A DNA stretch of 64,000 nt from Rhodohalobacter sp. SW132 (GCF_003390325.1 NZ_QUOK01000002.1:372001-436000), one strand, 5' to 3'; shown: positions 1 through 64,000, counted from the first letter of the stretch. Numbers and translations are program-made. Notes: generated by a model from the letters alone, not told the origin.

Positions 1-1
1 G

Positions 2-565
2 GAAGTTGCCCTGAGTCAAAATCCTGAAATAAGAATTCGCTTCGGGACTACAGGTCACAATGGGTGTGGATACCCATTTACCGGTGAGCTTGCGCATAAC
101 TTCTACCCGCCCACCTGCGGGGGATCCCAGGCTGGAGATGGGCATTACAATGAATCATATACCTGGTCGGTGAATTCACCGCCTTCAAATTATGATTTAA
201 TCACCATAGCCGCACACGAAATCGGGCACGGACTGGGTTTGGCACATTCAACCATAAATGATGCTTTGATGTATCCTTATTATTCAGGCGAACATCGTTT
301 TCTGCATCAGGATGATATCGATGGAATACAGGAGATTTATGGATCTGCCGAATGGTTAAACAACCAGGTAATCCAACGGGTATACACCTCACATCACAGT
401 CAAAATTGCTGGGCTCTGCTACAGGGCAAAGGATGGAGAAAAGTGGATACCGGAAGTGTGGATGGTACCACAAACCTGTTTAAAAATTTGTGCTATGCGC
501 GAAGTTCAAATCAGGAAGTGAATTTATTTCTCGAAAATAATAATATACAAATCATGTACTTATAA
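2..565 (+). CDS. M10 (matrixin-type) zinc metalloprotease, 3' part
   Basis: The reading frame is open from the window edge, so the N-terminus lies outside. The translation carries a matrixin catalytic domain: a conserved-looking stretch with GHNGCGYPF and AHNFYPP, then the zinc site HEIGHGLGLAHS (HExxHxxGxxH) and a Met-turn in ALMYP, ending with the usual DDIDGIQEIYG. Such enzymes are usually secreted zinc endopeptidases; the signal peptide would be in the missing part. After the catalytic domain comes a separate domain of about 65 residues with SHHSQNCWA, GWRKV and SVDGT. The same domain forms the whole of the next protein. An internal GTG at 170 would remove half the catalytic domain and is not the start. 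The protease call is firm; the C-terminal domain is unrecognised. Confidence 0.85.
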   Translation, partial: EVALSQNPEIRIRFGTTGHNGCGYPFTGELAHNFYPPTCGGSQAGDGHYNESYTWSVNSPPSNYDLITIAAHEIGHGLGLAHSTINDALMYPYYSGEHRFLHQDDIDGIQEIYGSAEWLNNQVIQRVYTSHHSQNCWALLQGKGWRKVDTGSVDGTTNLFKNLCYARSSNQEVNLFLENNNIQIMYL

Positions 566-575
566 GGAGGGAATT

Positions 576-797
576 ATGGCATCATATAATGTAAAAATCA
601 CAAGAACCTATTGTTCACACCATTCGCAAAACTGCTGGGCACATCTTCAGGGAATAGGCTGGAGAAAGGTGGGTAATTTATCTGTTGATGGAACATCTAA
701 TGTTTTTACTGCCCTGTCAGCAGCAAGAACAAGCAATATCACTCCCAATGTGATAACTAATGCTGCAGATAATCAGATTGAACTTGTGTACGTCTGA
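576..797 (+). CDS. small protein, stand-alone copy of the protease C-terminal domain
   Basis: A 73-residue protein made almost entirely of the domain that ends the preceding metalloprotease. Both share SHHSQNCWA, LQG-x-GWRKV, SVDGT, AR-x-SN and a hydrophobic C-terminal strand. It starts 10 nt after the protease stop behind a strong ribosome-binding site (aaggaggg), so it is probably cotranslated. There is no signal peptide or membrane segment. The conserved Trp, His and Cys residues suggest a small binding domain; a role as partner, inhibitor or substrate of the protease is speculation. I do not recognise the family. Confidence 0.7.
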   Translation: MASYNVKITRTYCSHHSQNCWAHLQGIGWRKVGNLSVDGTSNVFTALSAARTSNITPNVITNAADNQIELVYV

Positions 798-853
798 TAT
801 ACTTGATCGATCCGGATTTATTTTCATAATAGTTTAAACATTGGAGGTATATT

Positions 854-1183
854 TTGAATTCAGAAATAACGATAAAAATTACGCCGATTGACAATGGTAA
901 CGTTAGTATGGGTCAGCAGCGTGCCGGCGGAGGCCCCGAGCCGGATAGTAATATGGGGATGAGCGATTCTCAGAAGGGTATGACCAGCGGTAGTGCTCCC
1001 GAACCTGATAAAGCTCTTGGGAATTCATCAGGTGGTGGTGAAATGCACGGTCAGCCGCCAGCACCGGAAGGTGTTCAAACCTCAGAAAAAAACGAGCAAA
1101 CCCATCCGAAACCTGTTGAAATAGATGAAATCGAAAATCTGGGAGGAAAAGCGGGCAAGTCATCTTCGCCTAATCCAGAGTAG
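854..1183 (+). CDS. Gly/Pro/Ser-rich hypothetical protein
   Basis: This 109-residue protein uses a TTG start placed behind a good ribosome-binding site (ttggaggt). The first 12 residues look like a beta strand (EITIKITPID). The rest is low-complexity and probably disordered, rich in Gly, Pro, Ser, Met, Asp and Glu, with PEPD occurring twice and GGG runs. No domain is recognised. It follows the small domain protein by 56 nt in the same direction and probably belongs to the same transcript. Composition alone does not show whether it is a secreted, leader-like or cytoplasmic protein. Confidence 0.5.
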   Translation: MNSEITIKITPIDNGNVSMGQQRAGGGPEPDSNMGMSDSQKGMTSGSAPEPDKALGNSSGGGEMHGQPPAPEGVQTSEKNEQTHPKPVEIDEIENLGGKAGKSSSPNPE

Positions 1184-1235
1184 TTTTGACACTAAATTTC
1201 AATATAAACAAAACGGAAACCGGGTAGATGTTAAA

Positions 1236-1676
1236 ATGAATCAACAAGATAAACAGATCGTAAAATTACAATCGATGTTGCTTTCATCGCTGATTCAACA
1301 AACCACTCTTCCCGGTATGTCCGAGCCTATCCAATTTCCTGATATCCTTCATCTTAGAAATCAGGATATCATTTATGTATCATCTGAGAATATTAAGGCG
1401 GATTTACTTCGTGAAAGTCTGCCAAATTTGGAGATTGAAATTCTGAATGAAACCATGCTCAAAAGTAAAGCCGTTGAAAACAGGGATATCTATTATCTTA
1501 GCTTGCGAAAGCCAACGGTAACCGAAAATGAAATTCGGATAATATCAGATCTGAAAATGTGTCCCTCCGAGAAAAACATTCCGCCGTTGTCACTCGGTGC
1601 AGTATTAATCATTTTCCAGCAGAATTCGGCTGGTGAATGGATAGTAAATGATTCTCCCTCTGCTATTGCAATGTAA
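1236..1676 (+). CDS. hypothetical protein, last gene of the metalloprotease cluster
   Basis: Unrecognised protein of 146 residues from this ATG. A start at 1125 in the same frame would give 183 residues but would overlap the preceding gene by 59 nt, and the added residues look unlike a conserved N-terminus. The sequence is a mix of short hydrophobic strands and helices without signal peptide or membrane segment. A conserved-looking C-terminal part (SLGAVLIIF then GEWIVND) suggests a compact alpha/beta domain. Its place behind three small genes in one direction suggests a shared function with the metalloprotease, but nothing in it shows what that is. Confidence 0.55.
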   Translation: MNQQDKQIVKLQSMLLSSLIQQTTLPGMSEPIQFPDILHLRNQDIIYVSSENIKADLLRESLPNLEIEILNETMLKSKAVENRDIYYLSLRKPTVTENEIRIISDLKMCPSEKNIPPLSLGAVLIIFQQNSAGEWIVNDSPSAIAM

Positions 1677-1827
1677 GCCCTATCTTATTGCTGCTAAATT
1701 GTGCCTATACCTATAACAATTGAGGTTTAATTCAAAAAAAATACTTACATGGCAGTAGTCATATTAGTATCAGAATTGAATTCTAACATAAATTTTACAT
1801 ATTCGGAGAATTCTTTAGTTTCCATGT

Positions 1828-3852
1828 ATGAAAAAATTCGTTCTCCACAAAGATGACAGTACCCGGAAGGAGCATTACTCCATTGAGTATGAAAATCTGC
1901 TCAACCCGGCACAGTATGAAGCTGTAATGCATGGCACTGGACCCGCTCTGGTCATTGCAGGTGCAGGTACGGGAAAAACACGCACATTGATTTACAGGCT
2001 CTCCAGGTTGATAGAAAGCGGCTGTGATCCGTCATCTATTCTGCTCTTAACGTTTACTCGCAGGGCAGCCGGAGAAATGTTGCGCCGCGCAACGGCCATT
2101 CTGGATAATCGATGCAGAAGGGTGGAGGGAGGTACATTTCATCACTACTGCAGTAAACTTCTGCATATTCATTCCGAAGAGATCGGGTATCCTGAGAATT
2201 TTACCATTATTGATTCGGGAGATGCGATGGATACTATTCAGCTGCTCAGGGGAAGGATCGATAAGTCGAAAATTCGTAAACGGTTTCCAAAAAAATCAAC
2301 ACTCTATTCCATTTTCAGCGGATCTGTAAACAAAATGGTTTCCATTCCAGAACTGATTCAGAATGAATATTCACAATTTTTGAATCATACGGAAAACATT
2401 GAAGATCTGTATCAGGAGTACTGCCGGTACAAAGAAAAAAACTTTGTGATGGACTTCGATGATTTATTGGTAAATACCCGTAACCTTATGCGCAACAATA
2501 AAGAGGTTCGAATTAAAATAGCCATCAAGAACAAACATGTTCTTGTTGATGAGTACCAGGATACGAACGCATTACAAGCTGAACTTACAGAACTCTTCAG
2601 CAGTGTTCATAAAAATGTGATGGCTGTAGGGGATGATGCGCAAAGCATTTATTCATTTCGAGGTGCGGACGTTCAAAATATGCGGGAGTTTCCTGAACGT
2701 TTCAAAGGCACTAAAATCATCAAACTGGAAGAAAACTACAGGTCAACACAGCGCATTCTTGATCTTGCAAACCAGGTTTTATCTCAGTCGAAAGAAGCGT
2801 TTGAAAAAAATCTATACACCAACAACAATGAAGGGGATCTTCCTGGCCTGGTAAAAGCGGCAAATAATAATGACCAAAGCAGGTTTTTAACTCAAATGAT
2901 TTTAAATCTGCGGGAACAGGGCAGAGACCTTGCTGATATGGCCGTGCTATTCCGCAATGGACGCGATTCGTTCGACCTTGAAGTTGAGCTGAATAAGAAA
3001 AACATTCCTTACACAAAATATGGCGGACAAAAATTCACAGAAGCAGCACATGTAAAGGATGTATTGGCTCATTTGAGAATCTATATCAATCCGCAGGATA
3101 CCATTTCCTGGAACCGTGCTCTAATGCTGATGGATGGGATCGGGCCGAAAACGGCCGAGGAGTTTTTTACCTGGGCACAGCAAAGCAATGATCCGTTCAA
3201 TCCCCACAAAGCGCCCCATGCGAGTGACCGTTATTTGAATCAGTTGAAGGCTCTGAGCACACTCTTTACCGATTTAAAATCATTTGAAGGATCCGTTTCC
3301 GAGCAGCTTCAGTCGGTTGTCGATTACTACAGCACATTTTGTAAAAAAAGGTTTGATGATCATCCCAAACGGATGAAAGATCTCGAGACGTTTGTGGATA
3401 TTTCGGGTACCTATCGCTCTCTGCAACACCTGGTTGAAGAAGTGGCCCTCGACCCGATTGAGGCAACCGCGATTGATACCGAAGCAGCAGAGAAAGATGA
3501 ATCACCGCTTATATTGAGCACGATTCACTCCGCAAAGGGCCTGGAATGGGGGACGGTATTTCTGATACAGTGTCTGGATGGAATCATTCCTTCAGGTTAC
3601 GCGATTGATGATCCGCTGCAGATGGAAGAAGAGATTCGCCTCGTATACGTTGCCGTGACCCGTGCGAAAGACCAGCTATTTTTAACGTATCCGGCGATGC
3701 ACCAGGGGGCCTATGGAGATTATTTCACCAATCCGTCGAGGTTTGTGGAAGATATTCCGGAGTCGCTGTTAGAACCGTGGCTCCTTGTTGAAGAGCCCGA
3801 AAGTAATGCACTGGATCCATCAGCCGACGATCAGCAGCTTTTAAACGAGTAA
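1828..3852 (+). CDS. UvrD/PcrA/Rep-family ATP-dependent DNA helicase
   Basis: A 674-residue superfamily 1A helicase with the full motif set: Walker A GAGTGKT (about 45-51), DEYQDT (about 241), GDDAQSIYSFRGA, YRSTQRIL, the motif V region STIHSAKGLEWG and motif VI VAVTRAKDQ. Such enzymes unwind DNA 3' to 5' in excision repair, mismatch repair or replication restart. Length and motif order fit UvrD/PcrA/Rep; the sequence does not decide between them, so no symbol is given. The C-terminus ends in an acidic tail and lacks the longer PcrA/UvrD extension. The gene has a ggagaa site somewhat far upstream of the ATG. Confidence 0.9.
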   Translation: MKKFVLHKDDSTRKEHYSIEYENLLNPAQYEAVMHGTGPALVIAGAGTGKTRTLIYRLSRLIESGCDPSSILLLTFTRRAAGEMLRRATAILDNRCRRVEGGTFHHYCSKLLHIHSEEIGYPENFTIIDSGDAMDTIQLLRGRIDKSKIRKRFPKKSTLYSIFSGSVNKMVSIPELIQNEYSQFLNHTENIEDLYQEYCRYKEKNFVMDFDDLLVNTRNLMRNNKEVRIKIAIKNKHVLVDEYQDTNALQAELTELFSSVHKNVMAVGDDAQSIYSFRGADVQNMREFPERFKGTKIIKLEENYRSTQRILDLANQVLSQSKEAFEKNLYTNNNEGDLPGLVKAANNNDQSRFLTQMILNLREQGRDLADMAVLFRNGRDSFDLEVELNKKNIPYTKYGGQKFTEAAHVKDVLAHLRIYINPQDTISWNRALMLMDGIGPKTAEEFFTWAQQSNDPFNPHKAPHASDRYLNQLKALSTLFTDLKSFEGSVSEQLQSVVDYYSTFCKKRFDDHPKRMKDLETFVDISGTYRSLQHLVEEVALDPIEATAIDTEAAEKDESPLILSTIHSAKGLEWGTVFLIQCLDGIIPSGYAIDDPLQMEEEIRLVYVAVTRAKDQLFLTYPAMHQGAYGDYFTNPSRFVEDIPESLLEPWLLVEEPESNALDPSADDQQLLNE

Positions 3853-3862
3853 AAACAACGCT

Positions 3863-4096
3863 TCATAGTTTATTAAGCTGACGTTTTTGAGAAATCATCT
3901 CTGCAATCAACCAAAAGACAGGATAAACCGGAATTAAAATCCCAAAAAATAACCGGGCTATTGTCCCTTTCTGACCCTCATGTTCTTTGCAGATGCCCGC
4001 GACTCCCGCCATCCAAAAAATGAAGAAAAAGAAAATGCCCAGGGAGACAACCAAAGATCCTAAGAAACCAAAATTATTATAAACAGTTTCAAGCAT
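3863..4096 (-). CDS. small two-helix membrane protein
   Basis: A 77-residue protein with two hydrophobic segments (about 10-33 and 46-64) separated by a charged loop containing CKEHEGQKG, and a basic C-terminus. It faces the helicase convergently, and its start diverges from der. The family is not recognised; the layout resembles small inner-membrane proteins of unknown function. Confidence 0.55.
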   Translation of the reverse strand: MLETVYNNFGFLGSLVVSLGIFFFFIFWMAGVAGICKEHEGQKGTIARLFFGILIPVYPVFWLIAEMISQKRQLNKL

Positions 4097-4205
4097 TTAC
4101 TTGCAATTTTATCGTTACCTTTAGGATTGAAAAATAGCTGACAATTCACTTCCATTATTTCTACAGTCAGCATATATAATCTAAATTACAAATTTACCAC
4201 AACAG

Positions 4206-5516
4206 ATGTTACCCACGGTTTCTATAGTCGGCCGACCCAATGTTGGAAAATCTACACTTTTTAATCGCCTGATAGGTGAGCGGCAGGCCATTGTACATGA
4301 TGAGTATGGCGTAACGCGCGATCGACATTACGGGGAAAGTTTTTGGAATGGCCGGGATTTTACGGTCATCGATACAGGCGGGTATCTGCCGGATGAGGGC
4401 AATGTGATCTCAGAAGGTATTCGCGAACAGGTACATGTTGCTATTGAAGAGTCGGATCTTATCCTTTTTGTTGTTGATGTGGAGCATGGTATCAATACCC
4501 TTGATAAATCGGTGGCAGGCATTCTCAGGAGGGTAGATAAACCGGTTTTGGTTGTAGTGAATAAAAGTGATAATGAACGCCGTAAGATGAATTCCGTTGA
4601 GTTTTACGAACTTGGACTCGACGAAATTTTCCCGGTTTCTGCCATCAGCGGAACGGGAACCGGCGAACTGTTGGATCGAGTCGTTGAGCTTTTACCGGAA
4701 TCACCCGAAGAAAGTACAGAGGACCAGACACCAAAAATTGCATTCGTTGGTCGCCCCAATGTGGGTAAAAGTTCGCTTATGAACTCCTTGTTGAAAAGTG
4801 AGCGCTGTATTGTCTCGGACATCCCGGGAACAACACGTGATTCCATTAACAGCCGGCTCAGCTATAACGGAAAAAATTACACACTGATCGATACCGCCGG
4901 GCTTCGAAAAAGAGCAAAAGTTAAAGAGAATATCGAATTCTTCAGTAATGTCCGCACGGATCGCGCTGTTCGAGATTCTGATGTTGTTATCGTAATTCTG
5001 GATGCCACGCAAGGGTTTGATGCCCAGGATAAACGCATCATCCGGGAAGCTGAAAAATATAATAAAGGTATTGTAATTGCCCTGAATAAATGGGATATCG
5101 TACCGGATAAAGACACAAATATTCTTCGTGAATTTGAGCAGTATATTTACGATCGGATACGAACAGCAACGTACATTCCTATCATCTCTATATCTGCTCT
5201 TAAAGGAATGAGAATTGAACGGGTCATTGATGTGGCTGAAATGGTGCTGCAGGAGCGAAGGAAGAAAATCAGCACGCCGGAAATGAATGATTTTGTGAAA
5301 AAAATCCTCAAAGAACGACAGCTTCCCATGAAGCGCGGAAATCAGCTTAAAATTCAATATGCACTTCAGGTAAAACAGAATCCTCCTGTGTTTAAATTTT
5401 TTATGAATAATCCACAGGAACTTCCGCCGAACTACAGAAGGTTTATTGAGAGTAAATTGCGCGAAGAGTTTGGGTTTACAGGTGTTCCGATAACGATGGT
5501 CTTTCGCCAGAAATAG
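4206..5516 (+). CDS. der: ribosome biogenesis GTPase Der (EngA)
   Basis: Der is a double-GTPase that assists maturation of the 50S subunit. Both G domains are complete. The first has GRPNVGKST at residues 9-17, DTGG and NKSD. The second has GRPNVGKSS near 181, DTAG and NKWD. A KH-like domain forms the last 90 or so residues. The 436-residue length is typical of the family. It starts with an ATG at the usual family N-terminus (MLPTVSIVGRPN). It stands alone between a divergent small gene and the NuoI-like gene. Confidence 0.97.
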   Translation: MLPTVSIVGRPNVGKSTLFNRLIGERQAIVHDEYGVTRDRHYGESFWNGRDFTVIDTGGYLPDEGNVISEGIREQVHVAIEESDLILFVVDVEHGINTLDKSVAGILRRVDKPVLVVVNKSDNERRKMNSVEFYELGLDEIFPVSAISGTGTGELLDRVVELLPESPEESTEDQTPKIAFVGRPNVGKSSLMNSLLKSERCIVSDIPGTTRDSINSRLSYNGKNYTLIDTAGLRKRAKVKENIEFFSNVRTDRAVRDSDVVIVILDATQGFDAQDKRIIREAEKYNKGIVIALNKWDIVPDKDTNILREFEQYIYDRIRTATYIPIISISALKGMRIERVIDVAEMVLQERRKKISTPEMNDFVKKILKERQLPMKRGNQLKIQYALQVKQNPPVFKFFMNNPQELPPNYRRFIESKLREEFGFTGVPITMVFRQK

Positions 5517-5616
5517 AGGTGGCCTCGTCAGAATAAAATTGAACGATACACTTCAAAAGGTTATTTTTCTCAAATAGTACTTAGCATATTTTTAAACAAA
5601 CAGACGGTTCTTTTTG

Positions 5617-6303
5617 ATGGATTTGGATAAACCGGTATCAAATGCGTTAAGTGAAGATTTTAAACGCGAAAGAAAGTTATCATTCTTAGAAAACCTCTAT
5701 CTGCCCGAGATTTTCAAAGGGTTGTGGTACTCATTTAAACAGATGTTTGCTCCCACATTTACTATGAATTACCCTGAAGAGAAATGGGATCCGCCATCTA
5801 TCTTCAGAGGTAGGCCTGTTCTGGTTGAAGACAACGGGAAAGAGCGATGTGTAGCCTGCGGATTATGTGCACGCGCATGTCCGCCTCTGGCTATTAGTAT
5901 GCAGGCAAACGAAGATGAGGAAGATCCGAAAGAGCGATATCCTGACTTTTTTGAAATTAATATGCTTCGCTGCATCTATTGCGGCTACTGCGAAGAAGTT
6001 TGTCCGGAAGAGGCAATCGTAATGAGTAAAGATTATGATATTGTTTTTGAATCCCGTGAAGATGCTGTGTACGACAAACAGCGCCTGCTGGTTCCCAAAG
6101 AGGATTTAAAAGAACGACTCGATTTTCTCAAAGAATATAAAAACCGACAATTTGGCCAGTTCTGGGATTTTCAGGAAGAGAACAACATTCATTCCGTACG
6201 TGATCGAGATCGCGACTGGAATTCAGGTCTTTCCCTTGTTGATATGCTTGAACAGCAGAAAAAAAATGATGCAACCAAAGCATCATCTCACTGGTCGGTT
6301 TAA
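5617..6303 (+). CDS. nuoI: NADH-quinone oxidoreductase subunit I-like 2x[4Fe-4S] ferredoxin
   Basis: A 228-residue NuoI-type protein. It has two ferredoxin motifs, [11 protein letters not shown] (from about residue 78) and [11 protein letters not shown] (from about 119), each followed by the family's P-x-x-A-I pattern, plus the NuoI-like [12 protein letters not shown] linker. In complex I this subunit passes electrons between clusters N6a and N6b on the peripheral arm. No other nuo gene is next to it, so it either serves a complex I encoded elsewhere or is a separate redox carrier. The ATG at 5617 is preferred over an in-frame TTG one codon upstream. Confidence 0.88.
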
Positions 6304-6318
6304 AAAGAGCGGCTCTTA

Positions 6319-6876
6319 ATGATGAAAGATTTTGAGGTGACCCAGGAACAGGTACAGTCATTAGTAGATGATGCCCGTTACCTGGAAGATGAGGCAGAGG
6401 CTCTTACCTATCTGATTGAACAAGTTCCGTATGCCGAAGTACCATCCGGCGGTATGTCAATTCTGCAAAAACTTGCCTTAATTGATCATGCACAACACCG
6501 ATATTATCGCCCGCTCATTGAAAAAATATTTGCCAACGCCCGGCCACTGAAAATACAGGACATTGAGCATTACAGAGATTCCTTTGATTTTCCAGATGAC
6601 GAAAAAGATGTCCAGAAAGTTCTCAGGAAAATTATCAAACACAGGGCTGCATTACTTAGTCTTTTTGATAGAATTCCCTTAATCGACTGGGAACGGGAAG
6701 TTATTGATCCAGAAAACAATTCCATTACTCTCTACCAATTCGCGAGGAATATGATACAAGAGGAGAGAAGGCTCTTAAAAGAAATTGCCGACCTTGTACT
6801 AATCTATCAGAATAACAAGCAAGCTAACCGCGAGGCAAACGCTAAAGCTAAAAAGCGCAATAACAGAGAGGAATAA
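6319..6876 (+). CDS. hypothetical helical protein, possibly DinB-like
   Basis: An unrecognised protein of 185 residues, predicted mostly helical. The start of the sequence (SILQKLALIDHAQHRYYRPLIE) and the later His/Arg-rich helix (KIIKHRAALLSLFDRI) are reminiscent of DinB/YfiT four-helix bundles, but the metal-binding His triad cannot be confirmed by eye. The C-terminus is a charged Lys/Asn/Ala tail. It lies 15 nt after the NuoI-like gene and 3 nt before the next membrane protein, so the three probably form one operon. Confidence 0.65.
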   Translation: MMKDFEVTQEQVQSLVDDARYLEDEAEALTYLIEQVPYAEVPSGGMSILQKLALIDHAQHRYYRPLIEKIFANARPLKIQDIEHYRDSFDFPDDEKDVQKVLRKIIKHRAALLSLFDRIPLIDWEREVIDPENNSITLYQFARNMIQEERRLLKEIADLVLIYQNNKQANREANAKAKKRNNREE

Positions 6877-6879
6877 CAC

Positions 6880-7467
6880 TTGTGGAGCTCAATACTTCTT
6901 ATTCTTATATCGCTGTTCTGTTGCCTTGCGGTTTGGCGAAGACTTAAAGGCTCGCCTCACATTGAATACCTCTCATACACGATTTTGCTTTTAATTACAG
7001 CAATGTTTGGTATGGAAATTACCGAAGCAATGGTTTTAAACCGGGCCATTGAATTGGTATATGTCGCAATTTTGCTGCTTTGTATGGTATTTTTGATGGT
7101 TGTTGTACACGAGCTTCAACCAAATTATGCCAGGCAGCCACTGGCCTATTCATACCTGCCGTTAATTATCTTTCCATTCTATTACTTTTTTATAGATAAT
7201 CAGATACTGGCAGACATCACGGCTTTGGCTTTGCAGGGAACTATTCTGATCGTATTTGGCGGACTCATAATCGCTTACTTCAAACGCGTAATCAAAGGGT
7301 ATCTTCTGTTAATAGCGCTGTTATTATTTCTTTCATCGTTTGCAGTGCATTGGTTAGTTGATTTTGAGAGTGAATGGATAACTGCTTCTGTACATTTAAC
7401 AACGGGTGCGGGAATGATCATAACCAGTTTTAGATTCCCATCTGTAATTAACAAACACAAACGTTAA
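6880..7467 (+). CDS. polytopic membrane protein of unknown function
   Basis: A 195-residue integral membrane protein with about six hydrophobic segments and very short loops. The start is a TTG directly behind an agagagg ribosome-binding site and 3 nt after the preceding stop. Residues in the first helix (ILLILISLFCCLAVW) confirm that translation begins at or near here. No family is recognised. It is flanked by the NuoI-like/unknown pair upstream and a peroxiredoxin 11 nt downstream, which hints at a redox or envelope role only by position. Confidence 0.6.
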   Translation: MWSSILLILISLFCCLAVWRRLKGSPHIEYLSYTILLLITAMFGMEITEAMVLNRAIELVYVAILLLCMVFLMVVVHELQPNYARQPLAYSYLPLIIFPFYYFFIDNQILADITALALQGTILIVFGGLIIAYFKRVIKGYLLLIALLLFLSSFAVHWLVDFESEWITASVHLTTGAGMIITSFRFPSVINKHKR

Positions 7468-7478
7468 ATGAGAATGTC

Positions 7479-7952
7479 ATGAGCATGAATAAAGGCGATA
7501 GAGCCCCTGAATTTCAACTTACAGATACCAATGGTGATAAAGTTACTCTCAAAGAGATTCAGGCCCAGGGGCAGGGCGATACTATTTTACTTTTCTTTCC
7601 GCTCGCTTTCTCTGGTGTTTGCACAAAAGAGATGTGTACCGTTCGGGACAATATGAAACTTTATAATGCATTTAAAGCAACTATTACTGCGATAAGTGTA
7701 GATAGTTTTTTTACCCTGAAGGAATTTAAAAAAGCAAATAACATAAACTTTACTCTGCTTAGTGACTTCAATCGGGAAGCATCAAAAACATATGGTGTTC
7801 TTTATGAAGATTATTTTGGGATGAAGGGAGTTTCAAAGCGTTCAGCATTTATTATCTCACCTGAAGGAAAAATTAAATATGCTGAAGTGCTGGAAGATTC
7901 CGGTCAGCAGCCAGATTTTAAGGCGATACAAAATATCTTGTCAGGAAAATAA
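7479..7952 (+). CDS. peroxiredoxin (AhpC/TSA family, BCP/AhpE-like)
   Basis: A thiol peroxidase that reduces hydrogen peroxide or organic peroxides. The 157-residue thioredoxin-fold protein has the active site PLAFSGVCTKEMCTVRD. Cys48 is the peroxidatic residue. Cys53, five residues on, sits where the resolving cysteine lies in BCP/PrxQ-type enzymes. Arg and the KRSAFII segment near the C-terminus also fit. It starts 11 nt after the membrane protein gene and is probably cotranscribed with it. Confidence 0.9.
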   Translation: MSMNKGDRAPEFQLTDTNGDKVTLKEIQAQGQGDTILLFFPLAFSGVCTKEMCTVRDNMKLYNAFKATITAISVDSFFTLKEFKKANNINFTLLSDFNREASKTYGVLYEDYFGMKGVSKRSAFIISPEGKIKYAEVLEDSGQQPDFKAIQNILSGK

Positions 7953-8418
7953 CACCGTTATATTTTTTAGCAGTGTGATCCTGATCAACGAGGTGTTGCT
8001 ATACATTCGAAGTGAAAGGCAGGACCTCAAAACCTGGCAGGATTCTTATCATATTTCGAAAGACTTCAATTGTAAATTTGGTATCAAGGGCGACTGTTCA
8101 CCCAAGAGATGGGGGAGCCATCGTGAAGTAGAAGATATGATGATCGCATGTTATTAAGATTATAACTTTACATAATATATATTATACGACATTTATATAA
8201 TGCCTGGATTCAGAAGTATGTAATAAGCTGGCTTTTTCATGATAAATTTTTAAAATGGCGACATCTCCCCATTCCAAGATGGCTCAATCAGTTACAGTAA
8301 TTTGTTTCGAAAAATGGATTTATTAGTGAATTTCTTTTCAAAATTTCAGGAACATTCTAACTTTTTCATCTTACAAGCATAATTATCAGTGTACATAATT
8401 AGTATTAGCAAGTATTAG
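7953..8418 (+). other. intergenic region without a convincing gene
   Basis: The first 200 bases hold only a short frame with no recognisable protein and no start signal. The rest is AT-rich with no clear hairpin. It probably carries the promoter of the downstream receiver protein, but I see no convincing promoter motif. Confidence 0.5.
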
Positions 8419-8814
8419 ATGGATCAGGATCTACCCCGGCAAATGACAGTATTTATTGTTGAAGATGATAGTATTCAATCTCTCCTTTTAAAATTAATGG
8501 TCGATAAACTGGATGTGCAAATTACCGGAACCGCAGCTTCAGGTGAACAGGCTCTCCAGAGAATTGTGCACCTGAAACCAGATATCATATTAATGGATAT
8601 CATGTTAAAGGGTTCTGTAGATGGTATATATGTTACGAAGGAAATCTATAAAATCTACCAGCCTGCAATTATCTATATCACAGGGAATTCAGACCGGGCA
8701 AGTAAAACCCGCGCTGAAAAATTTGGTTACCACGACTACATTAATAAACCCGTGTCGCTTAACCAGCTGAAAGATTCTATTTATTCCGTGGATGATGATG
8801 TTCTGCATCCATAA
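8419..8814 (+). CDS. stand-alone response regulator receiver (CheY-like)
   Basis: A 131-residue receiver domain with no output domain. It has the acidic pocket E15-D16-D17, phosphoacceptor Asp60 in ILMDIM, the switch Thr/Ser in YITGNSD and Lys in NKPVS. It would be phosphorylated by a histidine kinase not encoded in this window. A second lone receiver at 29038-29427 has the same length and very similar motifs, so the two look like paralogues. Confidence 0.9.
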   Translation: MDQDLPRQMTVFIVEDDSIQSLLLKLMVDKLDVQITGTAASGEQALQRIVHLKPDIILMDIMLKGSVDGIYVTKEIYKIYQPAIIYITGNSDRASKTRAEKFGYHDYINKPVSLNQLKDSIYSVDDDVLHP

Positions 8815-8816
8815 AA

Positions 8817-9158
8817 TTATGTAAAGCTCTTAACCGACAGGTCAAACTCCCCCTTTTCATTGGAGTCTATTCGAATTTTATCGAGAATGGCATCAATATT
8901 GATCGGATCCTTTAAATATATATATCCGTTTTCTTTTGATTTACGAATGTTGGTTGCTAAACGGGATACATCTATAACTAATAATATCAGGTTTTTACGA
9001 TCTTTAAAGTGTGTATTTAAATATTCCTGAAGTTTATCAGGAACTGCACACTGTATTTTCCCTTCCTCTTCAAAATCTTCTGGTGTAAACTGTCCGTTTT
9101 TATTTAAGCGTGTCCATTTTCGCCTGGAAACTGCGTGAAATATTAAATCTTCCTGCAT
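8817..9158 (-). CDS. DUF952 family protein
   Basis: A 113-residue cytoplasmic protein matching the DUF952 pattern: an N-terminal LIFHAVSRRKW strand-helix, FTPEDFEEEGKIQCAVPDKL, a central NLILLVIDVSRL strand and a C-terminal YIYLKDPINIDAI. The molecular function of the family is unknown; it has an ART/GST-like small fold. The gene converges tightly on the receiver gene (2 nt apart). It starts 11 nt after the hydrolase gene that precedes it on this strand, and so may be the last gene of the RimK operon. Confidence 0.75.
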   Translation of the reverse strand: MQEDLIFHAVSRRKWTRLNKNGQFTPEDFEEEGKIQCAVPDKLQEYLNTHFKDRKNLILLVIDVSRLATNIRKSKENGYIYLKDPINIDAILDKIRIDSNEKGEFDLSVKSFT

Positions 9159-9169
9159 GGTGACCTTTT

Positions 9170-10132
9170 TTATTTTACTTCTATAAGTTCATTTGTAGCA
9201 ATGTGCATCACAGCATCTCCTTTGTGAACCACAGGAGAATTGTTTAAACCTATGACTCTGCCATCAAGTCGAGCCGAGATATTAAAACTTTCATTACCAT
9301 ATGGATCGGTAATTTTACCAAGTATCTGGCGCGGTTTAATGACATCTCCCAGTTTAACTTTTGGATTAAAGATACCTGCATATTTCGCCCGTATCCAATT
9401 CGATTTACGATATATTGCTGGTTTGATGAGTGGCTGAGGACTGCTTTTTCTCATTTTCATGTGATGAAGAAATCGTTGTGTACCCCTGATTGCAATAGCA
9501 ATTCCATCCTCATCAAACCGCATAGATTCACCTGTTTCATACACCAGAATCTGTTTCCCTTTTTTACTGGCTGCCTTTCTGAATGATTTATCAATGAGTC
9601 CGGAATGAAGGATGACCGGTGGAGCAAAGGCTTTCGCAAGCTTTAGATCGTCTTTTAAATCGAATACACAGCGAATCTGCGGATAATTTGCCCGGCTGGC
9701 CCCGCCTGTGTGAAAATCAATACCGTAATCGATAATAGGGATAATCTCCTTCACAATGGTGTGAGCGACAAGCATCGCTAAAGAACCGTTTTTAGTCCCT
9801 GGAAATGAACGGTTGATATCTTTTCCGTCCGGTACACCTCTTACATTTTGAATAAAACCGTAGACATTCATTAAGGGCACTGCGATGATTGTACCTGCAG
9901 TTAGCTGAAGGTGATCTTTTGAGATTAGCCGGCGTACTATTTCAATTCCATTAATCTCATCACCGTGCAGCCCACCGGAAAGCAGAACCACCGGCCCATC
10001 CTGTTCCGCGCGAATTACCCGAACGGAAAGGTCTATATTCGTATAGGTGGGCAGCCTCGCTATGCTTATGTGTACCTGTTTGTCTTCTCCGGGTCGTATC
10101 TCTTCACCGTTAATTTGGATCACTTCAGGCAT
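9170..10132 (-). CDS. succinylglutamate desuccinylase/aspartoacylase family hydrolase
   Basis: A 320-residue member of the M14-like AstE/AspA zinc hydrolases. The zinc ligands are visible as H56 and E59 in GGLHGDE and a His in GIDFHTGG. A catalytic Glu follows in LVYETGES, and the family's DINRSFPG segment is present. The C-terminal third is a lipoyl-like beta domain (LDGRVIGLN). It overlaps the end of rimK by 8 nt. In many genomes this trio (RimB-like protease, RimK, AstE-like hydrolase) is conserved, presumably to add and remove amino-acid tails; the substrate here is unknown. Confidence 0.85.
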
Positions 10133-11048
10133 TACTTTTCAGGTTTTTTCTGCCATTGGGCTTTTCACGGTTTTTTTCAGCGAGCTTTACAACGTAGTTC
10201 ACTATTTCTGAGGCAATATCTTTATTGATTGTTTTTTCGATTCCTTCCAGTCCCGGTGATGAATTCACTTCCAGCACAAGCGGACCTCTTTCAGATTGTA
10301 GCAGATCCACTCCTGCAATCGATAAGCCCATCACTTTAGCAGCCGTAAGAGCCACCTGTCGCTCTCGTTTTGATAATTTAATTAATTCACCTGTACCGCC
10401 CTGGTGAAGGTTAGATCTGAATTCTCCTTCTTTTCCCTGTCTCTTCATCGCGCCTACTACCCTGTTCCCGATCACAAAGGCACGGATATCAGCGCCTTTT
10501 GCCTCCTCAATAAACTCCTGAACTATCACTCGGGCTTTCATGCTGTGAAACGCTTCGATGATAGACTCCGCGGCTTTTTTTGTGGGAGCCAGAACTACTC
10601 CATACCCCTGTGTGCCTTCTAAAAGTTTCACAATCAACGGAGCACCGCCAACACTATCGATGATTTTTTTCACCTCTTTGGAGTAGTTGGTAAATACGGT
10701 TTTTGGCATCCCCACATCAGAACGTGCCATCACCTGCAAGCTTCTAAGTTTATCCCTGGAGCGAACTAAAGCCTGAGATTCAACTGCGGTGGGTACTCCC
10801 ATCATTTCAAACTGGCGAACAACCGATGCACCATAAAATGTCACAGAAGCTCCAATACGCGGGATTACGGCATCCACATCTTCAATTTTTTCGCCCTTGT
10901 AATAGATCGAAGGATTATCCTGTTCGATTACGATATCACATTTAAGATGATCGAGCACAGTGGCTTTATGGCCTTTATTTTCAATAGATTCTATCAGGCG
11001 GCGGGTTGAATACAGAGAGCGGTTTCGTGATAATACAACTATATGCAA
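10125..11048 (-). CDS. rimK: RimK-type ATP-grasp alpha-L-glutamate ligase
   Basis: A 307-residue ATP-grasp ligase very close to RimK, which adds glutamate residues to the C-terminus of ribosomal protein S6. Characteristic stretches are [38 protein letters not shown], the [18 protein letters not shown] nucleotide-binding segment, and the Mg-binding [13 protein letters not shown]. It lies between a RimB-like protease gene (25 nt upstream) and the overlapping hydrolase gene. The target could be S6 or another protein. Confidence 0.93.
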
Positions 11049-11073
11049 TGGATTGTTGTTTAGTGAATTAGGG

Positions 11074-11490
11074 TTATGACATCAAATATTTCTCAGATAC
11101 ATCTACCAGAAAGTTTCTCAAGAATCTTCTGCCTAAAAGCAGATCATATTTCATGTTGCTTCTGTCTGTTAGCGTGAGTTCAATGGATCTTTTTTTTCCA
11201 CAAAATATGGCCGACTCTTTTATAGCGTAGCGTGTCTGGACCTCTCCGTTTGAACTTTTCACTTTACGAACATCGTGAAGTTCTGATTTAAATCGCTGTT
11301 TACGATATGACGGGTGCTCCGGATCAAAAAGGGAAAACACGACAAACTCTTTACCATCAATCTTCTCTACTTCAATATGGTGGCAATGGAGACTTGAGGT
11401 ATACGCTCCGGTATCAACCTTTGCATCCAGTCTGTCGACAGACCAAGCTGGAAAACTTATTTTTTCAATTCGTCCTATAATTTTCTTCAA
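11074..11490 (-). CDS. RimB-like 'ATP-dependent zinc protease' family protein
   Basis: A 138-residue member of the family annotated as ATP-dependent zinc protease (PF05618). The N-terminal [15 protein letters not shown] contains the DTGA motif seen in retropepsin-like aspartic proteases, followed by [10 protein letters not shown] and the C-terminal [10 protein letters not shown]. In systems with RimK, such proteins are reported to trim the poly-glutamate tails. It is the first gene of the rimK operon on this strand. Confidence 0.82.
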
Positions 11491-11555
11491 CTGACTAACT
11501 TATTTTAACATCAAAAATTCTAAAAATAACAGCTTTTAAACTCGGTTGCATTCAC

Positions 11556-11563
11556 TATTTTTG
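11556..11563 (+). promoter_or_regulatory. candidate -7 promoter element
   Basis: TATTTTTG matches the Bacteroidota -7 consensus TAnnTTTG exactly and lies 36 nt before the ATG of the PLP enzyme. A clear -33 TTTG is missing, so this is weak. Confidence 0.3.
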
Positions 11564-11599
11564 AACCGGACGATTTATTTTAAAAAACAGTAACCGTTT

Positions 11600-12697
11600 A
11601 TGCCCAATATACCTCTTTCCCGCCCGAAAGCCGTTGTTTTTGAACAACATTGTAAATCAAATATTAAATCCATGCAGAACAAGGCCCAATCTGCCGGAGC
11701 TGTTTTCAGGCCACATTTTAAAACACATCAATCACTGGAAATCGGGCAATGGTTTCGTGATGAAGGTGTAACTGGAATTACGGTCTCAACCCCCGAAATG
11801 GCGAAATATTTTGCTTCTGACAGCTGGGACGATATCACAATCGGATTTCCATTTTACAGTGGTCAGATTCATGAGATCAACGAACTAACAAATCATTGCT
11901 CTTTAAAATTGTTTGTGCACCGGCCGGAAGACGTCCGGTATCTGGCAACTGAACTGACGAATCCTGTGTCTATATTTATTGAAATTAACGCGGGGTATGG
12001 CCGAAGTGGTGTTAATATTTATAATTCTGAGCTTATTCGGGAGATTATCAAGGCGTGTGAAGAATCTCAAAAAACTAGGTTTTACGGGTTTTACATTCAT
12101 GATGGAGATACCTATAAAGTTCACGGCTCCTCAGAAGTAGAATCTGTAATTAAACGAGATTTCAGCGCTTTAAATAATCTGAAAAAAAACTGGCCTGACG
12201 CATCTGTTTCACTGGGTGATACTCCCTCCTGTTCACTTCTAAATGAATTTCCAGGTATTGATGAACTTACTCCCGGTAATCTCGTGTTTTATGATCTGAT
12301 GCAGGTAAATATCGGCAGCTGTACTTATAGCCAGGTGGGTCTTCTTATAAAAGCTCCGGTTGCCCAGCTAAAACCGAAATCGAATGAATGTATTATTCAT
12401 GGAGGTGCGGTTCATTTTTCGAAAGACAATATTCACATGGACGGTAAACAATCGTACGGGCAGCCGGTAACTGTATCTGATAATGGGAAAATCAAACCCA
12501 TAAACGGAAGCTCGCTTGTGGCTCTTTCGCAGGAGCATGGCACCGTTACCGGGTTAAAGGAACTGCAAAATGCGCTTGGTAAAAATGAGTTAGAGGAAAT
12601 TTGGATCTGTCCTGTTCACTCTTGTTTGACCGCAAATCTCTTTAAAGAGTACCACACTTATTCCGGATCTGTAATAGGTAAAAAAGTTTTATCATGA
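11600..12697 (+). CDS. D-threonine aldolase / D-serine dehydratase-like PLP enzyme
   Basis: A 365-residue fold-type III (alanine-racemase-like) PLP enzyme. Lys41 in RPHFKTHQS is the expected Schiff-base lysine. SLGDTPSC matches the PLP phosphate region. The C-terminal PVHSCLTANLF carries the His and Cys that bind the metal in D-serine dehydratase/D-threonine aldolase. The likely reaction is cleavage of a D-3-hydroxyamino acid, but the substrate cannot be read from sequence. The stop overlaps the next start by 4 nt, so the two genes are coupled. Confidence 0.88.
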   Translation: MPNIPLSRPKAVVFEQHCKSNIKSMQNKAQSAGAVFRPHFKTHQSLEIGQWFRDEGVTGITVSTPEMAKYFASDSWDDITIGFPFYSGQIHEINELTNHCSLKLFVHRPEDVRYLATELTNPVSIFIEINAGYGRSGVNIYNSELIREIIKACEESQKTRFYGFYIHDGDTYKVHGSSEVESVIKRDFSALNNLKKNWPDASVSLGDTPSCSLLNEFPGIDELTPGNLVFYDLMQVNIGSCTYSQVGLLIKAPVAQLKPKSNECIIHGGAVHFSKDNIHMDGKQSYGQPVTVSDNGKIKPINGSSLVALSQEHGTVTGLKELQNALGKNELEEIWICPVHSCLTANLFKEYHTYSGSVIGKKVLS

Positions 12698-13206
12698 AGA
12701 GCACACTAAACGTTTCGGAAAAATACTCGCGACACTGGCCGGCTATTGCAGTGGGAAGCATCATTGCATCAATCCTGTTTTTCGGCGCCTATGTGGCCGT
12801 GTCTGACGTTCTGATCGGGAGTTATCTCAGGCTTGCTGCATTCGCATTTTTTGTAATAGGGTTTCTTAGCTTTTTTAAGATCAAAGATGGCAGAATTGAA
12901 ATTCAGTTTGAAGTGAATCAAAAAAACAGCAATGAACTGGATGTGGAATATTCCGTTCGCGGTCGTGAAATACATGCTGAGCTCATTGAGCTGGACGATA
13001 TCAAAGATATTAAAACCGATCGGATGCCGAACCGTTCTTTATATAATGATTTGAACCGAACGGACCGTTCTGTTCGATTTCAGAAAAAAAACATGGAAGG
13101 CTGGCTCTATCTGAATGAAATTCACGGTCGTGTGATCCCGCTCAGTGAAGATAACGCAAATAAAATTGTCGCTTTTATCCTGTCACTTCGGCCAGATCTC
13201 AACTAA
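12694..13206 (+). CDS. membrane protein of unknown function with two N-terminal helices
   Basis: A 170-residue protein with two transmembrane segments (about 18-37 and 46-65). A soluble domain of about 100 residues follows, with alternating charged and hydrophobic strands, possibly a PH-like or NERD-free cytosolic domain. No family is recognised. It overlaps the PLP enzyme gene by 4 nt (atga), so the two are translated together. Confidence 0.65.
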   Translation: MKSTLNVSEKYSRHWPAIAVGSIIASILFFGAYVAVSDVLIGSYLRLAAFAFFVIGFLSFFKIKDGRIEIQFEVNQKNSNELDVEYSVRGREIHAELIELDDIKDIKTDRMPNRSLYNDLNRTDRSVRFQKKNMEGWLYLNEIHGRVIPLSEDNANKIVAFILSLRPDLN

Positions 13207-13253
13207 AAGATTTATGAGCTCTGGTAATTCTAAACATAAAGCGAAAGTAGAAA

Positions 13254-14063
13254 TCAAAGAGGAACTTCAAGCGGTTCGGTCTCATCGGTAAACGCGCGCT
13301 TCCAGAAAACAATCAAACCGAGAACCAGGCCTTTCAGAATAAAGAACGTAAAAACCACCATCAGACCAATATCCTGGAAAATGGCAATCACAAGAATGTA
13401 AATAAAAAAGAGAATCATCCGGTTTTTATACTTTTTGATAGAATCTCTGTCAAATCTCGGGATTTTATCGAACGGAATAGTACTCACCATCAGAAATGAG
13501 AGCATAATCACAATCGGGATGATAAAAGAGATAAAGCCGTGCTCAAAATTTGCGAACCAATCCATTCGGTTATTGAATGTGAGGTATAACGCCGAGATCA
13601 TTGCAGCTTGTACCGGTATAGGCAATCCGCGGTAAAAATCGAGTTCAACATGCTTTGTATCTATGTTAAACCGGGCCAGGCGTATGGCACCGCAAACCGG
13701 CGGAAGTGCACTAAGGATAATCCCGATTATTGCCAATTCGTGAAGTATGAATGTATAAAGCAAAAATCCCGGGGCAACACCAAAAGAGACAACATCACTG
13801 ATCGAATCGAGTTCTATGCCAAATTCGCTGGTTGCGTTGGCGAGGCGTGCCATAAATCCATCGAGTGCATCGAACAGGCCCGCTACAACGATCAGCCACG
13901 CACCAAAAATCATGTTCCCTTCTGCAACCATGATTATGGAAAGAAATCCGCAAAAGAGATTCATCAAAGTGAAAAAACTGGGGATCACAACCCGGGGAAT
14001 CGGTTTACGTTTCCTTTTTTCCCTTTTTCGCTTTGATCGAAGGCGCTGAATCGGATATTTCAT
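13254..14063 (-). CDS. pssA: CDP-diacylglycerol--serine O-phosphatidyltransferase
   Basis: This enzyme makes phosphatidylserine from CDP-diacylglycerol and serine. The 269-residue polytopic protein has the CDP-alcohol phosphotransferase signature DGFMARLANATSEFGIELD, with the spaced Asp residues, followed by SISDVVSFGVAP. It is preceded by a very basic N-terminus (RLRSKRKREKRKRK) that would face the cytoplasm. It overlaps psd by 4 nt, so the two consecutive steps of phosphatidylethanolamine synthesis are coupled. Confidence 0.95.
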   Translation of the reverse strand: MKYPIQRLRSKRKREKRKRKPIPRVVIPSFFTLMNLFCGFLSIIMVAEGNMIFGAWLIVVAGLFDALDGFMARLANATSEFGIELDSISDVVSFGVAPGFLLYTFILHELAIIGIILSALPPVCGAIRLARFNIDTKHVELDFYRGLPIPVQAAMISALYLTFNNRMDWFANFEHGFISFIIPIVIMLSFLMVSTIPFDKIPRFDRDSIKKYKNRMILFFIYILVIAIFQDIGLMVVFTFFILKGLVLGLIVFWKRAFTDETEPLEVPL

Positions 14064-14713
14064 GACTGGCGAATCCTCCCGATTACTGATTCGCCCGCAA
14101 CGGTCTTCTCCCCTTTCTTTACCAAAATTTCTACATTATCGGGAAGTAAAAGATCCATTCTCGAGCCAAATTTCATAATACCGAATCGCTCACCGGCCGT
14201 AATCTCATTTCCCTCTTCTAATCTATACACGATTCGGCGGGCCAGAAAACCGGTGATTTGCTTAAACAAAATTTTTACACCGGATGGATGAACGACACCA
14301 AAGTGTGCCCTCTCATTTTCTTCCGACGCATGATCTTCCCACGCCATCAGGTATTTTCCGGGCGAGTAACGCACATATTCCACGGTTCCTGAAATGGGGA
14401 CGCGGTTGACATGGACATTCAGCGGGGAGAGAAAAATACTTACCTGCGTTACGTTTTGGTTCAGGTATTCGTTTTCTTTGGCTTCTTTGATAAGAACCAC
14501 TTTCCCATCTGCCGGCGAAATAATCAGGTTTTCATCATCAGGTGTAACGCGCTCGGGATCACGAAAAAAGTAGACGGTAAGCCCGAAAAGAATAAACAGA
14601 AGTATATAGATGATTATGCTGATCAAATTTGGCAGATAGGAAGCACCAAAAGCGACTACGATTGAAAAGATTGCAACCACTACTATGGTAGAATAGCCAT
14701 CTTTAGCTATCAT
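14060..14713 (-). CDS. psd: phosphatidylserine decarboxylase, short membrane-anchored type
   Basis: Converts phosphatidylserine to phosphatidylethanolamine. The 217-residue protein has one or two N-terminal membrane helices, ISPADGKVV, LSPLNVHVNRVPISG and the autocatalytic site MKFGSRMD, where the proenzyme cleaves before Ser to form the pyruvoyl group. The short length and FGS (rather than LGST) site fit the Psd-B/archaetidylserine-type group. It lies directly upstream of pssA in transcription and 3 nt after rseP. Confidence 0.94.
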   Translation of the reverse strand: MIAKDGYSTIVVVAIFSIVVAFGASYLPNLISIIIYILLFILFGLTVYFFRDPERVTPDDENLIISPADGKVVLIKEAKENEYLNQNVTQVSIFLSPLNVHVNRVPISGTVEYVRYSPGKYLMAWEDHASEENERAHFGVVHPSGVKILFKQITGFLARRIVYRLEEGNEITAGERFGIMKFGSRMDLLLPDNVEILVKKGEKTVAGESVIGRIRQS

Positions 14714-14716
14714 GAA

Positions 14717-16060
14717 TTAACCCCCAAAGGTTCTTAAAATATCATTAAAAGTCACCAGGATAATTAGTCCGATCAGGAATAAAAACCCAATTTGCTGCAG
14801 GCCCATTCGAACTTTAGGTGATGGCTCCCGCCTGGTAATGCCTTCGTACAGTAAAAACATAAAATGTCCGCCATCGAGTGCAGGAATGGGCAGCATATTC
14901 ATTATTGCAAGAGTGATGCTCAGGAATGCCGTAATTTCCCAGAAACCGAGAAATCCTCGTGAATCAGTAGCCTCTTTGGTTACATTCGCGATAGCAACCG
15001 GACCACCAAGGTTCTGGCGAACAGAGATATCACCGGAAAACATCATTCCAATTCCCTGAATGATACCAAAGAAAGTGTCTTCAGATTTCTTCAGGCCTTG
15101 CCCGAACGATTCAGCGAGGTTATAATTGATGGTTCGCACATCAAAAATTTCCCGTGGATTTGGCGGTGCGATACCGATCATATTGGTTTCGGGGTCAGCA
15201 GCAACCTCTATTGTATGCTGCTCTCCGTTTCGCAGAACAGTGAGAGACAGTGCTGATTCACTATTTTGAATTTTTTCAACAAGCTGAACCCAATACCCGA
15301 TCTCTTCGCCATCAACGGCCACTACTTCATCACCATCCTGCAGCCCGGCTTTGTGTGCAGGGCTGTCTTCAAGAACCATCGAAATATGGCTGGGAAGTGC
15401 GTTCGATTGATTCAGAAATCCATCCTGACCAATCCGGTCCAGGAAATTTGGCGGTGTAAATAAATTTTCAACTTCACCATCTCGTACAATCATAAAAGAC
15501 AGATCGCGACCAGTAATAGCAGCAGGATTAAATATTTCATTAAAATATTCAACTCGTTCACCATTTATCCCGATGATCTGGTCACCGGTTCGAAAGCCTA
15601 CTTCATACGCGACACTCTCTTCAACAACATAAATACCGCCAACTGCTTCAATCGGAATTACATCCTCGCCATATGAAAAAGCAATACCGGCATAGATAAA
15701 CACAGCCAGGATCACATTGAAGATCACACCTGCGGTAATCACAATCATCCTTTGCCACACCGGCTTACTGCGGAATTCGTCGTCTTTCGGCTCTTCGTTC
15801 ATGAATTCATCATCCATGGACTCATCGATCATTCCGGCAATACTTACATACCCTCCCAGTGGCGTTGCACCGAGTACGTATTCGGTTTCCCCTTTTTTAA
15901 ACCCAAATATTTTGGGCGGAAAACCGATTGAAAATTTGTCCACACGCATGTTGAAAAACTTCGCTGCAATAAAATGCCCCAGTTCGTGAATTGTAACCAG
16001 GATAAAAATAGCCGCGATGAAGATCACGATTGTGGTTGATAAGCTAAAAATCCATTCCAT
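14717..16060 (-). CDS. rseP: RseP-type site-2 intramembrane metalloprotease
   Basis: An inner-membrane zinc protease of 447 residues that cleaves anti-sigma factors or signal-peptide remnants within the membrane. The zinc motif HELGH is at residues 25-29 in the first helix, and the second conserved motif is NMLPIPALDGGHFMF near the C-terminus. Two PDZ-like regions lie between them (YEVGFRTGDQIIGING and HKAGLQDGDEVVAVDG). The gene sits 3 nt after dxr, a common arrangement. Its ECF partner could be the sigma factor at 32746, but that is inference. Confidence 0.95.
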   Translation of the reverse strand: MEWIFSLSTTIVIFIAAIFILVTIHELGHFIAAKFFNMRVDKFSIGFPPKIFGFKKGETEYVLGATPLGGYVSIAGMIDESMDDEFMNEEPKDDEFRSKPVWQRMIVITAGVIFNVILAVFIYAGIAFSYGEDVIPIEAVGGIYVVEESVAYEVGFRTGDQIIGINGERVEYFNEIFNPAAITGRDLSFMIVRDGEVENLFTPPNFLDRIGQDGFLNQSNALPSHISMVLEDSPAHKAGLQDGDEVVAVDGEEIGYWVQLVEKIQNSESALSLTVLRNGEQHTIEVAADPETNMIGIAPPNPREIFDVRTINYNLAESFGQGLKKSEDTFFGIIQGIGMMFSGDISVRQNLGGPVAIANVTKEATDSRGFLGFWEITAFLSITLAIMNMLPIPALDGGHFMFLLYEGITRREPSPKVRMGLQQIGFLFLIGLIILVTFNDILRTFGG

Positions 16061-16063
16061 TCT

Positions 16064-17236
16064 TTACATCAATAGTTTGTTCGCGAATTTACGTGTTTCC
16101 CGGTCGACTTCAAGAAGAGTTTGTGGTGAAACAATTTCTTTATGATGAAATTTATTAAGCGCTTTTTCGATTAATTGCGAAACTTCAATATAACGAATTT
16201 CTCTGTTTAAAAAGCGATCAACAGCAACTTCATTTGCTGCATTCATAACGGCAGGCATGATCCCTCCCTCCTTCGCTGATTCCACAGCAAGCCCAACGCA
16301 GGGAAATTTCTGCATGTCTACAGGTTCAAACGTCAAAGACATCCGTTCGTTGTAGTCTAAAACCGGATTTTCATAATTTATTCTTTCAGGATGCGTGAGC
16401 GCATAGAGAATTGGCACTTTCATGTCCGGCGGACCAAGCTGGGCTTTGGACGAACCATCCACAAATTCTACGATTGAATGAATAATACTTTGCGGGTGAA
16501 TTACAGGTTCAATTAATTCGAGGTCAATTTCATAAAGCCAATGCGCCTCAATGATTTCAAGCCCTTTATTCATCATCGTAGATGAATCAATAGTGATTTT
16601 TTGTCCCATCTCCCAGTTTGGATGATTCAATGCATCTTCAACGGTTATTTTGTGCATTTCATCTTTGGAAAATGTACGGAATGGTCCGCCGCTTGCCGTA
16701 ATAATAATTCTTGCTATATTTTCCGCTCTTTCGCCCGTCAGGCACTGCCACATTGCGGAGTGTTCCGAATCTACCGGTACAAGCAGTTCTTGAAATCCTG
16801 TGATATTCGAAAGCAGTTCGCCGCCAACAACAAGCGATTCTTTATTGGCAAGCGCTACTTTCTTACCACTTTTCAGTGCTTCATATGTAGACATAAACCC
16901 TGAAAATCCCACGAGTGCATTTAAAAGAAGATCGGATTCGTCGTCAATAGCCAGGTCAGTGAGAGAATCCGGGCCGTAGAGAATGTCATCCGGACGGTAA
17001 CTGAGTGCGCTCTCAAATTCTGTTCGATATTTTTCATCAGCCAAAAGCACTCGTTTCGGTTTAAACTTATTCACCTGTTCGGCGAGCCTCTTCCAGTTTT
17101 GGTTTGCAGAGAGGCCGGTTACAGTGAATTTATCAGGATGATTTGAGATGATTTCAAGCGCCTGTGTGCCGATAGATCCGGTGGAACCGAGAACGGTAAT
17201 CTTTTTTGGCAAATGTCCGTCTTTTTTTGATTTCAT
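16064..17236 (-). CDS. dxr: 1-deoxy-D-xylulose 5-phosphate reductoisomerase
   Basis: Second step of the MEP isoprenoid pathway, converting DXP to 2-C-methyl-D-erythritol 4-phosphate with NADPH. At 390 residues it matches the family length. The NADPH motif GSTGSIGTQ is near the N-terminus. LANKESLVVGGE, VPVDSEHSA and the loop HPNWEMGQKITIDSSTMMNKG cover the metal and substrate sites. It heads the dxr-rseP-psd-pssA run, which suggests one operon for envelope lipid and stress functions. Confidence 0.97.
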   Translation of the reverse strand: MKSKKDGHLPKKITVLGSTGSIGTQALEIISNHPDKFTVTGLSANQNWKRLAEQVNKFKPKRVLLADEKYRTEFESALSYRPDDILYGPDSLTDLAIDDESDLLLNALVGFSGFMSTYEALKSGKKVALANKESLVVGGELLSNITGFQELLVPVDSEHSAMWQCLTGERAENIARIIITASGGPFRTFSKDEMHKITVEDALNHPNWEMGQKITIDSSTMMNKGLEIIEAHWLYEIDLELIEPVIHPQSIIHSIVEFVDGSSKAQLGPPDMKVPILYALTHPERINYENPVLDYNERMSLTFEPVDMQKFPCVGLAVESAKEGGIMPAVMNAANEVAVDRFLNREIRYIEVSQLIEKALNKFHHKEIVSPQTLLEVDRETRKFANKLLM

Positions 17237-17266
17237 AAAGTTCTGCTAAAATAGAAAAAATATCAT

Positions 17267-18175
17267 TCAAAGCCGGTTTTTCCAGATTTCCTTTGCTGCC
17301 CGGTACATGATGGCGTGGGCTTCCGCTGTTTCTCTTACACTGGGTGCATATCCGCCGGACAATAGCAGAGTTAATGGAATGTTTCGTTCTGCTACAGAAG
17401 AAATCACCAAAAATTCCCTTTCCCTGAGGCCCTGTTTTGTGAGCGACAAACGACCAAAATGATCGCTCTCCAGCGGATCAATTCCGGCAAGATAGAAAAC
17501 AAGGTCGGGTGTAAATTGATCAAATATTGAATCGATAGCTTCTGTTAGCGTATTCAGATACTCTTTATCTCCGGTTTGATCGGGAAGTCCGATATCAAGC
17601 GATGAGGGCGGTTTTTTGAACGGATAGTTCTTCTCGCCATGTATGGAAAAGGTAAATACAGAATCATCATCCCGGAAAATTTCAGCTGTACCGTTTCCCT
17701 GGTGTACATCGCAGTCGATTACCAGCACATTCTTCACCCACATCGCCTGTTTGAGCACCCTTATTGCCACGGCAACATCATTATATACGCAAAATCCTTC
17801 GCCGTAATCCGGCATGGCATGATGTGTACCCCCGGCAAGGTTACCGGCCAGGCCATCCTGCAGCGCCATCAGACCCGCGTTGATGGTTCCCTGTACCGCA
17901 AGCCTGGAGCGGATAGCAAGACTTTTACTCCACGGCAGCCCCATTCGTCTCTCCTCCTTTCGGGAGAGTGATCCATCCCAGACTGCCGTTGCATATCTGG
18001 GGGTGTGCGCGCTGTAGAGATGAGTGAAATCTGCGAACCCTGGTTCTACTACTTCCTGTTCGCGGATAATCTCGTGATCGAGCAGATAGCGGTGCAGTGC
18101 CACAAATTTTCCCATTGGAAAGATATGGCCTTCTGGTAACGCAGCATTGTATCCCGGGGAAAAACTGACTCGCAC
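17267..18175 (-). CDS. histone deacetylase superfamily protein (acetoin-utilisation/HDAC-like)
   Basis: A zinc amidohydrolase of the bacterial HDAC family, acting on acetylated lysines, polyamines or similar. Seen in the sequence: GGTHHAMPDYGEGFCVYND with the tandem His, the metal site VIDCDVHQGNGTAE, and LAGIDPLESDHFGRLSLT. The start is revised to a GTG 14 nt after the pgeF stop. A longer frame reaches 18280 but overlaps pgeF by about 90 nt, and its extra residues do not belong to the family. From the GTG, the protein (302 residues) begins close to the family's FSPGYNAALPE. Confidence 0.85.
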   Translation of the reverse strand: MRVSFSPGYNAALPEGHIFPMGKFVALHRYLLDHEIIREQEVVEPGFADFTHLYSAHTPRYATAVWDGSLSRKEERRMGLPWSKSLAIRSRLAVQGTINAGLMALQDGLAGNLAGGTHHAMPDYGEGFCVYNDVAVAIRVLKQAMWVKNVLVIDCDVHQGNGTAEIFRDDDSVFTFSIHGEKNYPFKKPPSSLDIGLPDQTGDKEYLNTLTEAIDSIFDQFTPDLVFYLAGIDPLESDHFGRLSLTKQGLREREFLVISSVAERNIPLTLLLSGGYAPSVRETAEAHAIMYRAAKEIWKNRL

Positions 18176-18189
18176 GTAATTTGTATCCG

Positions 18190-18939
18190 TTATGATTCGA
18201 ATGTGATAAATGCTAACATCCGTCCGGCCTGGCTGCGTTCTCTTCGGAAAGAATAAAACCTTTCGTCTTCGATGGTACATTTGCTGTCCACATCAATCGA
18301 ATCCCGGCTGATTCCGGCCTCAAGCAGCTGCTGAGTCAAAAACGATTTTAAATTCAGGTGGGGTTTCGGCCCGATGGTTCGATCGATAAACGAATCATCA
18401 AATTTAGCGGCAACCTCTTCCCCAACTTCAAAATTTTGTACGGAAATACACGGTGATATATAAGCTGACACATCGTTCATTTCACACCCCAAACTTTGCA
18501 TCTTCTGGAGAGCGGAAGGCAGAATATTTGCGGCGGCACCGCGCCAACCGGCGTGAACTGCGGCAATGGTTTGTGTGGTGGGATCTGCCAGAAGTACCGC
18601 AGCGCAATCGGCTACTTTAATTGCCAGCGTCAGATGTTTTTGGCGGGTCACAAGTCCATCCACGCCCAGGTAATATCCCGGCTGGGATACGATTTTTACT
18701 TCTCCGCCATGAACCTGTTCAGCCCTGGCCAGTTGATCTGGTTTTAAACCTAATTCACGAAAAAAGATCTCAAAATTTTTGTCAACTTCTGCTTGTGGTG
18801 CGTTTGTATTCTCCCCCAGGTTCAGTCCCCGAATGATTCCTTCACTATTCAGGGAATTTCGCGAAGCAAAGGTTATCCCCGCTTTCAAACCGTTTACTGA
18901 GTTTAATAAATCAGATTGTTGAAATGCTTTCATTCTCAA
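18190..18939 (-). CDS. pgeF: PgeF/YfiH family protein (purine nucleoside phosphorylase LACC1 type)
   Basis: A 249-residue YfiH/LACC1-family enzyme, historically called polyphenol oxidase. Members act on purine nucleosides and correct mis-incorporated amino acids in peptidoglycan. The zinc and active-site segments are visible: QVHGGEV, KVADCAAVLLADP and AAVHAGWRGAAANIL. It is overlapped by the aroE stop (4 nt) and precedes the HDAC-like gene. Confidence 0.92.
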   Translation of the reverse strand: MRMKAFQQSDLLNSVNGLKAGITFASRNSLNSEGIIRGLNLGENTNAPQAEVDKNFEIFFRELGLKPDQLARAEQVHGGEVKIVSQPGYYLGVDGLVTRQKHLTLAIKVADCAAVLLADPTTQTIAAVHAGWRGAAANILPSALQKMQSLGCEMNDVSAYISPCISVQNFEVGEEVAAKFDDSFIDRTIGPKPHLNLKSFLTQQLLEAGISRDSIDVDSKCTIEDERFYSFRRERSQAGRMLAFITFES

Positions 18940-19811
18940 AAATGGGTTAACAGCTCATTTTTAACAAGATCAAATGGGAACGTATAGCCGGTCCAAATTT
19001 CAAATGAACGGCTGCCCTGGTAAATCAGCATATCCAGACCGTTAATGGTAACCGCACCGGATGTTTTTGCCAGTTTCAGAAATTTGGTTTCCATTGGGTT
19101 ATAGACCAAATCATAGCAAACCGTATCCATCAAATAGTCAGCATCCTGTTGATTGACGACTGAACTTTCCGAATACTTTCCCATTCCAAGTGGAGTGGAA
19201 TTTATGATCAGGCACGCCTCATCAGCAAATTCCTGCCATTGTGAATAATCCACAACCCTGGTAAAAGAGTTGCCAGCCGGAGGCTGAATGCGGTCAGGGG
19301 TTCTCGATACTATGATAATCTCTTCAAACCCTTGCTCTTCCAAAGCGTATTGCACAGCGAGGCTGGCTCCGCCTGTTCCAAATAGAATGGCCCGGCCGTA
19401 ATCAAGTTTATCCCGGTACTCCTCCAGCGGTTTCTGAAATCCGTAAATATCAGTATTAAAGGCAGAAAGTTCGGTTCCTTCAGGGTTCCGTTTAATTGTA
19501 TTAATTGCACCCACTGCTTCTGCTTCTGGTGAAACCGAATCAACTAAAGGAAATAACTGTCGTTTATACGGAATGGTGATATTGCATCCAAGAAACGAAT
19601 CACGATTCATCCAGGACGTAAAGTCTGCGATTGATTTGGGATTTAAATCAACTGCTACATACTTCGCCTCAATGCCGTGGTGGCGAAGCGCAAGATTATG
19701 CATAACCGGAGATAAGGAATGGCTTATTGGATGGCCAACAACAAGATAGTGTGGTGAGGTGGAATAATTAGAGGTTCTGAATTCATCAAACGAGTAGATA
19801 GTTTGTTGCAT
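18936..19811 (-). CDS. aroE: shikimate dehydrogenase
   Basis: Reduces 3-dehydroshikimate to shikimate with NADPH in aromatic amino-acid synthesis. The 291-residue protein has the substrate-binding start VVGHPISHSLSPVMHN, the catalytic Lys in NITIPYKRQ, AVGAINTI, the nucleotide loop LFGTGGASLAV and the closing NGLDMLIYQGSRSFEIWTG. It overlaps pgeF by 4 nt. Confidence 0.96.
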   Translation of the reverse strand: MQQTIYSFDEFRTSNYSTSPHYLVVGHPISHSLSPVMHNLALRHHGIEAKYVAVDLNPKSIADFTSWMNRDSFLGCNITIPYKRQLFPLVDSVSPEAEAVGAINTIKRNPEGTELSAFNTDIYGFQKPLEEYRDKLDYGRAILFGTGGASLAVQYALEEQGFEEIIIVSRTPDRIQPPAGNSFTRVVDYSQWQEFADEACLIINSTPLGMGKYSESSVVNQQDADYLMDTVCYDLVYNPMETKFLKLAKTSGAVTINGLDMLIYQGSRSFEIWTGYTFPFDLVKNELLTHF

Positions 19812-19900
19812 TGAACGGGTATAACCGCTTAGGATTAATCGCTAACTCACCACGAGTAAGGAGATTGAAAGAATTGGTAAGGCTAAAAATCTCGCGGAAT

Positions 19901-19930
19901 AAAAAAATGCGCACCGTATTGGTGCGCATA
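19901..19930 (-). terminator. intrinsic terminator after the SRPBCC gene
   Basis: A perfect 9-bp stem (atgcgcacc/ggtgcgcat) with a 5-nt loop is followed, on the minus strand, by a run of seven T. It ends the monocistronic SRPBCC transcript before aroE begins. Confidence 0.85.
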
Positions 19931-19957
19931 TTCAATCCCATTGAGATCAGGAAAAAA

Positions 19958-20425
19958 TTAAGCAGTCACTTCGCTGCTCTTCTCTTCTGTCTGTTCATCT
20001 TTAAAGGTGTCTGTTTCAGCCAATTCTTTGAATTTGCCAAGATCAGCTTTGAGCTGTTTCGCCAGACCTTCAATAAAGTTTGCAAGTTCTTCTTCCGGCT
20101 CGCCGAAGAACGTTCTGTAATCGAGAGAAAAATCAATTCGAGTGCGCTTTCCGTTATCCAACGGAGTAAATCGAATAGTACCGGTTTGATTTAAATTCCC
20201 ATTAATAGTAATCCAGGCAAAACGTGTGTTTCTTAGATTATCAATAATATTTGTTGTCCATTGAAACTCCTCGCCACCAATATTGGTTTTGTAGTCGAAC
20301 GTTTGGGAATTGACTTTTTCGATCTCGTCAATTCTATCCAGAAATTTTGTATAATGTACTGGATTGCAAAGCAATTCGTAAGCTTTGGCAAGGGGTAGGT
20401 CTACTTCGATTCTTTCGTGCGCCAT
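19958..20425 (-). CDS. SRPBCC (START/polyketide cyclase-like) family protein
   Basis: A 155-residue single-domain protein beginning ERIEVDLPLAKAYELLCNP, typical of SRPBCC/Aha1-like domains. Alternating strands (TRFAWITING, GTIRFTPLD, TRIDFSLDY) and a C-terminal helix (LANFIEGLAKQLKADLGKF) complete the helix-grip fold. Such proteins bind hydrophobic ligands; the ligand here is unknown. It has its own terminator downstream and a divergent promoter region shared with the outer-membrane gene. Confidence 0.8.
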   Translation of the reverse strand: MAHERIEVDLPLAKAYELLCNPVHYTKFLDRIDEIEKVNSQTFDYKTNIGGEEFQWTTNIIDNLRNTRFAWITINGNLNQTGTIRFTPLDNGKRTRIDFSLDYRTFFGEPEEELANFIEGLAKQLKADLGKFKELAETDTFKDEQTEEKSSEVTA

Positions 20426-20548
20426 AGTATGATTGAACTTCGGAAATGAGAATTTTAGTTCATGTTTGAGAAGTTTGTGGTAAGCAGATACGGCTTATCC
20501 ACAATGCATCAAATTTAAACATATTTTGATTAATCATCAATCAATTTC

Positions 20549-21928
20549 GTGCAGAAACATTTTAAAAAGTTTTTCTTTGTCAGTATCACCTCTTTTCTAC
20601 CGCTTCTTATTTTCTTTTTTATCTTCCTTAACCTCTTCACCACCAACAGTTTCGCGCAACAATCACTATCTGGTATGTACCAGAATTATACTGGCTATCA
20701 GCTAACGGGAGATCATGAACTTGTTGCCGGCAGAAACCGATTACGGGTGCAATTTAATCAATCTCTTCCATTTGGTACGCTGTATGCTGAGATCGATTTC
20801 CTTGACAAATACGCTGATGAGCGTGATTTTGAAATACTGCCGAGGCAAATGTATGCTGATTGGTATACTTCCAATTACGATATCCGGATCGGGAAGCAGA
20901 ATGTAATATGGGGTGAATCGATTGACACATTTGTAAATGATATTATTACACCCGTGGACTTAAGCGAGTTTTTAACTCAATCGCCCGAGGATTTGAGAGT
21001 TGGTGTTACGGCTGTAAATATCCGCCGCTACTTTGGAAGTCACTCTCTTCAGCTTATTATCACCCCGGCTATCCAGCCCGATCGGTTACCCGATCCAGAT
21101 TCCAGATGGTTTCCGATTGAGCAGCCTCCAACATTTATTCCAGTCAGCTTCAGAGAAAGAGACCGATCCCCTGCCCTATCCGATGTTCAGACTGCGTTGC
21201 GGTTTGCCTGGCGGCCATCCGCATCCCTTGATGTTGATTTTATGCTCTACCGCTGGGCGCATCCCATGCCCGCTTATTCGGTACGACCAGCCATTCAGGA
21301 ATTCCCGAACACGCCTGAAGTCAGCCTGAGAGAGAATTACAAAACATCTCCAATGGCGGGATATTCTCTCTCCTGGCAAATATCCGACCGATGGAGTTTT
21401 GTTTCAGAAGCGCTTTATGTTTACAGCCGCCTTTTCACCTATTTACCTGTATCCGTAAACCGCCTGGAATCGGCTCTGGATAATCCGGCAGAAATTTTAC
21501 CTCTTTTGCAGGAATTTGAAATTCGGGATGATGGTTATCTCCTCACCAAACCGTGGCTACACACAATGGCAGGGATGCAGGCAGATCTTTGGGATACCAT
21601 CGTGGGAGTGCAAGCGTATACCGAGCTGATTCTGAATTATGAAGAACGAATACTCTCCCAGCAGCTCTTCCCCTACCTGTCTGCTTTCGCCCAGCGAACA
21701 TTTCTGAGAGAACGGCTGGCTCTAACAGCAAACGGACGTTACAACATTTATGGTGAAGATTTTTGGGCTCAAATCCGAACCTCGTATGAAATAAATGATG
21801 GCTTTGAGGTCGCAATGGGTACCAATCTGTTTGGCGGCCCATCCATTTCTCCATTTTACGGCCACCTCTCATTTGAACTATTTAAAGAGAACAGCTTCGG
21901 TTTCGTACAAACATCGATCTATTTTTGA
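20549..21928 (+). CDS. DUF1302-like outer-membrane beta-barrel protein
   Basis: A 459-residue secreted protein. Its long hydrophobic signal peptide (about residues 8-36, ending NSFAQQ) is reached from a GTG start; the first internal ATG lies after the signal. The body has alternating amphipathic strands and ends in a C-terminal FGFVQTSIYF with a terminal Phe, typical of BamA-inserted barrels. IRIGKQNVIWGESID resembles DUF1302 porin-like proteins. It is followed by an RND exporter, a pairing known for DUF1302 genes, although the usual DUF1329 partner is missing. Confidence 0.75.
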   Translation: MQKHFKKFFFVSITSFLPLLIFFFIFLNLFTTNSFAQQSLSGMYQNYTGYQLTGDHELVAGRNRLRVQFNQSLPFGTLYAEIDFLDKYADERDFEILPRQMYADWYTSNYDIRIGKQNVIWGESIDTFVNDIITPVDLSEFLTQSPEDLRVGVTAVNIRRYFGSHSLQLIITPAIQPDRLPDPDSRWFPIEQPPTFIPVSFRERDRSPALSDVQTALRFAWRPSASLDVDFMLYRWAHPMPAYSVRPAIQEFPNTPEVSLRENYKTSPMAGYSLSWQISDRWSFVSEALYVYSRLFTYLPVSVNRLESALDNPAEILPLLQEFEIRDDGYLLTKPWLHTMAGMQADLWDTIVGVQAYTELILNYEERILSQQLFPYLSAFAQRTFLRERLALTANGRYNIYGEDFWAQIRTSYEINDGFEVAMGTNLFGGPSISPFYGHLSFELFKENSFGFVQTSIYF

Positions 21929-22023
21929 TCACAGATATTTAGATTGAACCGCAAATTTGCGGGAATGTATCACGTAATCAATTAGTTCAGAAGCTGAATT
22001 CAACAGACGCAAATGGCAGTATA

Positions 22024-24324
22024 GTGGAACGATTTGGCAACATATTACTGGCGGCTCCGGGTACGGTAATCACAGGGATGATATTACTCATATTCCTTGC
22101 TATCTATCCTGCAAGCCAGATTACCACCGATTTTAACCTGGAAGGTTTTTATCGGGAAGATGATCCTGTAATCGAGGATTATCAGCTTCTGGAGGATGAA
22201 TTCGGAAGAGATGACAATACGATTCTGATCGGCTTTCGTGCAGATGATATCATCAAACCGGAAATTCTAAGAGATATTCGTGACCTGACCCACCGATTTG
22301 AAGAGATCCCGTATATTGAATCGGTGAGAAGTATTACCAATGCCGAGCAAATCCGGAATGTTCAGGATCAGCTCGATTTTTCACCGTATATCCCTGAAAT
22401 ACCAGAATCTGATGATGAACTTTCCAGTCTGAAATCATCGCTGACAGAGGATCCTTTTCTCAGCGGGCTGTTAATCAATCAAAACGCAACAGCGACCTCG
22501 TTTCTGCTCACAATTCGTGAAGCCGACAACACCTACCCAAACAGAAATGTAATCATCAATCAGATCAATGAGATTACAGGTGAATATTCCGGGGATTATA
22601 CATTTCGAAAATCGGGGATTCCATTTTTCAGAAATCAATATGTAAATTTGCTGAACGGTGAGATTTTCATTTATATAGGTCTTTCGTCGGTTTTGATCAT
22701 ACTATTACTTTGGTATCTCTACAGAAGTATTTGGGGTGTACTTTTCCCGATGATTATAGTTTGGACAACACTGCTGTTTACCGTTGCCATTATTCATCTG
22801 ACGGGCGGTTATCTCGAAATCATGAGCAGCACCATCGCCCCGATTCTTCTCTGCGTTGGCGTTGCCGATGCTGTTCATATGATATCAAAATATGACGACG
22901 CCAGGGAATCAGGAATTAAAAAGAGGGCTTCGATTATAGAAATGCTGAAGACGCTTGGCAGTGCTACGTTTCTCACCAGTGTCACCACCGCAATTGGCTT
23001 CGCATCCCTTCTGAGCAGTTCTGTAGTACCGATGGCACGTTTTGGAGCCTACACGGCAGCGGGAGTTCTTCTGGCTTATGTGATCACCATCTTCTTTCTT
23101 CCCGTAGCGTTGTCAAAATCGCGAAAATCCCGTGTGTTCAATGAGAAATCCGGTTCGTTTTATCCCGCCATTCAAACGATTTTATCCCGGATTAGCGCGA
23201 TTAACCGGGTGCATTATAAAAAAATACTGCTATTCGGTTTGGTCGGTACTACAATTGTGGCTTTAGGAATAAAAAATGTGGATGTTAACGGAAAAGTATT
23301 TGATGATCTCGGCGACGATACCCAGCTGATGCAGGATAGCCGCTTTTTCTCGGAGCAGCTCGCACCGCAGTTCCCGATGGAGTTTATCATCAATACCGGT
23401 GAACCGGACGGAGCCGGAACAATTGACCTTTTGCAGCGAGTGGATCAATTCGAGGAATTTTTACTCGGATTTGATGAAATCCATCGCGTAATAGGACTCA
23501 ACCAGCTGATCAAAGAAGTCCATTATATTTTTCGGGAAAATAACGAAGTGACTGATGCACGCACTCTGCCAGATTCTGATGCGACCATCGCGCAATATTT
23601 GCTTCTTTTGGAGATCAATGATGCGCCTGAGTTAAACAGGTTGACCGATTTTGATTACAGTAAGTTACGAGTCACCGCATTTACAGAAGACGCTGGTTCA
23701 AAGCGAATAAATGAGATCAGAGATGAAATCGACGGTTATATTTATGATCATTTTACGGAAGATGTAACTGTTACGGGTACCACTATTCTGAGTGCTGACT
23801 TGACTGACAAAATTGTGTATTCGCTCGTATGGAGCATCCTGATTGCTTTGGTGGCCATATCTCTGATCATGACATTGTTATTTAGAAACGTAAAAATGGT
23901 TTTAATTTCGCTGGTGCCAAACGTCATACCTCTTTTAGTAATAGCAAGCGTGATGGGGTTTTTGAATGTAGATATCAAACCGTCAACGGCTGTTATTTTC
24001 ACGATCGCACTGGGAATTGCGGTGGATGACAGTATTCACTACCTGGCCCGGTTTCGAATTGAAATGCAGCGGCGCGGTGTGATGAACGCCGCACTTTCGG
24101 CCACTACTATAAAAACCGGTCGGGCAATAGTGGTTACAAGCTTTATTTTGATTGCGGGATTCGGAACGTTAATCACTAGCGCGTTTGCATCTACAGCGAT
24201 GATGGGAATCCTGGTGTGCAGCACAATTTTCGCAGCCCTGATTGCGGATTTGTTTATTTTGCCTTCGCTTTTCTACTGGCTGCGGCCTGATATTAAGATC
24301 GGGAAAAAGCCTGAACTGCTTTGA
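22024..24324 (+). CDS. RND superfamily (MMPL-type) exporter
   Basis: A 766-residue inner-membrane transporter with two repeats. Each has one helix, a periplasmic domain of about 170 residues and five further helices. The family segments IAPILLCVGVADAVHMISKYDD and VIFTIALGIAVDDSIHYLARFR carry the intramembrane acidic residues used for proton coupling. The GTG start opens right before the first helix. It probably works with the upstream outer-membrane protein; hydrophobic cargo such as lipids or pigments would fit other members. The end overlaps tmk by 32 nt in convergent orientation. Confidence 0.9.
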   Translation: MERFGNILLAAPGTVITGMILLIFLAIYPASQITTDFNLEGFYREDDPVIEDYQLLEDEFGRDDNTILIGFRADDIIKPEILRDIRDLTHRFEEIPYIESVRSITNAEQIRNVQDQLDFSPYIPEIPESDDELSSLKSSLTEDPFLSGLLINQNATATSFLLTIREADNTYPNRNVIINQINEITGEYSGDYTFRKSGIPFFRNQYVNLLNGEIFIYIGLSSVLIILLLWYLYRSIWGVLFPMIIVWTTLLFTVAIIHLTGGYLEIMSSTIAPILLCVGVADAVHMISKYDDARESGIKKRASIIEMLKTLGSATFLTSVTTAIGFASLLSSSVVPMARFGAYTAAGVLLAYVITIFFLPVALSKSRKSRVFNEKSGSFYPAIQTILSRISAINRVHYKKILLFGLVGTTIVALGIKNVDVNGKVFDDLGDDTQLMQDSRFFSEQLAPQFPMEFIINTGEPDGAGTIDLLQRVDQFEEFLLGFDEIHRVIGLNQLIKEVHYIFRENNEVTDARTLPDSDATIAQYLLLLEINDAPELNRLTDFDYSKLRVTAFTEDAGSKRINEIRDEIDGYIYDHFTEDVTVTGTTILSADLTDKIVYSLVWSILIALVAISLIMTLLFRNVKMVLISLVPNVIPLLVIASVMGFLNVDIKPSTAVIFTIALGIAVDDSIHYLARFRIEMQRRGVMNAALSATTIKTGRAIVVTSFILIAGFGTLITSAFASTAMMGILVCSTIFAALIADLFILPSLFYWLRPDIKIGKKPELL

Positions 24325-24901
24325 GTATGTCGGCGTGAATTAACTCCACACTCTGTTCCGCATTTATCGTTTGGATACGTGATTCCTCGCTAGCCAGTTT
24401 ATCAAAACCGGCGGCTACTTTAGCGAAAAAGGAATCTCCGGCACGCTCCATGCGGTCTTTCTCATTTTCTTCAGTCCGTTTTCGGGCAGTATCAGCAGAA
24501 ATTTTCAGATAAAACGTTAAATCGGGAACCGTTTTGTGAGACGCGATGGAGTTCAGCTGATTGATCACCCCAATAGTGGCTGACTCCCGGCCATATCCCT
24601 GGTAGGCAACTGTTGAGTCGTAAAAACGATCAAGGATTACCACGGTTCCTTTCTCCAATAGTGGATTTACTTTTTCAGCAATGAGTTGTGAACGAGCGGC
24701 AGAAAAGAGGAGCATTTCGGTGACGGGATCCATCTCATCACCCCCATGCAGCAGTAACGTGCGAATTTGCTCGGATATATCGGTACCGCCCGGTTCCCGG
24801 AATACTGAACAGTCTGTTTTTTGCTTTTCGAAATATTCTTTTAGCAGGCGAATTTGCGTGGTTTTTCCGCTGCCATCAATCCCTTCAAACGTAATAAACA
24901 C
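24293..24901 (-). CDS. tmk: thymidylate kinase
   Basis: Phosphorylates dTMP to dTDP. The 202-residue protein has the P-loop EGIDGSGKTTQ (residues 6-16), the FREPGGTDISE substrate motif, LLFSAARSQL and DRFYDSTVAYQGYGR. The lid region (ARKRTEENEKDRME) is intact. The gene lies 14 nt after the PspC gene on the same strand. Confidence 0.97.
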   Translation of the reverse strand: MFITFEGIDGSGKTTQIRLLKEYFEKQKTDCSVFREPGGTDISEQIRTLLLHGGDEMDPVTEMLLFSAARSQLIAEKVNPLLEKGTVVILDRFYDSTVAYQGYGRESATIGVINQLNSIASHKTVPDLTFYLKISADTARKRTEENEKDRMERAGDSFFAKVAAGFDKLASEESRIQTINAEQSVELIHADILKAVQAFSRS

Positions 24902-24915
24902 GTGTAATCTTTCGG

Positions 24916-25599
24916 TTATTTAAAATCATCCATGTCGTCGATCGACTCTTTTGGCATTACAACTGCCATTGCAATATATAAAAGAAAGAAACTACCTGAA
25001 CTAAGAAAAAAGGCAATCAGAAAACCGATACGTAAAACGGTTGAGTTGAGCCCAAGATATTTTGCGAGACCGCCGCATACTCCAAAAAGCTTACGGTCTG
25101 TGCGGGATTTGGTCAGACTGCCTGAACTTGATCGTAATCCGCTGGTAAATGAGGATGAAGAACCACTTTTCTGCTTACTCTTCCTTTTTTCTTTTTTCCC
25201 GGCAGCAGCATCTGAATACAGAAATTCATCCAGTTTATCGTACGTTTCTCTTTTAATTTCTTCCTTTTCCTTTTCGCGATGTTTTTCTTTTTTTGATCCT
25301 TTCAAAAACCCAATACAGATTATAGCAACCATCGCTCCAGCCAAATAGGGTGTCAGATTAACAAGAGTTGAAAGAAATGTAATGCCACCCGATCCAAACA
25401 GTTCTGCGCCGATTGTCTGGCCAACGAAAGCAAGTGCAATAAAAATAAAAGCGAGACCGCTGATGGTTCGGATATTCCAGATACTCACCTTCTCTTTTTC
25501 TTCATCTGTTTTCAGAAAATCCTTCAGTGAAGTTTGTAAATCCTCATCTGAAATCTGCAGAGTGGACGACCGTGAATGCTGTTTAGATTGACTGACCAT
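24916..25599 (-). CDS. PspC domain membrane protein
   Basis: A 227-residue protein. A PspC domain fills the C-terminus (RKLFGVCGGLAKYLGLNSTVLRIGF, then a hydrophobic helix and AMAVVMPKES). The N-terminal half has two further membrane helices (about 47-66 and 82-100) and a basic, Ser-rich cytosolic linker. PspC proteins take part in the envelope phage-shock response. Here the domain is C-terminal and preceded by a separate membrane domain. The gene precedes tmk. Confidence 0.85.
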   Translation of the reverse strand: MVSQSKQHSRSSTLQISDEDLQTSLKDFLKTDEEKEKVSIWNIRTISGLAFIFIALAFVGQTIGAELFGSGGITFLSTLVNLTPYLAGAMVAIICIGFLKGSKKEKHREKEKEEIKRETYDKLDEFLYSDAAAGKKEKRKSKQKSGSSSSFTSGLRSSSGSLTKSRTDRKLFGVCGGLAKYLGLNSTVLRIGFLIAFFLSSGSFFLLYIAMAVVMPKESIDDMDDFK

Positions 25600-25705
25600 G
25601 AGTTCTGACGTTTATTTCGATATCATTAATTTGCGTAGTAAGAAACGATTGGTTTCCAAACTTTCTTAACCTTACGAAAGCATGTTCAATCGGTTACACC
25701 TTTTT

Positions 25706-26287
25706 TTAAATGACTTTATTCTCGGTAATTACCTGATTTGGTTGTTCATCAAACGTTTCCACAGGCAAGCTACTCCATGATAATGTACAGTTGTAACATA
25801 ACCCAACAGAGAACGAATTTGAATTCTTTAGAAACCGATCGTAATACCCTTTTCCATACCCAATTCTATTCCTTGAAAAATCAGCAGCAGCCATCGGAAC
25901 GATGATCAATGAAAGTTCTGAAACATCAACCGGATCTTCTTTAAAAGGCTCTTTTACTCCCCATTCATTGGTGTACAGATCATCTAAACTTTTTATTCTA
26001 TGATGAGAAAGTTTGCCGTTCGGCTTCATTTTTGGAACCACTACCCTTTTCCCCATATTAAAACAGGTTTCAATGATTTTTGTGGTAGAAACTTCCCGCT
26101 GCTCTTCCATCGATACGTAGGTGTGAACCGTATCCGCTTTTTGAAATGCGTGTTGATTGAATAACTGGTCCGCAATTCGAATACTGAGTTCAAGGTGTTC
26201 TACCTCGCTTAACGACCTGCGCACATGAAGAAACGACCGGCGTATATTTTCCTTTTTCTCTGCAATGGATCGTTCAGTCATAACCAA
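25706..26287 (-). CDS. 5-formyltetrahydrofolate cyclo-ligase
   Basis: Converts 5-formyl-THF to 5,10-methenyl-THF using ATP. The 193-residue protein has the family's KENIRRSFLHVR start and the signature RNRIGYGKGYYDRFL near residue 145. Its start overlaps the end of bshC by 10 nt, so it is coupled to it. Confidence 0.9.
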   Translation of the reverse strand: MVMTERSIAEKKENIRRSFLHVRRSLSEVEHLELSIRIADQLFNQHAFQKADTVHTYVSMEEQREVSTTKIIETCFNMGKRVVVPKMKPNGKLSHHRIKSLDDLYTNEWGVKEPFKEDPVDVSELSLIIVPMAAADFSRNRIGYGKGYYDRFLKNSNSFSVGLCYNCTLSWSSLPVETFDEQPNQVITENKVI

Positions 26288-27897
26288 ATCATTTTGTGTG
26301 AAAAAGGTTCTTCATCCTGAAGTGCATCCATCAGATAATCCCAAATATTGAGTCCGTATCGGTTCATATAGTACACAAACGCGATCTCACGTTCCTGTAA
26401 ATTTCCATTGGGGAAAAGGTTCTGTTTGATACGCATAATCCGATCAATCTGAATTTGATCTTGTTTTTTCATGGATCGGTAAACTTTTCCCTTTACCTTC
26501 TCGAGTTCATTGAAATAGGCAGCTGTTGCTTTGCCTACACTGCCGGCTAATGTTGGATCTATCTCCGAAATCTGTTGCTTTTTCACACGAGATAGCTCTT
26601 CAATATGATTTTGCCATACTGTGAACATTTTTTCAACATCATGCTCTTCGGTCTTTTCAATGTAGTTCTGCTCAAGATCTTCGATTCGCTGCTGGTAATC
26701 GGTCCATTCAAAAGGAAGTTCCCCCAATATTCTATCGATAGCACTCTCAATTAAAGTGAGGCTGAACCGCGGAATAATCGGTGGCATTTGCTTGTCAAAA
26801 ACCGGGTAGATCTCTTTCATTTGAGCATAATATGCAATTTCTCCCGGACCGCCCACATAGCCGATCACAGGCAGCAAATGATCCTGAATTACAGGTCTCA
26901 GAAATACATTAGGTGAAAACCGCTCCGGATCGGAATCAATTTCGGCAATCAGTTCAGCTGAATTCCAATCTTTGTCTGGAATACGCCATTTGTCATCTTC
27001 AAAATGAATCTTAATTCGCCTGCCGTTATCGTCAAAGTAAAAAAGGTTTGATGGATTCACATCAACCTGCCCGTGATACCCGGCATCTATCAAGTTATAT
27101 GTGGTATCATCCAGTAGATTTGATATTTCATTCTGATGATCAACCGCAGTGATGAACACATCTTTCGTAAACTCTTTTATTTTTTTGTGATTGTTTCCTG
27201 CTAATATCAGCCCATCATCCTCAAAAATTGAGAGCAGCCATCTACCAAAACTTTGAGCAAATGTCTGCTCCGGTGTGTAATATTTTCGAAGTTCATTTAG
27301 CAAACGATCGGTAAAGTCTGTTTCATCGAGTTGTTCTTCCACCTTTTTCTCAAAACGTACGAACTCATCTCCTAAATGTATGTTGCCAGCTGCGGGTGGA
27401 TGATATTGATAGTCTTTGTGTTTGTAGGTGAATTCATCTGTTGTATCAGCCTGGAACAACTTTACAGCTGATACTTCTTCGATATCGTGATCTTCATCAG
27501 CCAGCCAGAACACAGGAACAACTTTTCGGCCGGTATCCGCCTCAATATTTTTTGCGGTAAGTATTGCTGTGATTGTCTTGTAAATCGTAAAAAGAGGACC
27601 CCCGAAGAGTGAAACCTGCTGACCAGTCACCACAGCAACCGTGTCCGGATCCCGAAGTGATTCAATCTCTCGAATTGTTCTGTCAGAAGGGCTAAAAGTT
27701 TGGTTGAAATCGAGCAGCAGGTCCGTAATGTGCTCACGATCGCCAGTGAATGAGAATTCATGGCAGTATTCAGAAAGTACCTTTCGATCAGGCAGACCTG
27801 TCGTAAAAAACCGAAGGATCTCTTCGTTTCCGTTTATATAATCTTTGAAAAGCTTAGAAAATGGAAGATTCTCGAATGTTTCCGGCGTAACTTCCAC
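26278..27897 (-). CDS. bshC: bacillithiol biosynthesis cysteine-adding enzyme BshC
   Basis: The 539-residue length and the features VVTGQQVSLFGGPLFTIYKT, VPVFWLADEDHDIEEV and GYVGGPGEIAYYAQMKEIYP identify BshC, which adds cysteine to glucosaminyl-malate in the last step of bacillithiol synthesis. A coiled coil lies in the last 150 residues, as in the known fold. bshA and bshB are not in this window. The gene is 1 nt from the bifunctional nuclease gene on the same strand. Confidence 0.95.
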   Translation of the reverse strand: MEVTPETFENLPFSKLFKDYINGNEEILRFFTTGLPDRKVLSEYCHEFSFTGDREHITDLLLDFNQTFSPSDRTIREIESLRDPDTVAVVTGQQVSLFGGPLFTIYKTITAILTAKNIEADTGRKVVPVFWLADEDHDIEEVSAVKLFQADTTDEFTYKHKDYQYHPPAAGNIHLGDEFVRFEKKVEEQLDETDFTDRLLNELRKYYTPEQTFAQSFGRWLLSIFEDDGLILAGNNHKKIKEFTKDVFITAVDHQNEISNLLDDTTYNLIDAGYHGQVDVNPSNLFYFDDNGRRIKIHFEDDKWRIPDKDWNSAELIAEIDSDPERFSPNVFLRPVIQDHLLPVIGYVGGPGEIAYYAQMKEIYPVFDKQMPPIIPRFSLTLIESAIDRILGELPFEWTDYQQRIEDLEQNYIEKTEEHDVEKMFTVWQNHIEELSRVKKQQISEIDPTLAGSVGKATAAYFNELEKVKGKVYRSMKKQDQIQIDRIMRIKQNLFPNGNLQEREIAFVYYMNRYGLNIWDYLMDALQDEEPFSHKMIWL

Positions 27898-27898
27898 A

Positions 27899-28474
27899 CT
27901 ACCCCTTTAACCGGTTGATCTGATCTCTGATTTTAGCAGCTTTTTCGTAATTTTCGGTATCGATTGCGGTTTGAAGCTCTTTTTCGAGTTTTTCAATTCC
28001 GCTGAGTTCATTCTTTTCCTCTACAATACCTTGCGCACTCTTTTTGGAGCCCGGTTTTTTCTGTTCTTCAGATTCAATACCAGCTTCATCAAGAACACTT
28101 GTATGAACAAATATCGATGCACCAAAACGGATAGCAACCGCAATCGCATCACTTGGCCTGGCATCAATTTCAATTTTTTCATCACCGCGGTTAAATACTA
28201 ATTTTGCGAAAAACGTCCCTTCTGAGAGTTCATTGATCAGTACGTAATCAATCGCCGTATCAAAACTCATGATAATATTCTTTACCAGGTCGTGCGTCAT
28301 CGGCCTTGGAGGTTTAATACTTTCAAGTTCCAGTGCAATTGCCTGAGCCTCAAAGGTTCCGATAATGATGGGTAAACGCCTGCCTCCACTCTTTTCAGTT
28401 AAAATAAGAGCGTATGCCCCGCCGCTGCTGGGGCTGGTTGACAAACCAAGTATGTCCATTTCAATTTTTTGCAA
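27899..28474 (-). CDS. bifunctional nuclease family protein (DUF151) with C-terminal UVR motif
   Basis: A 191-residue protein. The DUF151/BFN domain covers about residues 1-130 (LSTSPSSGGAYALIL, RRLPIIIGTFEAQAI, KIEIDARPSDAIAVAIRFGA). It is followed by a linker and a UvrB/UvrC-type UVR motif (about 155-190, LEKELQTAIDTENYEKAAKI). This arrangement is common in this group of bacteria. The DNase/RNase activity reported for the family is not readable from sequence. It opens the bshC transcription unit. Confidence 0.88.
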   Translation of the reverse strand: MQKIEMDILGLSTSPSSGGAYALILTEKSGGRRLPIIIGTFEAQAIALELESIKPPRPMTHDLVKNIIMSFDTAIDYVLINELSEGTFFAKLVFNRGDEKIEIDARPSDAIAVAIRFGASIFVHTSVLDEAGIESEEQKKPGSKKSAQGIVEEKNELSGIEKLEKELQTAIDTENYEKAAKIRDQINRLKG

Positions 28475-28683
28475 TGGTGTCTCCGGTATGCATTAATTTT
28501 TGATTGGAAGTTAAGGAATTTCAACTATCTCTTAAACAATAACCGTTCCGATATTTATCCTCAAGATTTTGAATGATATGCTGTGTGGAATCCCACAATC
28601 TGAATTGCTGACCGATATATCTTTTGTATCTTATTTGATACACAATTAACATAACAGAAACTGGAAGAATTTGATTTCAAATT

Positions 28684-28908
28684 ATGAATGTAAAAATCAA
28701 AGAGCAACGAAACCCGAGAACCGGAAATCCAACTACCGTAATTACCGGGATCACTCACAATCCACAGGTGATTGAAAAACTTGAAAAGAAGTTAAAATCG
28801 AACTGCGGAGCAGGTGGGCACACGGAAGGAAAAACTATTTATATCCAGGGTTCCCATACTGATAAGATAAAATCTATCCTGACAAAAGAGGGATACACTG
28901 TACAGTAA
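28684..28908 (+). CDS. SUI1/eIF1-like translation factor (YciH family), core only
   Basis: A 74-residue protein matching the SUI1 core: KSNCGAGGHTEGKTIYIQG and the C-terminal KIKSILTKEGYTVQ. Proteins of this family resemble eukaryotic eIF1 and affect start-site fidelity. Usual bacterial members are around 105-110 residues, so this one lacks the N-terminal extension. The ATG is plausible because the upstream frame has no family-like sequence. Confidence 0.85.
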   Translation: MNVKIKEQRNPRTGNPTTVITGITHNPQVIEKLEKKLKSNCGAGGHTEGKTIYIQGSHTDKIKSILTKEGYTVQ

Positions 28909-29037
28909 TGAAGTAAAATTGTGTATTTACATTAATTTACAATAAAGTTTCAATTTTTTTGTAACAAATCGGTGTCAGGATACTCTTGAACATACAGACG
29001 TGTATTGTTCTCTTGATCAATTTAAATACCGGATCTC

Positions 29038-29427
29038 TTGTTTGTAAAGACTGATAGAAAAAATGTACTGATCGTTGAAGACGATGGTATACAGCAAATT
29101 ATAATGAAAAGATTTGCAGACAGACTTGGATTGAATGTACTGGCAATCGTCTCTAAAGGTTTTGAGGCCGTGGAAACTGCAAGATCTCTACCCGAAATTG
29201 ATCTGATCATGATGGATGTCCGTTTGGCGGACAATATTGATGGTATTGAAGCAATGACCCGTATTCGAAAATCAGCCAATAGCATTAAAGTTATCTACGT
29301 TACTGGTAATTCGGAACCTGAAACGAGAAATCGTGCATTAGAGACGAATTATGATGCTTTTCTTGAAAAACCGGTCACTGAGGAGAAACTCCGGTTTGCA
29401 GTATCCAAAGCGTTTGCTGAGGTTTAA
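29038..29427 (+). CDS. stand-alone response regulator receiver
   Basis: A 129-residue CheY-like receiver with a TTG start. The acidic pair in LIVEDDG, phosphoacceptor Asp60 in IMMDVRL, VTGNSE and the Lys in EKPVT are intact. It resembles the receiver at 8419-8814 in length and motifs. No kinase is nearby. Confidence 0.88.
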   Translation: MFVKTDRKNVLIVEDDGIQQIIMKRFADRLGLNVLAIVSKGFEAVETARSLPEIDLIMMDVRLADNIDGIEAMTRIRKSANSIKVIYVTGNSEPETRNRALETNYDAFLEKPVTEEKLRFAVSKAFAEV

Positions 29428-29480
29428 GTTTTCATCATTTAAATTAGCAATCGAGGGTAGAATCATTGTATTTTTAGTAG

Positions 29481-31667
29481 ATGAAATTCTCTGCAATACC
29501 ATCGCTTTTTCTACTGTTTTTCTACATTTTTCCGGCAAATTCTGTTTACTCACATCCGCTGCCGGAGATCGTGGAGTCAGATTCCATTCGTGTTGGTGTT
29601 GTACTTAGCGGAGGCGGAGCAAAAGGTATTGCTCATATAGGGGTGCTGAAGAAATTAGAAGAAGCCGGCGTTCGAATCGACTACATCACCGGAACAAGTA
29701 TGGGCAGCCTCGTAGGCGCCCTGTATTCGATCGGCTATACCACAGACCAGTTAGAAGAGATTGCCAAATCAAGCAGCTGGGATCAGCTTTATACTGAAAG
29801 ACCAAATCGGCGATATCTCTCAAACTTTGAGAGAATGCAAGGTGACAGAACCATCGTCTCTTTCCCCATTCGTGAACGTGGCCTTGATTTTCCCTTCGGT
29901 ATAATCAGCGGGCAAAATATTTACGCTTTTCTATCCCGCTATACATGGCCGGTTCATGGTACGGATCGATTTGAAAACTTTCCTATCCCTTTCGCAACGG
30001 TTGCAACTGAGCTTGAAACCGGTGAGCCAAAAGTGTTTCGTTCAGGATATTTGCCGGATGCAATACGTGCCAGTATCTCCATTCCCTCCCTGATTCGGCC
30101 TCATGTAATTGACGGAGTTGCATACATTGATGGCGGACTATCAAATAATTTACCGGTACAAGAAGCGAAAGAGTTAGGTGCAAATTTCATCATCTCGGTA
30201 AATGTAGCTGCCCCGCTTATGCCAACGGACAGCCTGACCTCTTTTGCCGATGTTTTCACCCAGGTATTAAACTATCGGATAAATGAAAAAATTGAGGCTC
30301 AAATTGAAGAGTCTGATATCTACATCAGCCCTCAAGAAGCAAATAGGTTTGAAATTGTTGATTTTGACCGGGTTGATGAGTTAATACAGGTTGGTTTAGA
30401 TGAAGCCGATCTCTATATGGATCAATTTAAAGAAGTTGCTGCCCGGCAGGTTGCAAAACCGCAATTGCGACCCGGAATCGGCAGTTACGGGGCATTACCA
30501 TTTAATCGCGTGATCATCAGCGGAAACGACCTTATAACCGACGAATTCATATTAAGTGAATTAAATCTTGAGCAGGGGTTTCAATTGACCCCGGATTTTA
30601 TTGATGAGAAAATCAATCAGCTTTACAGTACCCAGCTTTTTGATCTGATTACCTACCGAATTCAACCGGATGAATCGTATTACTATAATCTGCACATCAA
30701 TGTTGAAGAGAACAGAACTGATGTATTCAGAGTTGGTTTGCGATACGAAACTCAAACGGATGCATCCATATTGCTGAATACACAGTTCAGAAATTTGTTG
30801 TTTAACGGCTCTAATTTACGGTTTGATTTACGTCTGGGTGATGAAATCAAAGCTTCAGCAGAATTACTGGCATACGGAGGGCTTGGATCCCGTATGGGTA
30901 TAATGACGAAAGCAGAGTACAGTTCAGAAAATATTGATCAATTTGAGGCCGGTGAACGTACATCACGCTTCAAAAATCACAGAACCCGATTGCAGCTTTC
31001 TGTTGGTAATTATTTAAGCTCCAATAACCTTATTGCCGGGGGAATAAGACGAGATTTTATCTATCAGAACAATACCATTAATCCTGATATGATTCTCCCC
31101 TCTTCAAGAGATCATACCTCCTATTTTTTCCATTTTAACAGAGATCGTCTTCACAGGAAGTCGTACCCAACCAATGGTACCCGTTTCGTATCGAATGCAA
31201 GTTATAGCGGCGATTTTTCGCTGAGTAACATCAACTACCTGAGAGCCGGAAGTTTGATCGAATCATTTTTTGAGTTATCTAATGATTTTTCAATCAGGGC
31301 CCTGTTATACGGCGGTTACAGTTCGGGGGACGACCTGCCCTGGGGATCATGGTATGCCATAAACCGGCTCGATTCTGAATTTGGTTTTGTACGTTTTGGC
31401 GGATTCAACCGGTACGAACTTACCAGTCGCAACATACAAATGGCCTCCGCAGGGATACAGATGGAGCCGATTTATCATCGGTTTATTAACTTTGATTTTT
31501 ATATCGGTCGATTTCCTGATGAGTGGGACTTAGCTACAACAGATATCGTGCAGGGAGCGAGTATTTCTGTCGGTGCCCTTACCATATTGGGACCTGTTCA
31601 GGTTATACTATCCACAAGTACAGAAAACAGTTTTCTTGCAGAATTTCAAATAGGATACCAGTTTTAA
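29481..31667 (+). CDS. PlpD-type patatin-like phospholipase with outer-membrane barrel
   Basis: A 728-residue surface or secreted lipase of the PlpD (type Vd) kind. The signal peptide (about 1-24) is followed by a patatin domain with the oxyanion loop SGGGAKG, nucleophile Ser73 in GTSMGS and the Asp in YIDGGLSNN (about 217). A POTRA-like segment (about 340-410) and a 16-strand BamA-like barrel fill the rest, ending in a C-terminal Phe (FQIGYQF). The barrel probably anchors the lipase in the outer membrane. The stop overlaps the TPR gene start (taatg). Confidence 0.9.
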   Translation: MKFSAIPSLFLLFFYIFPANSVYSHPLPEIVESDSIRVGVVLSGGGAKGIAHIGVLKKLEEAGVRIDYITGTSMGSLVGALYSIGYTTDQLEEIAKSSSWDQLYTERPNRRYLSNFERMQGDRTIVSFPIRERGLDFPFGIISGQNIYAFLSRYTWPVHGTDRFENFPIPFATVATELETGEPKVFRSGYLPDAIRASISIPSLIRPHVIDGVAYIDGGLSNNLPVQEAKELGANFIISVNVAAPLMPTDSLTSFADVFTQVLNYRINEKIEAQIEESDIYISPQEANRFEIVDFDRVDELIQVGLDEADLYMDQFKEVAARQVAKPQLRPGIGSYGALPFNRVIISGNDLITDEFILSELNLEQGFQLTPDFIDEKINQLYSTQLFDLITYRIQPDESYYYNLHINVEENRTDVFRVGLRYETQTDASILLNTQFRNLLFNGSNLRFDLRLGDEIKASAELLAYGGLGSRMGIMTKAEYSSENIDQFEAGERTSRFKNHRTRLQLSVGNYLSSNNLIAGGIRRDFIYQNNTINPDMILPSSRDHTSYFFHFNRDRLHRKSYPTNGTRFVSNASYSGDFSLSNINYLRAGSLIESFFELSNDFSIRALLYGGYSSGDDLPWGSWYAINRLDSEFGFVRFGGFNRYELTSRNIQMASAGIQMEPIYHRFINFDFYIGRFPDEWDLATTDIVQGASISVGALTILGPVQVILSTSTENSFLAEFQIGYQF

Positions 31668-32293
31668 TGAACGAAGAAAAAATACGCAGCCAGATTACAG
31701 AAATTGAGCAGGAACTTACTGAAGAAAATGACCGCGCTGATCTGCACAATGATGCCGGAGTTGGATATTCTCTTTTAGGGGAGTTTGATAAGGCAGAGCG
31801 CTATCATAAAAAAGCGGTAGAGTTGCATCGAACACCTGCTCACCTGTTTAACCTGGCAAACATTTTTTCTCAGCAGGAAAAACTGGAGCAATCAATAGAT
31901 ATGTATCTTCAGGTGCTGGAATTGAACCCTGCTCACATTGGTGCTTTAAATAATCTTGCGGATAGTTATGAATTGAATGGTCAGACTGACAAGGCGCACG
32001 AGTTATTTCATTATATCACACACATTCAGCCGGATGAACCGATGTCTCATTTTAACCTCGGAAACTTTTTTCTAAGGCAAAACCAACATATAGAAGCGGC
32101 TAAGTGTTATGAGGCAGCAATCGAAAAAGATGAGAATTTTACGGATGCCTATTTCAATATCGCCTGGGTTCTGTTCCAGGCGAAGGCGTACAGAGAAGCG
32201 TTAGAGTATGCAAATTTAGGTCTGGAGACAGATCCGAATTACGACGATCTGAAACAGATAAAAGTGAAAATCGAGAAAGAGTTAGCTGAATGA
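31667..32293 (+). CDS. tetratricopeptide-repeat protein
   Basis: A 208-residue protein with about four to five TPR units (for example GEFDKAERYHKKAVELH, EQSIDMYLQVLELNPAHIGALNNLAD, AAKCYEAAIEKDENFTDAYFNIAW). The start is placed at the ATG that overlaps the patatin stop, not at an earlier in-frame ATG inside that gene. There is no signal peptide. It is probably a scaffold coupled in expression with the lipase; the partner is unknown. Confidence 0.85.
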   Translation: MNEEKIRSQITEIEQELTEENDRADLHNDAGVGYSLLGEFDKAERYHKKAVELHRTPAHLFNLANIFSQQEKLEQSIDMYLQVLELNPAHIGALNNLADSYELNGQTDKAHELFHYITHIQPDEPMSHFNLGNFFLRQNQHIEAAKCYEAAIEKDENFTDAYFNIAWVLFQAKAYREALEYANLGLETDPNYDDLKQIKVKIEKELAE

Positions 32294-32599
32294 TGTCGAA
32301 ACATCTGCTATAGAAGATTTTTTTGCACGCATGGAACGGTTTGCTACCTGTACTTCTCTTTCCAGTTCCAGGGCAAATTTAGCGGCCATTCGCTGATCAA
32401 AACCGGGACGGCACCCTATTTTTGGCAGTCGCCTGAGGTTTTTTCTGGCTCTCATTCCAGATCGGGCATATCGCTGCAGTTCTGAATCTTGTTCCTGCAA
32501 CTCTGAGAACGATTGCAACTCAGCTTTGGAAAGTTTTCCTTCTGCGAAGTCGTTCACGAACTCTTCAAGTAGGTTCTCATGTTGTTTAAAGCTCATCAT
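32282..32599 (-). CDS. small hypothetical protein next to the ECF sigma gene
   Basis: A 105-residue hydrophilic protein. The N-terminal LLEEFVNDFAEGKLSKAELQSF resembles the helical start of anti-sigma zinc-finger domains, but the Cys and His ligands are missing. A basic middle (ARKNLRRLPKIG) and a C-terminal helix follow. It lies 146 nt downstream of the ECF sigma gene on the same strand and could be its regulator, which is inference. It converges on the TPR gene with a 12-nt overlap. Confidence 0.6.
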   Translation of the reverse strand: MMSFKQHENLLEEFVNDFAEGKLSKAELQSFSELQEQDSELQRYARSGMRARKNLRRLPKIGCRPGFDQRMAAKFALELEREVQVANRSMRAKKSSIADVSTSFS

Positions 32600-32644
32600 A
32601 TCGAAGTAGCGTGTTTAATTGAGGATGATTAGAGATTGATACCG

Positions 32645-32700
32645 GCCCGGCAACATTTAGTTCCCAGAAAGTTTATTTCTGAAGAATTAATGTGCCGGGC
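32645..32700 (-). other. nested inverted repeat between sigma gene and small downstream gene
   Basis: An outer stem of 12 bp with one bulge (gcccggca-a-catt against aatgtgccgggc) encloses an inner 6-bp hairpin (cagaaa/tttctg, 5-nt loop). No T-run follows on the minus strand, so it is not a standard terminator. It could be a processing site, attenuator or a binding site. Confidence 0.55.
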
Positions 32701-32745
32701 ACCGGGATTTCTCTTTCCGGGTACACTACTTCAACTGAGTACAGC

Positions 32746-33354
32746 CTAAATTGTTTCAGGATTTACGTACTCTCCGATTAATGCCTGCAACTGTTGCCGG
32801 GCTCGGTTTATTCGGGATTTCACCGTACCCATTGCGGTATCGGTAATCTCAGCAATTTCCTCGTATGTAAGCTGCTGAATATCTCGTAAAACGATTACTT
32901 CTCTGAAGTCATCATTGAGTGTCATTAATGCTTTTTCAAGTTCTTTAACCGACATTTTTTGGTGAAGCTGATCATCCTGGAGAATCACGCTATCCTCAAT
33001 TTCAAATTCTCTGTCATCCGGATCAGAAGGATCGGCATGCATAGAAATAGTTGTCATGCGCTGCTTCTTTTTATACATGCTTTTCGCAAGGTTCAATGCA
33101 ATGGTATACATCCAGGTTGAAAGCTTAGCAATTCTTACATAGGATTGTCGGCTTCGGTATACCCTCAGAAATGTTTCCTGAACAAGATCTTCGCAATCCT
33201 GGTGGTTGTGGGTATAACGGTAGAGAAAATTGTGGAGGCGATCTTTATATCGCTGAACAATAATATCGAAAGCCGGAATGACGCCAGCCTGAAGTTGTTC
33301 CATTACATCTTCGTCGGAAAGTGAATGTAAGTTTACTTTAGTTGATGATTCCAT
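32746..33354 (-). CDS. ECF-type RNA polymerase sigma factor (sigma-70 family)
   Basis: A 202-residue sigma factor with region 2 (about 20-95: YRYTHNHQDCEDLVQETFLRVYR and TWMYTIALNLAKS) and region 4 (about 135-195: LNDDFREVIVLRDIQQLTYEEIAEI, TVKSRINRARQQL). It is RpoE-like in layout. An acidic insert (DPSDPDDREFEIED) lies between the regions. Its regulator may be the small protein downstream. rseP at 14717 could be the membrane protease of the same pathway, but no classical anti-sigma gene is present. Confidence 0.93.
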   Translation of the reverse strand: MESSTKVNLHSLSDEDVMEQLQAGVIPAFDIIVQRYKDRLHNFLYRYTHNHQDCEDLVQETFLRVYRSRQSYVRIAKLSTWMYTIALNLAKSMYKKKQRMTTISMHADPSDPDDREFEIEDSVILQDDQLHQKMSVKELEKALMTLNDDFREVIVLRDIQQLTYEEIAEITDTAMGTVKSRINRARQQLQALIGEYVNPETI

Positions 33355-33401
33355 GGTGGTACCCCTATTTCGAAGTTGCTGTTTTGTACCACCGGGCGTT
33401 A

Positions 33402-34463
33402 TCAGCCGATGATACGTTTTATCAGCAGGAGGTAGATCGAAGGGATATCAAGTGTGCTGAAGCCTTTAGCTGCCCGATCTGCATCGAGCAGGGCTTCAAA
33501 AATGCGAGGCATTTCGGATAGCTGAAACTGAGAAGCATCTTTCCATTTAAAGTTGAAAAGATAACTGCTGCCAATTCCAAGTTCGGATTGAACCTGGCTT
33601 TTGGTCAGCTGCTTCTCCATCAGCCGTCGAATTTGCCATACATCTGCGAACACTCTGTAAAAGAACCCTACGGATCGAATAACTTCTCCCGCATCTGCAT
33701 TACTCTTGAGCAACATCTGTTCCGCAATGCCAAGGGCTTTTTCAAGATTTCGCTGAAATATGGCTTCTTTAAGCTCAATCACCGAATATTCGCGATATGA
33801 GCCGATTATTTTTTTTACGTGGTCTATAGTCACTCTCTCCTGACTGTCTACAAAAGTGCACACTTTATCTATTTCAGTGGACAGAAGTTTTAAATTATTA
33901 CCTACAAGCTGAGCCAGGATTTGCGAGGCCCGCGGGTCGAGCTGTTTATTATATTGAGATTTGGCCCACTCCATCGCCCAGTCTGCCAGCTGATAATCGG
34001 GTAATGTTTCAAATTCAAACTCCTGAACATTTGAATTGGATTTACTTTTAAAAGCTTTTCCGAGCGAGGTTCTCCCATCCGGTAATTTTTTATCAATGAT
34101 GCATAAGGTCGTTGATGGATTTGGCTGCTTTGCATAGTGTTCAAAATCATTAATGTTCCCTCCTCCTGATTCGCCAACCCGTAGTTTTAAAAAGTCGCGA
34201 ACAATTACAACTCTCTGCTCCGCCATCATCGGAAAGCTTTTGACTATGCCAAGAACTTTTTCGGGAGTAGTCTCGCTTCCATAAAGAAGATCAAAATTAA
34301 AATCTTTTTGATCCCCGGGCACAAGTTCGCTTATCTCCTTTTGAAGCCTCTCAATAAAAAATTGCTCCTCTCCATAGAGGTAATAAATGGGTTTCCTCTG
34401 GTCCGGAGTACGTATACTGTTGCGTGCTTTTTTGAAAAGATCTATGCTGGTTGCCTTTGCCAA
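33402..34463 (-). CDS. holA: DNA polymerase III delta subunit (HolA)
   Basis: Clamp-loader delta subunit that opens the beta clamp. The 353-residue protein has the weak AAA+ start (IYYLYGEEQFFIERLQ), SFPMMAEQRVVIVRDF, and the conserved C-terminal helical domain with LELKEAIFQRNLEKAL-like and RSVGFFYRVFADVWQIRRLM segments. Length and layout fit HolA. It lies directly upstream of the sigma gene on this strand, separated by 47 nt. Confidence 0.92.
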   Translation of the reverse strand: MAKATSIDLFKKARNSIRTPDQRKPIYYLYGEEQFFIERLQKEISELVPGDQKDFNFDLLYGSETTPEKVLGIVKSFPMMAEQRVVIVRDFLKLRVGESGGGNINDFEHYAKQPNPSTTLCIIDKKLPDGRTSLGKAFKSKSNSNVQEFEFETLPDYQLADWAMEWAKSQYNKQLDPRASQILAQLVGNNLKLLSTEIDKVCTFVDSQERVTIDHVKKIIGSYREYSVIELKEAIFQRNLEKALGIAEQMLLKSNADAGEVIRSVGFFYRVFADVWQIRRLMEKQLTKSQVQSELGIGSSYLFNFKWKDASQFQLSEMPRIFEALLDADRAAKGFSTLDIPSIYLLLIKRIIG

Positions 34464-34841
34464 GAGTTGTTTTGTTCGAGGGATTGAAATTTAACTAACG
34501 TAAGGTGAGATGATAGGAATTGTAATCAGAACACACCAATGAAAAACATTCAAAACATGGAATTGTTTGGTAGTTCTAACCATAGTTTCGAAAAGGATAC
34601 AGCTTAATAGTCTTAGAAGTCCGGCAATTCATTATCGGGTTGAAAAGAGTGCCGTCCACTCACCTGATAGATCCGCTAACTGGAAGGAATATAATTTCGA
34701 CACCGGAACACCCGACATTCTATAGATATCATCACAGTAAATTGATTTCACCAAAATACCAATCATAAAAAAAGCCTGCCCCGAACTTAATCAGGACAGG
34801 CTTAAAATCATTATCGCCTAATGAAATCTGTTAGTCAGAAT
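34464..34841 (-). other. intergenic region with terminator
   Basis: Apart from the terminator at 34767-34803 I see no gene or repeat. The part nearer 34464 probably holds the holA promoter. Confidence 0.5.
34767..34803 (-). terminator. intrinsic terminator after the coiled-coil envelope gene
   Basis: Stem aagcctgtcc/ggggcaggctt with one or two imperfect pairs and a short loop, followed on the minus strand by a run of seven T. It lies 39 nt beyond the stop of the gene it serves. Confidence 0.8.
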
Positions 34842-36062
34842 TTAGCTTTTTTTCGTTACCAGGAGAACAATCAACCCGATAATAACAGCCAAACTAATGA
34901 GGAACAGAATAAACATCAGGTTGGATACCGGTTCTGCTGACCGTGCCCAGTCACCGAGTTTTACGTCAATTGAGGCAATTTGTCCTTGTGAAAGAACATT
35001 TCCTGTAGTTAAATATTCGCCCCAGTCAGATTTCACCGTATTGTTCCAGTAATTGCTGAAACTTTCATAGAGTTGTACATCTGCCTCTTCATTCTGCTCA
35101 CGGGCAGTAGCTGAGGCATTGTCTACAAAGGAGTTCAATGCATTATTAAACGCATTTTCACTGGTAAATGCAGGAAGTTCAATTCCATTTTGGTTAAACG
35201 CGGTACTAAGAGCGTTCCAAAGTTTGTTATCGACGCTTGCCTGCCATGCGGCGAGAAGATCTGTAATCTCCTGTTCAGCCTGTACGGGTGAATCAGAAGC
35301 ATATGCATTCGCCATTCTGGAACCAACCCGATCCCAAACTGTCTCGAAATATGCGTGCTGAGCTCTCATGCGCAGGTAATCCTGTGCTTCAAGGCCGGTT
35401 TCTCGATCGGCCTGATTGATATACTCAGAAAGGATGGTTCGAAGCAGTGAAAGCGGATCGTCTTCAAGGCTTTCGCTCGCTTCTGCAATTTCAGACTGAG
35501 TCTGAGAGTCCATTGCCTGGTAACGGTTGAGTAGATTTTCAAGGAAATCTGAAACAAACTCATCACGTGACTCCAGGTTTTGTCTGTACTGGGTTACCAG
35601 TCCTGAGAGCCTGCGTTCGTTGGCAGAAGCCCGTTCAAGCCGCTGTCGCACAGCTTCCGAGTCTTCATCCATTTGAGCAATTTGAGTGCGGAATTCGTCG
35701 ATTTCAGCCTGCAGGCCTTCAATTCGTTCATTCAGCTCGTTTACAACTTCAATGTTGCTTTCGGCTCCGCCTAAACTGGTACGCAAAATAGCTACTCTAT
35801 CTTCAAATGTATCCGGATAGAGAGCTGCGTTCAGAAGTTCTTCGTATCCTGAGTAATCAGCTTCAAGCTGATCAATCTGGTCGTTAATATCACTAACATC
35901 ATCAGATGAAGCCGCACTGTTTATTCGATCTGTGATTTCATTGTAATCAGCTCTGAAATCTTGCTGCACCTGGTAATCACTCTGCTGAGCCATTACTGAT
36001 GCCGAAGCAAATAATAAAAGAGCCGCCAATGTAGAAATCGTTGTTGTCATTACTTTCTTCAT
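34842..36062 (-). CDS. exported coiled-coil protein with C-terminal membrane anchor
   Basis: A 406-residue protein of unknown family. A signal peptide (about 1-25, ending ASVMAQQ) is followed by mostly helical, acidic sequence with heptad-rich stretches near residues 35-75 and 100-165. One transmembrane helix is at the very C-terminus (about 382-402), followed by KKS. The bulk would sit in the periplasm, anchored by the C-terminal helix. It starts 12 nt after a lipoprotein gene, so the two are probably made together. Confidence 0.7.
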   Translation of the reverse strand: MKKVMTTTISTLAALLLFASASVMAQQSDYQVQQDFRADYNEITDRINSAASSDDVSDINDQIDQLEADYSGYEELLNAALYPDTFEDRVAILRTSLGGAESNIEVVNELNERIEGLQAEIDEFRTQIAQMDEDSEAVRQRLERASANERRLSGLVTQYRQNLESRDEFVSDFLENLLNRYQAMDSQTQSEIAEASESLEDDPLSLLRTILSEYINQADRETGLEAQDYLRMRAQHAYFETVWDRVGSRMANAYASDSPVQAEQEITDLLAAWQASVDNKLWNALSTAFNQNGIELPAFTSENAFNNALNSFVDNASATAREQNEEADVQLYESFSNYWNNTVKSDWGEYLTTGNVLSQGQIASIDVKLGDWARSAEPVSNLMFILFLISLAVIIGLIVLLVTKKS

Positions 36063-36074
36063 AGTTTCTCTCCT

Positions 36075-36524
36075 TTATCTGCGACCGGTTTGATCAAGGT
36101 TATAAGTATCGCCTGTTCCCATATCAACGAGTTCGACATATCCGTCACGCTGATTGAATGCAGGTTGTTGCAGCCCATTTTCTGTGATTGAGATTACGCG
36201 TTCGAGTGAGAGTTCGCTCTCACCGGGTTCAAAAACGTATACGTTGCTGAATCCTGCCGCAGTAAGAAAGTAGAATCCTGCACTGTTCCGAATCAGACGA
36301 ACTTCATCAACAGATGAAACGCCCTCTTCCTCAAGTACGGGAGCTACCGAAAACTTAACTGCGTAACGCTGATCGTGAACCTCAGAATTGCTGTCGACGG
36401 TGAGTACGCTTTCGATAGGCTGAGCGTAATCAACACCTTGCAATGTAAGAGATGGACCACAAGCAGCAGCGCCAAACAATAAAGCAACACACAACGCAAG
36501 TGTGGTTAGTTTTGGTTTTGCCAT
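36075..36524 (-). CDS. predicted lipoprotein
   Basis: A 149-residue protein with a type II signal peptide and lipobox GAAAC (Cys22). The mature part is a compact beta-rich domain with NSAGFYFLTAAGFSNVYVF, showing short repeated strands and no Cys. The family is not recognised. It is the first gene of a two-gene unit with the coiled-coil envelope protein, which suggests an envelope complex. Confidence 0.75.
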   Translation of the reverse strand: MAKPKLTTLALCVALLFGAAACGPSLTLQGVDYAQPIESVLTVDSNSEVHDQRYAVKFSVAPVLEEEGVSSVDEVRLIRNSAGFYFLTAAGFSNVYVFEPGESELSLERVISITENGLQQPAFNQRDGYVELVDMGTGDTYNLDQTGRR

Positions 36525-36591
36525 AATAGTTATATTTCTATGATGTTTTGGTGATTATTCGTTTCTATGATAATCGAGTTATAATGTTTCC

Positions 36592-37122
36592 TTACACTGA
36601 TAAAAGTGTGGAACACAAATACGACTCATTTAAAGATTTATACCCATTCAATGAATCAATCTGCATGATAAAGGAAAATCCAATAATATTTCCACCTAAT
36701 TTTTCAATTAATTCAGCACATGCCTTTGCCGTGCCTCCGGTTGCAATCAGGTCGTCATGAATTAATACATTGGCTCCTTTATCGACAGCATCGGCATGAA
36801 TCTCAAGTGTATCTGTGCCATATTCGAGCTCATATTTGTGCGAAACGGTATCCGCAGGAAGTTTATTGGGTTTTCGTACGGGAATAAATCCAGCATTCAG
36901 ATCCTGGGCAAGTCGCAAACCAAACAGGAATCCGCGTGATTCAAGGCCTGCCACGAAATCAACATTCTGATTTTTATATGGTTCTGCGAGCAATTTGGAT
37001 GTGAGTACCAGCGTCCCGGAATTGGCCAGAAGGGGTGTAAAATCTTTAAACTGAATTCCCGGTTTTGGAAAATCAGGAATTGTTCTGATTTTATCGTGTA
37101 TTCGTTGTAGCTGTTCAGTCAT
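36592..37122 (-). CDS. apt: adenine phosphoribosyltransferase
   Basis: Salvages adenine to AMP with PRPP. The 176-residue protein has IPDFPKPGIQFKDFTPLL, GLESRGFLFG, the RKPNKLPADTVSHKYELEYG loop and the PRPP motif VLIHDDLIATGGTA. It is divergent from tadA with 69 nt between. Confidence 0.96.
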   Translation of the reverse strand: MTEQLQRIHDKIRTIPDFPKPGIQFKDFTPLLANSGTLVLTSKLLAEPYKNQNVDFVAGLESRGFLFGLRLAQDLNAGFIPVRKPNKLPADTVSHKYELEYGTDTLEIHADAVDKGANVLIHDDLIATGGTAKACAELIEKLGGNIIGFSFIMQIDSLNGYKSLNESYLCSTLLSV

Positions 37123-37191
37123 CTATAATTAATGGATCATTCTTTTTTATTCATTGGTAATATCGGTTAAGAACATACAAATTTATCAACT

Positions 37192-37668
37192 ATGTTTAAT
37201 GGTTTTCCCTCATCGGTCCATCAAAAATATATGCGTGAAGCGCTTAAGCTTGCAGAAACCGCTTTGCGTGAGGATGAAGTACCGGTCGGGGCGGTTGTTG
37301 TACATAACGACAGGATTATCGGACGTGGGTATAACCAGGTGGAAATGCTTGGCGACCCCACCGCCCATGCGGAGATGATAGCACTATCCGCAGCTTGTAC
37401 AACCCTTGGAAATAAATATTTAAAAAATGCTACGTTGTACGTTACCCTCGAACCGTGTGTGATGTGTTCCGGTGCTGCAGTCTGGTCGAAAATTGACCGG
37501 CTGGTATTCGGGGCAATGGATGAAAAAGCCGGTGGTGCAGGATCCGTTTTTAATATCACTTCAAACCGTAAACTAAACCATTCCATTGAAACAATTCAGG
37601 GAGTACTTGAAAGTAATTGCTCTGCACTGCTCAAAGAGTTCTTCAGAAAGAAAAGAGAAGAACGTTAA
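37192..37668 (+). CDS. tadA: tRNA-specific adenosine deaminase
   Basis: Deaminates A34 to inosine in tRNA-Arg(ACG). The 158-residue protein has the zinc/catalytic motif HAEM with the usual upstream DPTA, and PCVMCSGAAVWSKI with two ligand cysteines, plus LVFGAMDEKAGGAGSV. The N-terminal VHQKYMREALKLAETALREDEVPVGAVVV is standard for TadA. Confidence 0.95.
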   Translation: MFNGFPSSVHQKYMREALKLAETALREDEVPVGAVVVHNDRIIGRGYNQVEMLGDPTAHAEMIALSAACTTLGNKYLKNATLYVTLEPCVMCSGAAVWSKIDRLVFGAMDEKAGGAGSVFNITSNRKLNHSIETIQGVLESNCSALLKEFFRKKREER

Positions 37669-37669
37669 A

Positions 37670-39268
37670 TCAATTTGATTCACCAAATAATCGCTGTTTC
37701 ATACGGATAATACGAACCGCAAATTCCCGCCTCCCCTTTTTTGTTGCAAGTGGCAATACAATCTTGAAAAGCAGGTACAGCCCTATCACAAGGCCGACAA
37801 AAATGTGGATGGTATATTCCTGATAGATTTGTAAATATTCCAGCATCTGCTGTCCGGCAATAATTGAGATTCCAAGAAGCAGCGGCGTCCAGATCGTTAT
37901 TGCAACTATAAAATAGAGCAGGAATAACCGGAAATTTGTCTTCAGCAAGCCTGCTGTAAAATAGGTTGGAAAGCGGGTGCCGGGAAGAAACCGGCTGGCA
38001 AAAATTATTTTGAACCCATTGTCACGAAACATTTCAGCGGATAAATCAACATCTTTTTTGCTGATCAGCCAGCGAAACGGAGCTTTTTCAATCACAGGTC
38101 GCCCTAAAATTCTGCCGATCCAGTATATAAAAGTATCTACCAGAATAATCCCAATATATATGGTTAGGAAGGCCACCCACAGGGGAATTACGCCGCCCGC
38201 TACGAGCAAACCGCCCCCGATGCACCCAAGGTCCTCACTGACAATTGTTACGCTGCTCAGCAACAAAATGATTAGCACAAGTCCCCAGCCATGAACGGGT
38301 GGCACATCCTCAAATCGAAATGACCGGTTTGATTCCTCAACTCTCTGTGTATCAGCCTGCGCTCTTGTTACTCCCTGGCCCTGCTCAACATGCTGCAGAA
38401 ATTGCGCCATTTCCCGTACCCATTGCTCAACATTTTCATAAACGGAGAGATGTCCACCCTCAAAAAGGTGTAGTTCACTCTGAGGAATAATTCTGTGGTG
38501 TTCAATTGCTGTCTCTGGTGAAACGTGCGAATCATTTTTACCATGCAGAATTTGTGAGGGCATTTCGATGGAGTTGAGGATATTCCGATACTCTCTTTGA
38601 TCGAGCGAATTCATTATCCTGACCCGTTCCAGGTCCACAGTATTAAACTGGTACCATCCTGCTATCGGTAACAGATATTCTACTGCGATTCCAATAGGAT
38701 ACAATAGTGAATAGATCGGCTGATTGAGCACATGATAACCGAGGAAATGATATTCCTCCACACCCAAAGCAGACATCATGACATAGCTGTTTACCCCGAA
38801 ATTATTGTCGCGGGTGGCATCGATAAAATCAATGGCGGTACCGTTTCCAAATCCGTATCCGGCAACGTGCAGAGAATCAATTCCAGTGGCTTCCAGCCAG
38901 GCTGCGGCCATCGAGGCCCTTGAAGCCGGTGAATGGCTGAGTCTTTCTCCATCCAACGAATGTGTTGGAAATTCGGGAATCAGAACTTTCCATTGATCTG
39001 ATAAACGCTGTGCAAGTGGTTCAAGCCGGGTCAGATTGGTGAATGGATCCGGAAAGATCAAAATTGGTGAGCCGGTTTGTTGATTTCCGAATTCAAGATA
39101 GCTGAACTGAATAGTCTTCTGTTCCCACTCCAGTTCAACTCTGTTCTCATGAAGGTGTGGTTTCTCTTCTACCGGAAACAGAAAACGGACCGAGAATGAT
39201 ATAAGATATAATGTTACAAGAAAGAGCAGTACCCGAACGGATAACCGGTTCATATCGAAACCTACCAT
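37670..39268 (-). CDS. alpha/beta-hydrolase-like domain lacking nucleophile Ser, fused to DedA/VTT membrane domain
   Basis: A 532-residue fusion. After an N-terminal helix (about 11-30) comes an alpha/beta-hydrolase domain (about 45-295). It has an acid residue (D246 in GKNDSHVS) and a catalytic-type His (H273 in FEGGHLSVYE). The nucleophile elbow reads GYGFG (137-141) instead of GxSxG, so Gly139 replaces the serine. A linker leads to a DedA/SNARE-associated domain (about 320-525) with several helices and the signature FASRFLPGTRFPTYFTAG. DedA proteins act in membrane lipid movement. It overlaps the plsC-like gene stop (taatg), which suggests a lipid role. Hydrolase activity is doubtful. Confidence 0.85.
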   Translation of the reverse strand: MVGFDMNRLSVRVLLFLVTLYLISFSVRFLFPVEEKPHLHENRVELEWEQKTIQFSYLEFGNQQTGSPILIFPDPFTNLTRLEPLAQRLSDQWKVLIPEFPTHSLDGERLSHSPASRASMAAAWLEATGIDSLHVAGYGFGNGTAIDFIDATRDNNFGVNSYVMMSALGVEEYHFLGYHVLNQPIYSLLYPIGIAVEYLLPIAGWYQFNTVDLERVRIMNSLDQREYRNILNSIEMPSQILHGKNDSHVSPETAIEHHRIIPQSELHLFEGGHLSVYENVEQWVREMAQFLQHVEQGQGVTRAQADTQRVEESNRSFRFEDVPPVHGWGLVLIILLLSSVTIVSEDLGCIGGGLLVAGGVIPLWVAFLTIYIGIILVDTFIYWIGRILGRPVIEKAPFRWLISKKDVDLSAEMFRDNGFKIIFASRFLPGTRFPTYFTAGLLKTNFRLFLLYFIVAITIWTPLLLGISIIAGQQMLEYLQIYQEYTIHIFVGLVIGLYLLFKIVLPLATKKGRREFAVRIIRMKQRLFGESN

Positions 39269-40062
39269 TAAAACTGAATCGGTTCGTATTTGGTGTCAAC
39301 TTCTGAAGAAATGGGGGTAAAAATAGCACTCATTTTGTTATGCAGTTTTTCTGCAAGAAGTTTTCTATCTGAATCATGCAGTACATTGTCCCCGAATGTA
39401 ATGGTTGCATTGATATTTTTTTGTTTTGCAAGATTATATAAATGGGTGTGTATAGGATCATCACCCCACCAGCAAACGGTTTCATGTGCTGGATCTGAAT
39501 TCGGACAAGTACTATAATGAAGCACACAATAGTGTACGCCAAGTTTAGATTTTGAAGGATATTCAAGCAGTGATGGACGAAAACGTAATAATTTTTCTCC
39601 CGGAGAGGTCGTTCCTTCCGGAAACAGGGTGAGTCCGCGGGTATCGGTAACTTTTCCTGAAATCTCTTCATTCACTCGTGCAATGTCCATTTTATTCTTA
39701 CGGTCGATAAAAACAATCCCAACTGATTTAGCAATTGTACCGAGTACCGGCCAGTCGGCTATTTCTGCTTTAGCAACAAATGTGGTATGTAGTGTCCGGA
39801 ACAAGACAATAATATCCACATAACTCAGGTGGTTGCTTACCAGGAAAAATGGAGCACTTGGGATAGGGCCTTCTACAGTTACCCTTATTGAGAGCAGGCG
39901 GCTAATGCTTCTTCCCCATAATTTCAGGATTCGATTTAGCCAGGCATCGCCTTGCCTGCGAAAGAGTTTTAAAACTCCAAGCCCGGCGATATACCCCGCA
40001 TAGATAGTAAGGGTAGCTAAAATGACTAATGAAACTTTTACAATAGCGAATAAACTTCTCAT
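39268..40062 (-). CDS. 1-acyl-sn-glycerol-3-phosphate acyltransferase (PlsC family)
   Basis: A 264-residue membrane-associated acyltransferase. One or two N-terminal helices (about 7-30) precede the catalytic motif NHLSYVD (H-x4-D, about 77-83) and the substrate motif FPEGTTSPG. It would make phosphatidic acid or acylate a related lipid. The downstream hydrolase-DedA fusion begins within its stop codon, so the two proteins are coupled. Confidence 0.9.
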   Translation of the reverse strand: MRSLFAIVKVSLVILATLTIYAGYIAGLGVLKLFRRQGDAWLNRILKLWGRSISRLLSIRVTVEGPIPSAPFFLVSNHLSYVDIIVLFRTLHTTFVAKAEIADWPVLGTIAKSVGIVFIDRKNKMDIARVNEEISGKVTDTRGLTLFPEGTTSPGEKLLRFRPSLLEYPSKSKLGVHYCVLHYSTCPNSDPAHETVCWWGDDPIHTHLYNLAKQKNINATITFGDNVLHDSDRKLLAEKLHNKMSAIFTPISSEVDTKYEPIQF

Positions 40063-40336
40063 AGAATCAAGATAACAAGGATTGAAGATAGTATGACAGC
40101 TTTTTTATTATAAATCTGCACTTAAAAATTTAAATTTTACTGAAAGACCTGAAAGTTTCTCATGGCTCAGTGGATCTTCAATTTTTATAGCAGTACCCGA
40201 TTCTTTATTTTATAAAGCTATATATTTTTTCTGAATCACGAATAAAACAAGAAAATAATAATTATCTGAGACTGATTGCGAAACATAATGTGTTATTACA
40301 ACAGTTTATGTCACACACGTAATCGGCCGGTATACA

Positions 40337-41149
40337 ATGCTCTATTACAAAACTTTTATCAAAGACCCGTCTCTGGATTGGGTTGTTTTTATCCACGGTG
40401 CCGGCGGGTCCTCATCGATCTGGTTTAAGCAGGTGCGGGCTTACCAGGAGGCTTTCAATGTTATGCTGGTTGATTTACGGGGGCATGGCAAATCGAAAGA
40501 GATGAGCACGATGAAGGCATACTACAAAGAGAAATATACATTTAAAACCGTAAGCCGAGATGTGCTGGAAGTTCTCAGAAATAATAAGATTGATAGTGCT
40601 CATTTTGTAGGTGTTTCTCTCGGTACAATCATCATTCGAACAATTGCCGAGCTCAAACCTGAAGTTGTGCAATCAGCCGTTATGTGCGGTGCGATCACGC
40701 GGATGGATGTTCGCTCCCGCATATTAGTTTGGCTTGGACACACATTTAAAAAAATTGTTCCGTTCATTTGGCTGTATAAACTTTTTGCGTGGGTCATCAT
40801 GCCAAAAAAAAATCACCAGGAATCCAGAAGCATGTTTATCAGTGATGCCAAAAATCTGGCCAAAAAAGAGTTCCTGAAATGGTTTCGTCTAACCTACGAT
40901 GTAAATCCGCTGTTACGCTATTTTAAAGAGAAAGAGATGCAGAATCCCACACTTTACGTGATGGGCAGTGAAGATCACATGTTTTTACCCCCTGTTAAAA
41001 AAATGATCGCCGATTTTGAACGAAGTTCACTGCATGTAATCGAGGGATGCGGACATGTATGCAACATTGAGGAACCCGACCTGTTTAACGAAATCTCTAT
41101 CAAATTTTTAAAGAACAACGCTACTCACCTTCAGCAGGAAACGGCATAG
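40337..41149 (+). CDS. alpha/beta hydrolase
   Basis: A 270-residue soluble hydrolase with an intact catalytic set: oxyanion region FIHGAGGSSS, nucleophile elbow GVSLG (Ser about 95), Asp in MGSEDHMF and His in GCGHVCNIEEP. A helical cap lies around residues 125-190. Such enzymes cleave esters, thioesters or lactones; the substrate is not evident. It stands alone, divergent from the plsC gene. Confidence 0.87.
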   Translation: MLYYKTFIKDPSLDWVVFIHGAGGSSSIWFKQVRAYQEAFNVMLVDLRGHGKSKEMSTMKAYYKEKYTFKTVSRDVLEVLRNNKIDSAHFVGVSLGTIIIRTIAELKPEVVQSAVMCGAITRMDVRSRILVWLGHTFKKIVPFIWLYKLFAWVIMPKKNHQESRSMFISDAKNLAKKEFLKWFRLTYDVNPLLRYFKEKEMQNPTLYVMGSEDHMFLPPVKKMIADFERSSLHVIEGCGHVCNIEEPDLFNEISIKFLKNNATHLQQETA

Positions 41150-41195
41150 CAATTTAAATTCACCAGAAAATTTATCATCCAAAACATGCTCAGAG

Positions 41196-41313
41196 GGCTT
41201 TGAGCCACAGGAATCCCTTCAGGGCATTACTGCACGCTGTATGTGCGCTCTGACGGGGTTATGAACTCCCACCCATTAGCGGGGAACAGCCGACAGATGG
41301 GTATTTCAAAGCC
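41196..41313. other. intergenic multi-hairpin element
   Basis: An outer inverted repeat (ggctttga at the left edge, tcaaagcc at the right edge) encloses smaller hairpins: cccttcaggg, gcac/gtgc around a 7-nt loop, and acccat/atgggt around a 20-nt loop. The block is distinctly GC-richer than its surroundings and has no open frame. It could be a small mobile or REP-like element or a structured RNA; I cannot decide. Confidence 0.5.
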
Positions 41314-41354
41314 TTAGGTCAACAATTTTTTTCCTTCACTTCAATCATGGCGTA

Positions 41355-41407
41355 TCAAAAAAATAAGCCGTGAAAAAGATACCCGAAAGGGCACCTATTC
41401 ACGGCTT
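41355..41407 (-). terminator. intrinsic terminator of the pilus-like operon
   Basis: A perfect 9-bp stem (aagccgtga/tcacggctt) with a long loop is followed on the minus strand by an A/T run ending in seven T. It sits 28 nt beyond the secretin stop. Confidence 0.85.
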
Positions 41408-41434
41408 GGGTCTATCTCTATTAAAAGTTTTTCG

Positions 41435-43303
41435 TTAATCGCTGTTCAGGTCCAGTCTCCGCTCTTCTCTGATCAGGCGAGAGAGCCATGCTTCCGGCTG
41501 CCTGTTTGATTTTATTTGATGTAAATATTCAATTGAGTCATCAAAGGATGAAAATCCTTTATATGCTACAAAGAAGAACCCCGTAACCGGATTATAAAGC
41601 ATGTGTGCATCGAGCCCTTCATTTTTAAATGAATTGTAGAGATTGTCGGCATATCCCCTGTTCTTAAATGCTCCGCCAATCACATAGTATTCGTAATCTT
41701 CATGATTGCCATTCACATTCTGAAGCTCCATTGCCCGCATATCACGCGTGTAGTCTGATACATTTCTGCGGCTTACACTGCTTTCAGAAACTCCGTTATA
41801 TGTAGGCTCCGGGCGGATATCAGAGAGATTAATCTCTTTCAACTCAATATTGCTGTTTGACCTGGCTGAATGATTTGAGTTTGAGTTCGAATCAGATCCA
41901 GTTATAGAAGAATCCTGATTATCCAAAGCCATATCCGGCAGCGTATGATCAACTGGAATGTCGGATTGTGGAGATGGCGGGACCGGTGATTTATCGCTGA
42001 TATAATTCATATTATTTCGATGCTCATCTTTACGCTCGGCGAGCAGTTCACCTTTACTTTGGAATGCGCGATGAAGCCGATTATCGAGCGATTCTTCAAG
42101 TTCTGCCTGCAACAGTACTACAAGCTCCGATTCCTGCACGTCGGTTGAGTTATATCCGAAAAGATATTTCAAACCGAAAAACCAGCCGGGCAGATCTTTA
42201 AGAATTGGAATTCCCCTTCGAATTTCAGTCTGTTCAGTTCTGTAAAGTCCGGCAATCACCGTACTCTCTCCATCCAGGAGAAGAGCGTGTGTATTCGCCT
42301 GTTGCTTGTTTATAATAGTACTCACCGGATCGGGCTGTGCGGAAGAACGTTCTGCTTCGAGATCCAGATAGATTAATGTAGTATCTCCAATCTCAACAAT
42401 TTGCGGGCGAACCAGCAGAATAGTACCGGTACTGAAGAACTGATCGGTTACATTCCCCGCAAAATCACGCTGTTTGATCGAGAAATCCTGCCCCACCTGA
42501 ATGCGGCCCTCTTCACCATCCATGACTTTCACGCTCGGTGTAGCCAGAATCTGCCCAAGGTTATCAGCTTCAAAAGCACTGAAAAGAGCCTGGACTTCAA
42601 TTCCGCCACCGATATCGCCAAAGTTTATGAGCGAGTTAAATACGTTTTGCGATACGTTCTGCGCCCCTCTGGCATTTACGGAAACGAACTGGCTTCCGCC
42701 AAACTCAATGCTAGGCAATTCACCATCCCCACCGCCGTCAGTTATAAAGTCAGTAATATTATCGGGGACATTATTGGTAAGCGTTGACCAATCTACACCA
42801 ATTTCGCGCAGGGCACGTTTATTTCCTTCAAAAAACGTTGCATTGATGCGAATTTCCCGGGTGTTTGTTGAAATTCTCCGTCCTTCAATTTCTTCGGCAC
42901 CTCTTCGCTGCACAGTATCTTCCCCTTCGCCAAGCCGTTCCCGGGCTGCCTGGGCTGTCACAATTTCCAGAATATCATCTGATTCGAGAACGACAAGATT
43001 CTGAACCCGCATTATATAATTGAGCGCATCTTTCCAGTGCATTGCTGGCAGAGATACACCAATAGGCCCCGAGGCATTGGAGCGGTCGATGATAAAGCGG
43101 TTTTCAAAACGCTGAGCATAAGTGGTTAGAACCTCTACTGCATCCTGAAACGGTGTTCTTCTGTCGAATGAAATCAATTCTTCAGGATTGGTATACTCCC
43201 TCGGAAGATTGTCTGTCGCCTGAGATTGCAGAAGTTCAGAAACTCCAAGAACAAATAGTAGAGTGAGTATTAATGCTTTCATAGTTCGTTTATAGATTTT
43301 CAT
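41435..43303 (-). CDS. secretin (GspD/PilQ-like) with C-terminal SPOR domain
   Basis: A 622-residue outer-membrane channel protein. Signal peptide (about 1-28), an STN-type domain (about 45-115, TPFQDAVEVLTTYAQRF), a secretin core (about 145-395) with ILATPSVKVMDGEEGRIQVG and the typical VIAGLYRTEQTEIRRGIPILKDLPGW. A Ser/Asn-rich linker (about 440-500) then leads to a SPOR-like domain (about 540-605, YYVIGGAFKNRGYADNLY). SPOR domains bind denuded peptidoglycan, so the channel may be anchored to or placed by the wall. It is the last gene of the operon and overlaps the gene upstream by 4 nt. Confidence 0.88.
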   Translation of the reverse strand: MKIYKRTMKALILTLLFVLGVSELLQSQATDNLPREYTNPEELISFDRRTPFQDAVEVLTTYAQRFENRFIIDRSNASGPIGVSLPAMHWKDALNYIMRVQNLVVLESDDILEIVTAQAARERLGEGEDTVQRRGAEEIEGRRISTNTREIRINATFFEGNKRALREIGVDWSTLTNNVPDNITDFITDGGGDGELPSIEFGGSQFVSVNARGAQNVSQNVFNSLINFGDIGGGIEVQALFSAFEADNLGQILATPSVKVMDGEEGRIQVGQDFSIKQRDFAGNVTDQFFSTGTILLVRPQIVEIGDTTLIYLDLEAERSSAQPDPVSTIINKQQANTHALLLDGESTVIAGLYRTEQTEIRRGIPILKDLPGWFFGLKYLFGYNSTDVQESELVVLLQAELEESLDNRLHRAFQSKGELLAERKDEHRNNMNYISDKSPVPPSPQSDIPVDHTLPDMALDNQDSSITGSDSNSNSNHSARSNSNIELKEINLSDIRPEPTYNGVSESSVSRRNVSDYTRDMRAMELQNVNGNHEDYEYYVIGGAFKNRGYADNLYNSFKNEGLDAHMLYNPVTGFFFVAYKGFSSFDDSIEYLHQIKSNRQPEAWLSRLIREERRLDLNSD

Positions 43304-44151
43304 CGTTGTACCTCCAGTGATACCGTCTCCACAATTCCGCCTTTATTCAGCCGGAAAATGGCATAGCCCTGATTAATATTGATAGATTCGAGGCGCCCGA
43401 GATACACCCGGTCCCTTTCTTGTAATGTTTGTAACCGACCGTTCTGATCCAGCAAGTACACGATTCCGCTCCCGATCCCAACAAGCTGGCTCTGTTCCAC
43501 ATCAATCAAATCATCTGTGTTGGGATCAACATTTCTGATGAGCGGAAAGAATGGATTGTGTGAAGCAAACTGGATCTGTCCGGATACACCCGGTGTGTTC
43601 CTTGCATTGAAATAATTGTGACGGTCGTAGAAACTCCGCAATCTGAAATTGAATGTGACAAACGTATATTCATCCACCTGACTAACCGGTGAGATTACCA
43701 GTTCCTCAATTTTCTGGACCGGTTCGCTGTTTTCAATGCGGGTCATGAAATTTAGTACCGCTCTGTACGGTCCCCTACCGGCCAGCTGAGAGGTTACTAC
43801 TCCATACCGGTCGGTTTGCGTGGAATCTGTATAAATATAGTCGAACTGAATTGGGTCCGTATCGCTCAAAATGGAGAGAAAGCGGTAGACCTGATCCGGA
43901 TTATTTGTCCGGAAAAGTGTTTTATCAAAATTCTCGATAAACTCTTTAGACTGAACAAATTGCTGTTCAAGATCCGGCAAACGGTCTGCGATTTCTCGCT
44001 TGTTATCGTATTCAGCCTGATCTGTCTCGATTGTTTGTTCAAGTTTATCAATTTGCGGTAGCTGATAGAAGTGAATAATGAGATATCCGCCTGCTGTAAT
44101 AAAAATCAGCACCATCAGCAGAATTAAAGTATTTCGGAGTGCGTACGACAT
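43300..44151 (-). CDS. PilO-like inner-membrane protein with PilP-like C-terminus
   Basis: A 283-residue protein with one N-terminal helix (about 8-30), a coiled coil (about 33-80) and a PilO-like ferredoxin-fold region up to about 185. The C-terminal 60 residues (GIVYLLDQNGRLQTLQ, VYLGRLESININQGYAIFRLN) resemble the PilP/GspC homology domain that contacts the secretin. It thus seems to combine the alignment-complex parts PilO and PilP in one chain. It lies between the PilM-PilN-like gene and the secretin. Confidence 0.7.
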   Translation of the reverse strand: MSYALRNTLILLMVLIFITAGGYLIIHFYQLPQIDKLEQTIETDQAEYDNKREIADRLPDLEQQFVQSKEFIENFDKTLFRTNNPDQVYRFLSILSDTDPIQFDYIYTDSTQTDRYGVVTSQLAGRGPYRAVLNFMTRIENSEPVQKIEELVISPVSQVDEYTFVTFNFRLRSFYDRHNYFNARNTPGVSGQIQFASHNPFFPLIRNVDPNTDDLIDVEQSQLVGIGSGIVYLLDQNGRLQTLQERDRVYLGRLESININQGYAIFRLNKGGIVETVSLEVQR

Positions 44152-44153
44152 GG

Positions 44154-45896
44154 CTATTGAGTTGAAGCTTGTTGAATTTCAGCAGATTCACCGGGTGTAA
44201 AAAGAGAGCGGTCATCTACGACTTCCCGAATCATCATGGAGAATGAAAAGATATCGCGCTCCCGTAATTCCTGTTTACGAACATTGAGCAGCGTTACCGT
44301 TTCAAACTGACCGGCAAGCAGGGGTATTCTGTCCTTAAAAAGCGAATAGCCATCTACCATCAGCACATCATCATTCTGCCTGAACGAGGTGATCCAGGTG
44401 CTGCCCGTATTCTGTAAAGCCCTGTTGAAGCGATCCATCGTTACTGTCCACCGGATGTTATCTTCATTAAGTTCTCGCAACAGGTTAAGCTGATCCTGCA
44501 TCAGGCTGAGTTCCTGTGAAAGTTCTTCAGATCGTGTCACCAGGGGATTCACATCTGCAATCATCATATTCAGCTGATTAGAGCGAAGCTGAAGAGAATC
44601 GATTTCAGCACTGTTTTGCTGATAGAAAAAGTTTAGTATAATTGGACTAAGCCCTATCAGCACAAGGAGTAACACACCATGCCATTGAAGCCTGAAGATC
44701 TTTTGCTGATCGACCACATAGGATGGAAGAAATGACAGATCGATATTTTTCCGGATATCACCCTTTGCCGCAATTTCTGCCAGCCCGATCGCGGTTGTAT
44801 AAAACGGTACGATCTCTGTCAGAGATTCTTCGTAGAGCAGTTTATCGCTGTTGAAGGCGAACTCTTCAACATTCAGTTCACTGAAACTTGACTGAAAAAA
44901 ATCGGTGACTTTTTTGCCGTTACCATTATTAAATATGATCAGCTGATCGAGTGCAGGGACTTCCCCGGTATCAATCTGAAAGAGAATTTTTGAAAATATC
45001 GTACTCAAATAATTCTTGTGATCAAACCCTTCGTTAATCACAGGAGAAACCTGCAGGAGCTGATCCCCTTTCATAAAAAGCAACCGGCTCTTCTTTTTCC
45101 CGATCTGCAGAAGTGCAGTTATAATTTCAGAATTCATCTCATAATGGGTACGATACATTCCCATCATTACCGATTCATCGGGAAGCACATCCTGAACCTG
45201 ACTTTTCAGGTTAAACCGTTCCCCGGCCTGAAGCATAAGTTTCAGTGTCGGCGATTCATTATCTACGGAACCAATAATGAGTGTACCATCGTCACGGATC
45301 TTGAAATCGTAGAGTTCTTCATTCGGTTTCCGATTGTAAAGAGCATATAGTTTCTCTTCAAGAATTTCGAGAACTTCCTTCTTTTTGATTTCTGAATAGT
45401 TTAAATCGCTCAGAAACTGAAAAACCGTATCTCCGGCAGGAATATTAACCGCTACCTGCTTGTTGTCTGATTCAACTGTTGTGAGGTAATCGTAGATCAG
45501 TTTTTCATTCGAAATCGAATCATCAGATTGAGAAACCAGGTCTTCATTCTCATCCTCAGAGAAAACATCAGCATCCAGGTCATCCAGATCGATCTCTCCA
45601 AAAATGTCGTCGTCGCTGGATTTGGAGGATCCTTCTTTTTTTGATTCCGGTTCGGGATCAGGACTATCATCATCAAGCCCGAAAATCAGATCGGCATCGA
45701 GTTCATCATCGTCAAAAACATCTCCGGCGGGCTCTTTTTCAAGAACTGATGCAGGCTGAGCTTTCTTAATCGGCTCTACAAGCGTCAGCTGATCTACACG
45801 AATAAGTCTCAGTTGATTTTTTTCTGAAACAACACGGGCAACTTTTATGGAATCCCCTTCCAGGCTAATGCCGATATATTCTTTAGGTTTAAACAT
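44154..45896 (-). CDS. PilM-PilN-like fusion protein
   Basis: A 580-residue protein. The N-terminal part (1-45 and about 130-395) resembles the actin-like PilM/GspL domain, starting KEYIGISLEGDSIKVARVV. It is interrupted by a highly acidic insert (58-128, many Asp/Glu/Ser). A transmembrane helix (about 402-424) and coiled coil (about 430-475) lead to a PilN-like periplasmic domain (TWITSFRQNDDVLMVDG, FSFSMMIREV). Normally PilM is cytosolic and PilN is a separate membrane protein; GspL has a comparable one-chain layout. It sits 5 nt after the PilT-like gene. Confidence 0.75.
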   Translation of the reverse strand: MFKPKEYIGISLEGDSIKVARVVSEKNQLRLIRVDQLTLVEPIKKAQPASVLEKEPAGDVFDDDELDADLIFGLDDDSPDPEPESKKEGSSKSSDDDIFGEIDLDDLDADVFSEDENEDLVSQSDDSISNEKLIYDYLTTVESDNKQVAVNIPAGDTVFQFLSDLNYSEIKKKEVLEILEEKLYALYNRKPNEELYDFKIRDDGTLIIGSVDNESPTLKLMLQAGERFNLKSQVQDVLPDESVMMGMYRTHYEMNSEIITALLQIGKKKSRLLFMKGDQLLQVSPVINEGFDHKNYLSTIFSKILFQIDTGEVPALDQLIIFNNGNGKKVTDFFQSSFSELNVEEFAFNSDKLLYEESLTEIVPFYTTAIGLAEIAAKGDIRKNIDLSFLPSYVVDQQKIFRLQWHGVLLLVLIGLSPIILNFFYQQNSAEIDSLQLRSNQLNMMIADVNPLVTRSEELSQELSLMQDQLNLLRELNEDNIRWTVTMDRFNRALQNTGSTWITSFRQNDDVLMVDGYSLFKDRIPLLAGQFETVTLLNVRKQELRERDIFSFSMMIREVVDDRSLFTPGESAEIQQASTQ

Positions 45897-45901
45897 ATGG
45901 C

Positions 45902-47161
45902 TTAATAATCTAAATCGTTAAACAGCTGGAACAGCCTTTTTTTATTATTGGCGTTATTTATCGCCTCTTCTTTAGAAATCTTTCCTTCATCAAACAATCG
46001 CTTTAAATCCTGCTCCATAGTGGTCATACCCAGTTCACTACCTTCGGCGAGCATCTGGTAAATTTCATTTACGTTATCATTTCGGATAGCCGCACGAACA
46101 GAAGGAGTTACAAGCAGAACCTCTTTTGCCATCACCCGCTTTCCATCGAGACTTGGAATTAGTTTCTGACTAATTACGCCCGTTAACACATCAGCAAGGC
46201 GGGAGCGAACCCTGTTCTGTTCCTCTGTGGGTACTTCACCGAGAATACGCTCAATACTTTCCATTGCTGATGATGTGTGCAGGGTGCCGAATGTTTTGTG
46301 GCCTGAATCAGTAATTTCAAGAGTTGTCATAATGGTTTCCGGATCACGGAGCTCACCAATAACAATGATATCGGGATCCTGCCGAAGCGCCTGGACAGCC
46401 CCGTTTTTGAAAGAGGTTACATCACGGCCCACTTCCCTGTGGCGAACTACAGAGCGCTTTGGCGTGTGAATCAATTCAACAGGAGAAGCAATGATTACGA
46501 TGTGAGAATCAACCGTTCGGTTATTCGCATCGATGATGGTATCGAGCGTACTTGATTTACCTGAACCGGTAATACCTGTGATAAGAGTCAGCCCGTATTT
46601 GTAATATTTGAGACTCAGGGCTTTTGCTACTTCTGGATGAACGCCAAGCGTTTTGAATGGGCGGATTTCCTCATCAATTTTCCGCATGTTCAGTGCAAGA
46701 TGCTCCAGGTCGAAATATGCATTGGCACGAAATCGCTGTGCTTTTTCGCCATTCTGCGTTGGTAAAGAGTAGGAAAAATCCAGGTTCCTGTCTTCCAGCA
46801 GTCTTCGGCGCTGTTCATCTGTGATAATGCTGTGAATCAGAAGGTCGGTTTCTTTATAACTTAACTCTTCGGGCAAATTGAGCGGGGATTTGTTACCAAA
46901 CACACGGTACCAGATTTTGCCATTACACCCTGTTCCCCCGATATCAATATCTGAAGCCTCATTTTTTCTCATGTAGAGTAAAAATGAGTGCAGCGAACTC
47001 ATCAGTTGTTTTCTTTTGAGGTCGTCCAGAGTCTTAATTCGTTTCCCAAGCTCTTCATGGTAGTCCATTCCTCTGAACGAGTCTGGCATCTGTCCAAGAA
47101 TCTCTGCCGCGATGGTGCGAATCGGAGCCAGTGATACTTTAGATGTTTCTGTTTCAACCAT
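45902..47161 (-). CDS. PilT/PilU-like retraction ATPase
   Basis: A 419-residue secretion ATPase with Walker A GITGSGKSST (about 198-207), the Asp box and Walker B DPDIIVIGELRDPETI, and the His box HKTFGTLHTSSAMES. The C-terminal PilT features are VRAAIRNDNVNEIYQML and GMTTMEQDLKRLFDEGKI. PilT enzymes depolymerise pili. An N-terminal extension of about 60 residues before the PAS-like region is longer than in typical PilT (about 345 residues). It precedes the PilM-PilN gene. Confidence 0.88.
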   Translation of the reverse strand: MVETETSKVSLAPIRTIAAEILGQMPDSFRGMDYHEELGKRIKTLDDLKRKQLMSSLHSFLLYMRKNEASDIDIGGTGCNGKIWYRVFGNKSPLNLPEELSYKETDLLIHSIITDEQRRRLLEDRNLDFSYSLPTQNGEKAQRFRANAYFDLEHLALNMRKIDEEIRPFKTLGVHPEVAKALSLKYYKYGLTLITGITGSGKSSTLDTIIDANNRTVDSHIVIIASPVELIHTPKRSVVRHREVGRDVTSFKNGAVQALRQDPDIIVIGELRDPETIMTTLEITDSGHKTFGTLHTSSAMESIERILGEVPTEEQNRVRSRLADVLTGVISQKLIPSLDGKRVMAKEVLLVTPSVRAAIRNDNVNEIYQMLAEGSELGMTTMEQDLKRLFDEGKISKEEAINNANNKKRLFQLFNDLDY

Positions 47162-47322
47162 GAGTAGTGATATTTAATAATTATTAAGAAATTCTAATGT
47201 CACACTATATAGATTATTTCAGGGGTGATTTGTTACAAAAAAACCGAATTAGGTGTGAAGCTGTTAAACGTTTAAGAAATTACCCCGGAAAAGATGTGAC
47301 TGCAGCGGATGCAATCACCTCT

Positions 47323-47826
47323 CTACCACTTCTTATCGTCAAGAATTCGTTTTTTTAAAGTGAAAAGCTGAAGATTCATACTTGATATTTTATTTTGCTG
47401 AATCTCGATGATGTTTTTCGTAAAGATATTGAACAATTTTTCAGGGCGTTTTCTAAAGTAGTTTAGCGCCATATACCGCTCATATTTTAGCAGAATGCAA
47501 TCTTCCTCGCACGTAACGCGTGCCATTCGGTTGTTTTTACTGAATAAAAATGTCTCTCCCAAGAAGCTGTTCGTTTCAAGTGTAGCCAGCTGAATATTTT
47601 CTTTCCAGATTGAGACTTTACCACTGGCTACTAAATACGCTGAACTAACATATTCATCTTCACTGATGATCGTATCTCCTTCAACAAACCGGGTTTCTTC
47701 TCCCAGTTCAAGAAATGCGAGAATATCTTCGTAGTGAAAGTTTTTTAACAGATGTGGCGGATCTTTCAGAAGATCACGAAGATGCTTTTGCATGATGTCG
47801 GATTGAAACTTTTTTTGCTCGTCCAT
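47323..47826 (-). CDS. cyclic nucleotide-binding domain protein
   Basis: A 167-residue protein with a single CRP-like cNMP-binding domain (about 30-140: FVEGDTIISEDEYVSSAYLVASGKVSIW, FLGETFLFSKNNRMARVTCEED). No HTH DNA-binding domain follows. The Arg expected at the phosphate-binding cassette (RA in FGE-x-RA) is displaced: the cassette reads LGETFLFSKNNRMAR. It lies between the PilB- and PilT-like ATPase genes, 11 nt after the former, and may regulate the motor. Confidence 0.8.
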   Translation of the reverse strand: MDEQKKFQSDIMQKHLRDLLKDPPHLLKNFHYEDILAFLELGEETRFVEGDTIISEDEYVSSAYLVASGKVSIWKENIQLATLETNSFLGETFLFSKNNRMARVTCEEDCILLKYERYMALNYFRKRPEKLFNIFTKNIIEIQQNKISSMNLQLFTLKKRILDDKKW

Positions 47827-47837
47827 AGCGTAATGTA

Positions 47838-49610
47838 CTAATCGTCTACTGTGATTGCCATAATTTCCTCAGCGGTCGTTAAACCTTTCTTGATCCTCTC
47901 GCGCCCAGAAGCTCTCAGCGTTAGCATTCCATTCTTTACCGCTGTTTCTTTGATGATTTCTTCATCAATTTCGCCGCCTGATTCCAGGATAATACGTTTT
48001 ATCTCTTTGGAAAAGTAGAGGGCTTCCATAATTGCAACACGTCCCTTAAAACCGGTATCAAAACACTTTTCACATCCTACAGGTTTATAAAATGTTGTTT
48101 CAGCAATTTCTTCATCATTAAACCCTATTCCTTTTAACGTTTCCGGATGCGGCTCATACACCTCTTTGCAGCTGCATAATTTTCGCACAAGCCGCTGAGC
48201 CATAACCAGGTTTACAGCATTGGCAATCAGGAACGGCTCAATTCCCATTTTATAGAGCCGTGAAACCGCACTTGGAGCATCATTTGTGTGAAGCGTTGAA
48301 AATGTAAGGTGACCTGTATTTGCCATTTTGATGGCTACTTCTGCGGTTTGTAGATCACGCATCTCCCCTACAAGAACAATATCGGGATCATGACGCAGAA
48401 TACCGCGAATAGCTTGTTCGAACGTCATATTTTTACTGATTTTAAGCTGACGGGCGCCATTAATCAGATACTCAACCGGTTCTTCAATAGTGAGCACATT
48501 TTTTGTCGGATCAATAACATAATACAGGGCAGCTACAAGCGTAGTAGACTTTCCGCTTCCTGTTGGGCCTGTGATAATTACAATCCCCGATGGTTTTTCT
48601 ATAGCCTTCACAAAGTCAGCTTTGGCCTGTTCCTGAAGCCCCAGCACGTTCAGGTCGGTTATGACCTCACGATCGTCCAGTATCCGAATTACCACCGACT
48701 CAAATTTCCGTTCAAACTGGGCACCAACCATTGGCATGATGGAAACCCGGTACCGGATATTATAGTTATCCACCGCACGCTGAATAAATCCATCCTGTGA
48801 GCTGTCGCGCTCAAAACGGTCAACGTTCCGGGTTTTATCTTTAATAACCGCCGTGATGGCTTCCGGTTTCACATTTTTTTGCTGATACCAGAGCTGGAGC
48901 TTTCCATCAATCCTGAACCGGATATCGGTCGTAGATGGACCACTGGGGATGATGTGCATATCACTAACGCCCCTTCGCACTCCCTCAACGAGCATCCCTT
49001 CCACCAGGGAGTTAAGCATACTCTGGTTGATCTCCGCATCAATTTCTGACTCATCAACATCCTCTTCGGTTTCGTTGATTTGGCCATCTTCCATGTCGAT
49101 ATCTTCCAGAAGATCGAGGAACTCATTTTTCTGCTCATACACTTTTGAGAGCGTATCTTCAATGAGCTCGTACCGGCAATAGCGGATGTCGTACTCTTTA
49201 TAGTTTAGCCGCGAAATAATCGTAGACAATTCCGGGTTTGAGGGGTCCGGAGTTGCAATTGTAAGTGAGGTGGCGTTCATTGCTACTGGAATAGCTTTTT
49301 GATGCACCAGTTCATCAATCACCTCTTTAGGAATCCGTTCTACATAGGATTTAATCTTCTCAATCTGATCATGGTCGAGCTGCTCGAGTCCGAAGTAAAT
49401 TTCATCAAAAGCATAAATGCTGGCAATTTCACGCATCACTGCGTGTCGGTCCAGACTCAGATCCTGGTGAAGGATCTGACCAATTCGCCTTGTTGAACCT
49501 TGTGGTTCTTCATTCAAAATTTTGAACGCAAGACTTAACTCTTCTTCACTGATAACTCCCCGGCTGAGCAGCAGGTTACCAATATGTTGTTTTGCGTTAA
49601 CCTTCCCCAT
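47838..49610 (-). CDS. GspE/PilB-like assembly ATPase
   Basis: A 590-residue hexameric ATPase that drives pilus or pseudopilus assembly. An MshEN-type N-terminal domain (about 1-160), an acidic linker (about 165-190), the N2 domain with GVSDMHIIPSG and the core follow in order. Walker A is GPTGSGKST (about 350), Walker B DPDIVLVGEMRD, and the His box LTFSTLHTNDA. The zinc tetracysteine is present as CSC near 482 and CEKC near 520. The gene is the first of the operon on this strand. Confidence 0.92.
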   Translation of the reverse strand: MGKVNAKQHIGNLLLSRGVISEEELSLAFKILNEEPQGSTRRIGQILHQDLSLDRHAVMREIASIYAFDEIYFGLEQLDHDQIEKIKSYVERIPKEVIDELVHQKAIPVAMNATSLTIATPDPSNPELSTIISRLNYKEYDIRYCRYELIEDTLSKVYEQKNEFLDLLEDIDMEDGQINETEEDVDESEIDAEINQSMLNSLVEGMLVEGVRRGVSDMHIIPSGPSTTDIRFRIDGKLQLWYQQKNVKPEAITAVIKDKTRNVDRFERDSSQDGFIQRAVDNYNIRYRVSIMPMVGAQFERKFESVVIRILDDREVITDLNVLGLQEQAKADFVKAIEKPSGIVIITGPTGSGKSTTLVAALYYVIDPTKNVLTIEEPVEYLINGARQLKISKNMTFEQAIRGILRHDPDIVLVGEMRDLQTAEVAIKMANTGHLTFSTLHTNDAPSAVSRLYKMGIEPFLIANAVNLVMAQRLVRKLCSCKEVYEPHPETLKGIGFNDEEIAETTFYKPVGCEKCFDTGFKGRVAIMEALYFSKEIKRIILESGGEIDEEIIKETAVKNGMLTLRASGRERIKKGLTTAEEIMAITVDD

Positions 49611-49954
49611 TCCTGAACATTTTGGCTTTCATTCTGCATCTGGTTCTCGCAAATCTTTAAGCAGAGCGCATAGAACAGACTGACGATTCTTTCTAATCGG
49701 GTATTCGTTAGTTATGAAAAGCAATCCCAGAACTTTATCGCAAAGTTGTTTTAACAAAGGGAGCCTGCTTTTGTATTATTTCATATCCAACACAAACGAT
49801 TTTATACTTTATCGACCGGCATGAAAAAAACTAAAACCAAACTCTAAAACTGAAGCAGATTACATTTTTGAGTAAAGCTATTTATATCGGAGAGATGCGA
49901 AATCACAATAGTTTAAACCGGGTGAAGAAAAATGAATTGATCATTAGTACCGTC

Positions 49955-49976
49955 ATGCCGGACTCAGATCCGGCAT
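49955..49976. repeat. short palindromic intergenic repeat
   Basis: An 8-bp perfect stem, atgccgga/tccggcat, with a 6-nt loop, in a context (gtc before, ctttt after) that resembles the widespread intergenic palindromes of many bacteria. It could also work as a weak terminator on the plus strand. Confidence 0.55.
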
Positions 49977-50073
49977 CTTTTGCCTGTATTAGAGTTAGAG
50001 ATAATAGATCTCACTTCCCTGGTAGAGAGAGAGTGCGAGATGATGCGCATTTTGGACAGCTATTAGGCAAAAT

Positions 50074-50112
50074 AAAAAAAGCGTAACCTGAGATTCAGAT
50101 TACGCTTTTTTA
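50074..50112 (-). terminator. bidirectional intrinsic terminator beside tRNA-Ser
   Basis: A long stem (agcgtaacctga against tcagattacgct, one mismatch) is flanked by A6-7 on one side and T6 on the other. It begins 3 nt downstream of the tRNA 3' end on the minus strand. Confidence 0.85.
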
Positions 50113-50114
50113 AG

Positions 50115-50203
50115 CGGAGGGGGAGGGATTCGAACCCTCGGTACCTCTTTCGAGGTACACACGCTTTCCAGGCGAGCCCATTCGACCACTCTGGCACCCC
50201 TCC
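50115..50203 (-). tRNA. tRNA-Ser(GGA)
   Basis: The minus strand folds as a class II tRNA of 89 nt. The acceptor stem is ggagggg/cccctcc with a G discriminator, and the D arm includes agagtgg. The anticodon loop reads CTGGAAA with anticodon GGA, reading UCC/UCU. A long variable arm (stem gtacctc/gaggtac) is typical of serine tRNA. The T arm is gaggg-ttcgaat-ccctc. CCA is not encoded. Confidence 0.97.
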
Positions 50204-50281
50204 AAAAGATTCGAAGCACAGAATATAGGAGTTTGATTCCCTACATTCAACAATAGAAACCTGTGGCTCTGATTTTAAAAA

Positions 50282-51853
50282 CTATTCGCCCGGCATAACA
50301 GATTTTTTTACTTCGCCGGTCTCAATATCTGCATCCACATCATCCACGAAATACATGGATGCGGCAGCAATCAGCATCGCCAGGCCTCCGAGCATCAGCG
50401 AGTAAATCGCCTCCCCATCGAACCAGTTCCGGGTTACAAATCCGAGCATGCTGGCTGCAATGATCTGAGGAATCACAATGAAGAAGTTAAAAATCCCCAT
50501 ATAGAGTCCCATCTTTTTGGCCGGGAGTGATCCGGCAAGAATGGCATACGGCATCGCCAGAATACTTGCCCAGGCAAATCCGATTCCTACCATGGATACA
50601 ATGAGCATATTTGGAGATGTCATAAAGTAGATCGAAATGTAGCTGAGCCCCCCGCAAATCAGTGCAATCGCGTGAACAGTTTTTCTGCTGGTGCGTTTGG
50701 CCATCGGTGCAAGGGCAAATGCGATCACGGCAGCAAACCCATTATAAACAGCAAAGAGAATTCCAACCCAGTCGGCTCCTTCATTATAGAGCGCAGATGT
50801 TGTATCACTTGTGCCGTAAATATGTGATGTTACCGCAGCTGTAGTATAAATCCAGAGCGAAAAGAGAGCAAACCAGGAGAAGAACTGCACCACAGAAAGC
50901 TGTATCATCGTTTTTGGCATGGTGAGAAAATCGTGTGCCACTACAACAAGTCCCTGTTCTGTTTTACCTCCTCTTTGCAGTATTCCGGCAGCGAGTGAAA
51001 TCAATCCAAGCACAGCCAGACCCACCGTTACGATGTATAGATCAAAATCATAGTTACCAAAATAGACTACTGCAGTGAGACCGAGCCCCAACGCTGTGAA
51101 AATATATCCGAATGTTACTTTCTTCTGCCCTTCACCCGCTTCAATCGGGATATCGCGTTTTACCTCTTCAGCATCAGCATCCAGTTTTTCATTTTCATAG
51201 GCTTCAAAAGCTTCCAGCTCTTCAGGGGTATATTCTCTGGTGCGAAGAACGGTCCATAAAACGGCAAGAAAGAAAATCGCTGCACCAATGTAGAATGACC
51301 ATTTTACAGATGGCGGTATCACCCCTTCCGGTGCGGTGTTTGCAACCCCGAACCAATTGGTCATCATCCAGGGAAGCGCAGAAGCAACAACGGCGCCTGT
51401 CCCGATAAAAAAGCTCTGCATTGCAAACCCTTTGGTTCGCTGTTCAGACGGAAGCATATCTCCCACAAAAGCCCGGAACGGTTCCATCGACACATTAATT
51501 GAGGCGTCCAGGATCCAGAGCATTCCGGCCGCAACCCAAAGTACCGGCGAGTTGGGCATGATCACCAGTGCTGCTGATGCCGCAATGGCACCGTAGAGGA
51601 AATATGGCCGCCGCCTTCCGAGGCGTGTCCATGTGCGGTCGCTGAAATACCCGATAATCGGCTGTACCACCAGCCCCGTTACGGGAGCGGCAATCCAAAG
51701 GAGCGGGATTGCGCCTACATCAGCGCCAAGTGTTTCAAAAATCCGGCTAACGTTTGCGTTCTGCAGTGCAAAACCGAACTGGATTCCGAGAAATCCGAAA
51801 CTCATATTCCAGATTTGCCAGAAACTTAATTTGGGGCGTGGTTTGGGGTTCAT
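50282..51853 (-). CDS. MFS transporter, SLC45-type (glycoside:cation symporter family)
   Basis: A 523-residue inner-membrane protein with about 12 helices. The first half has LSFWQIWNMSFGFLGIQFGFALQ, VVQPIIGYFSDRTWTRLGRRRPYF and DASINVSMEPFRAFVGDMLP, all typical of SLC45-like sucrose/maltose transporters of Bacteroidota. A long cytosolic loop (about 215-245) is acidic. It would import maltose or maltodextrin released by the two amylases encoded upstream. It is the last gene of the operon. Confidence 0.85.
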   Translation of the reverse strand: MNPKPRPKLSFWQIWNMSFGFLGIQFGFALQNANVSRIFETLGADVGAIPLLWIAAPVTGLVVQPIIGYFSDRTWTRLGRRRPYFLYGAIAASAALVIMPNSPVLWVAAGMLWILDASINVSMEPFRAFVGDMLPSEQRTKGFAMQSFFIGTGAVVASALPWMMTNWFGVANTAPEGVIPPSVKWSFYIGAAIFFLAVLWTVLRTREYTPEELEAFEAYENEKLDADAEEVKRDIPIEAGEGQKKVTFGYIFTALGLGLTAVVYFGNYDFDLYIVTVGLAVLGLISLAAGILQRGGKTEQGLVVVAHDFLTMPKTMIQLSVVQFFSWFALFSLWIYTTAAVTSHIYGTSDTTSALYNEGADWVGILFAVYNGFAAVIAFALAPMAKRTSRKTVHAIALICGGLSYISIYFMTSPNMLIVSMVGIGFAWASILAMPYAILAGSLPAKKMGLYMGIFNFFIVIPQIIAASMLGFVTRNWFDGEAIYSLMLGGLAMLIAAASMYFVDDVDADIETGEVKKSVMPGE

Positions 51854-51890
51854 ATCACGTAGTTAATTTTGGAAATTTCTGAATCTCAGT

Positions 51891-53285
51891 TTATTGCCGT
51901 CTTTCAAATAGTTTATAGGAATTACCTTCAAGCTGCATGGTAGCGCTGATTTCAACTTGCTCACCGGAAAAAACATCACTCCAAACACCCTGACTTCCTG
52001 AATCGAATCTAAACTCTACTTCTTCATCAGAAAAATTGAGCACAACAAATACACGCTCATCATCGGCAACCCGCTTGTATGAGAAGATCACATCATCGCG
52101 GTCTGTGGAGGATTTGAGATAGCTTCCACCCTGCTCACCGTTCCAGAGCGCACGGTTATCGCGGTTCAGGTGGAGCAGTGTTCTGTAGAAGTCTTCATAT
52201 TTATAATCGCCCCACTCTATTTCATCTTTTTCAAAAAATTCCAGCTGCTTGTCCAGGCCTGATTCCTGACCATTATAAACCAACGGCATTCCCCAAACGG
52301 TAGCTGAGAGCACCGCAAAATTTTCGAAATTGTCACCATAAAGTTCAGTGTCGCTCCCGGACCATGAATTTTCATCGTGGTTGGTGGTGAAGAACATCCG
52401 GTAGTCGGATCGGCTGAATTGATCAAAATTACGGGAGAGCGCCCGGTCCAGATCGCTCAGGTCAGCTTCACCAGCGCCGATATCGCGAATGGTCTGTGCA
52501 TAATCCCATGCGTATGACATATCGAATGCCTGATGAAGTTCCGGCTCTTCTGCTTCAGCCAGCATAAACACCGGCTTGATCTGATCGAGCCGCTCCCGTG
52601 CATCGATCCAGAATTCTGTAGGCACCATATAGGCGACATCCGCGCGGTATCCGTCCACGCCATATTCGCGGACCCAGTACTCCATCGCCTGGATCATCTG
52701 CTCCTGCATTTCGGGATTTTCAACATCAAGCTGAATGACATCCTCCCAATCCTCTACCGGGGGAAAAAAGTTGCCATCTCCATCTGTTTCGTAAAATTCC
52801 GGATTCGTTTCAGTCCAAACAGCATCCCATGCGGTGTGATTGGCTACCCAGTCGAGAATCAGTTTCATATCGTGATCATGGGCTTTTTCAACCAGGTTTT
52901 TGAAATCATCTTTGGTGCCAAACTCAGGATTCACATCGGTATAATCCACAATGGAGTAGTAGCTGCCGAGCGTGCCTTTCCGGTTCTCTTCTCCGATGGG
53001 ATGGATCGGCATCAGCCATAGAATTTTAACGCCCATTTCCTGAAGCCGCGGAATATCTTCTGCAAATGCGTTAAATGTTCCCTCAGGTGTATTCTGCCGG
53101 ATGTTCACCTCGTAAATGGTTGCGTTATACGCCCAGTCAGGCGGTGCTGCCGAATAGGTTTCCCCTTCAGCGGTATATTCTGTTTCATCACAGGAAACAG
53201 CCGTAAATGTCAGTGAAAGCAGGAGCGTAAAAAGTGCTCCCATGCGCAGATTTAGTTTAAACATAAGGTGTTTCTTTCTGTTCAA
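51891..53285 (-). CDS. GH13 alpha-amylase family lipoprotein
   Basis: A 464-residue lipoprotein with lipobox TAVSC (Cys32). The catalytic barrel has the family motifs DWVANHTAWD (region I), DGYRADVAY with the nucleophile Asp (region II), MLAEAEE with the acid/base Glu (region III) and TTNHDENSW (region IV). A C-terminal beta domain follows. It probably cleaves alpha-1,4-glucosidic bonds of starch fragments at the cell surface or in the periplasm. An upstream Met (MNRKKHLMF) is used as the start; the Met seven residues on is possible too. Confidence 0.9.
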   Translation of the reverse strand: MNRKKHLMFKLNLRMGALFTLLLSLTFTAVSCDETEYTAEGETYSAAPPDWAYNATIYEVNIRQNTPEGTFNAFAEDIPRLQEMGVKILWLMPIHPIGEENRKGTLGSYYSIVDYTDVNPEFGTKDDFKNLVEKAHDHDMKLILDWVANHTAWDAVWTETNPEFYETDGDGNFFPPVEDWEDVIQLDVENPEMQEQMIQAMEYWVREYGVDGYRADVAYMVPTEFWIDARERLDQIKPVFMLAEAEEPELHQAFDMSYAWDYAQTIRDIGAGEADLSDLDRALSRNFDQFSRSDYRMFFTTNHDENSWSGSDTELYGDNFENFAVLSATVWGMPLVYNGQESGLDKQLEFFEKDEIEWGDYKYEDFYRTLLHLNRDNRALWNGEQGGSYLKSSTDRDDVIFSYKRVADDERVFVVLNFSDEEVEFRFDSGSQGVWSDVFSGEQVEISATMQLEGNSYKLFERRQ

Positions 53286-53315
53286 TTAATAGATCCCTGT
53301 TCGGGTACGTGACAA

Positions 53316-56240
53316 TTATTTAATAAGAGACATTTTCCGGGTGACGGATGTCGAACCGGCTTCAAGGCGCGTGAAGTAGATCCCGCTGCTTAAACCGGAT
53401 GCATCAAATGAAACGGTGAACGTTCCTGCCGGATGCTGCTGATCCTGCACAAGAGTGGCCACTTCACGTCCCAGCATGTCGTAAACAGCTATGGTAACGT
53501 CCGATCGTTCAGGAATTTCATACGAAATGTTAGTCGTAGGATTAAAAGGATTCGGATAGTTTGGATTTAAACGAAATGTCTGGGGCTGCGTGGATTCCTC
53601 CTGCCGTTCGCTGCTCACAAATACATCCTCACCGGCAGGTTCCACAAATTGAGAGGTGTAGATTCGGACTTCACCCGGCTGCAGTTCAAATGTCTGATCA
53701 GCGGTTTCTGCATTCAGAGTTGTTCCCGTAACAAAATCAAACCATTCCCCGCTGTCCGGAAAAGTGACGGTTGATGACTGCGTTTCCACATCAAAATTAC
53801 CGACGATCATCGCGTCCATGGTTTCGTGCTGCATCCGCATCCATTTGACTTCTCCGCCAAGTGATGATTCAAATACGGTTTCTCGGCTCGTGAATACCGG
53901 GTTTTCATTTCTCAGACGAAGCATTTCGCTCCAAGACCGGTAGACATTCTGACGCGCACTATTTTCGTAATAATCCCATCTCACCGGTTTCTGATCTGTC
54001 CGGCCGGGATCGGAAGGTTCACAATCTCCATCGGATCCGTCTCCCGGTTTCAGGCATTCATTTGGTCCGCCGCCATATCCCAGTTCACCGAACTGCCAGA
54101 GCATTCTCGGACCGGGAACCGTAAGAAAAAATGCTGCAACAGACTTCTGACGCTCAAGGGCGGTGAGATCGTGAGTTACATCGTAGCTTCCATCAGAACT
54201 GGAGTTTCCAAATTTGAGGTTTTTGAGCATCATCCACTGCTCATCATGGCTTTCCATATAGCTGATACCGTTTGCCACATCCAGCCCGTTGATATTGCCA
54301 AAGTATGTGTTTGTCAGGTTTGATGTGTATCCCATCGAAGCTTCAGAATATTCGTGGTTCATGTTGTTCCAGAACATCATTCCCTGGAAGCCTTCATCCC
54401 GGCCGTACACCGCAAGTTCCAGTTCTTCCTCCCGTTGAAAGTGCTCCAGAATGAGATACGCATCGGAATCAAAACTCCACATCTCATCGGCCATTCGCTT
54501 CAAATTGTCCACCCGCCCCTGGTTGTAATTATCTACGTTGGAGCTGATGCCGGGGTTGGCCGCAAATCCTTTGGTGAGATCAAACCTGAAACCGTCAACA
54601 TTATACCGTTCCAGCCAGTGGCGATTTGCCCTGTCCAGCCAGTACTGAATGTATGGATGATCGTGATTGAGGTGATTAAACACGTTATATGCATGCCCCG
54701 GGCCAATCAGCGGATTTTCATTCCGGTCACTTCCTTTCAGGCGGATCAGCGGTGATTGATCGGTAGCGTGATTGTACACAACATCAAGAATCACGGCAAT
54801 ACCGCGCTGATGTGCCTCATCCACAAATCGCTTAAAATCTTCTGCGGGGCCGTACGCTTTCTCCAGTGCAAAATGAAATGCAGGATTGTATCCCCAGCTC
54901 AGGTTTCCGTCAAATTGCGAAACCGGCATCAGTTCGATGGCGTTGACTCCAAGCCGCTCAAAATATCCGAGCGTATCAGCCATGTTAGCGTACGTTCCTT
55001 CATCCAGAAAATCGCGGATGACCAGCTCATAAATCACCAGTTCCTCAGCGTGAGGACGCTCAAAATCGGGAACCTGCCAGTCATAGGCATCACGACCCGG
55101 ATGGATCACACCTGCAATTTCCTGGGTTTGACCGGACGGGTACGGCATAAGGTCCGGGTAGATGCCGTCGTTGATGAGATAGATATCATTCCATGGATCC
55201 AAAACTTTTTCTGAAAATAGATCCGCCATTCGGATTTCTCCATCTACAAAATATTGAAACGCATACTCCTGTCCAGGCTGAAGGCCGTCGATCTCCACCC
55301 AGTAATGGTATCCGTCAAACGGTCCGGTTTCGTCCCGATTCATCATGTAGTCGGGATTTACTTCCCAATCATTAAAATCGCCGATGAGATACACAAATTC
55401 ATTATCCGGAGCGAAAAGAGAGAACGTAACCCGTCCCGGATCATCATCGTGATAGGTAATTCCATCTTCAATACCGGCCTGCCGCGGCTGAACGGTCACA
55501 TCCGGATTGACGATAATGTACAGTGAATCCTCCGTGCTGTTTCCCGATTCATCCTCGGCAACTACATAAAAATCGGTTCTGCCGGTGCTGGTCACTTCAT
55601 AAGAGTAATTGAGTTCATTGGAGTCGCTAACAGATGCCAGCTCCGATTCCCCTTCAAATAACGTGATAGATGCCAGGGTACCGGATGGAGCCGATCCCAC
55701 AATTTCGAACTCAACGATTTCATTCAGCTGGGTGAAATATGGATTAAGCGGTGATACATTCGGCCGGTTGAACCTGACCGTAAGTTCTCCATCGAAAATA
55801 TCAACAAAAAGATCCTCGGTCTGGCGGGATCCATCTGCACTTCTAAAAACAAATGCGAGCTGATAAATTTGTTCAACCGATTCCGGAACGTCGTAAAATT
55901 CACGGATATCCTCGATTTCCAATTCCCAAAGATCATCTCCGAGATGGGAAAGCTGAAGTTCAGGTAAGTTTTCATTCCATTCTGCGATCACATATGACCA
56001 GTTATTACTGCCCATATCACTTTCGGAAATAATGACTCCGGTATGTGCGTACACATCTCCGGTAAACCCTTCAAGGTCGTTTCGATCCGCTTCTGATGCA
56101 TCAAATGTAATGGTCAGGGGCTGATCTTCCGTTGGGAAATTTGGCTCCGTCTGGATGACTTGTCCGTTTACAACTCCTGTAAAGAGAAGAAACAGAGCTG
56201 TAAATGCTGTTGTGAGAATATTGTATCGATGTTGCTTCAT
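53316..56240 (-). CDS. T9SS-exported GH13 alpha-amylase/pullulanase-like enzyme
   Basis: A 974-residue secreted enzyme. Signal peptide (about 1-26, GVVNGQ), an N-terminal beta domain, an Ig-like region (about 155-245) and a CBM48-like E-set domain (about 260-365, FSLFAPDNEFVYLIGDFNDW). The GH13 barrel follows with DVVYNHATDQ, DGFRFDLTKG, LILEHFQ and YMESHDEQ. A type IX secretion (Por) sorting domain ends the protein (about 890-974, NYPNPFNPTTNISYEIP, GLSSGIYFTRL). The T9SS tail means export across the outer membrane. It follows the lacI gene by 6 nt. Confidence 0.92.
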   Translation of the reverse strand: MKQHRYNILTTAFTALFLLFTGVVNGQVIQTEPNFPTEDQPLTITFDASEADRNDLEGFTGDVYAHTGVIISESDMGSNNWSYVIAEWNENLPELQLSHLGDDLWELEIEDIREFYDVPESVEQIYQLAFVFRSADGSRQTEDLFVDIFDGELTVRFNRPNVSPLNPYFTQLNEIVEFEIVGSAPSGTLASITLFEGESELASVSDSNELNYSYEVTSTGRTDFYVVAEDESGNSTEDSLYIIVNPDVTVQPRQAGIEDGITYHDDDPGRVTFSLFAPDNEFVYLIGDFNDWEVNPDYMMNRDETGPFDGYHYWVEIDGLQPGQEYAFQYFVDGEIRMADLFSEKVLDPWNDIYLINDGIYPDLMPYPSGQTQEIAGVIHPGRDAYDWQVPDFERPHAEELVIYELVIRDFLDEGTYANMADTLGYFERLGVNAIELMPVSQFDGNLSWGYNPAFHFALEKAYGPAEDFKRFVDEAHQRGIAVILDVVYNHATDQSPLIRLKGSDRNENPLIGPGHAYNVFNHLNHDHPYIQYWLDRANRHWLERYNVDGFRFDLTKGFAANPGISSNVDNYNQGRVDNLKRMADEMWSFDSDAYLILEHFQREEELELAVYGRDEGFQGMMFWNNMNHEYSEASMGYTSNLTNTYFGNINGLDVANGISYMESHDEQWMMLKNLKFGNSSSDGSYDVTHDLTALERQKSVAAFFLTVPGPRMLWQFGELGYGGGPNECLKPGDGSDGDCEPSDPGRTDQKPVRWDYYENSARQNVYRSWSEMLRLRNENPVFTSRETVFESSLGGEVKWMRMQHETMDAMIVGNFDVETQSSTVTFPDSGEWFDFVTGTTLNAETADQTFELQPGEVRIYTSQFVEPAGEDVFVSSERQEESTQPQTFRLNPNYPNPFNPTTNISYEIPERSDVTIAVYDMLGREVATLVQDQQHPAGTFTVSFDASGLSSGIYFTRLEAGSTSVTRKMSLIK

Positions 56241-56246
56241 AATCGT

Positions 56247-57263
56247 TTATGTGATGTTTTCTCTGTCAAGATTAACTTCCGAAGATGATCGGATGACCAG
56301 CTCGGGTTGATAGATTGTTTTAGAGGGGTGGAGAGATGGATTGTCGATTCGTTTGATCAGGCTTTCCGTTGCTTTTTCACCCATTTCGTAGATCGGCTGA
56401 TGTACGGTAGAAAGGCCGATGTACTCCGCAATCGTAAGATTATCGTAACTAATGACCGGAATTTTTATTCCCGTCTCCTCCATTGCTTTTAAAGCTCCAA
56501 TCGCTTTAATATCGGATGCGCATACGCAGGCTTCCGGCAATGGATGAATGTTTAAAATTTTCTTCATCGCCTGGTAACCGCTGCGCTCGGTAAACCCATC
56601 GCGGGACATATCATCTCCGCGCTGTACAAGATTTTTTTCAAATGGTATGTTAAAATCTTCAAGCGCCATTTGGTATCCCTTAAGACGCTGCTCAACCGGT
56701 ACGGAACCGGGTAATGCACTTAAATGGGCTATGGATGTGCACCCTTTTTTGAGGAAATATTCTGTTGCAATGTATGAGCCCTCATAATTATCAACAGAGA
56801 CAGAATCGAACATAGAGTTTGAATCATCAATCACTGAGATCGGAACATCAAACTTCTTGAAAACTTCCCACTGTTCAGGGTCAAAATGAAGGGACACAAA
56901 CAGATAGCCATCAGACCACCGGCGTTTTAATTGATATTCAACTTGGGAAAAAACGTCTTCATCGGGTGTGATGTGAACAATATTCAGCTCAAAATTTTTA
57001 TCAGTGAGTTTATCCTGTATTGCCCCGAGTACTTCCATGAAGAAGTGATTCGACATGATGGGGACAAACATCATAATACTGTTCTTTTTTTTCCGCGCCA
57101 GCCCCTGTGCAAATACCTGGGGATGGTACCCAAGCTCATCCGCAACCCGCATTACCTTCTGACGGGTCTGTTCTTTCACCCTCCCCTTGTTATTGAAGAC
57201 TCTGGAAACAGTTGCTATACTTACACCGGCCGCTTTTGCTATATCGTAGATTGTTTTGGGCAC
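56247..57263 (-). CDS. LacI-family transcriptional regulator
   Basis: A 338-residue repressor-type regulator with a GTG start. It has an N-terminal HTH (IYDIAKAAGVSIATVSRVFNN, hinge GYHPQVFAQGLA) and a periplasmic-binding-protein-like sensor domain (RSGYQAMKKIL, ACVCASDIKAIGALKAM). Its gene is the first of the amylase operon, so it probably controls alpha-glucan use in response to a malto-oligosaccharide. The palindrome at 57403-57418 is its likely operator. Confidence 0.92.
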   Translation of the reverse strand: MPKTIYDIAKAAGVSIATVSRVFNNKGRVKEQTRQKVMRVADELGYHPQVFAQGLARKKKNSIMMFVPIMSNHFFMEVLGAIQDKLTDKNFELNIVHITPDEDVFSQVEYQLKRRWSDGYLFVSLHFDPEQWEVFKKFDVPISVIDDSNSMFDSVSVDNYEGSYIATEYFLKKGCTSIAHLSALPGSVPVEQRLKGYQMALEDFNIPFEKNLVQRGDDMSRDGFTERSGYQAMKKILNIHPLPEACVCASDIKAIGALKAMEETGIKIPVISYDNLTIAEYIGLSTVHQPIYEMGEKATESLIKRIDNPSLHPSKTIYQPELVIRSSSEVNLDRENIT

Positions 57264-57571
57264 AGTTGGTAGAGGTTTTTTTGATAATTGAAGATATGTT
57301 TGCTAAACCTTATACGAGTAGAGCCTACAAGCCAGGGATTATACTCTTAAGCTGAACTCCAACCTATTTGAACTCAGTTTACGGTATGAATAAATATGCA
57401 GAATGTAAGCGCTTACATAATATCAGCATAAAATTAGATAAGGTCAACAGCAGTTTTGCTCTCTGATGTAGCTTAGTATAAACAAAAACTGGCAAACGAG
57501 TTTTTTTGGTTGATTCCTCAAAACATTATCAACTTTTTTGCAACATTCGAAGGAACAGCTTATCTATCTGA
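57264..57571 (-). other. intergenic divergent promoter region
   Basis: No gene is seen. It separates the amylase operon from the divergent PLD gene and holds the LacI-type palindrome. The rest is AT-rich. Confidence 0.55.
57403..57418. promoter_or_regulatory. LacI-type operator
   Basis: ATGTAAGCGCTTACAT is a perfect 16-bp palindrome with the central CG typical of LacI/GalR operators (for example the GTAAGCGCTTAC core). It lies 140 nt upstream of the lacI-type start and 154 nt upstream of the PLD gene, so it could control both directions. Confidence 0.75.
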
Positions 57572-59074
57572 ATGGCTGCAAACAGATATATTTTTCCATC
57601 CCGTAAAGATCGAACCGAAACCGGCCGGCTGCAAATTGAAGAGGCTCTGAATACCCGTATCGGGAAGGAAATCCAGGATCGGCTGATTGAACATTCAAAT
57701 GAGAGTGGTGTTCACCCCCTCCGGCAGGCGCATGATGCCTTCGCTTCCAGGGCTCTGCTTGCTCAAACCGCAGAAAAAACGCTGGATATTCAATATTACA
57801 TCTGGAAAAAGGATCTTACCGGCACACTCATGTTTAAGGCTATTGTTGATGCTGCCAAACGGGGAGTACGTGTTCGTCTGCTGCTGGATGATAACGGCAT
57901 TAACGGACTGGATGAGAGCCTGATAGCACTCAACCGATACTCAAATATCGACGTACGGCTTTTCAACCCCTTTTCATTGCGATGGCCAAAGTGGATGGGT
58001 TCTATCACAAACTTTACCAGACTGAATCGACGCATGCATAACAAATCGTTCACAGCGGATAATCAGGCCTCAATTGTAGGCGGAAGAAATATCGGTGATG
58101 AATATTTCGGAGCTGGTACCGGACAGCTATTTGCCGATCTTGATGTGCTTTTAATCGGGCAGGTTGTTCAGGAGATTTCTGAAGATTTTGATACTTATTG
58201 GAACAACACTCTTTCCATTCCGATTGACCAGATCGTGAAAAATACTGGTGAAAAAGAACATAAAAAGTTCTCCCAAACCATTTCTGAAATTGAGAACAAA
58301 CCCGAAGCAACAGAATATATCGGGATCCTGAGAGACTCCAACTTTATCCGGGACTTGTTTAGTGGAAATCTCGATATGGTATGGGCTGACGTACGATTGG
58401 TCAGCGATAATCCCTCCAAAATTTTGGACAAATCAAAGCCGGACCAGAATCTCATACAACAGATTCAAAATATTGTAGGAGAACCACAGAAAGAGTTGAT
58501 TCTGGTTTCCCCCTATTTTGTGCCAGCAAAAGCGGGCGTGGAAGTTTTCAGGAATATGGTAAAAAGAGGTGTGAGTATCCGGATTCTGACCAACTCACTG
58601 CAAGCAACTGATGTTAAAGTCGTTCATGCCGGTTATGAAAAAAGGAGGATTGAACTTCTGAAAGCCGGTATACAGCTGCATGAAATGAAAAGATTTTCAG
58701 ATGACATGAAGTTTCGTGAACAGGCCGGTCCATTTGGGTCATCCGGATCCAGCCTTCACGCTAAAACGTTCTCTGTGGATGGCCAGCGAGTTTTCGTTGG
58801 ATCATTTAATTTTGATCAACGCTCCTTACACCTTAATACCGAGATGGGCGTGGTGATTGAGAGCTCCAGGCTGGCCAATGATATTCGTGAAATTTTCGAG
58901 CAGGGTGTACCTGAAAATTCCTATGAAGTATCTCTAAATGAGAATGGAAAAATACAATGGATTGAGTATACCGATGAGGGAAAAATGATTCACAAGCAGG
59001 AACCAGAGACCAACCTCATGCAACTCATTTTTGTGAGGTTCTTTTCCATGATGCCAATTGAGCGGTTTTTGTAA
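57572..59074 (+). CDS. phospholipase D-like phosphatidyltransferase (cardiolipin synthase family)
   Basis: A 500-residue PLD-superfamily protein. The first HKD motif is HNKSFTADNQASIVGGRNIGDEY (about 154-176) and the second LHAKTFSVDGQRVFVGSFNFDQRS (about 394-417). There is no clear signal peptide or long membrane helix at the N-terminus, unlike E. coli ClsA. It resembles YmdC/ClsC-type cardiolipin synthases, which join phosphatidyl groups. Its target is inferred from the family only. It converges on the VOC gene (1 nt apart). Confidence 0.88.
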   Translation: MAANRYIFPSRKDRTETGRLQIEEALNTRIGKEIQDRLIEHSNESGVHPLRQAHDAFASRALLAQTAEKTLDIQYYIWKKDLTGTLMFKAIVDAAKRGVRVRLLLDDNGINGLDESLIALNRYSNIDVRLFNPFSLRWPKWMGSITNFTRLNRRMHNKSFTADNQASIVGGRNIGDEYFGAGTGQLFADLDVLLIGQVVQEISEDFDTYWNNTLSIPIDQIVKNTGEKEHKKFSQTISEIENKPEATEYIGILRDSNFIRDLFSGNLDMVWADVRLVSDNPSKILDKSKPDQNLIQQIQNIVGEPQKELILVSPYFVPAKAGVEVFRNMVKRGVSIRILTNSLQATDVKVVHAGYEKRRIELLKAGIQLHEMKRFSDDMKFREQAGPFGSSGSSLHAKTFSVDGQRVFVGSFNFDQRSLHLNTEMGVVIESSRLANDIREIFEQGVPENSYEVSLNENGKIQWIEYTDEGKMIHKQEPETNLMQLIFVRFFSMMPIERFL

Positions 59075-59075
59075 A

Positions 59076-59573
59076 TCAATCTGCTTCAAGCTCCTTCAGA
59101 AGACCTTCAATATCAAGCGGTTCCGTCACCATTTCGATCGATCCATCCTCCCTGTAATTCCACTGCTCTTTAGGTCTGTCGCGATACAGTTCGACGCCGT
59201 TTCCGTCCGGATCATTGAGATAGATCGCCTCGGAAACCCCGTGATCACTTGCACCGGAAATAGGATATTCCAGATCGATCAATCGCTTCACAATTCTGGC
59301 GAGATCTTTACGTGTTGGATAGAGAAATGCTGTGTGATAAAGTCCCGCCGCTCGCTTCTGTGCCGGTGCCCCGCCCTTGCTGTGCCAGGTATTAAGGCCG
59401 ATATGGTGGTGATATCCGCCGGCAGACAAAAATGCAGCCTGATCTCCGTACATGGTGGTTAGCTCAAAACCGAGCAGATCGCGGTAGAACTTCAATGCAC
59501 GCCCGAGATCGGTAACTTTCAGGTGAATATGCCCGACAGATGTACTTTCGGGAGCTTTGTAGGTTGATGGCAT
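59076..59573 (-). CDS. VOC superfamily protein (glyoxalase/extradiol dioxygenase type)
   Basis: A 165-residue two-domain VOC fold: VGHIHLKVTDLGRALKFYRDLLGFEL at the start and AIYLNDPDGNGVELYRDR with the metal-binding Glu. His residues in the HIHLKV and GLYHTAFLYP strands complete a possible metal site, as in CatE/2,3-dihydroxybiphenyl-type dioxygenases. The substrate is unknown. Confidence 0.85.
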   Translation of the reverse strand: MPSTYKAPESTSVGHIHLKVTDLGRALKFYRDLLGFELTTMYGDQAAFLSAGGYHHHIGLNTWHSKGGAPAQKRAAGLYHTAFLYPTRKDLARIVKRLIDLEYPISGASDHGVSEAIYLNDPDGNGVELYRDRPKEQWNYREDGSIEMVTEPLDIEGLLKELEAD

Positions 59574-59627
59574 TGTGGATTCTGAGATTTGAGTTGCTGT
59601 TGTTTTTGAAAAATATGTAGCCCGAGA

Positions 59628-59654
59628 CCTCCAAGGGTTTAAAACCCTTGGAGG
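59628..59654. repeat. long perfect palindrome
   Basis: A 13-bp stem around a single central base. The left arm reads cctccaagggttt and the right arm is its exact complement. Similar cctccaaggg...cccttggagg palindromes are known as intergenic repeats of Bacteroidota. It sits between two minus-strand genes and lacks a clean T-run, so a terminator role is uncertain. Confidence 0.7.
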
Positions 59655-59681
59655 GTTGTAGATGGTCTTTTTCGAAATATT

Positions 59682-60419
59682 TCAACACTTCTTATCCGGG
59701 CCGCAAACGGCTCCGTCGGTATCAGATATATTTCTAAGGTTCAACTCATCTTTCAGCTTCTCAAGAGCTTGTGTAAACACCTCAACAGGCTGAGCTCCGG
59801 AGATGGAGTATTTTTCGTTCAGAATGAAAAATGGCACTCCCTGGATACCCAGTTTCCGGGCATTTGTGATATCCTCAAGGATCTCCTTTTCGATAGAGTC
59901 ACTCTGCAGCGCTTTGTGAACTTCCTCTTCATTAAGTCCCGCCTGCCTGGCCGTTTCAACAAGAAAATCATCGCTGTCGATATTTTTACCATCTATAAAG
60001 TAGCCTTTGAGTAAAAGCTCTTTCACCTCATTTTGTAGTTTGTTCTTTTTAGCGAGATGCAGCAGCCGGTGAGCTTTAAAGCTGTTTGCTGGTACGGTTT
60101 TGTCGAAATCGTATTCCAGGCCGGACTCTCTCGCCCTCTGTTCCATCTGCTTATGAATCTGCTTCGACTGCTCAAGGCTCCATCCTTTTCGCTTACCGAG
60201 CTCTTCATAAATCGTGGCATTGGGCTTGGTTTCTGCATCGGGAGCGAGTTCAAAACTGTGCCACACTACGTTAACGTTGTCCGTCAAACCGGTCTGATCA
60301 AGCGCATTTTCGAAGTTTCGTTTACCGATGTAGCAGAATGGACAGACAATATCTGACCATATATCCACAGTAAACGCTGTAGTTTTTTGATCGGGATTTA
60401 GATTCTCCAGGTTATTCAT
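59682..60419 (-). CDS. DsbA-family oxidoreductase, FrnE-like
   Basis: A 245-residue thioredoxin-fold protein without signal peptide. The active site is DIVCPFCYIGKRNF (CPFC), and the cis-Pro loop is GIQGVPFFILNEKYSISGAQ, typical of FrnE/2-hydroxychromene-carboxylate-isomerase-like DsbA proteins. It may handle thiol redox or isomerisation in the cytoplasm. Its start overlaps the doxX stop by 8 nt. Confidence 0.9.
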   Translation of the reverse strand: MNNLENLNPDQKTTAFTVDIWSDIVCPFCYIGKRNFENALDQTGLTDNVNVVWHSFELAPDAETKPNATIYEELGKRKGWSLEQSKQIHKQMEQRARESGLEYDFDKTVPANSFKAHRLLHLAKKNKLQNEVKELLLKGYFIDGKNIDSDDFLVETARQAGLNEEEVHKALQSDSIEKEILEDITNARKLGIQGVPFFILNEKYSISGAQPVEVFTQALEKLKDELNLRNISDTDGAVCGPDKKC

Positions 60420-60837
60420 ACGTACGTCCTATTTTATTGTCAACGCTCCAGCTGTTTGCATGTACATTCCAGAGCAGGAAAAAGGTGATGATCGCGTAAA
60501 TTAAATTATTAGCCGTTGTAGCCGGATCGCCTGAAAGTACCGCGCCAAATGTAAGAGCGGTGATTAAGAGTCCGGTGCCTGTAAGCGTGATCATACTAAA
60601 CAATCCCAGGATCAAAAAGAGTCCGAGGATCAGTTCTGCGAATGGCAGAACCCAAACAAACGGAACCAGTAAAATTTCGGGGAGCAGGCCGGCAAACCGA
60701 TCCATCATAAAATCGGCAAAATTCGCGATGCCCTGGTTAAAGAATTTACTCGCTCCAAACGTAAAAAATGCTACTCCAAGAGTAATTCTTAATATGAAAT
60801 ATGCTATTTGCTGCGGTTTGGTAATTGGTTGATTCAA
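60412..60837 (-). CDS. DoxX family membrane protein
   Basis: A 141-residue, four-helix membrane protein with FGASKFFNQGIANFADFM and PFAELILGLFLILGL, as in DoxX/DoxD-like proteins. The family includes the thiosulfate:quinone oxidoreductase subunit, but most members are of unknown function. It is coupled with the FrnE-like gene. Confidence 0.8.
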   Translation of the reverse strand: MNQPITKPQQIAYFILRITLGVAFFTFGASKFFNQGIANFADFMMDRFAGLLPEILLVPFVWVLPFAELILGLFLILGLFSMITLTGTGLLITALTFGAVLSGDPATTANNLIYAIITFFLLWNVHANSWSVDNKIGRTYE

Positions 60838-61154
60838 TGTGTTTGAGTTTATTGTAATGTTTTGAATTAAATTCTGTATTAGTTTCGTGTCGGAAGATAA
60901 AAATATCCCCTTGAGATGCTGTGAAACAATGATTTATGATATTTTGATAACCAAAAAAATATACCGACGAGATCGCTATGTACGAAAACAATATGAATAA
61001 ATATCCTCTGCGGATGTTTGCGCCCTTGCGGTAAAAAATTTAAAGGCACCTATTATTTGGCAAGGAATATTCTCATAGCACCTAATGGGGAGTTTCGAAG
61101 CAGAGTGTAGGCGAGGGATGTTCATCCCCTCGCTCTTCCGGCAGCTGTCGATAC
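60838..61154 (-). other. intergenic region with a hairpin
   Basis: No gene is seen. A stem gcgaggg/ccctcgc (61108-61130) with a 9-nt loop stands alone near the YceI stop and may end its transcript, although no T-run follows. Confidence 0.45.
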
Positions 61155-61730
61155 TTACTGAATTACAAACTCACCGTCTGCCTTAATTTCAACATTATTG
61201 CTAATCATGGGCGGTGGAAATCCATTCCCGAGGTTGAATTCTGATCTGTCAATGGTGCCAGAAATCTGGATACCAGCAACCGGGGCGCCATCGGCCATTG
61301 GGTTTTCAACGGTTCCGCGGTGAACCATGGTCATAGTTACTTCACGGGTTACATCCAGAAGAGTAAGGTCGCCGGTCAGTTCAAAAACGCCCTCTTCTAC
61401 CGTACGGATCGAACGGCTGCTAAACGTCATCTCGGGATACTGTTCTACATGGAAAAAATCTTCACTTCGGAGGTGATCGTCACGGTCCTGCACTCGTGTA
61501 TTTACAGTAGCTGTCTGGACCGTCAATTCGATTTGTGCATCACTAAAATCCTCTTCAGAGGCGGTAATGGAAACGCTGTACTCCCCAAAGTGCCCCGGAA
61601 CATCCGCGATACCTAAGTGAGTTACGGTAAATCCGAGATTGGAGTGATACTGATCATGAACCCACGTATCCTGGGCGATAATCGTGAGTGGTAAAAGTAA
61701 AAATATTAAAAGTGCGGTTAGTTGCTTCAT
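61155..61730 (-). CDS. YceI family protein
   Basis: A 191-residue secreted protein with signal peptide (about 1-19, TIIAQD). The body is the YceI lipocalin-like barrel: WVHDQYHSNLGFTVTHLGIADVPGHF, RDDHLRSEDFFHVEQYPEMTF and a C-terminal NNVEIKADGEFVIQ. These proteins bind isoprenoid lipids in the periplasm. It lies 57 nt after the small Rossmann protein gene. Confidence 0.92.
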   Translation of the reverse strand: MKQLTALLIFLLLPLTIIAQDTWVHDQYHSNLGFTVTHLGIADVPGHFGEYSVSITASEEDFSDAQIELTVQTATVNTRVQDRDDHLRSEDFFHVEQYPEMTFSSRSIRTVEEGVFELTGDLTLLDVTREVTMTMVHRGTVENPMADGAPVAGIQISGTIDRSEFNLGNGFPPPMISNNVEIKADGEFVIQ

Positions 61731-61787
61731 AGGTTGTTTTGGTTTTGGTTATTGATGTGTAATTAAAATTTGTGAATTGAATAAATC

Positions 61788-62288
61788 TCATTTTACCTCT
61801 ATCAGGACGGGCTGAAACCCGGAGGCAGAGATCATGTCTCTTACAGTGTCCAGTGCTTTCTTTTGTCTGGAGTGAAGGTGAACATTATTTGTGCTGCTTT
61901 TTGCCGGAAAGAGTCCCACTACTCTGGAATTTGGGAAATAGGATTCTACCTGTTCCAGATCATCTGCACGCTCGGCCTTTAAAAGCGTAACGATGATCTT
62001 TTGTGTGGATACTTCATTTATCTTTTCTGACAGATCTTTAAGATCGATCCCGTTTTTAAGAATCAAAATTACATCTGCTTCCCAGCTTGCCTGGTGCGAA
62101 CATTCCAAAAACTCAATATCAGCGCCTTCAACAGATGAACTGATCTCATCAGAAAGCCTCTCAGCCTCTTCCCTGTTCTCTTCAATAAGCAGCAATCTAT
62201 AGTTATCCCTGCACAGAGCGTTGACGAAAGATCTGCCAATCCCATTGCTGCTGCCAATAATCGCTACGGTCTGTTTTGTAATAGGCAT
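61788..62288 (-). CDS. small Rossmann-fold NAD(P)-binding protein
   Basis: A 166-residue protein. The N-terminal VAIIGSSNGIGRSFVNAL is a dinucleotide-binding loop, followed by a strand ending in acidic residues (LLIEEN) that would hold the ribose. The middle (ADVILILKNGIDLKDLSEKI) and HSRQKKALDTVRDMI helix resemble F420-dependent or prephenate-type NADP-binding domains, but the catalytic half is missing. Its function is unknown. An FNR-like box lies upstream. Confidence 0.7.
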   Translation of the reverse strand: MPITKQTVAIIGSSNGIGRSFVNALCRDNYRLLLIEENREEAERLSDEISSSVEGADIEFLECSHQASWEADVILILKNGIDLKDLSEKINEVSTQKIIVTLLKAERADDLEQVESYFPNSRVVGLFPAKSSTNNVHLHSRQKKALDTVRDMISASGFQPVLIEVK

Positions 62289-62671
62289 GATGGTGATTCT
62301 GATTTCCGACTAAATTTACAACCGTAAAGTAAGCCGGCCGGCGTCCCCTTCTCCTTGATATGTGATAAGAAATTCCCTTGATATATATCAAGAGCAGAGT
62401 CTCACGATAGATTATAATGTCATGTCAATGATGAGCCATACAAAGAGAATGATCCATGAATTACATATTGATCCGGTTAGAATCAATTTTTAGAAAAACT
62501 CATGCGACTTCAGAATCAATTTTCGATTTGGCTTTCGGCTCTAAGTTGATGTTCAACCTTTGATATAAATTTCGATTTCTTGATTTTATCATTATTAATT
62601 TTGAGATAACATAAATAAAATAATGGAAGAAGCAAGGATAACCTCGAGAGCGGTGGTACAAGTAGAACAAG
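62289..62671. other. intergenic region with an FNR-like palindrome
   Basis: Besides the palindrome pair at 62353-62392, I find no gene. The base composition shifts to clearly AT-rich toward the next gene. Confidence 0.55.
62353..62392. promoter_or_regulatory. FNR/CRP-family-type operator pair
   Basis: CTTGATATATATCAAG (62377-62392) is a perfect palindrome and contains TTGATnnnnATCAA, the FNR consensus. A degenerate copy, TTGATATGTGATAA, lies 24 nt away. The pair is 65-104 nt upstream of the Rossmann-protein start and may make it, and the YceI gene behind it, responsive to oxygen or NO. Confidence 0.6.
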
Positions 62672-63559
62672 ATGAATAAAATACTATTAGCTGGTTCAAC
62701 GGGATATTTAGGAAGTTTCATACTTAAAGAACTTTTGAACAGAGGGTATGCAACACGAACAATTACACGCAATGAAAAGAAATTGCCGAAACCTGTTACT
62801 GAAAATAACCGATTGGAAATTGTAAAAGCCGAATTAACGGTTCCAAAATCGATTAAAAACTGTTGTCGAAATGTAGATACGGTTATTTCAACAGTTGGTA
62901 TTACCAATCAAAAAGACGGGTTAACCTATATGGATGTTGATTACCAGGCAAACCTAAACTTACTTGAAGAAGCAAAACGCAGCGGGGTAAAAAAATTTAT
63001 ATATGTATCCGTTTTAAAGGGAGATCAATTAACACACCTTAAAATCTGCGAAGCTAAAGAAAAATTCGTTTCGGCAGTAAGAAATTCCGGATTGGATTAC
63101 TGTATCATTCGCCCAAACGGATTTTTCTCTGATATGGGGGAATTTTATGAAATGGCCAAAAAAGGAAGAGTTTATTTGTTTGGAAACGGTGAGTACAAAG
63201 CAAATCCAATCCACGGGGCTGACCTTGCTGAAATTTGCGTAAATGCCATACAATCTACTGATAAAGAAATTTCCGTTGGCGGACCACAAACATTAACCCA
63301 CAACCAAATTGCTAAGATTGCTTTTTCAGTCGCCAGCAAGAAGCCTAAAATCACTTACATTCCTGACGGGATAAGAAAAGCCGTTTTGTTTTTATTGAGA
63401 AGCTTCACAAATAGCAAAATTTATGGCCCGATTGAGTTTTTTATGACTGTTTTATCAATGGACTTAATTGCACCTGAATATGGAACCCGTACGTTGAAAA
63501 AATATTTTGAAGAACTAAAATCGGCACACAATCAAACAGATAGTACCGATCAAATTTGA
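62672..63559 (+). CDS. NAD(P)-binding epimerase/NmrA-like protein
   Basis: A 295-residue atypical short-chain dehydrogenase. It has the NAD(P) loop GSTGYLGSF near the N-terminus, RTITRNEKK for NADP phosphate, VISTVGITNQ and the conserved YCIIRPNGFFSD. No YxxxK catalytic pair is evident, so it may bind a cofactor or quinone rather than catalyse. It resembles NmrA/NDUFA9-like proteins. Its AT-rich codon use differs from that of the genes to its left, which hints at transfer. Confidence 0.82.
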   Translation: MNKILLAGSTGYLGSFILKELLNRGYATRTITRNEKKLPKPVTENNRLEIVKAELTVPKSIKNCCRNVDTVISTVGITNQKDGLTYMDVDYQANLNLLEEAKRSGVKKFIYVSVLKGDQLTHLKICEAKEKFVSAVRNSGLDYCIIRPNGFFSDMGEFYEMAKKGRVYLFGNGEYKANPIHGADLAEICVNAIQSTDKEISVGGPQTLTHNQIAKIAFSVASKKPKITYIPDGIRKAVLFLLRSFTNSKIYGPIEFFMTVLSMDLIAPEYGTRTLKKYFEELKSAHNQTDSTDQI

Positions 63560-63731
63560 GCTAAGTGCGCTTCTTGGTATAGATGCTTCTTCATGGTTTT
63601 TTATTCAACTATTCACCCAGGTTTGAAGAAAATACTTTAGCTTATTTTTCAAAATATCCTTTGGCGTATCTCTCCATTTGGATAAAAAATCTGTTAACTG
63701 ACAATCAACTTTTAAAAATAGCTACACAATA

Positions 63732-64000
63732 ATGGCAAACAAGTACTTACTGCACGGAAAACTATCTGCAAAACCAGGGCATCGGGATGAACTTACAAAT
63801 ATCTTATTAGACGCATCCAAACTTGTATCCACCGCAAAAGGCTGTAAACTTTATGTGATTGGGACGGACCAAAATTATCCAGACACTGTATTTGTAACTG
63901 AGATTTGGGATACGAAGGAAGACCACGAGAATTCACTCCATGTTGAAGGAGTTAAAGAACTCATCATGAAAGTAATGCCTATTTTGGACGTTCAACCAAG
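63732..64000 (+). CDS. antibiotic biosynthesis monooxygenase (ABM) domain protein, 5' part
   Basis: Open to the window edge; about 89 residues are visible. MANKYLLHGKLSAKPGHRDEL, the KGCKLYVIGTD strand and VTEIWDTKEDHENSL are typical of ABM/YgiN-like ferredoxin-fold dimers, which act on quinones or aromatic polyketides. The family is about 95-105 residues, so only a few are missing. It follows the epimerase gene by 172 nt. Confidence 0.85.
   Translation, partial: MANKYLLHGKLSAKPGHRDELTNILLDASKLVSTAKGCKLYVIGTDQNYPDTVFVTEIWDTKEDHENSLHVEGVKELIMKVMPILDVQP

Follow-up and report, generated by a model that had tools for sequence, protein, structure and literature searches.

Six genes lying in one direction in Rhodohalobacter sp. 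SW132 encode part of a machine resembling type IV pili and type II secretion systems (T2SS), which raises the question of what this partial set builds and where its other components are encoded. The genes are found at positions 41435-49610, all on the minus strand, of the stretch of DNA analysed here (the window; 64,000 nucleotides). An initial annotation had proposed a distinct filament or secretion system that matches neither a classical type IV pilus nor a T2SS, lacks pilins, prepilin peptidase and the PilC/GspF platform, and has its substrates encoded elsewhere. Its picture of a fused, secretin-dependent machine with a PilT-family ATPase stands, whereas the T2SS-like oddity gives way to a system like the type IVa pilus (T4aP). 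The real peculiarity of this system is the lack of a prepilin leader on its pilins and of a prepilin peptidase in its genome.

The cluster in the window and in relatives

The order along the minus strand is pilB-like, cyclic-nucleotide-binding (cNMP-binding), pilT-like, pilM-N, pilO-P and secretin (Table 1). Pfam and NCBIfam profiles bear out the annotated assembly ATPase, PilT-like ATPase, cyclic-nucleotide-binding protein and secretin. The pilB-like ATPase matched TIGR02538 PilB (E 4.7e-130), PF00437 (1.5e-97) and MshEN (2e-6), and the pilT-like ATPase matched the TIGR01420 PilT family (8.3e-96; 321 bits against a cut-off of 319). The secretin gave no AMIN match, and its SPOR match (0.0057) lies under the curated cut-off. 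In Balneolaceae, the secretins extend further at the C-terminus, where they match SPOR weakly; those of more distant relatives, roughly 400-450 aa long, are without this extension.

The two fusion proteins gave weak Pfam matches to PilN and PilO, which were strengthened by profile searches of the PDB. The C-part of the 580 aa protein matched Myxococcus xanthus PilN (3jc8; 2.5e-12), and the structure closest to the AlphaFold model of this protein (pLDDT 77) was that of PilM (Foldseek 4e-12), with VIA-align Z scores of 23.6 for PilM (2ych), 19.6 for FtsA and 14.2 for the T2SS protein EpsL. The proposed PilM-PilN fusion is thus recovered by profile for PilN and by fold for PilM. In the 283 aa protein, the N-part matched PilO (3.7e-5 and 0.0045), as annotated, and the PDB profile search of the other half gave no match; this C-terminal domain is putatively PilP-like, as judged from gene position and architecture.

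Table 1. Genes of the cluster, with positions in the window.
Feature	Position	Strand	Evidence
pilB-like extension ATPase, 590 aa	47838..49610	-	N-terminal MshEN domain; Walker A/B and Cys motifs
Small cyclic-nucleotide-binding-domain protein, 167 aa	47323..47826	-	PF00027 1.2e-10
pilT-like retraction ATPase, 419 aa	45902..47161	-	TIGR01420; Walker A, AIRN motif
PilM-PilN fusion, 580 aa	44154..45896	-	Actin-like PilM N-part, TM helix, PilN C-part
PilO (PilP-like) fusion, 283 aa	43300..44151	-	PilO PDB profile; PilP/GspC-like C-terminal domain by position
pilQ-like secretin, 622 aa	41435..43303	-	PF00263 3.5e-29; weak C-terminal SPOR match

Gene order in relatives, a check that the initial annotation had named, was conserved in a sample of 20 fetched and 80 named loci. 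The usual order is pilA (one to three copies), pilC, pilB, a cNMP gene and/or three minor-pilin-like genes, pilT, pilMN, pilOP and pilQ. Where a locus holds pilC, the gene lies at most two genes from pilA in 50 of 53 cases. The cNMP-binding gene is kept at the same place in Balneolaceae operons, and a PilT-family ATPase is encoded within the operon in nearly all relatives. Chance or mis-called open reading frames were ruled out for the six genes by homology and conserved synteny.

Several variants of this layout were observed. In Fodinibius/Aliifodinibius loci (L168, L171, L172 and L181), an I-J-K trio lies between pilB and pilT and the cNMP gene is absent; operons of this type and of the window type coexist in at least one genome (bin.26; L155 and L171). 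Ignavibacteria-type operons (L060, L062 and L063) have a response-regulator-like gene after the secretin, followed by a gene for a long protein of 919-1173 aa. In one relative (G042, L215:3-6874), genes like those of chaperone-usher fimbriae (usher- and chaperone-like) adjoin a minor-pilin trio, as judged by eye.

The rest of the machine and its pilins

The Rhodohalobacter sp. SW132 genome comprises 5.08 Mb in 45 contigs and is 98% complete. Profile searches found no T2SSE ATPases in it other than the two of the cluster and no secretin other than the cluster's one; therefore, the genome holds a single such machine. One PilC/GspF platform is encoded on another contig (C3; L011:8164-9492; T2SSF 1.6e-28, GspF 2.9e-46). 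The two major pilins are encoded on contig C6 (L106:9059-9499 and 11218-11718), and two minor-pilin trios lie on contigs C1 and C10 (L212 and L213), so the substrates are indeed encoded elsewhere. Two membrane-protein genes are situated between the major pilin genes (L106:9642-11134). Absence of PilC and pilins was ruled out, both having been found elsewhere in the genome. Rather than an orphan machine, the cluster is one half of a type IVa-like pilus system, the half for assembly.

Of the parts annotated as missing, all are missing from the window, but only the peptidase is missing genome-wide. The prepilin peptidase profiles PF01478 and PF06750 gave nothing over cut-off in this genome, and no N_methyl prepilin was found in it even at E 5. 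To judge by the A24 profiles, the prepilin peptidase is truly missing from Rhodohalobacter sp. SW132.

The genes adjoining pilC encode proteins of roughly 120-165 aa that start with MGQQQLLLVILVTIIVGIATVVAIN or close variants, and every major pilin of the system has the hydrophobic helix at its very start. Upstream and in frame, the first stop lies 0-14 codons away in 61 distinct pilins (one of them cut by the locus edge). In a second set of 109 pilins, retrieved by the pattern MGQQQLLL, the median distance is 3 codons and the maximum 28; the profile search of 148 genomes did not require this pattern. With in-frame stops so close upstream, a class III leader cannot be accommodated. A mis-annotated start concealing a leader was likewise ruled out by the upstream stops. 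A Shine-Dalgarno-like sequence was seen by eye right before the ATG in many, not all, of these genes. Searches of the open-access literature turned up no description of type IV pilins without a leader.

Pfam searches of the pilins and minor pilins returned nothing, and the best NCBIfam match of the pilin was a weak one to GspG (0.011). A pilin profile compared with the PDB matched geopilin best (0.0012), followed by Thermus PilA5 (0.0099), both weakly. Structure prediction with AlphaFold was carried out on the pilin of a Balneolaceae relative (L122), using a 77-sequence alignment; the modelled segment is 70% identical to the Rhodohalobacter sp. SW132 pilin. In the model (pLDDT 93.5), residues 2-55 form a helix, and there are five strands. 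Its 12 best PDB matches in VIA-align were all type IV pilins (Z 8.8-6.1), among them 4noa (8.8), 5v23 (8.4), 4d40 (7.4) and full-length PAK pilin 1oqw (7.1 over 117 residues), and the first non-pilin followed at Z 4.0. Foldseek also placed pilins in the first two ranks, with weak E values of 0.19 and 0.38. On this predicted fold, the leaderless major-pilin proteins are NEVERTHELESS type IV pilins.

In the structure alignment, model residue 4 corresponds to residue 1 of PAK pilin, and the same offset of three was obtained from sequence alignments to geopilin, PilA5 and PilE1 (2m7g, 8qqj and 8pfb). It follows that M-G-Q precede the equivalent of mature residue 1, that the conserved Gly14 becomes Gly17, and that Glu5 corresponds to residue 8. 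At this position each of the 146 distinct pilins has L, I, V, M or Q, so that Glu5 is absent, and the equivalent of Gly-1, the last leader residue, is Gln in 139 of the 146.

The minor-pilin-like I-, J- and K-like proteins start at the hydrophobic helix or a few residues before it. These gave no match in PDB profile searches, and their assignment as minor-pilin-like was made from size, gene order, co-occurrence and weak PilV- and PpdB-like matches. Close to the Glu5 site, at position 6, the I-like proteins (L172:13758 and L129:14107) retain a D or E, in which they differ from the major pilins; this acidic residue could mark a priming subunit.

Distribution of the system and of the A24 peptidase

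In a survey of 148 genomes of the phylum, the K-like minor pilin always accompanied the leaderless pilin, both being found in the same 55 genomes, and the PilMN protein occurred in 53, all within these 55 pilin carriers. By profile search, the A24 peptidase is absent from 48 of the 55 system-bearing genomes, and neither A24 nor an N_methyl prepilin was found in 46. Incomplete assembly as the reason for the missing PilD was ruled out, given that 48 of the 55 are without A24. Two genomes (G046, contig C50; G078, contig C6) have the leaderless system together with N_methyl prepilin matches and no detected A24.

The seven carriers with A24 (G065, G077, G139, G143, G014, G019 and G116) encode it away from the leaderless system. 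There it adjoins a canonical prepilin such as ...ESGFSLTELLIVLAIIGILIMIAVPLYQN; a separate secretin and ATPase usually accompany the pair. In one of these genomes (G014), each of two A24 copies adjoins a GspE-like ATPase, and one of them also adjoins a canonical prepilin. In the ATPase tree, the canonical-operon ATPases form a clade separate from those of the leaderless system (100/100 support).

Furthermore, 15 of 21 additional genomes reached via the named loci are without A24. These include all eight named Balneolaceae isolates (Gracilimonas, Fodinibius/Aliifodinibius and Rhodohalobacter), two Kryptoniota and the tested Ignavibacteria; Gracilimonas mengyeensis DSM 21985 and Fodinibius sediminis DSM 21194, for example, have the leaderless pilin and no A24 match. 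A24 is present in three KSB1 genomes, the Marinimicrobia genome and two Balneola-type genomes, where it perhaps serves other systems. A scan of GTDB species genomes for the pattern MGQQQLLL confirmed 427 loci, of which 80 were kept; these come from Balneolota, Rhodothermota, Ignavibacteriota, Kryptoniota, KSB1, Marinimicrobia and two bins labelled Deltaproteobacteria.

Interpretation and relation to known systems

The cluster very probably supplies the motors and envelope components of a retractable type IVa-like pilus built by polymerising leaderless pilins. A protein secretion system with a T2SS-like pseudopilus in place of a surface pilus is an unlikely alternative, given that the operons of nearly all relatives include the PilT-family ATPase and that the PilM half is nearer to T4aP PilM than to EpsL. 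The same parts do serve short pseudopili, GspG is the best, if weak, NCBIfam match of the pilin, and Denise et al. (2019; PMC6668835) placed the system called T2SS in Bacteroidetes with T4aP, noting that its pilin is divergent. Against these points, some relatives have separate canonical prepilin/A24 operons in addition to the leaderless system, with ATPases of a distinct clade.

The pilins might instead be processed by an unrecognised peptidase, which would make the system an ordinary T4aP with a non-homologous PilD. A24 was detected by family profile only, unrelated membrane proteases exist, and canonical-looking prepilins occur in the two genomes (G046 and G078) without detected A24. However, such a peptidase would find just M-G-Q before the equivalent of mature residue 1, with Gln at the Gly-1 position in nearly all pilins and in-frame stops immediately upstream, and this reading is regarded as distinctly improbable. 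Still less credence is given to the view that the MGQQQ proteins are not filament subunits and that true prepilins went undetected. Pilins diverge fast and N_methyl detection relies on a short profile, but the permissive N_methyl search of Rhodohalobacter sp. SW132 was empty, the MGQQQ genes adjoin pilC and co-occur with the K-like minor pilin across the 55 genomes, and the MGQQQ protein has a predicted type IV pilin fold.

If the cluster serves a retractable pilus of leaderless pilins, each pilin would be translated with the mature hydrophobic helix already at its N-terminus and inserted in the inner membrane N-in/C-out. Removal of Met1 by methionine aminopeptidase, the next residue being Gly, would be the sole trimming, and prepilin peptidase and N-methylation would not be used. 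The I/J/K minor pilins would prime a fibre, into which PilB, with an MshEN-type domain that is possibly c-di-GMP-sensing, and the platform PilC would extrude the pilins. The motor would be kept in line with the secretin PilQ by PilM-N and PilO-P, and retraction of the fibre would fall to PilT. We infer that filaments form and retract, that the N-terminus is trimmed and that the pilus serves adhesion, movement on surfaces or DNA uptake. In ordinary pili, Glu5 mutants are unable to form homopolymers (PMC4471445); therefore, the leaderless system must use other contacts. In place of the charge pair of Glu5 and the N-terminus there may be the polar cap MGQQQ, combined with a hydrophobic side chain where Glu5 would lie, and the first candidate for the source of these contacts is the conserved QQQ of the cap.

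The type IV filament superfamily is defined by a class III signal peptide, a peptidase, an ATPase and a platform (PMC4471445). The class III leader consists of 6-26 aa ending in Gly and is followed by the hydrophobic helix, and both its cleavage by A24 and the presence of Glu5 are regarded as core, near-universal features (PMC4471445). The leaderless system has the traffic ATPase (PilB), the polytopic platform (PilC) and a predicted type IV pilin fold, and its pilins start at MGQQQ with no class III signal peptide. Since two defining features are lacking, as is Glu5, it is not filed as a canonical type IV filament. It is probably a branch of type IV filaments found in several FCB phyla, a retractable pilus with pilins made mature, having neither leader nor peptidase, N-methylation or Glu5.

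The PilT-family ATPase and homologues of PilM, PilN, PilO and the secretin, which mark T4aP, are all present. The system is homologous to T4aP and should work like it: as in Neisseria, Pseudomonas and Myxococcus (PilBCTMNOPQ), there are extension and retraction ATPases, PilC, PilM/N/O homologues and a secretin, together with I/J/K-like minor pilins and a pilin fold with a long N-terminal helix. Unlike T4aP, it is without class III leader, PilD, Glu5 and N_methyl signature; PilM and PilN form one protein, as do PilO and a putative PilP-like domain; and the secretin, with no AMIN match, has a weak C-terminal SPOR match and shares its operon with a cNMP-binding protein. The T2SS has homologous GspE, GspF and GspD, and the PilM-N fusion recalls GspL. 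It differs from the leaderless system, which has a PilT-family ATPase and a PilM half closer to that of T4aP, and neither leader nor GspO. The canonical prepilin/A24 operons of the same phylum (L107-L112 and L114) comprise a GspE-like ATPase, a secretin and pilins of their own and lie in genomes that also have the leaderless system; unlike the leaderless system, they encode leader-bearing pilins (...ESG/FSLTELLIV...) beside A24. These operons might correspond to the 'T2SS' of Bacteroidetes (compare the Cytophaga 'T2SS').

Software detects type IV systems by the signatures of leader, peptidase and Glu5, and this branch appears to do without all three. In the genome of the ignavibacterium Melioribacter roseus, pilT, pilQ, pilB and pilC were noted in 2013, and no pilA or pilD (PMC3534657), an incomplete set that leaderless pilins would explain. 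If the reading is true, it would account for genome papers that list pil genes without pilA and pilD (PMC3534657), and pili would have been overlooked in several phyla. The named Balneolaceae carriers without A24 (n=8) make the reading testable. If true, it would also provide a natural test of what the leader, N-methylation and Glu5 are for, and the minimal definition of a type IV filament machine would change.
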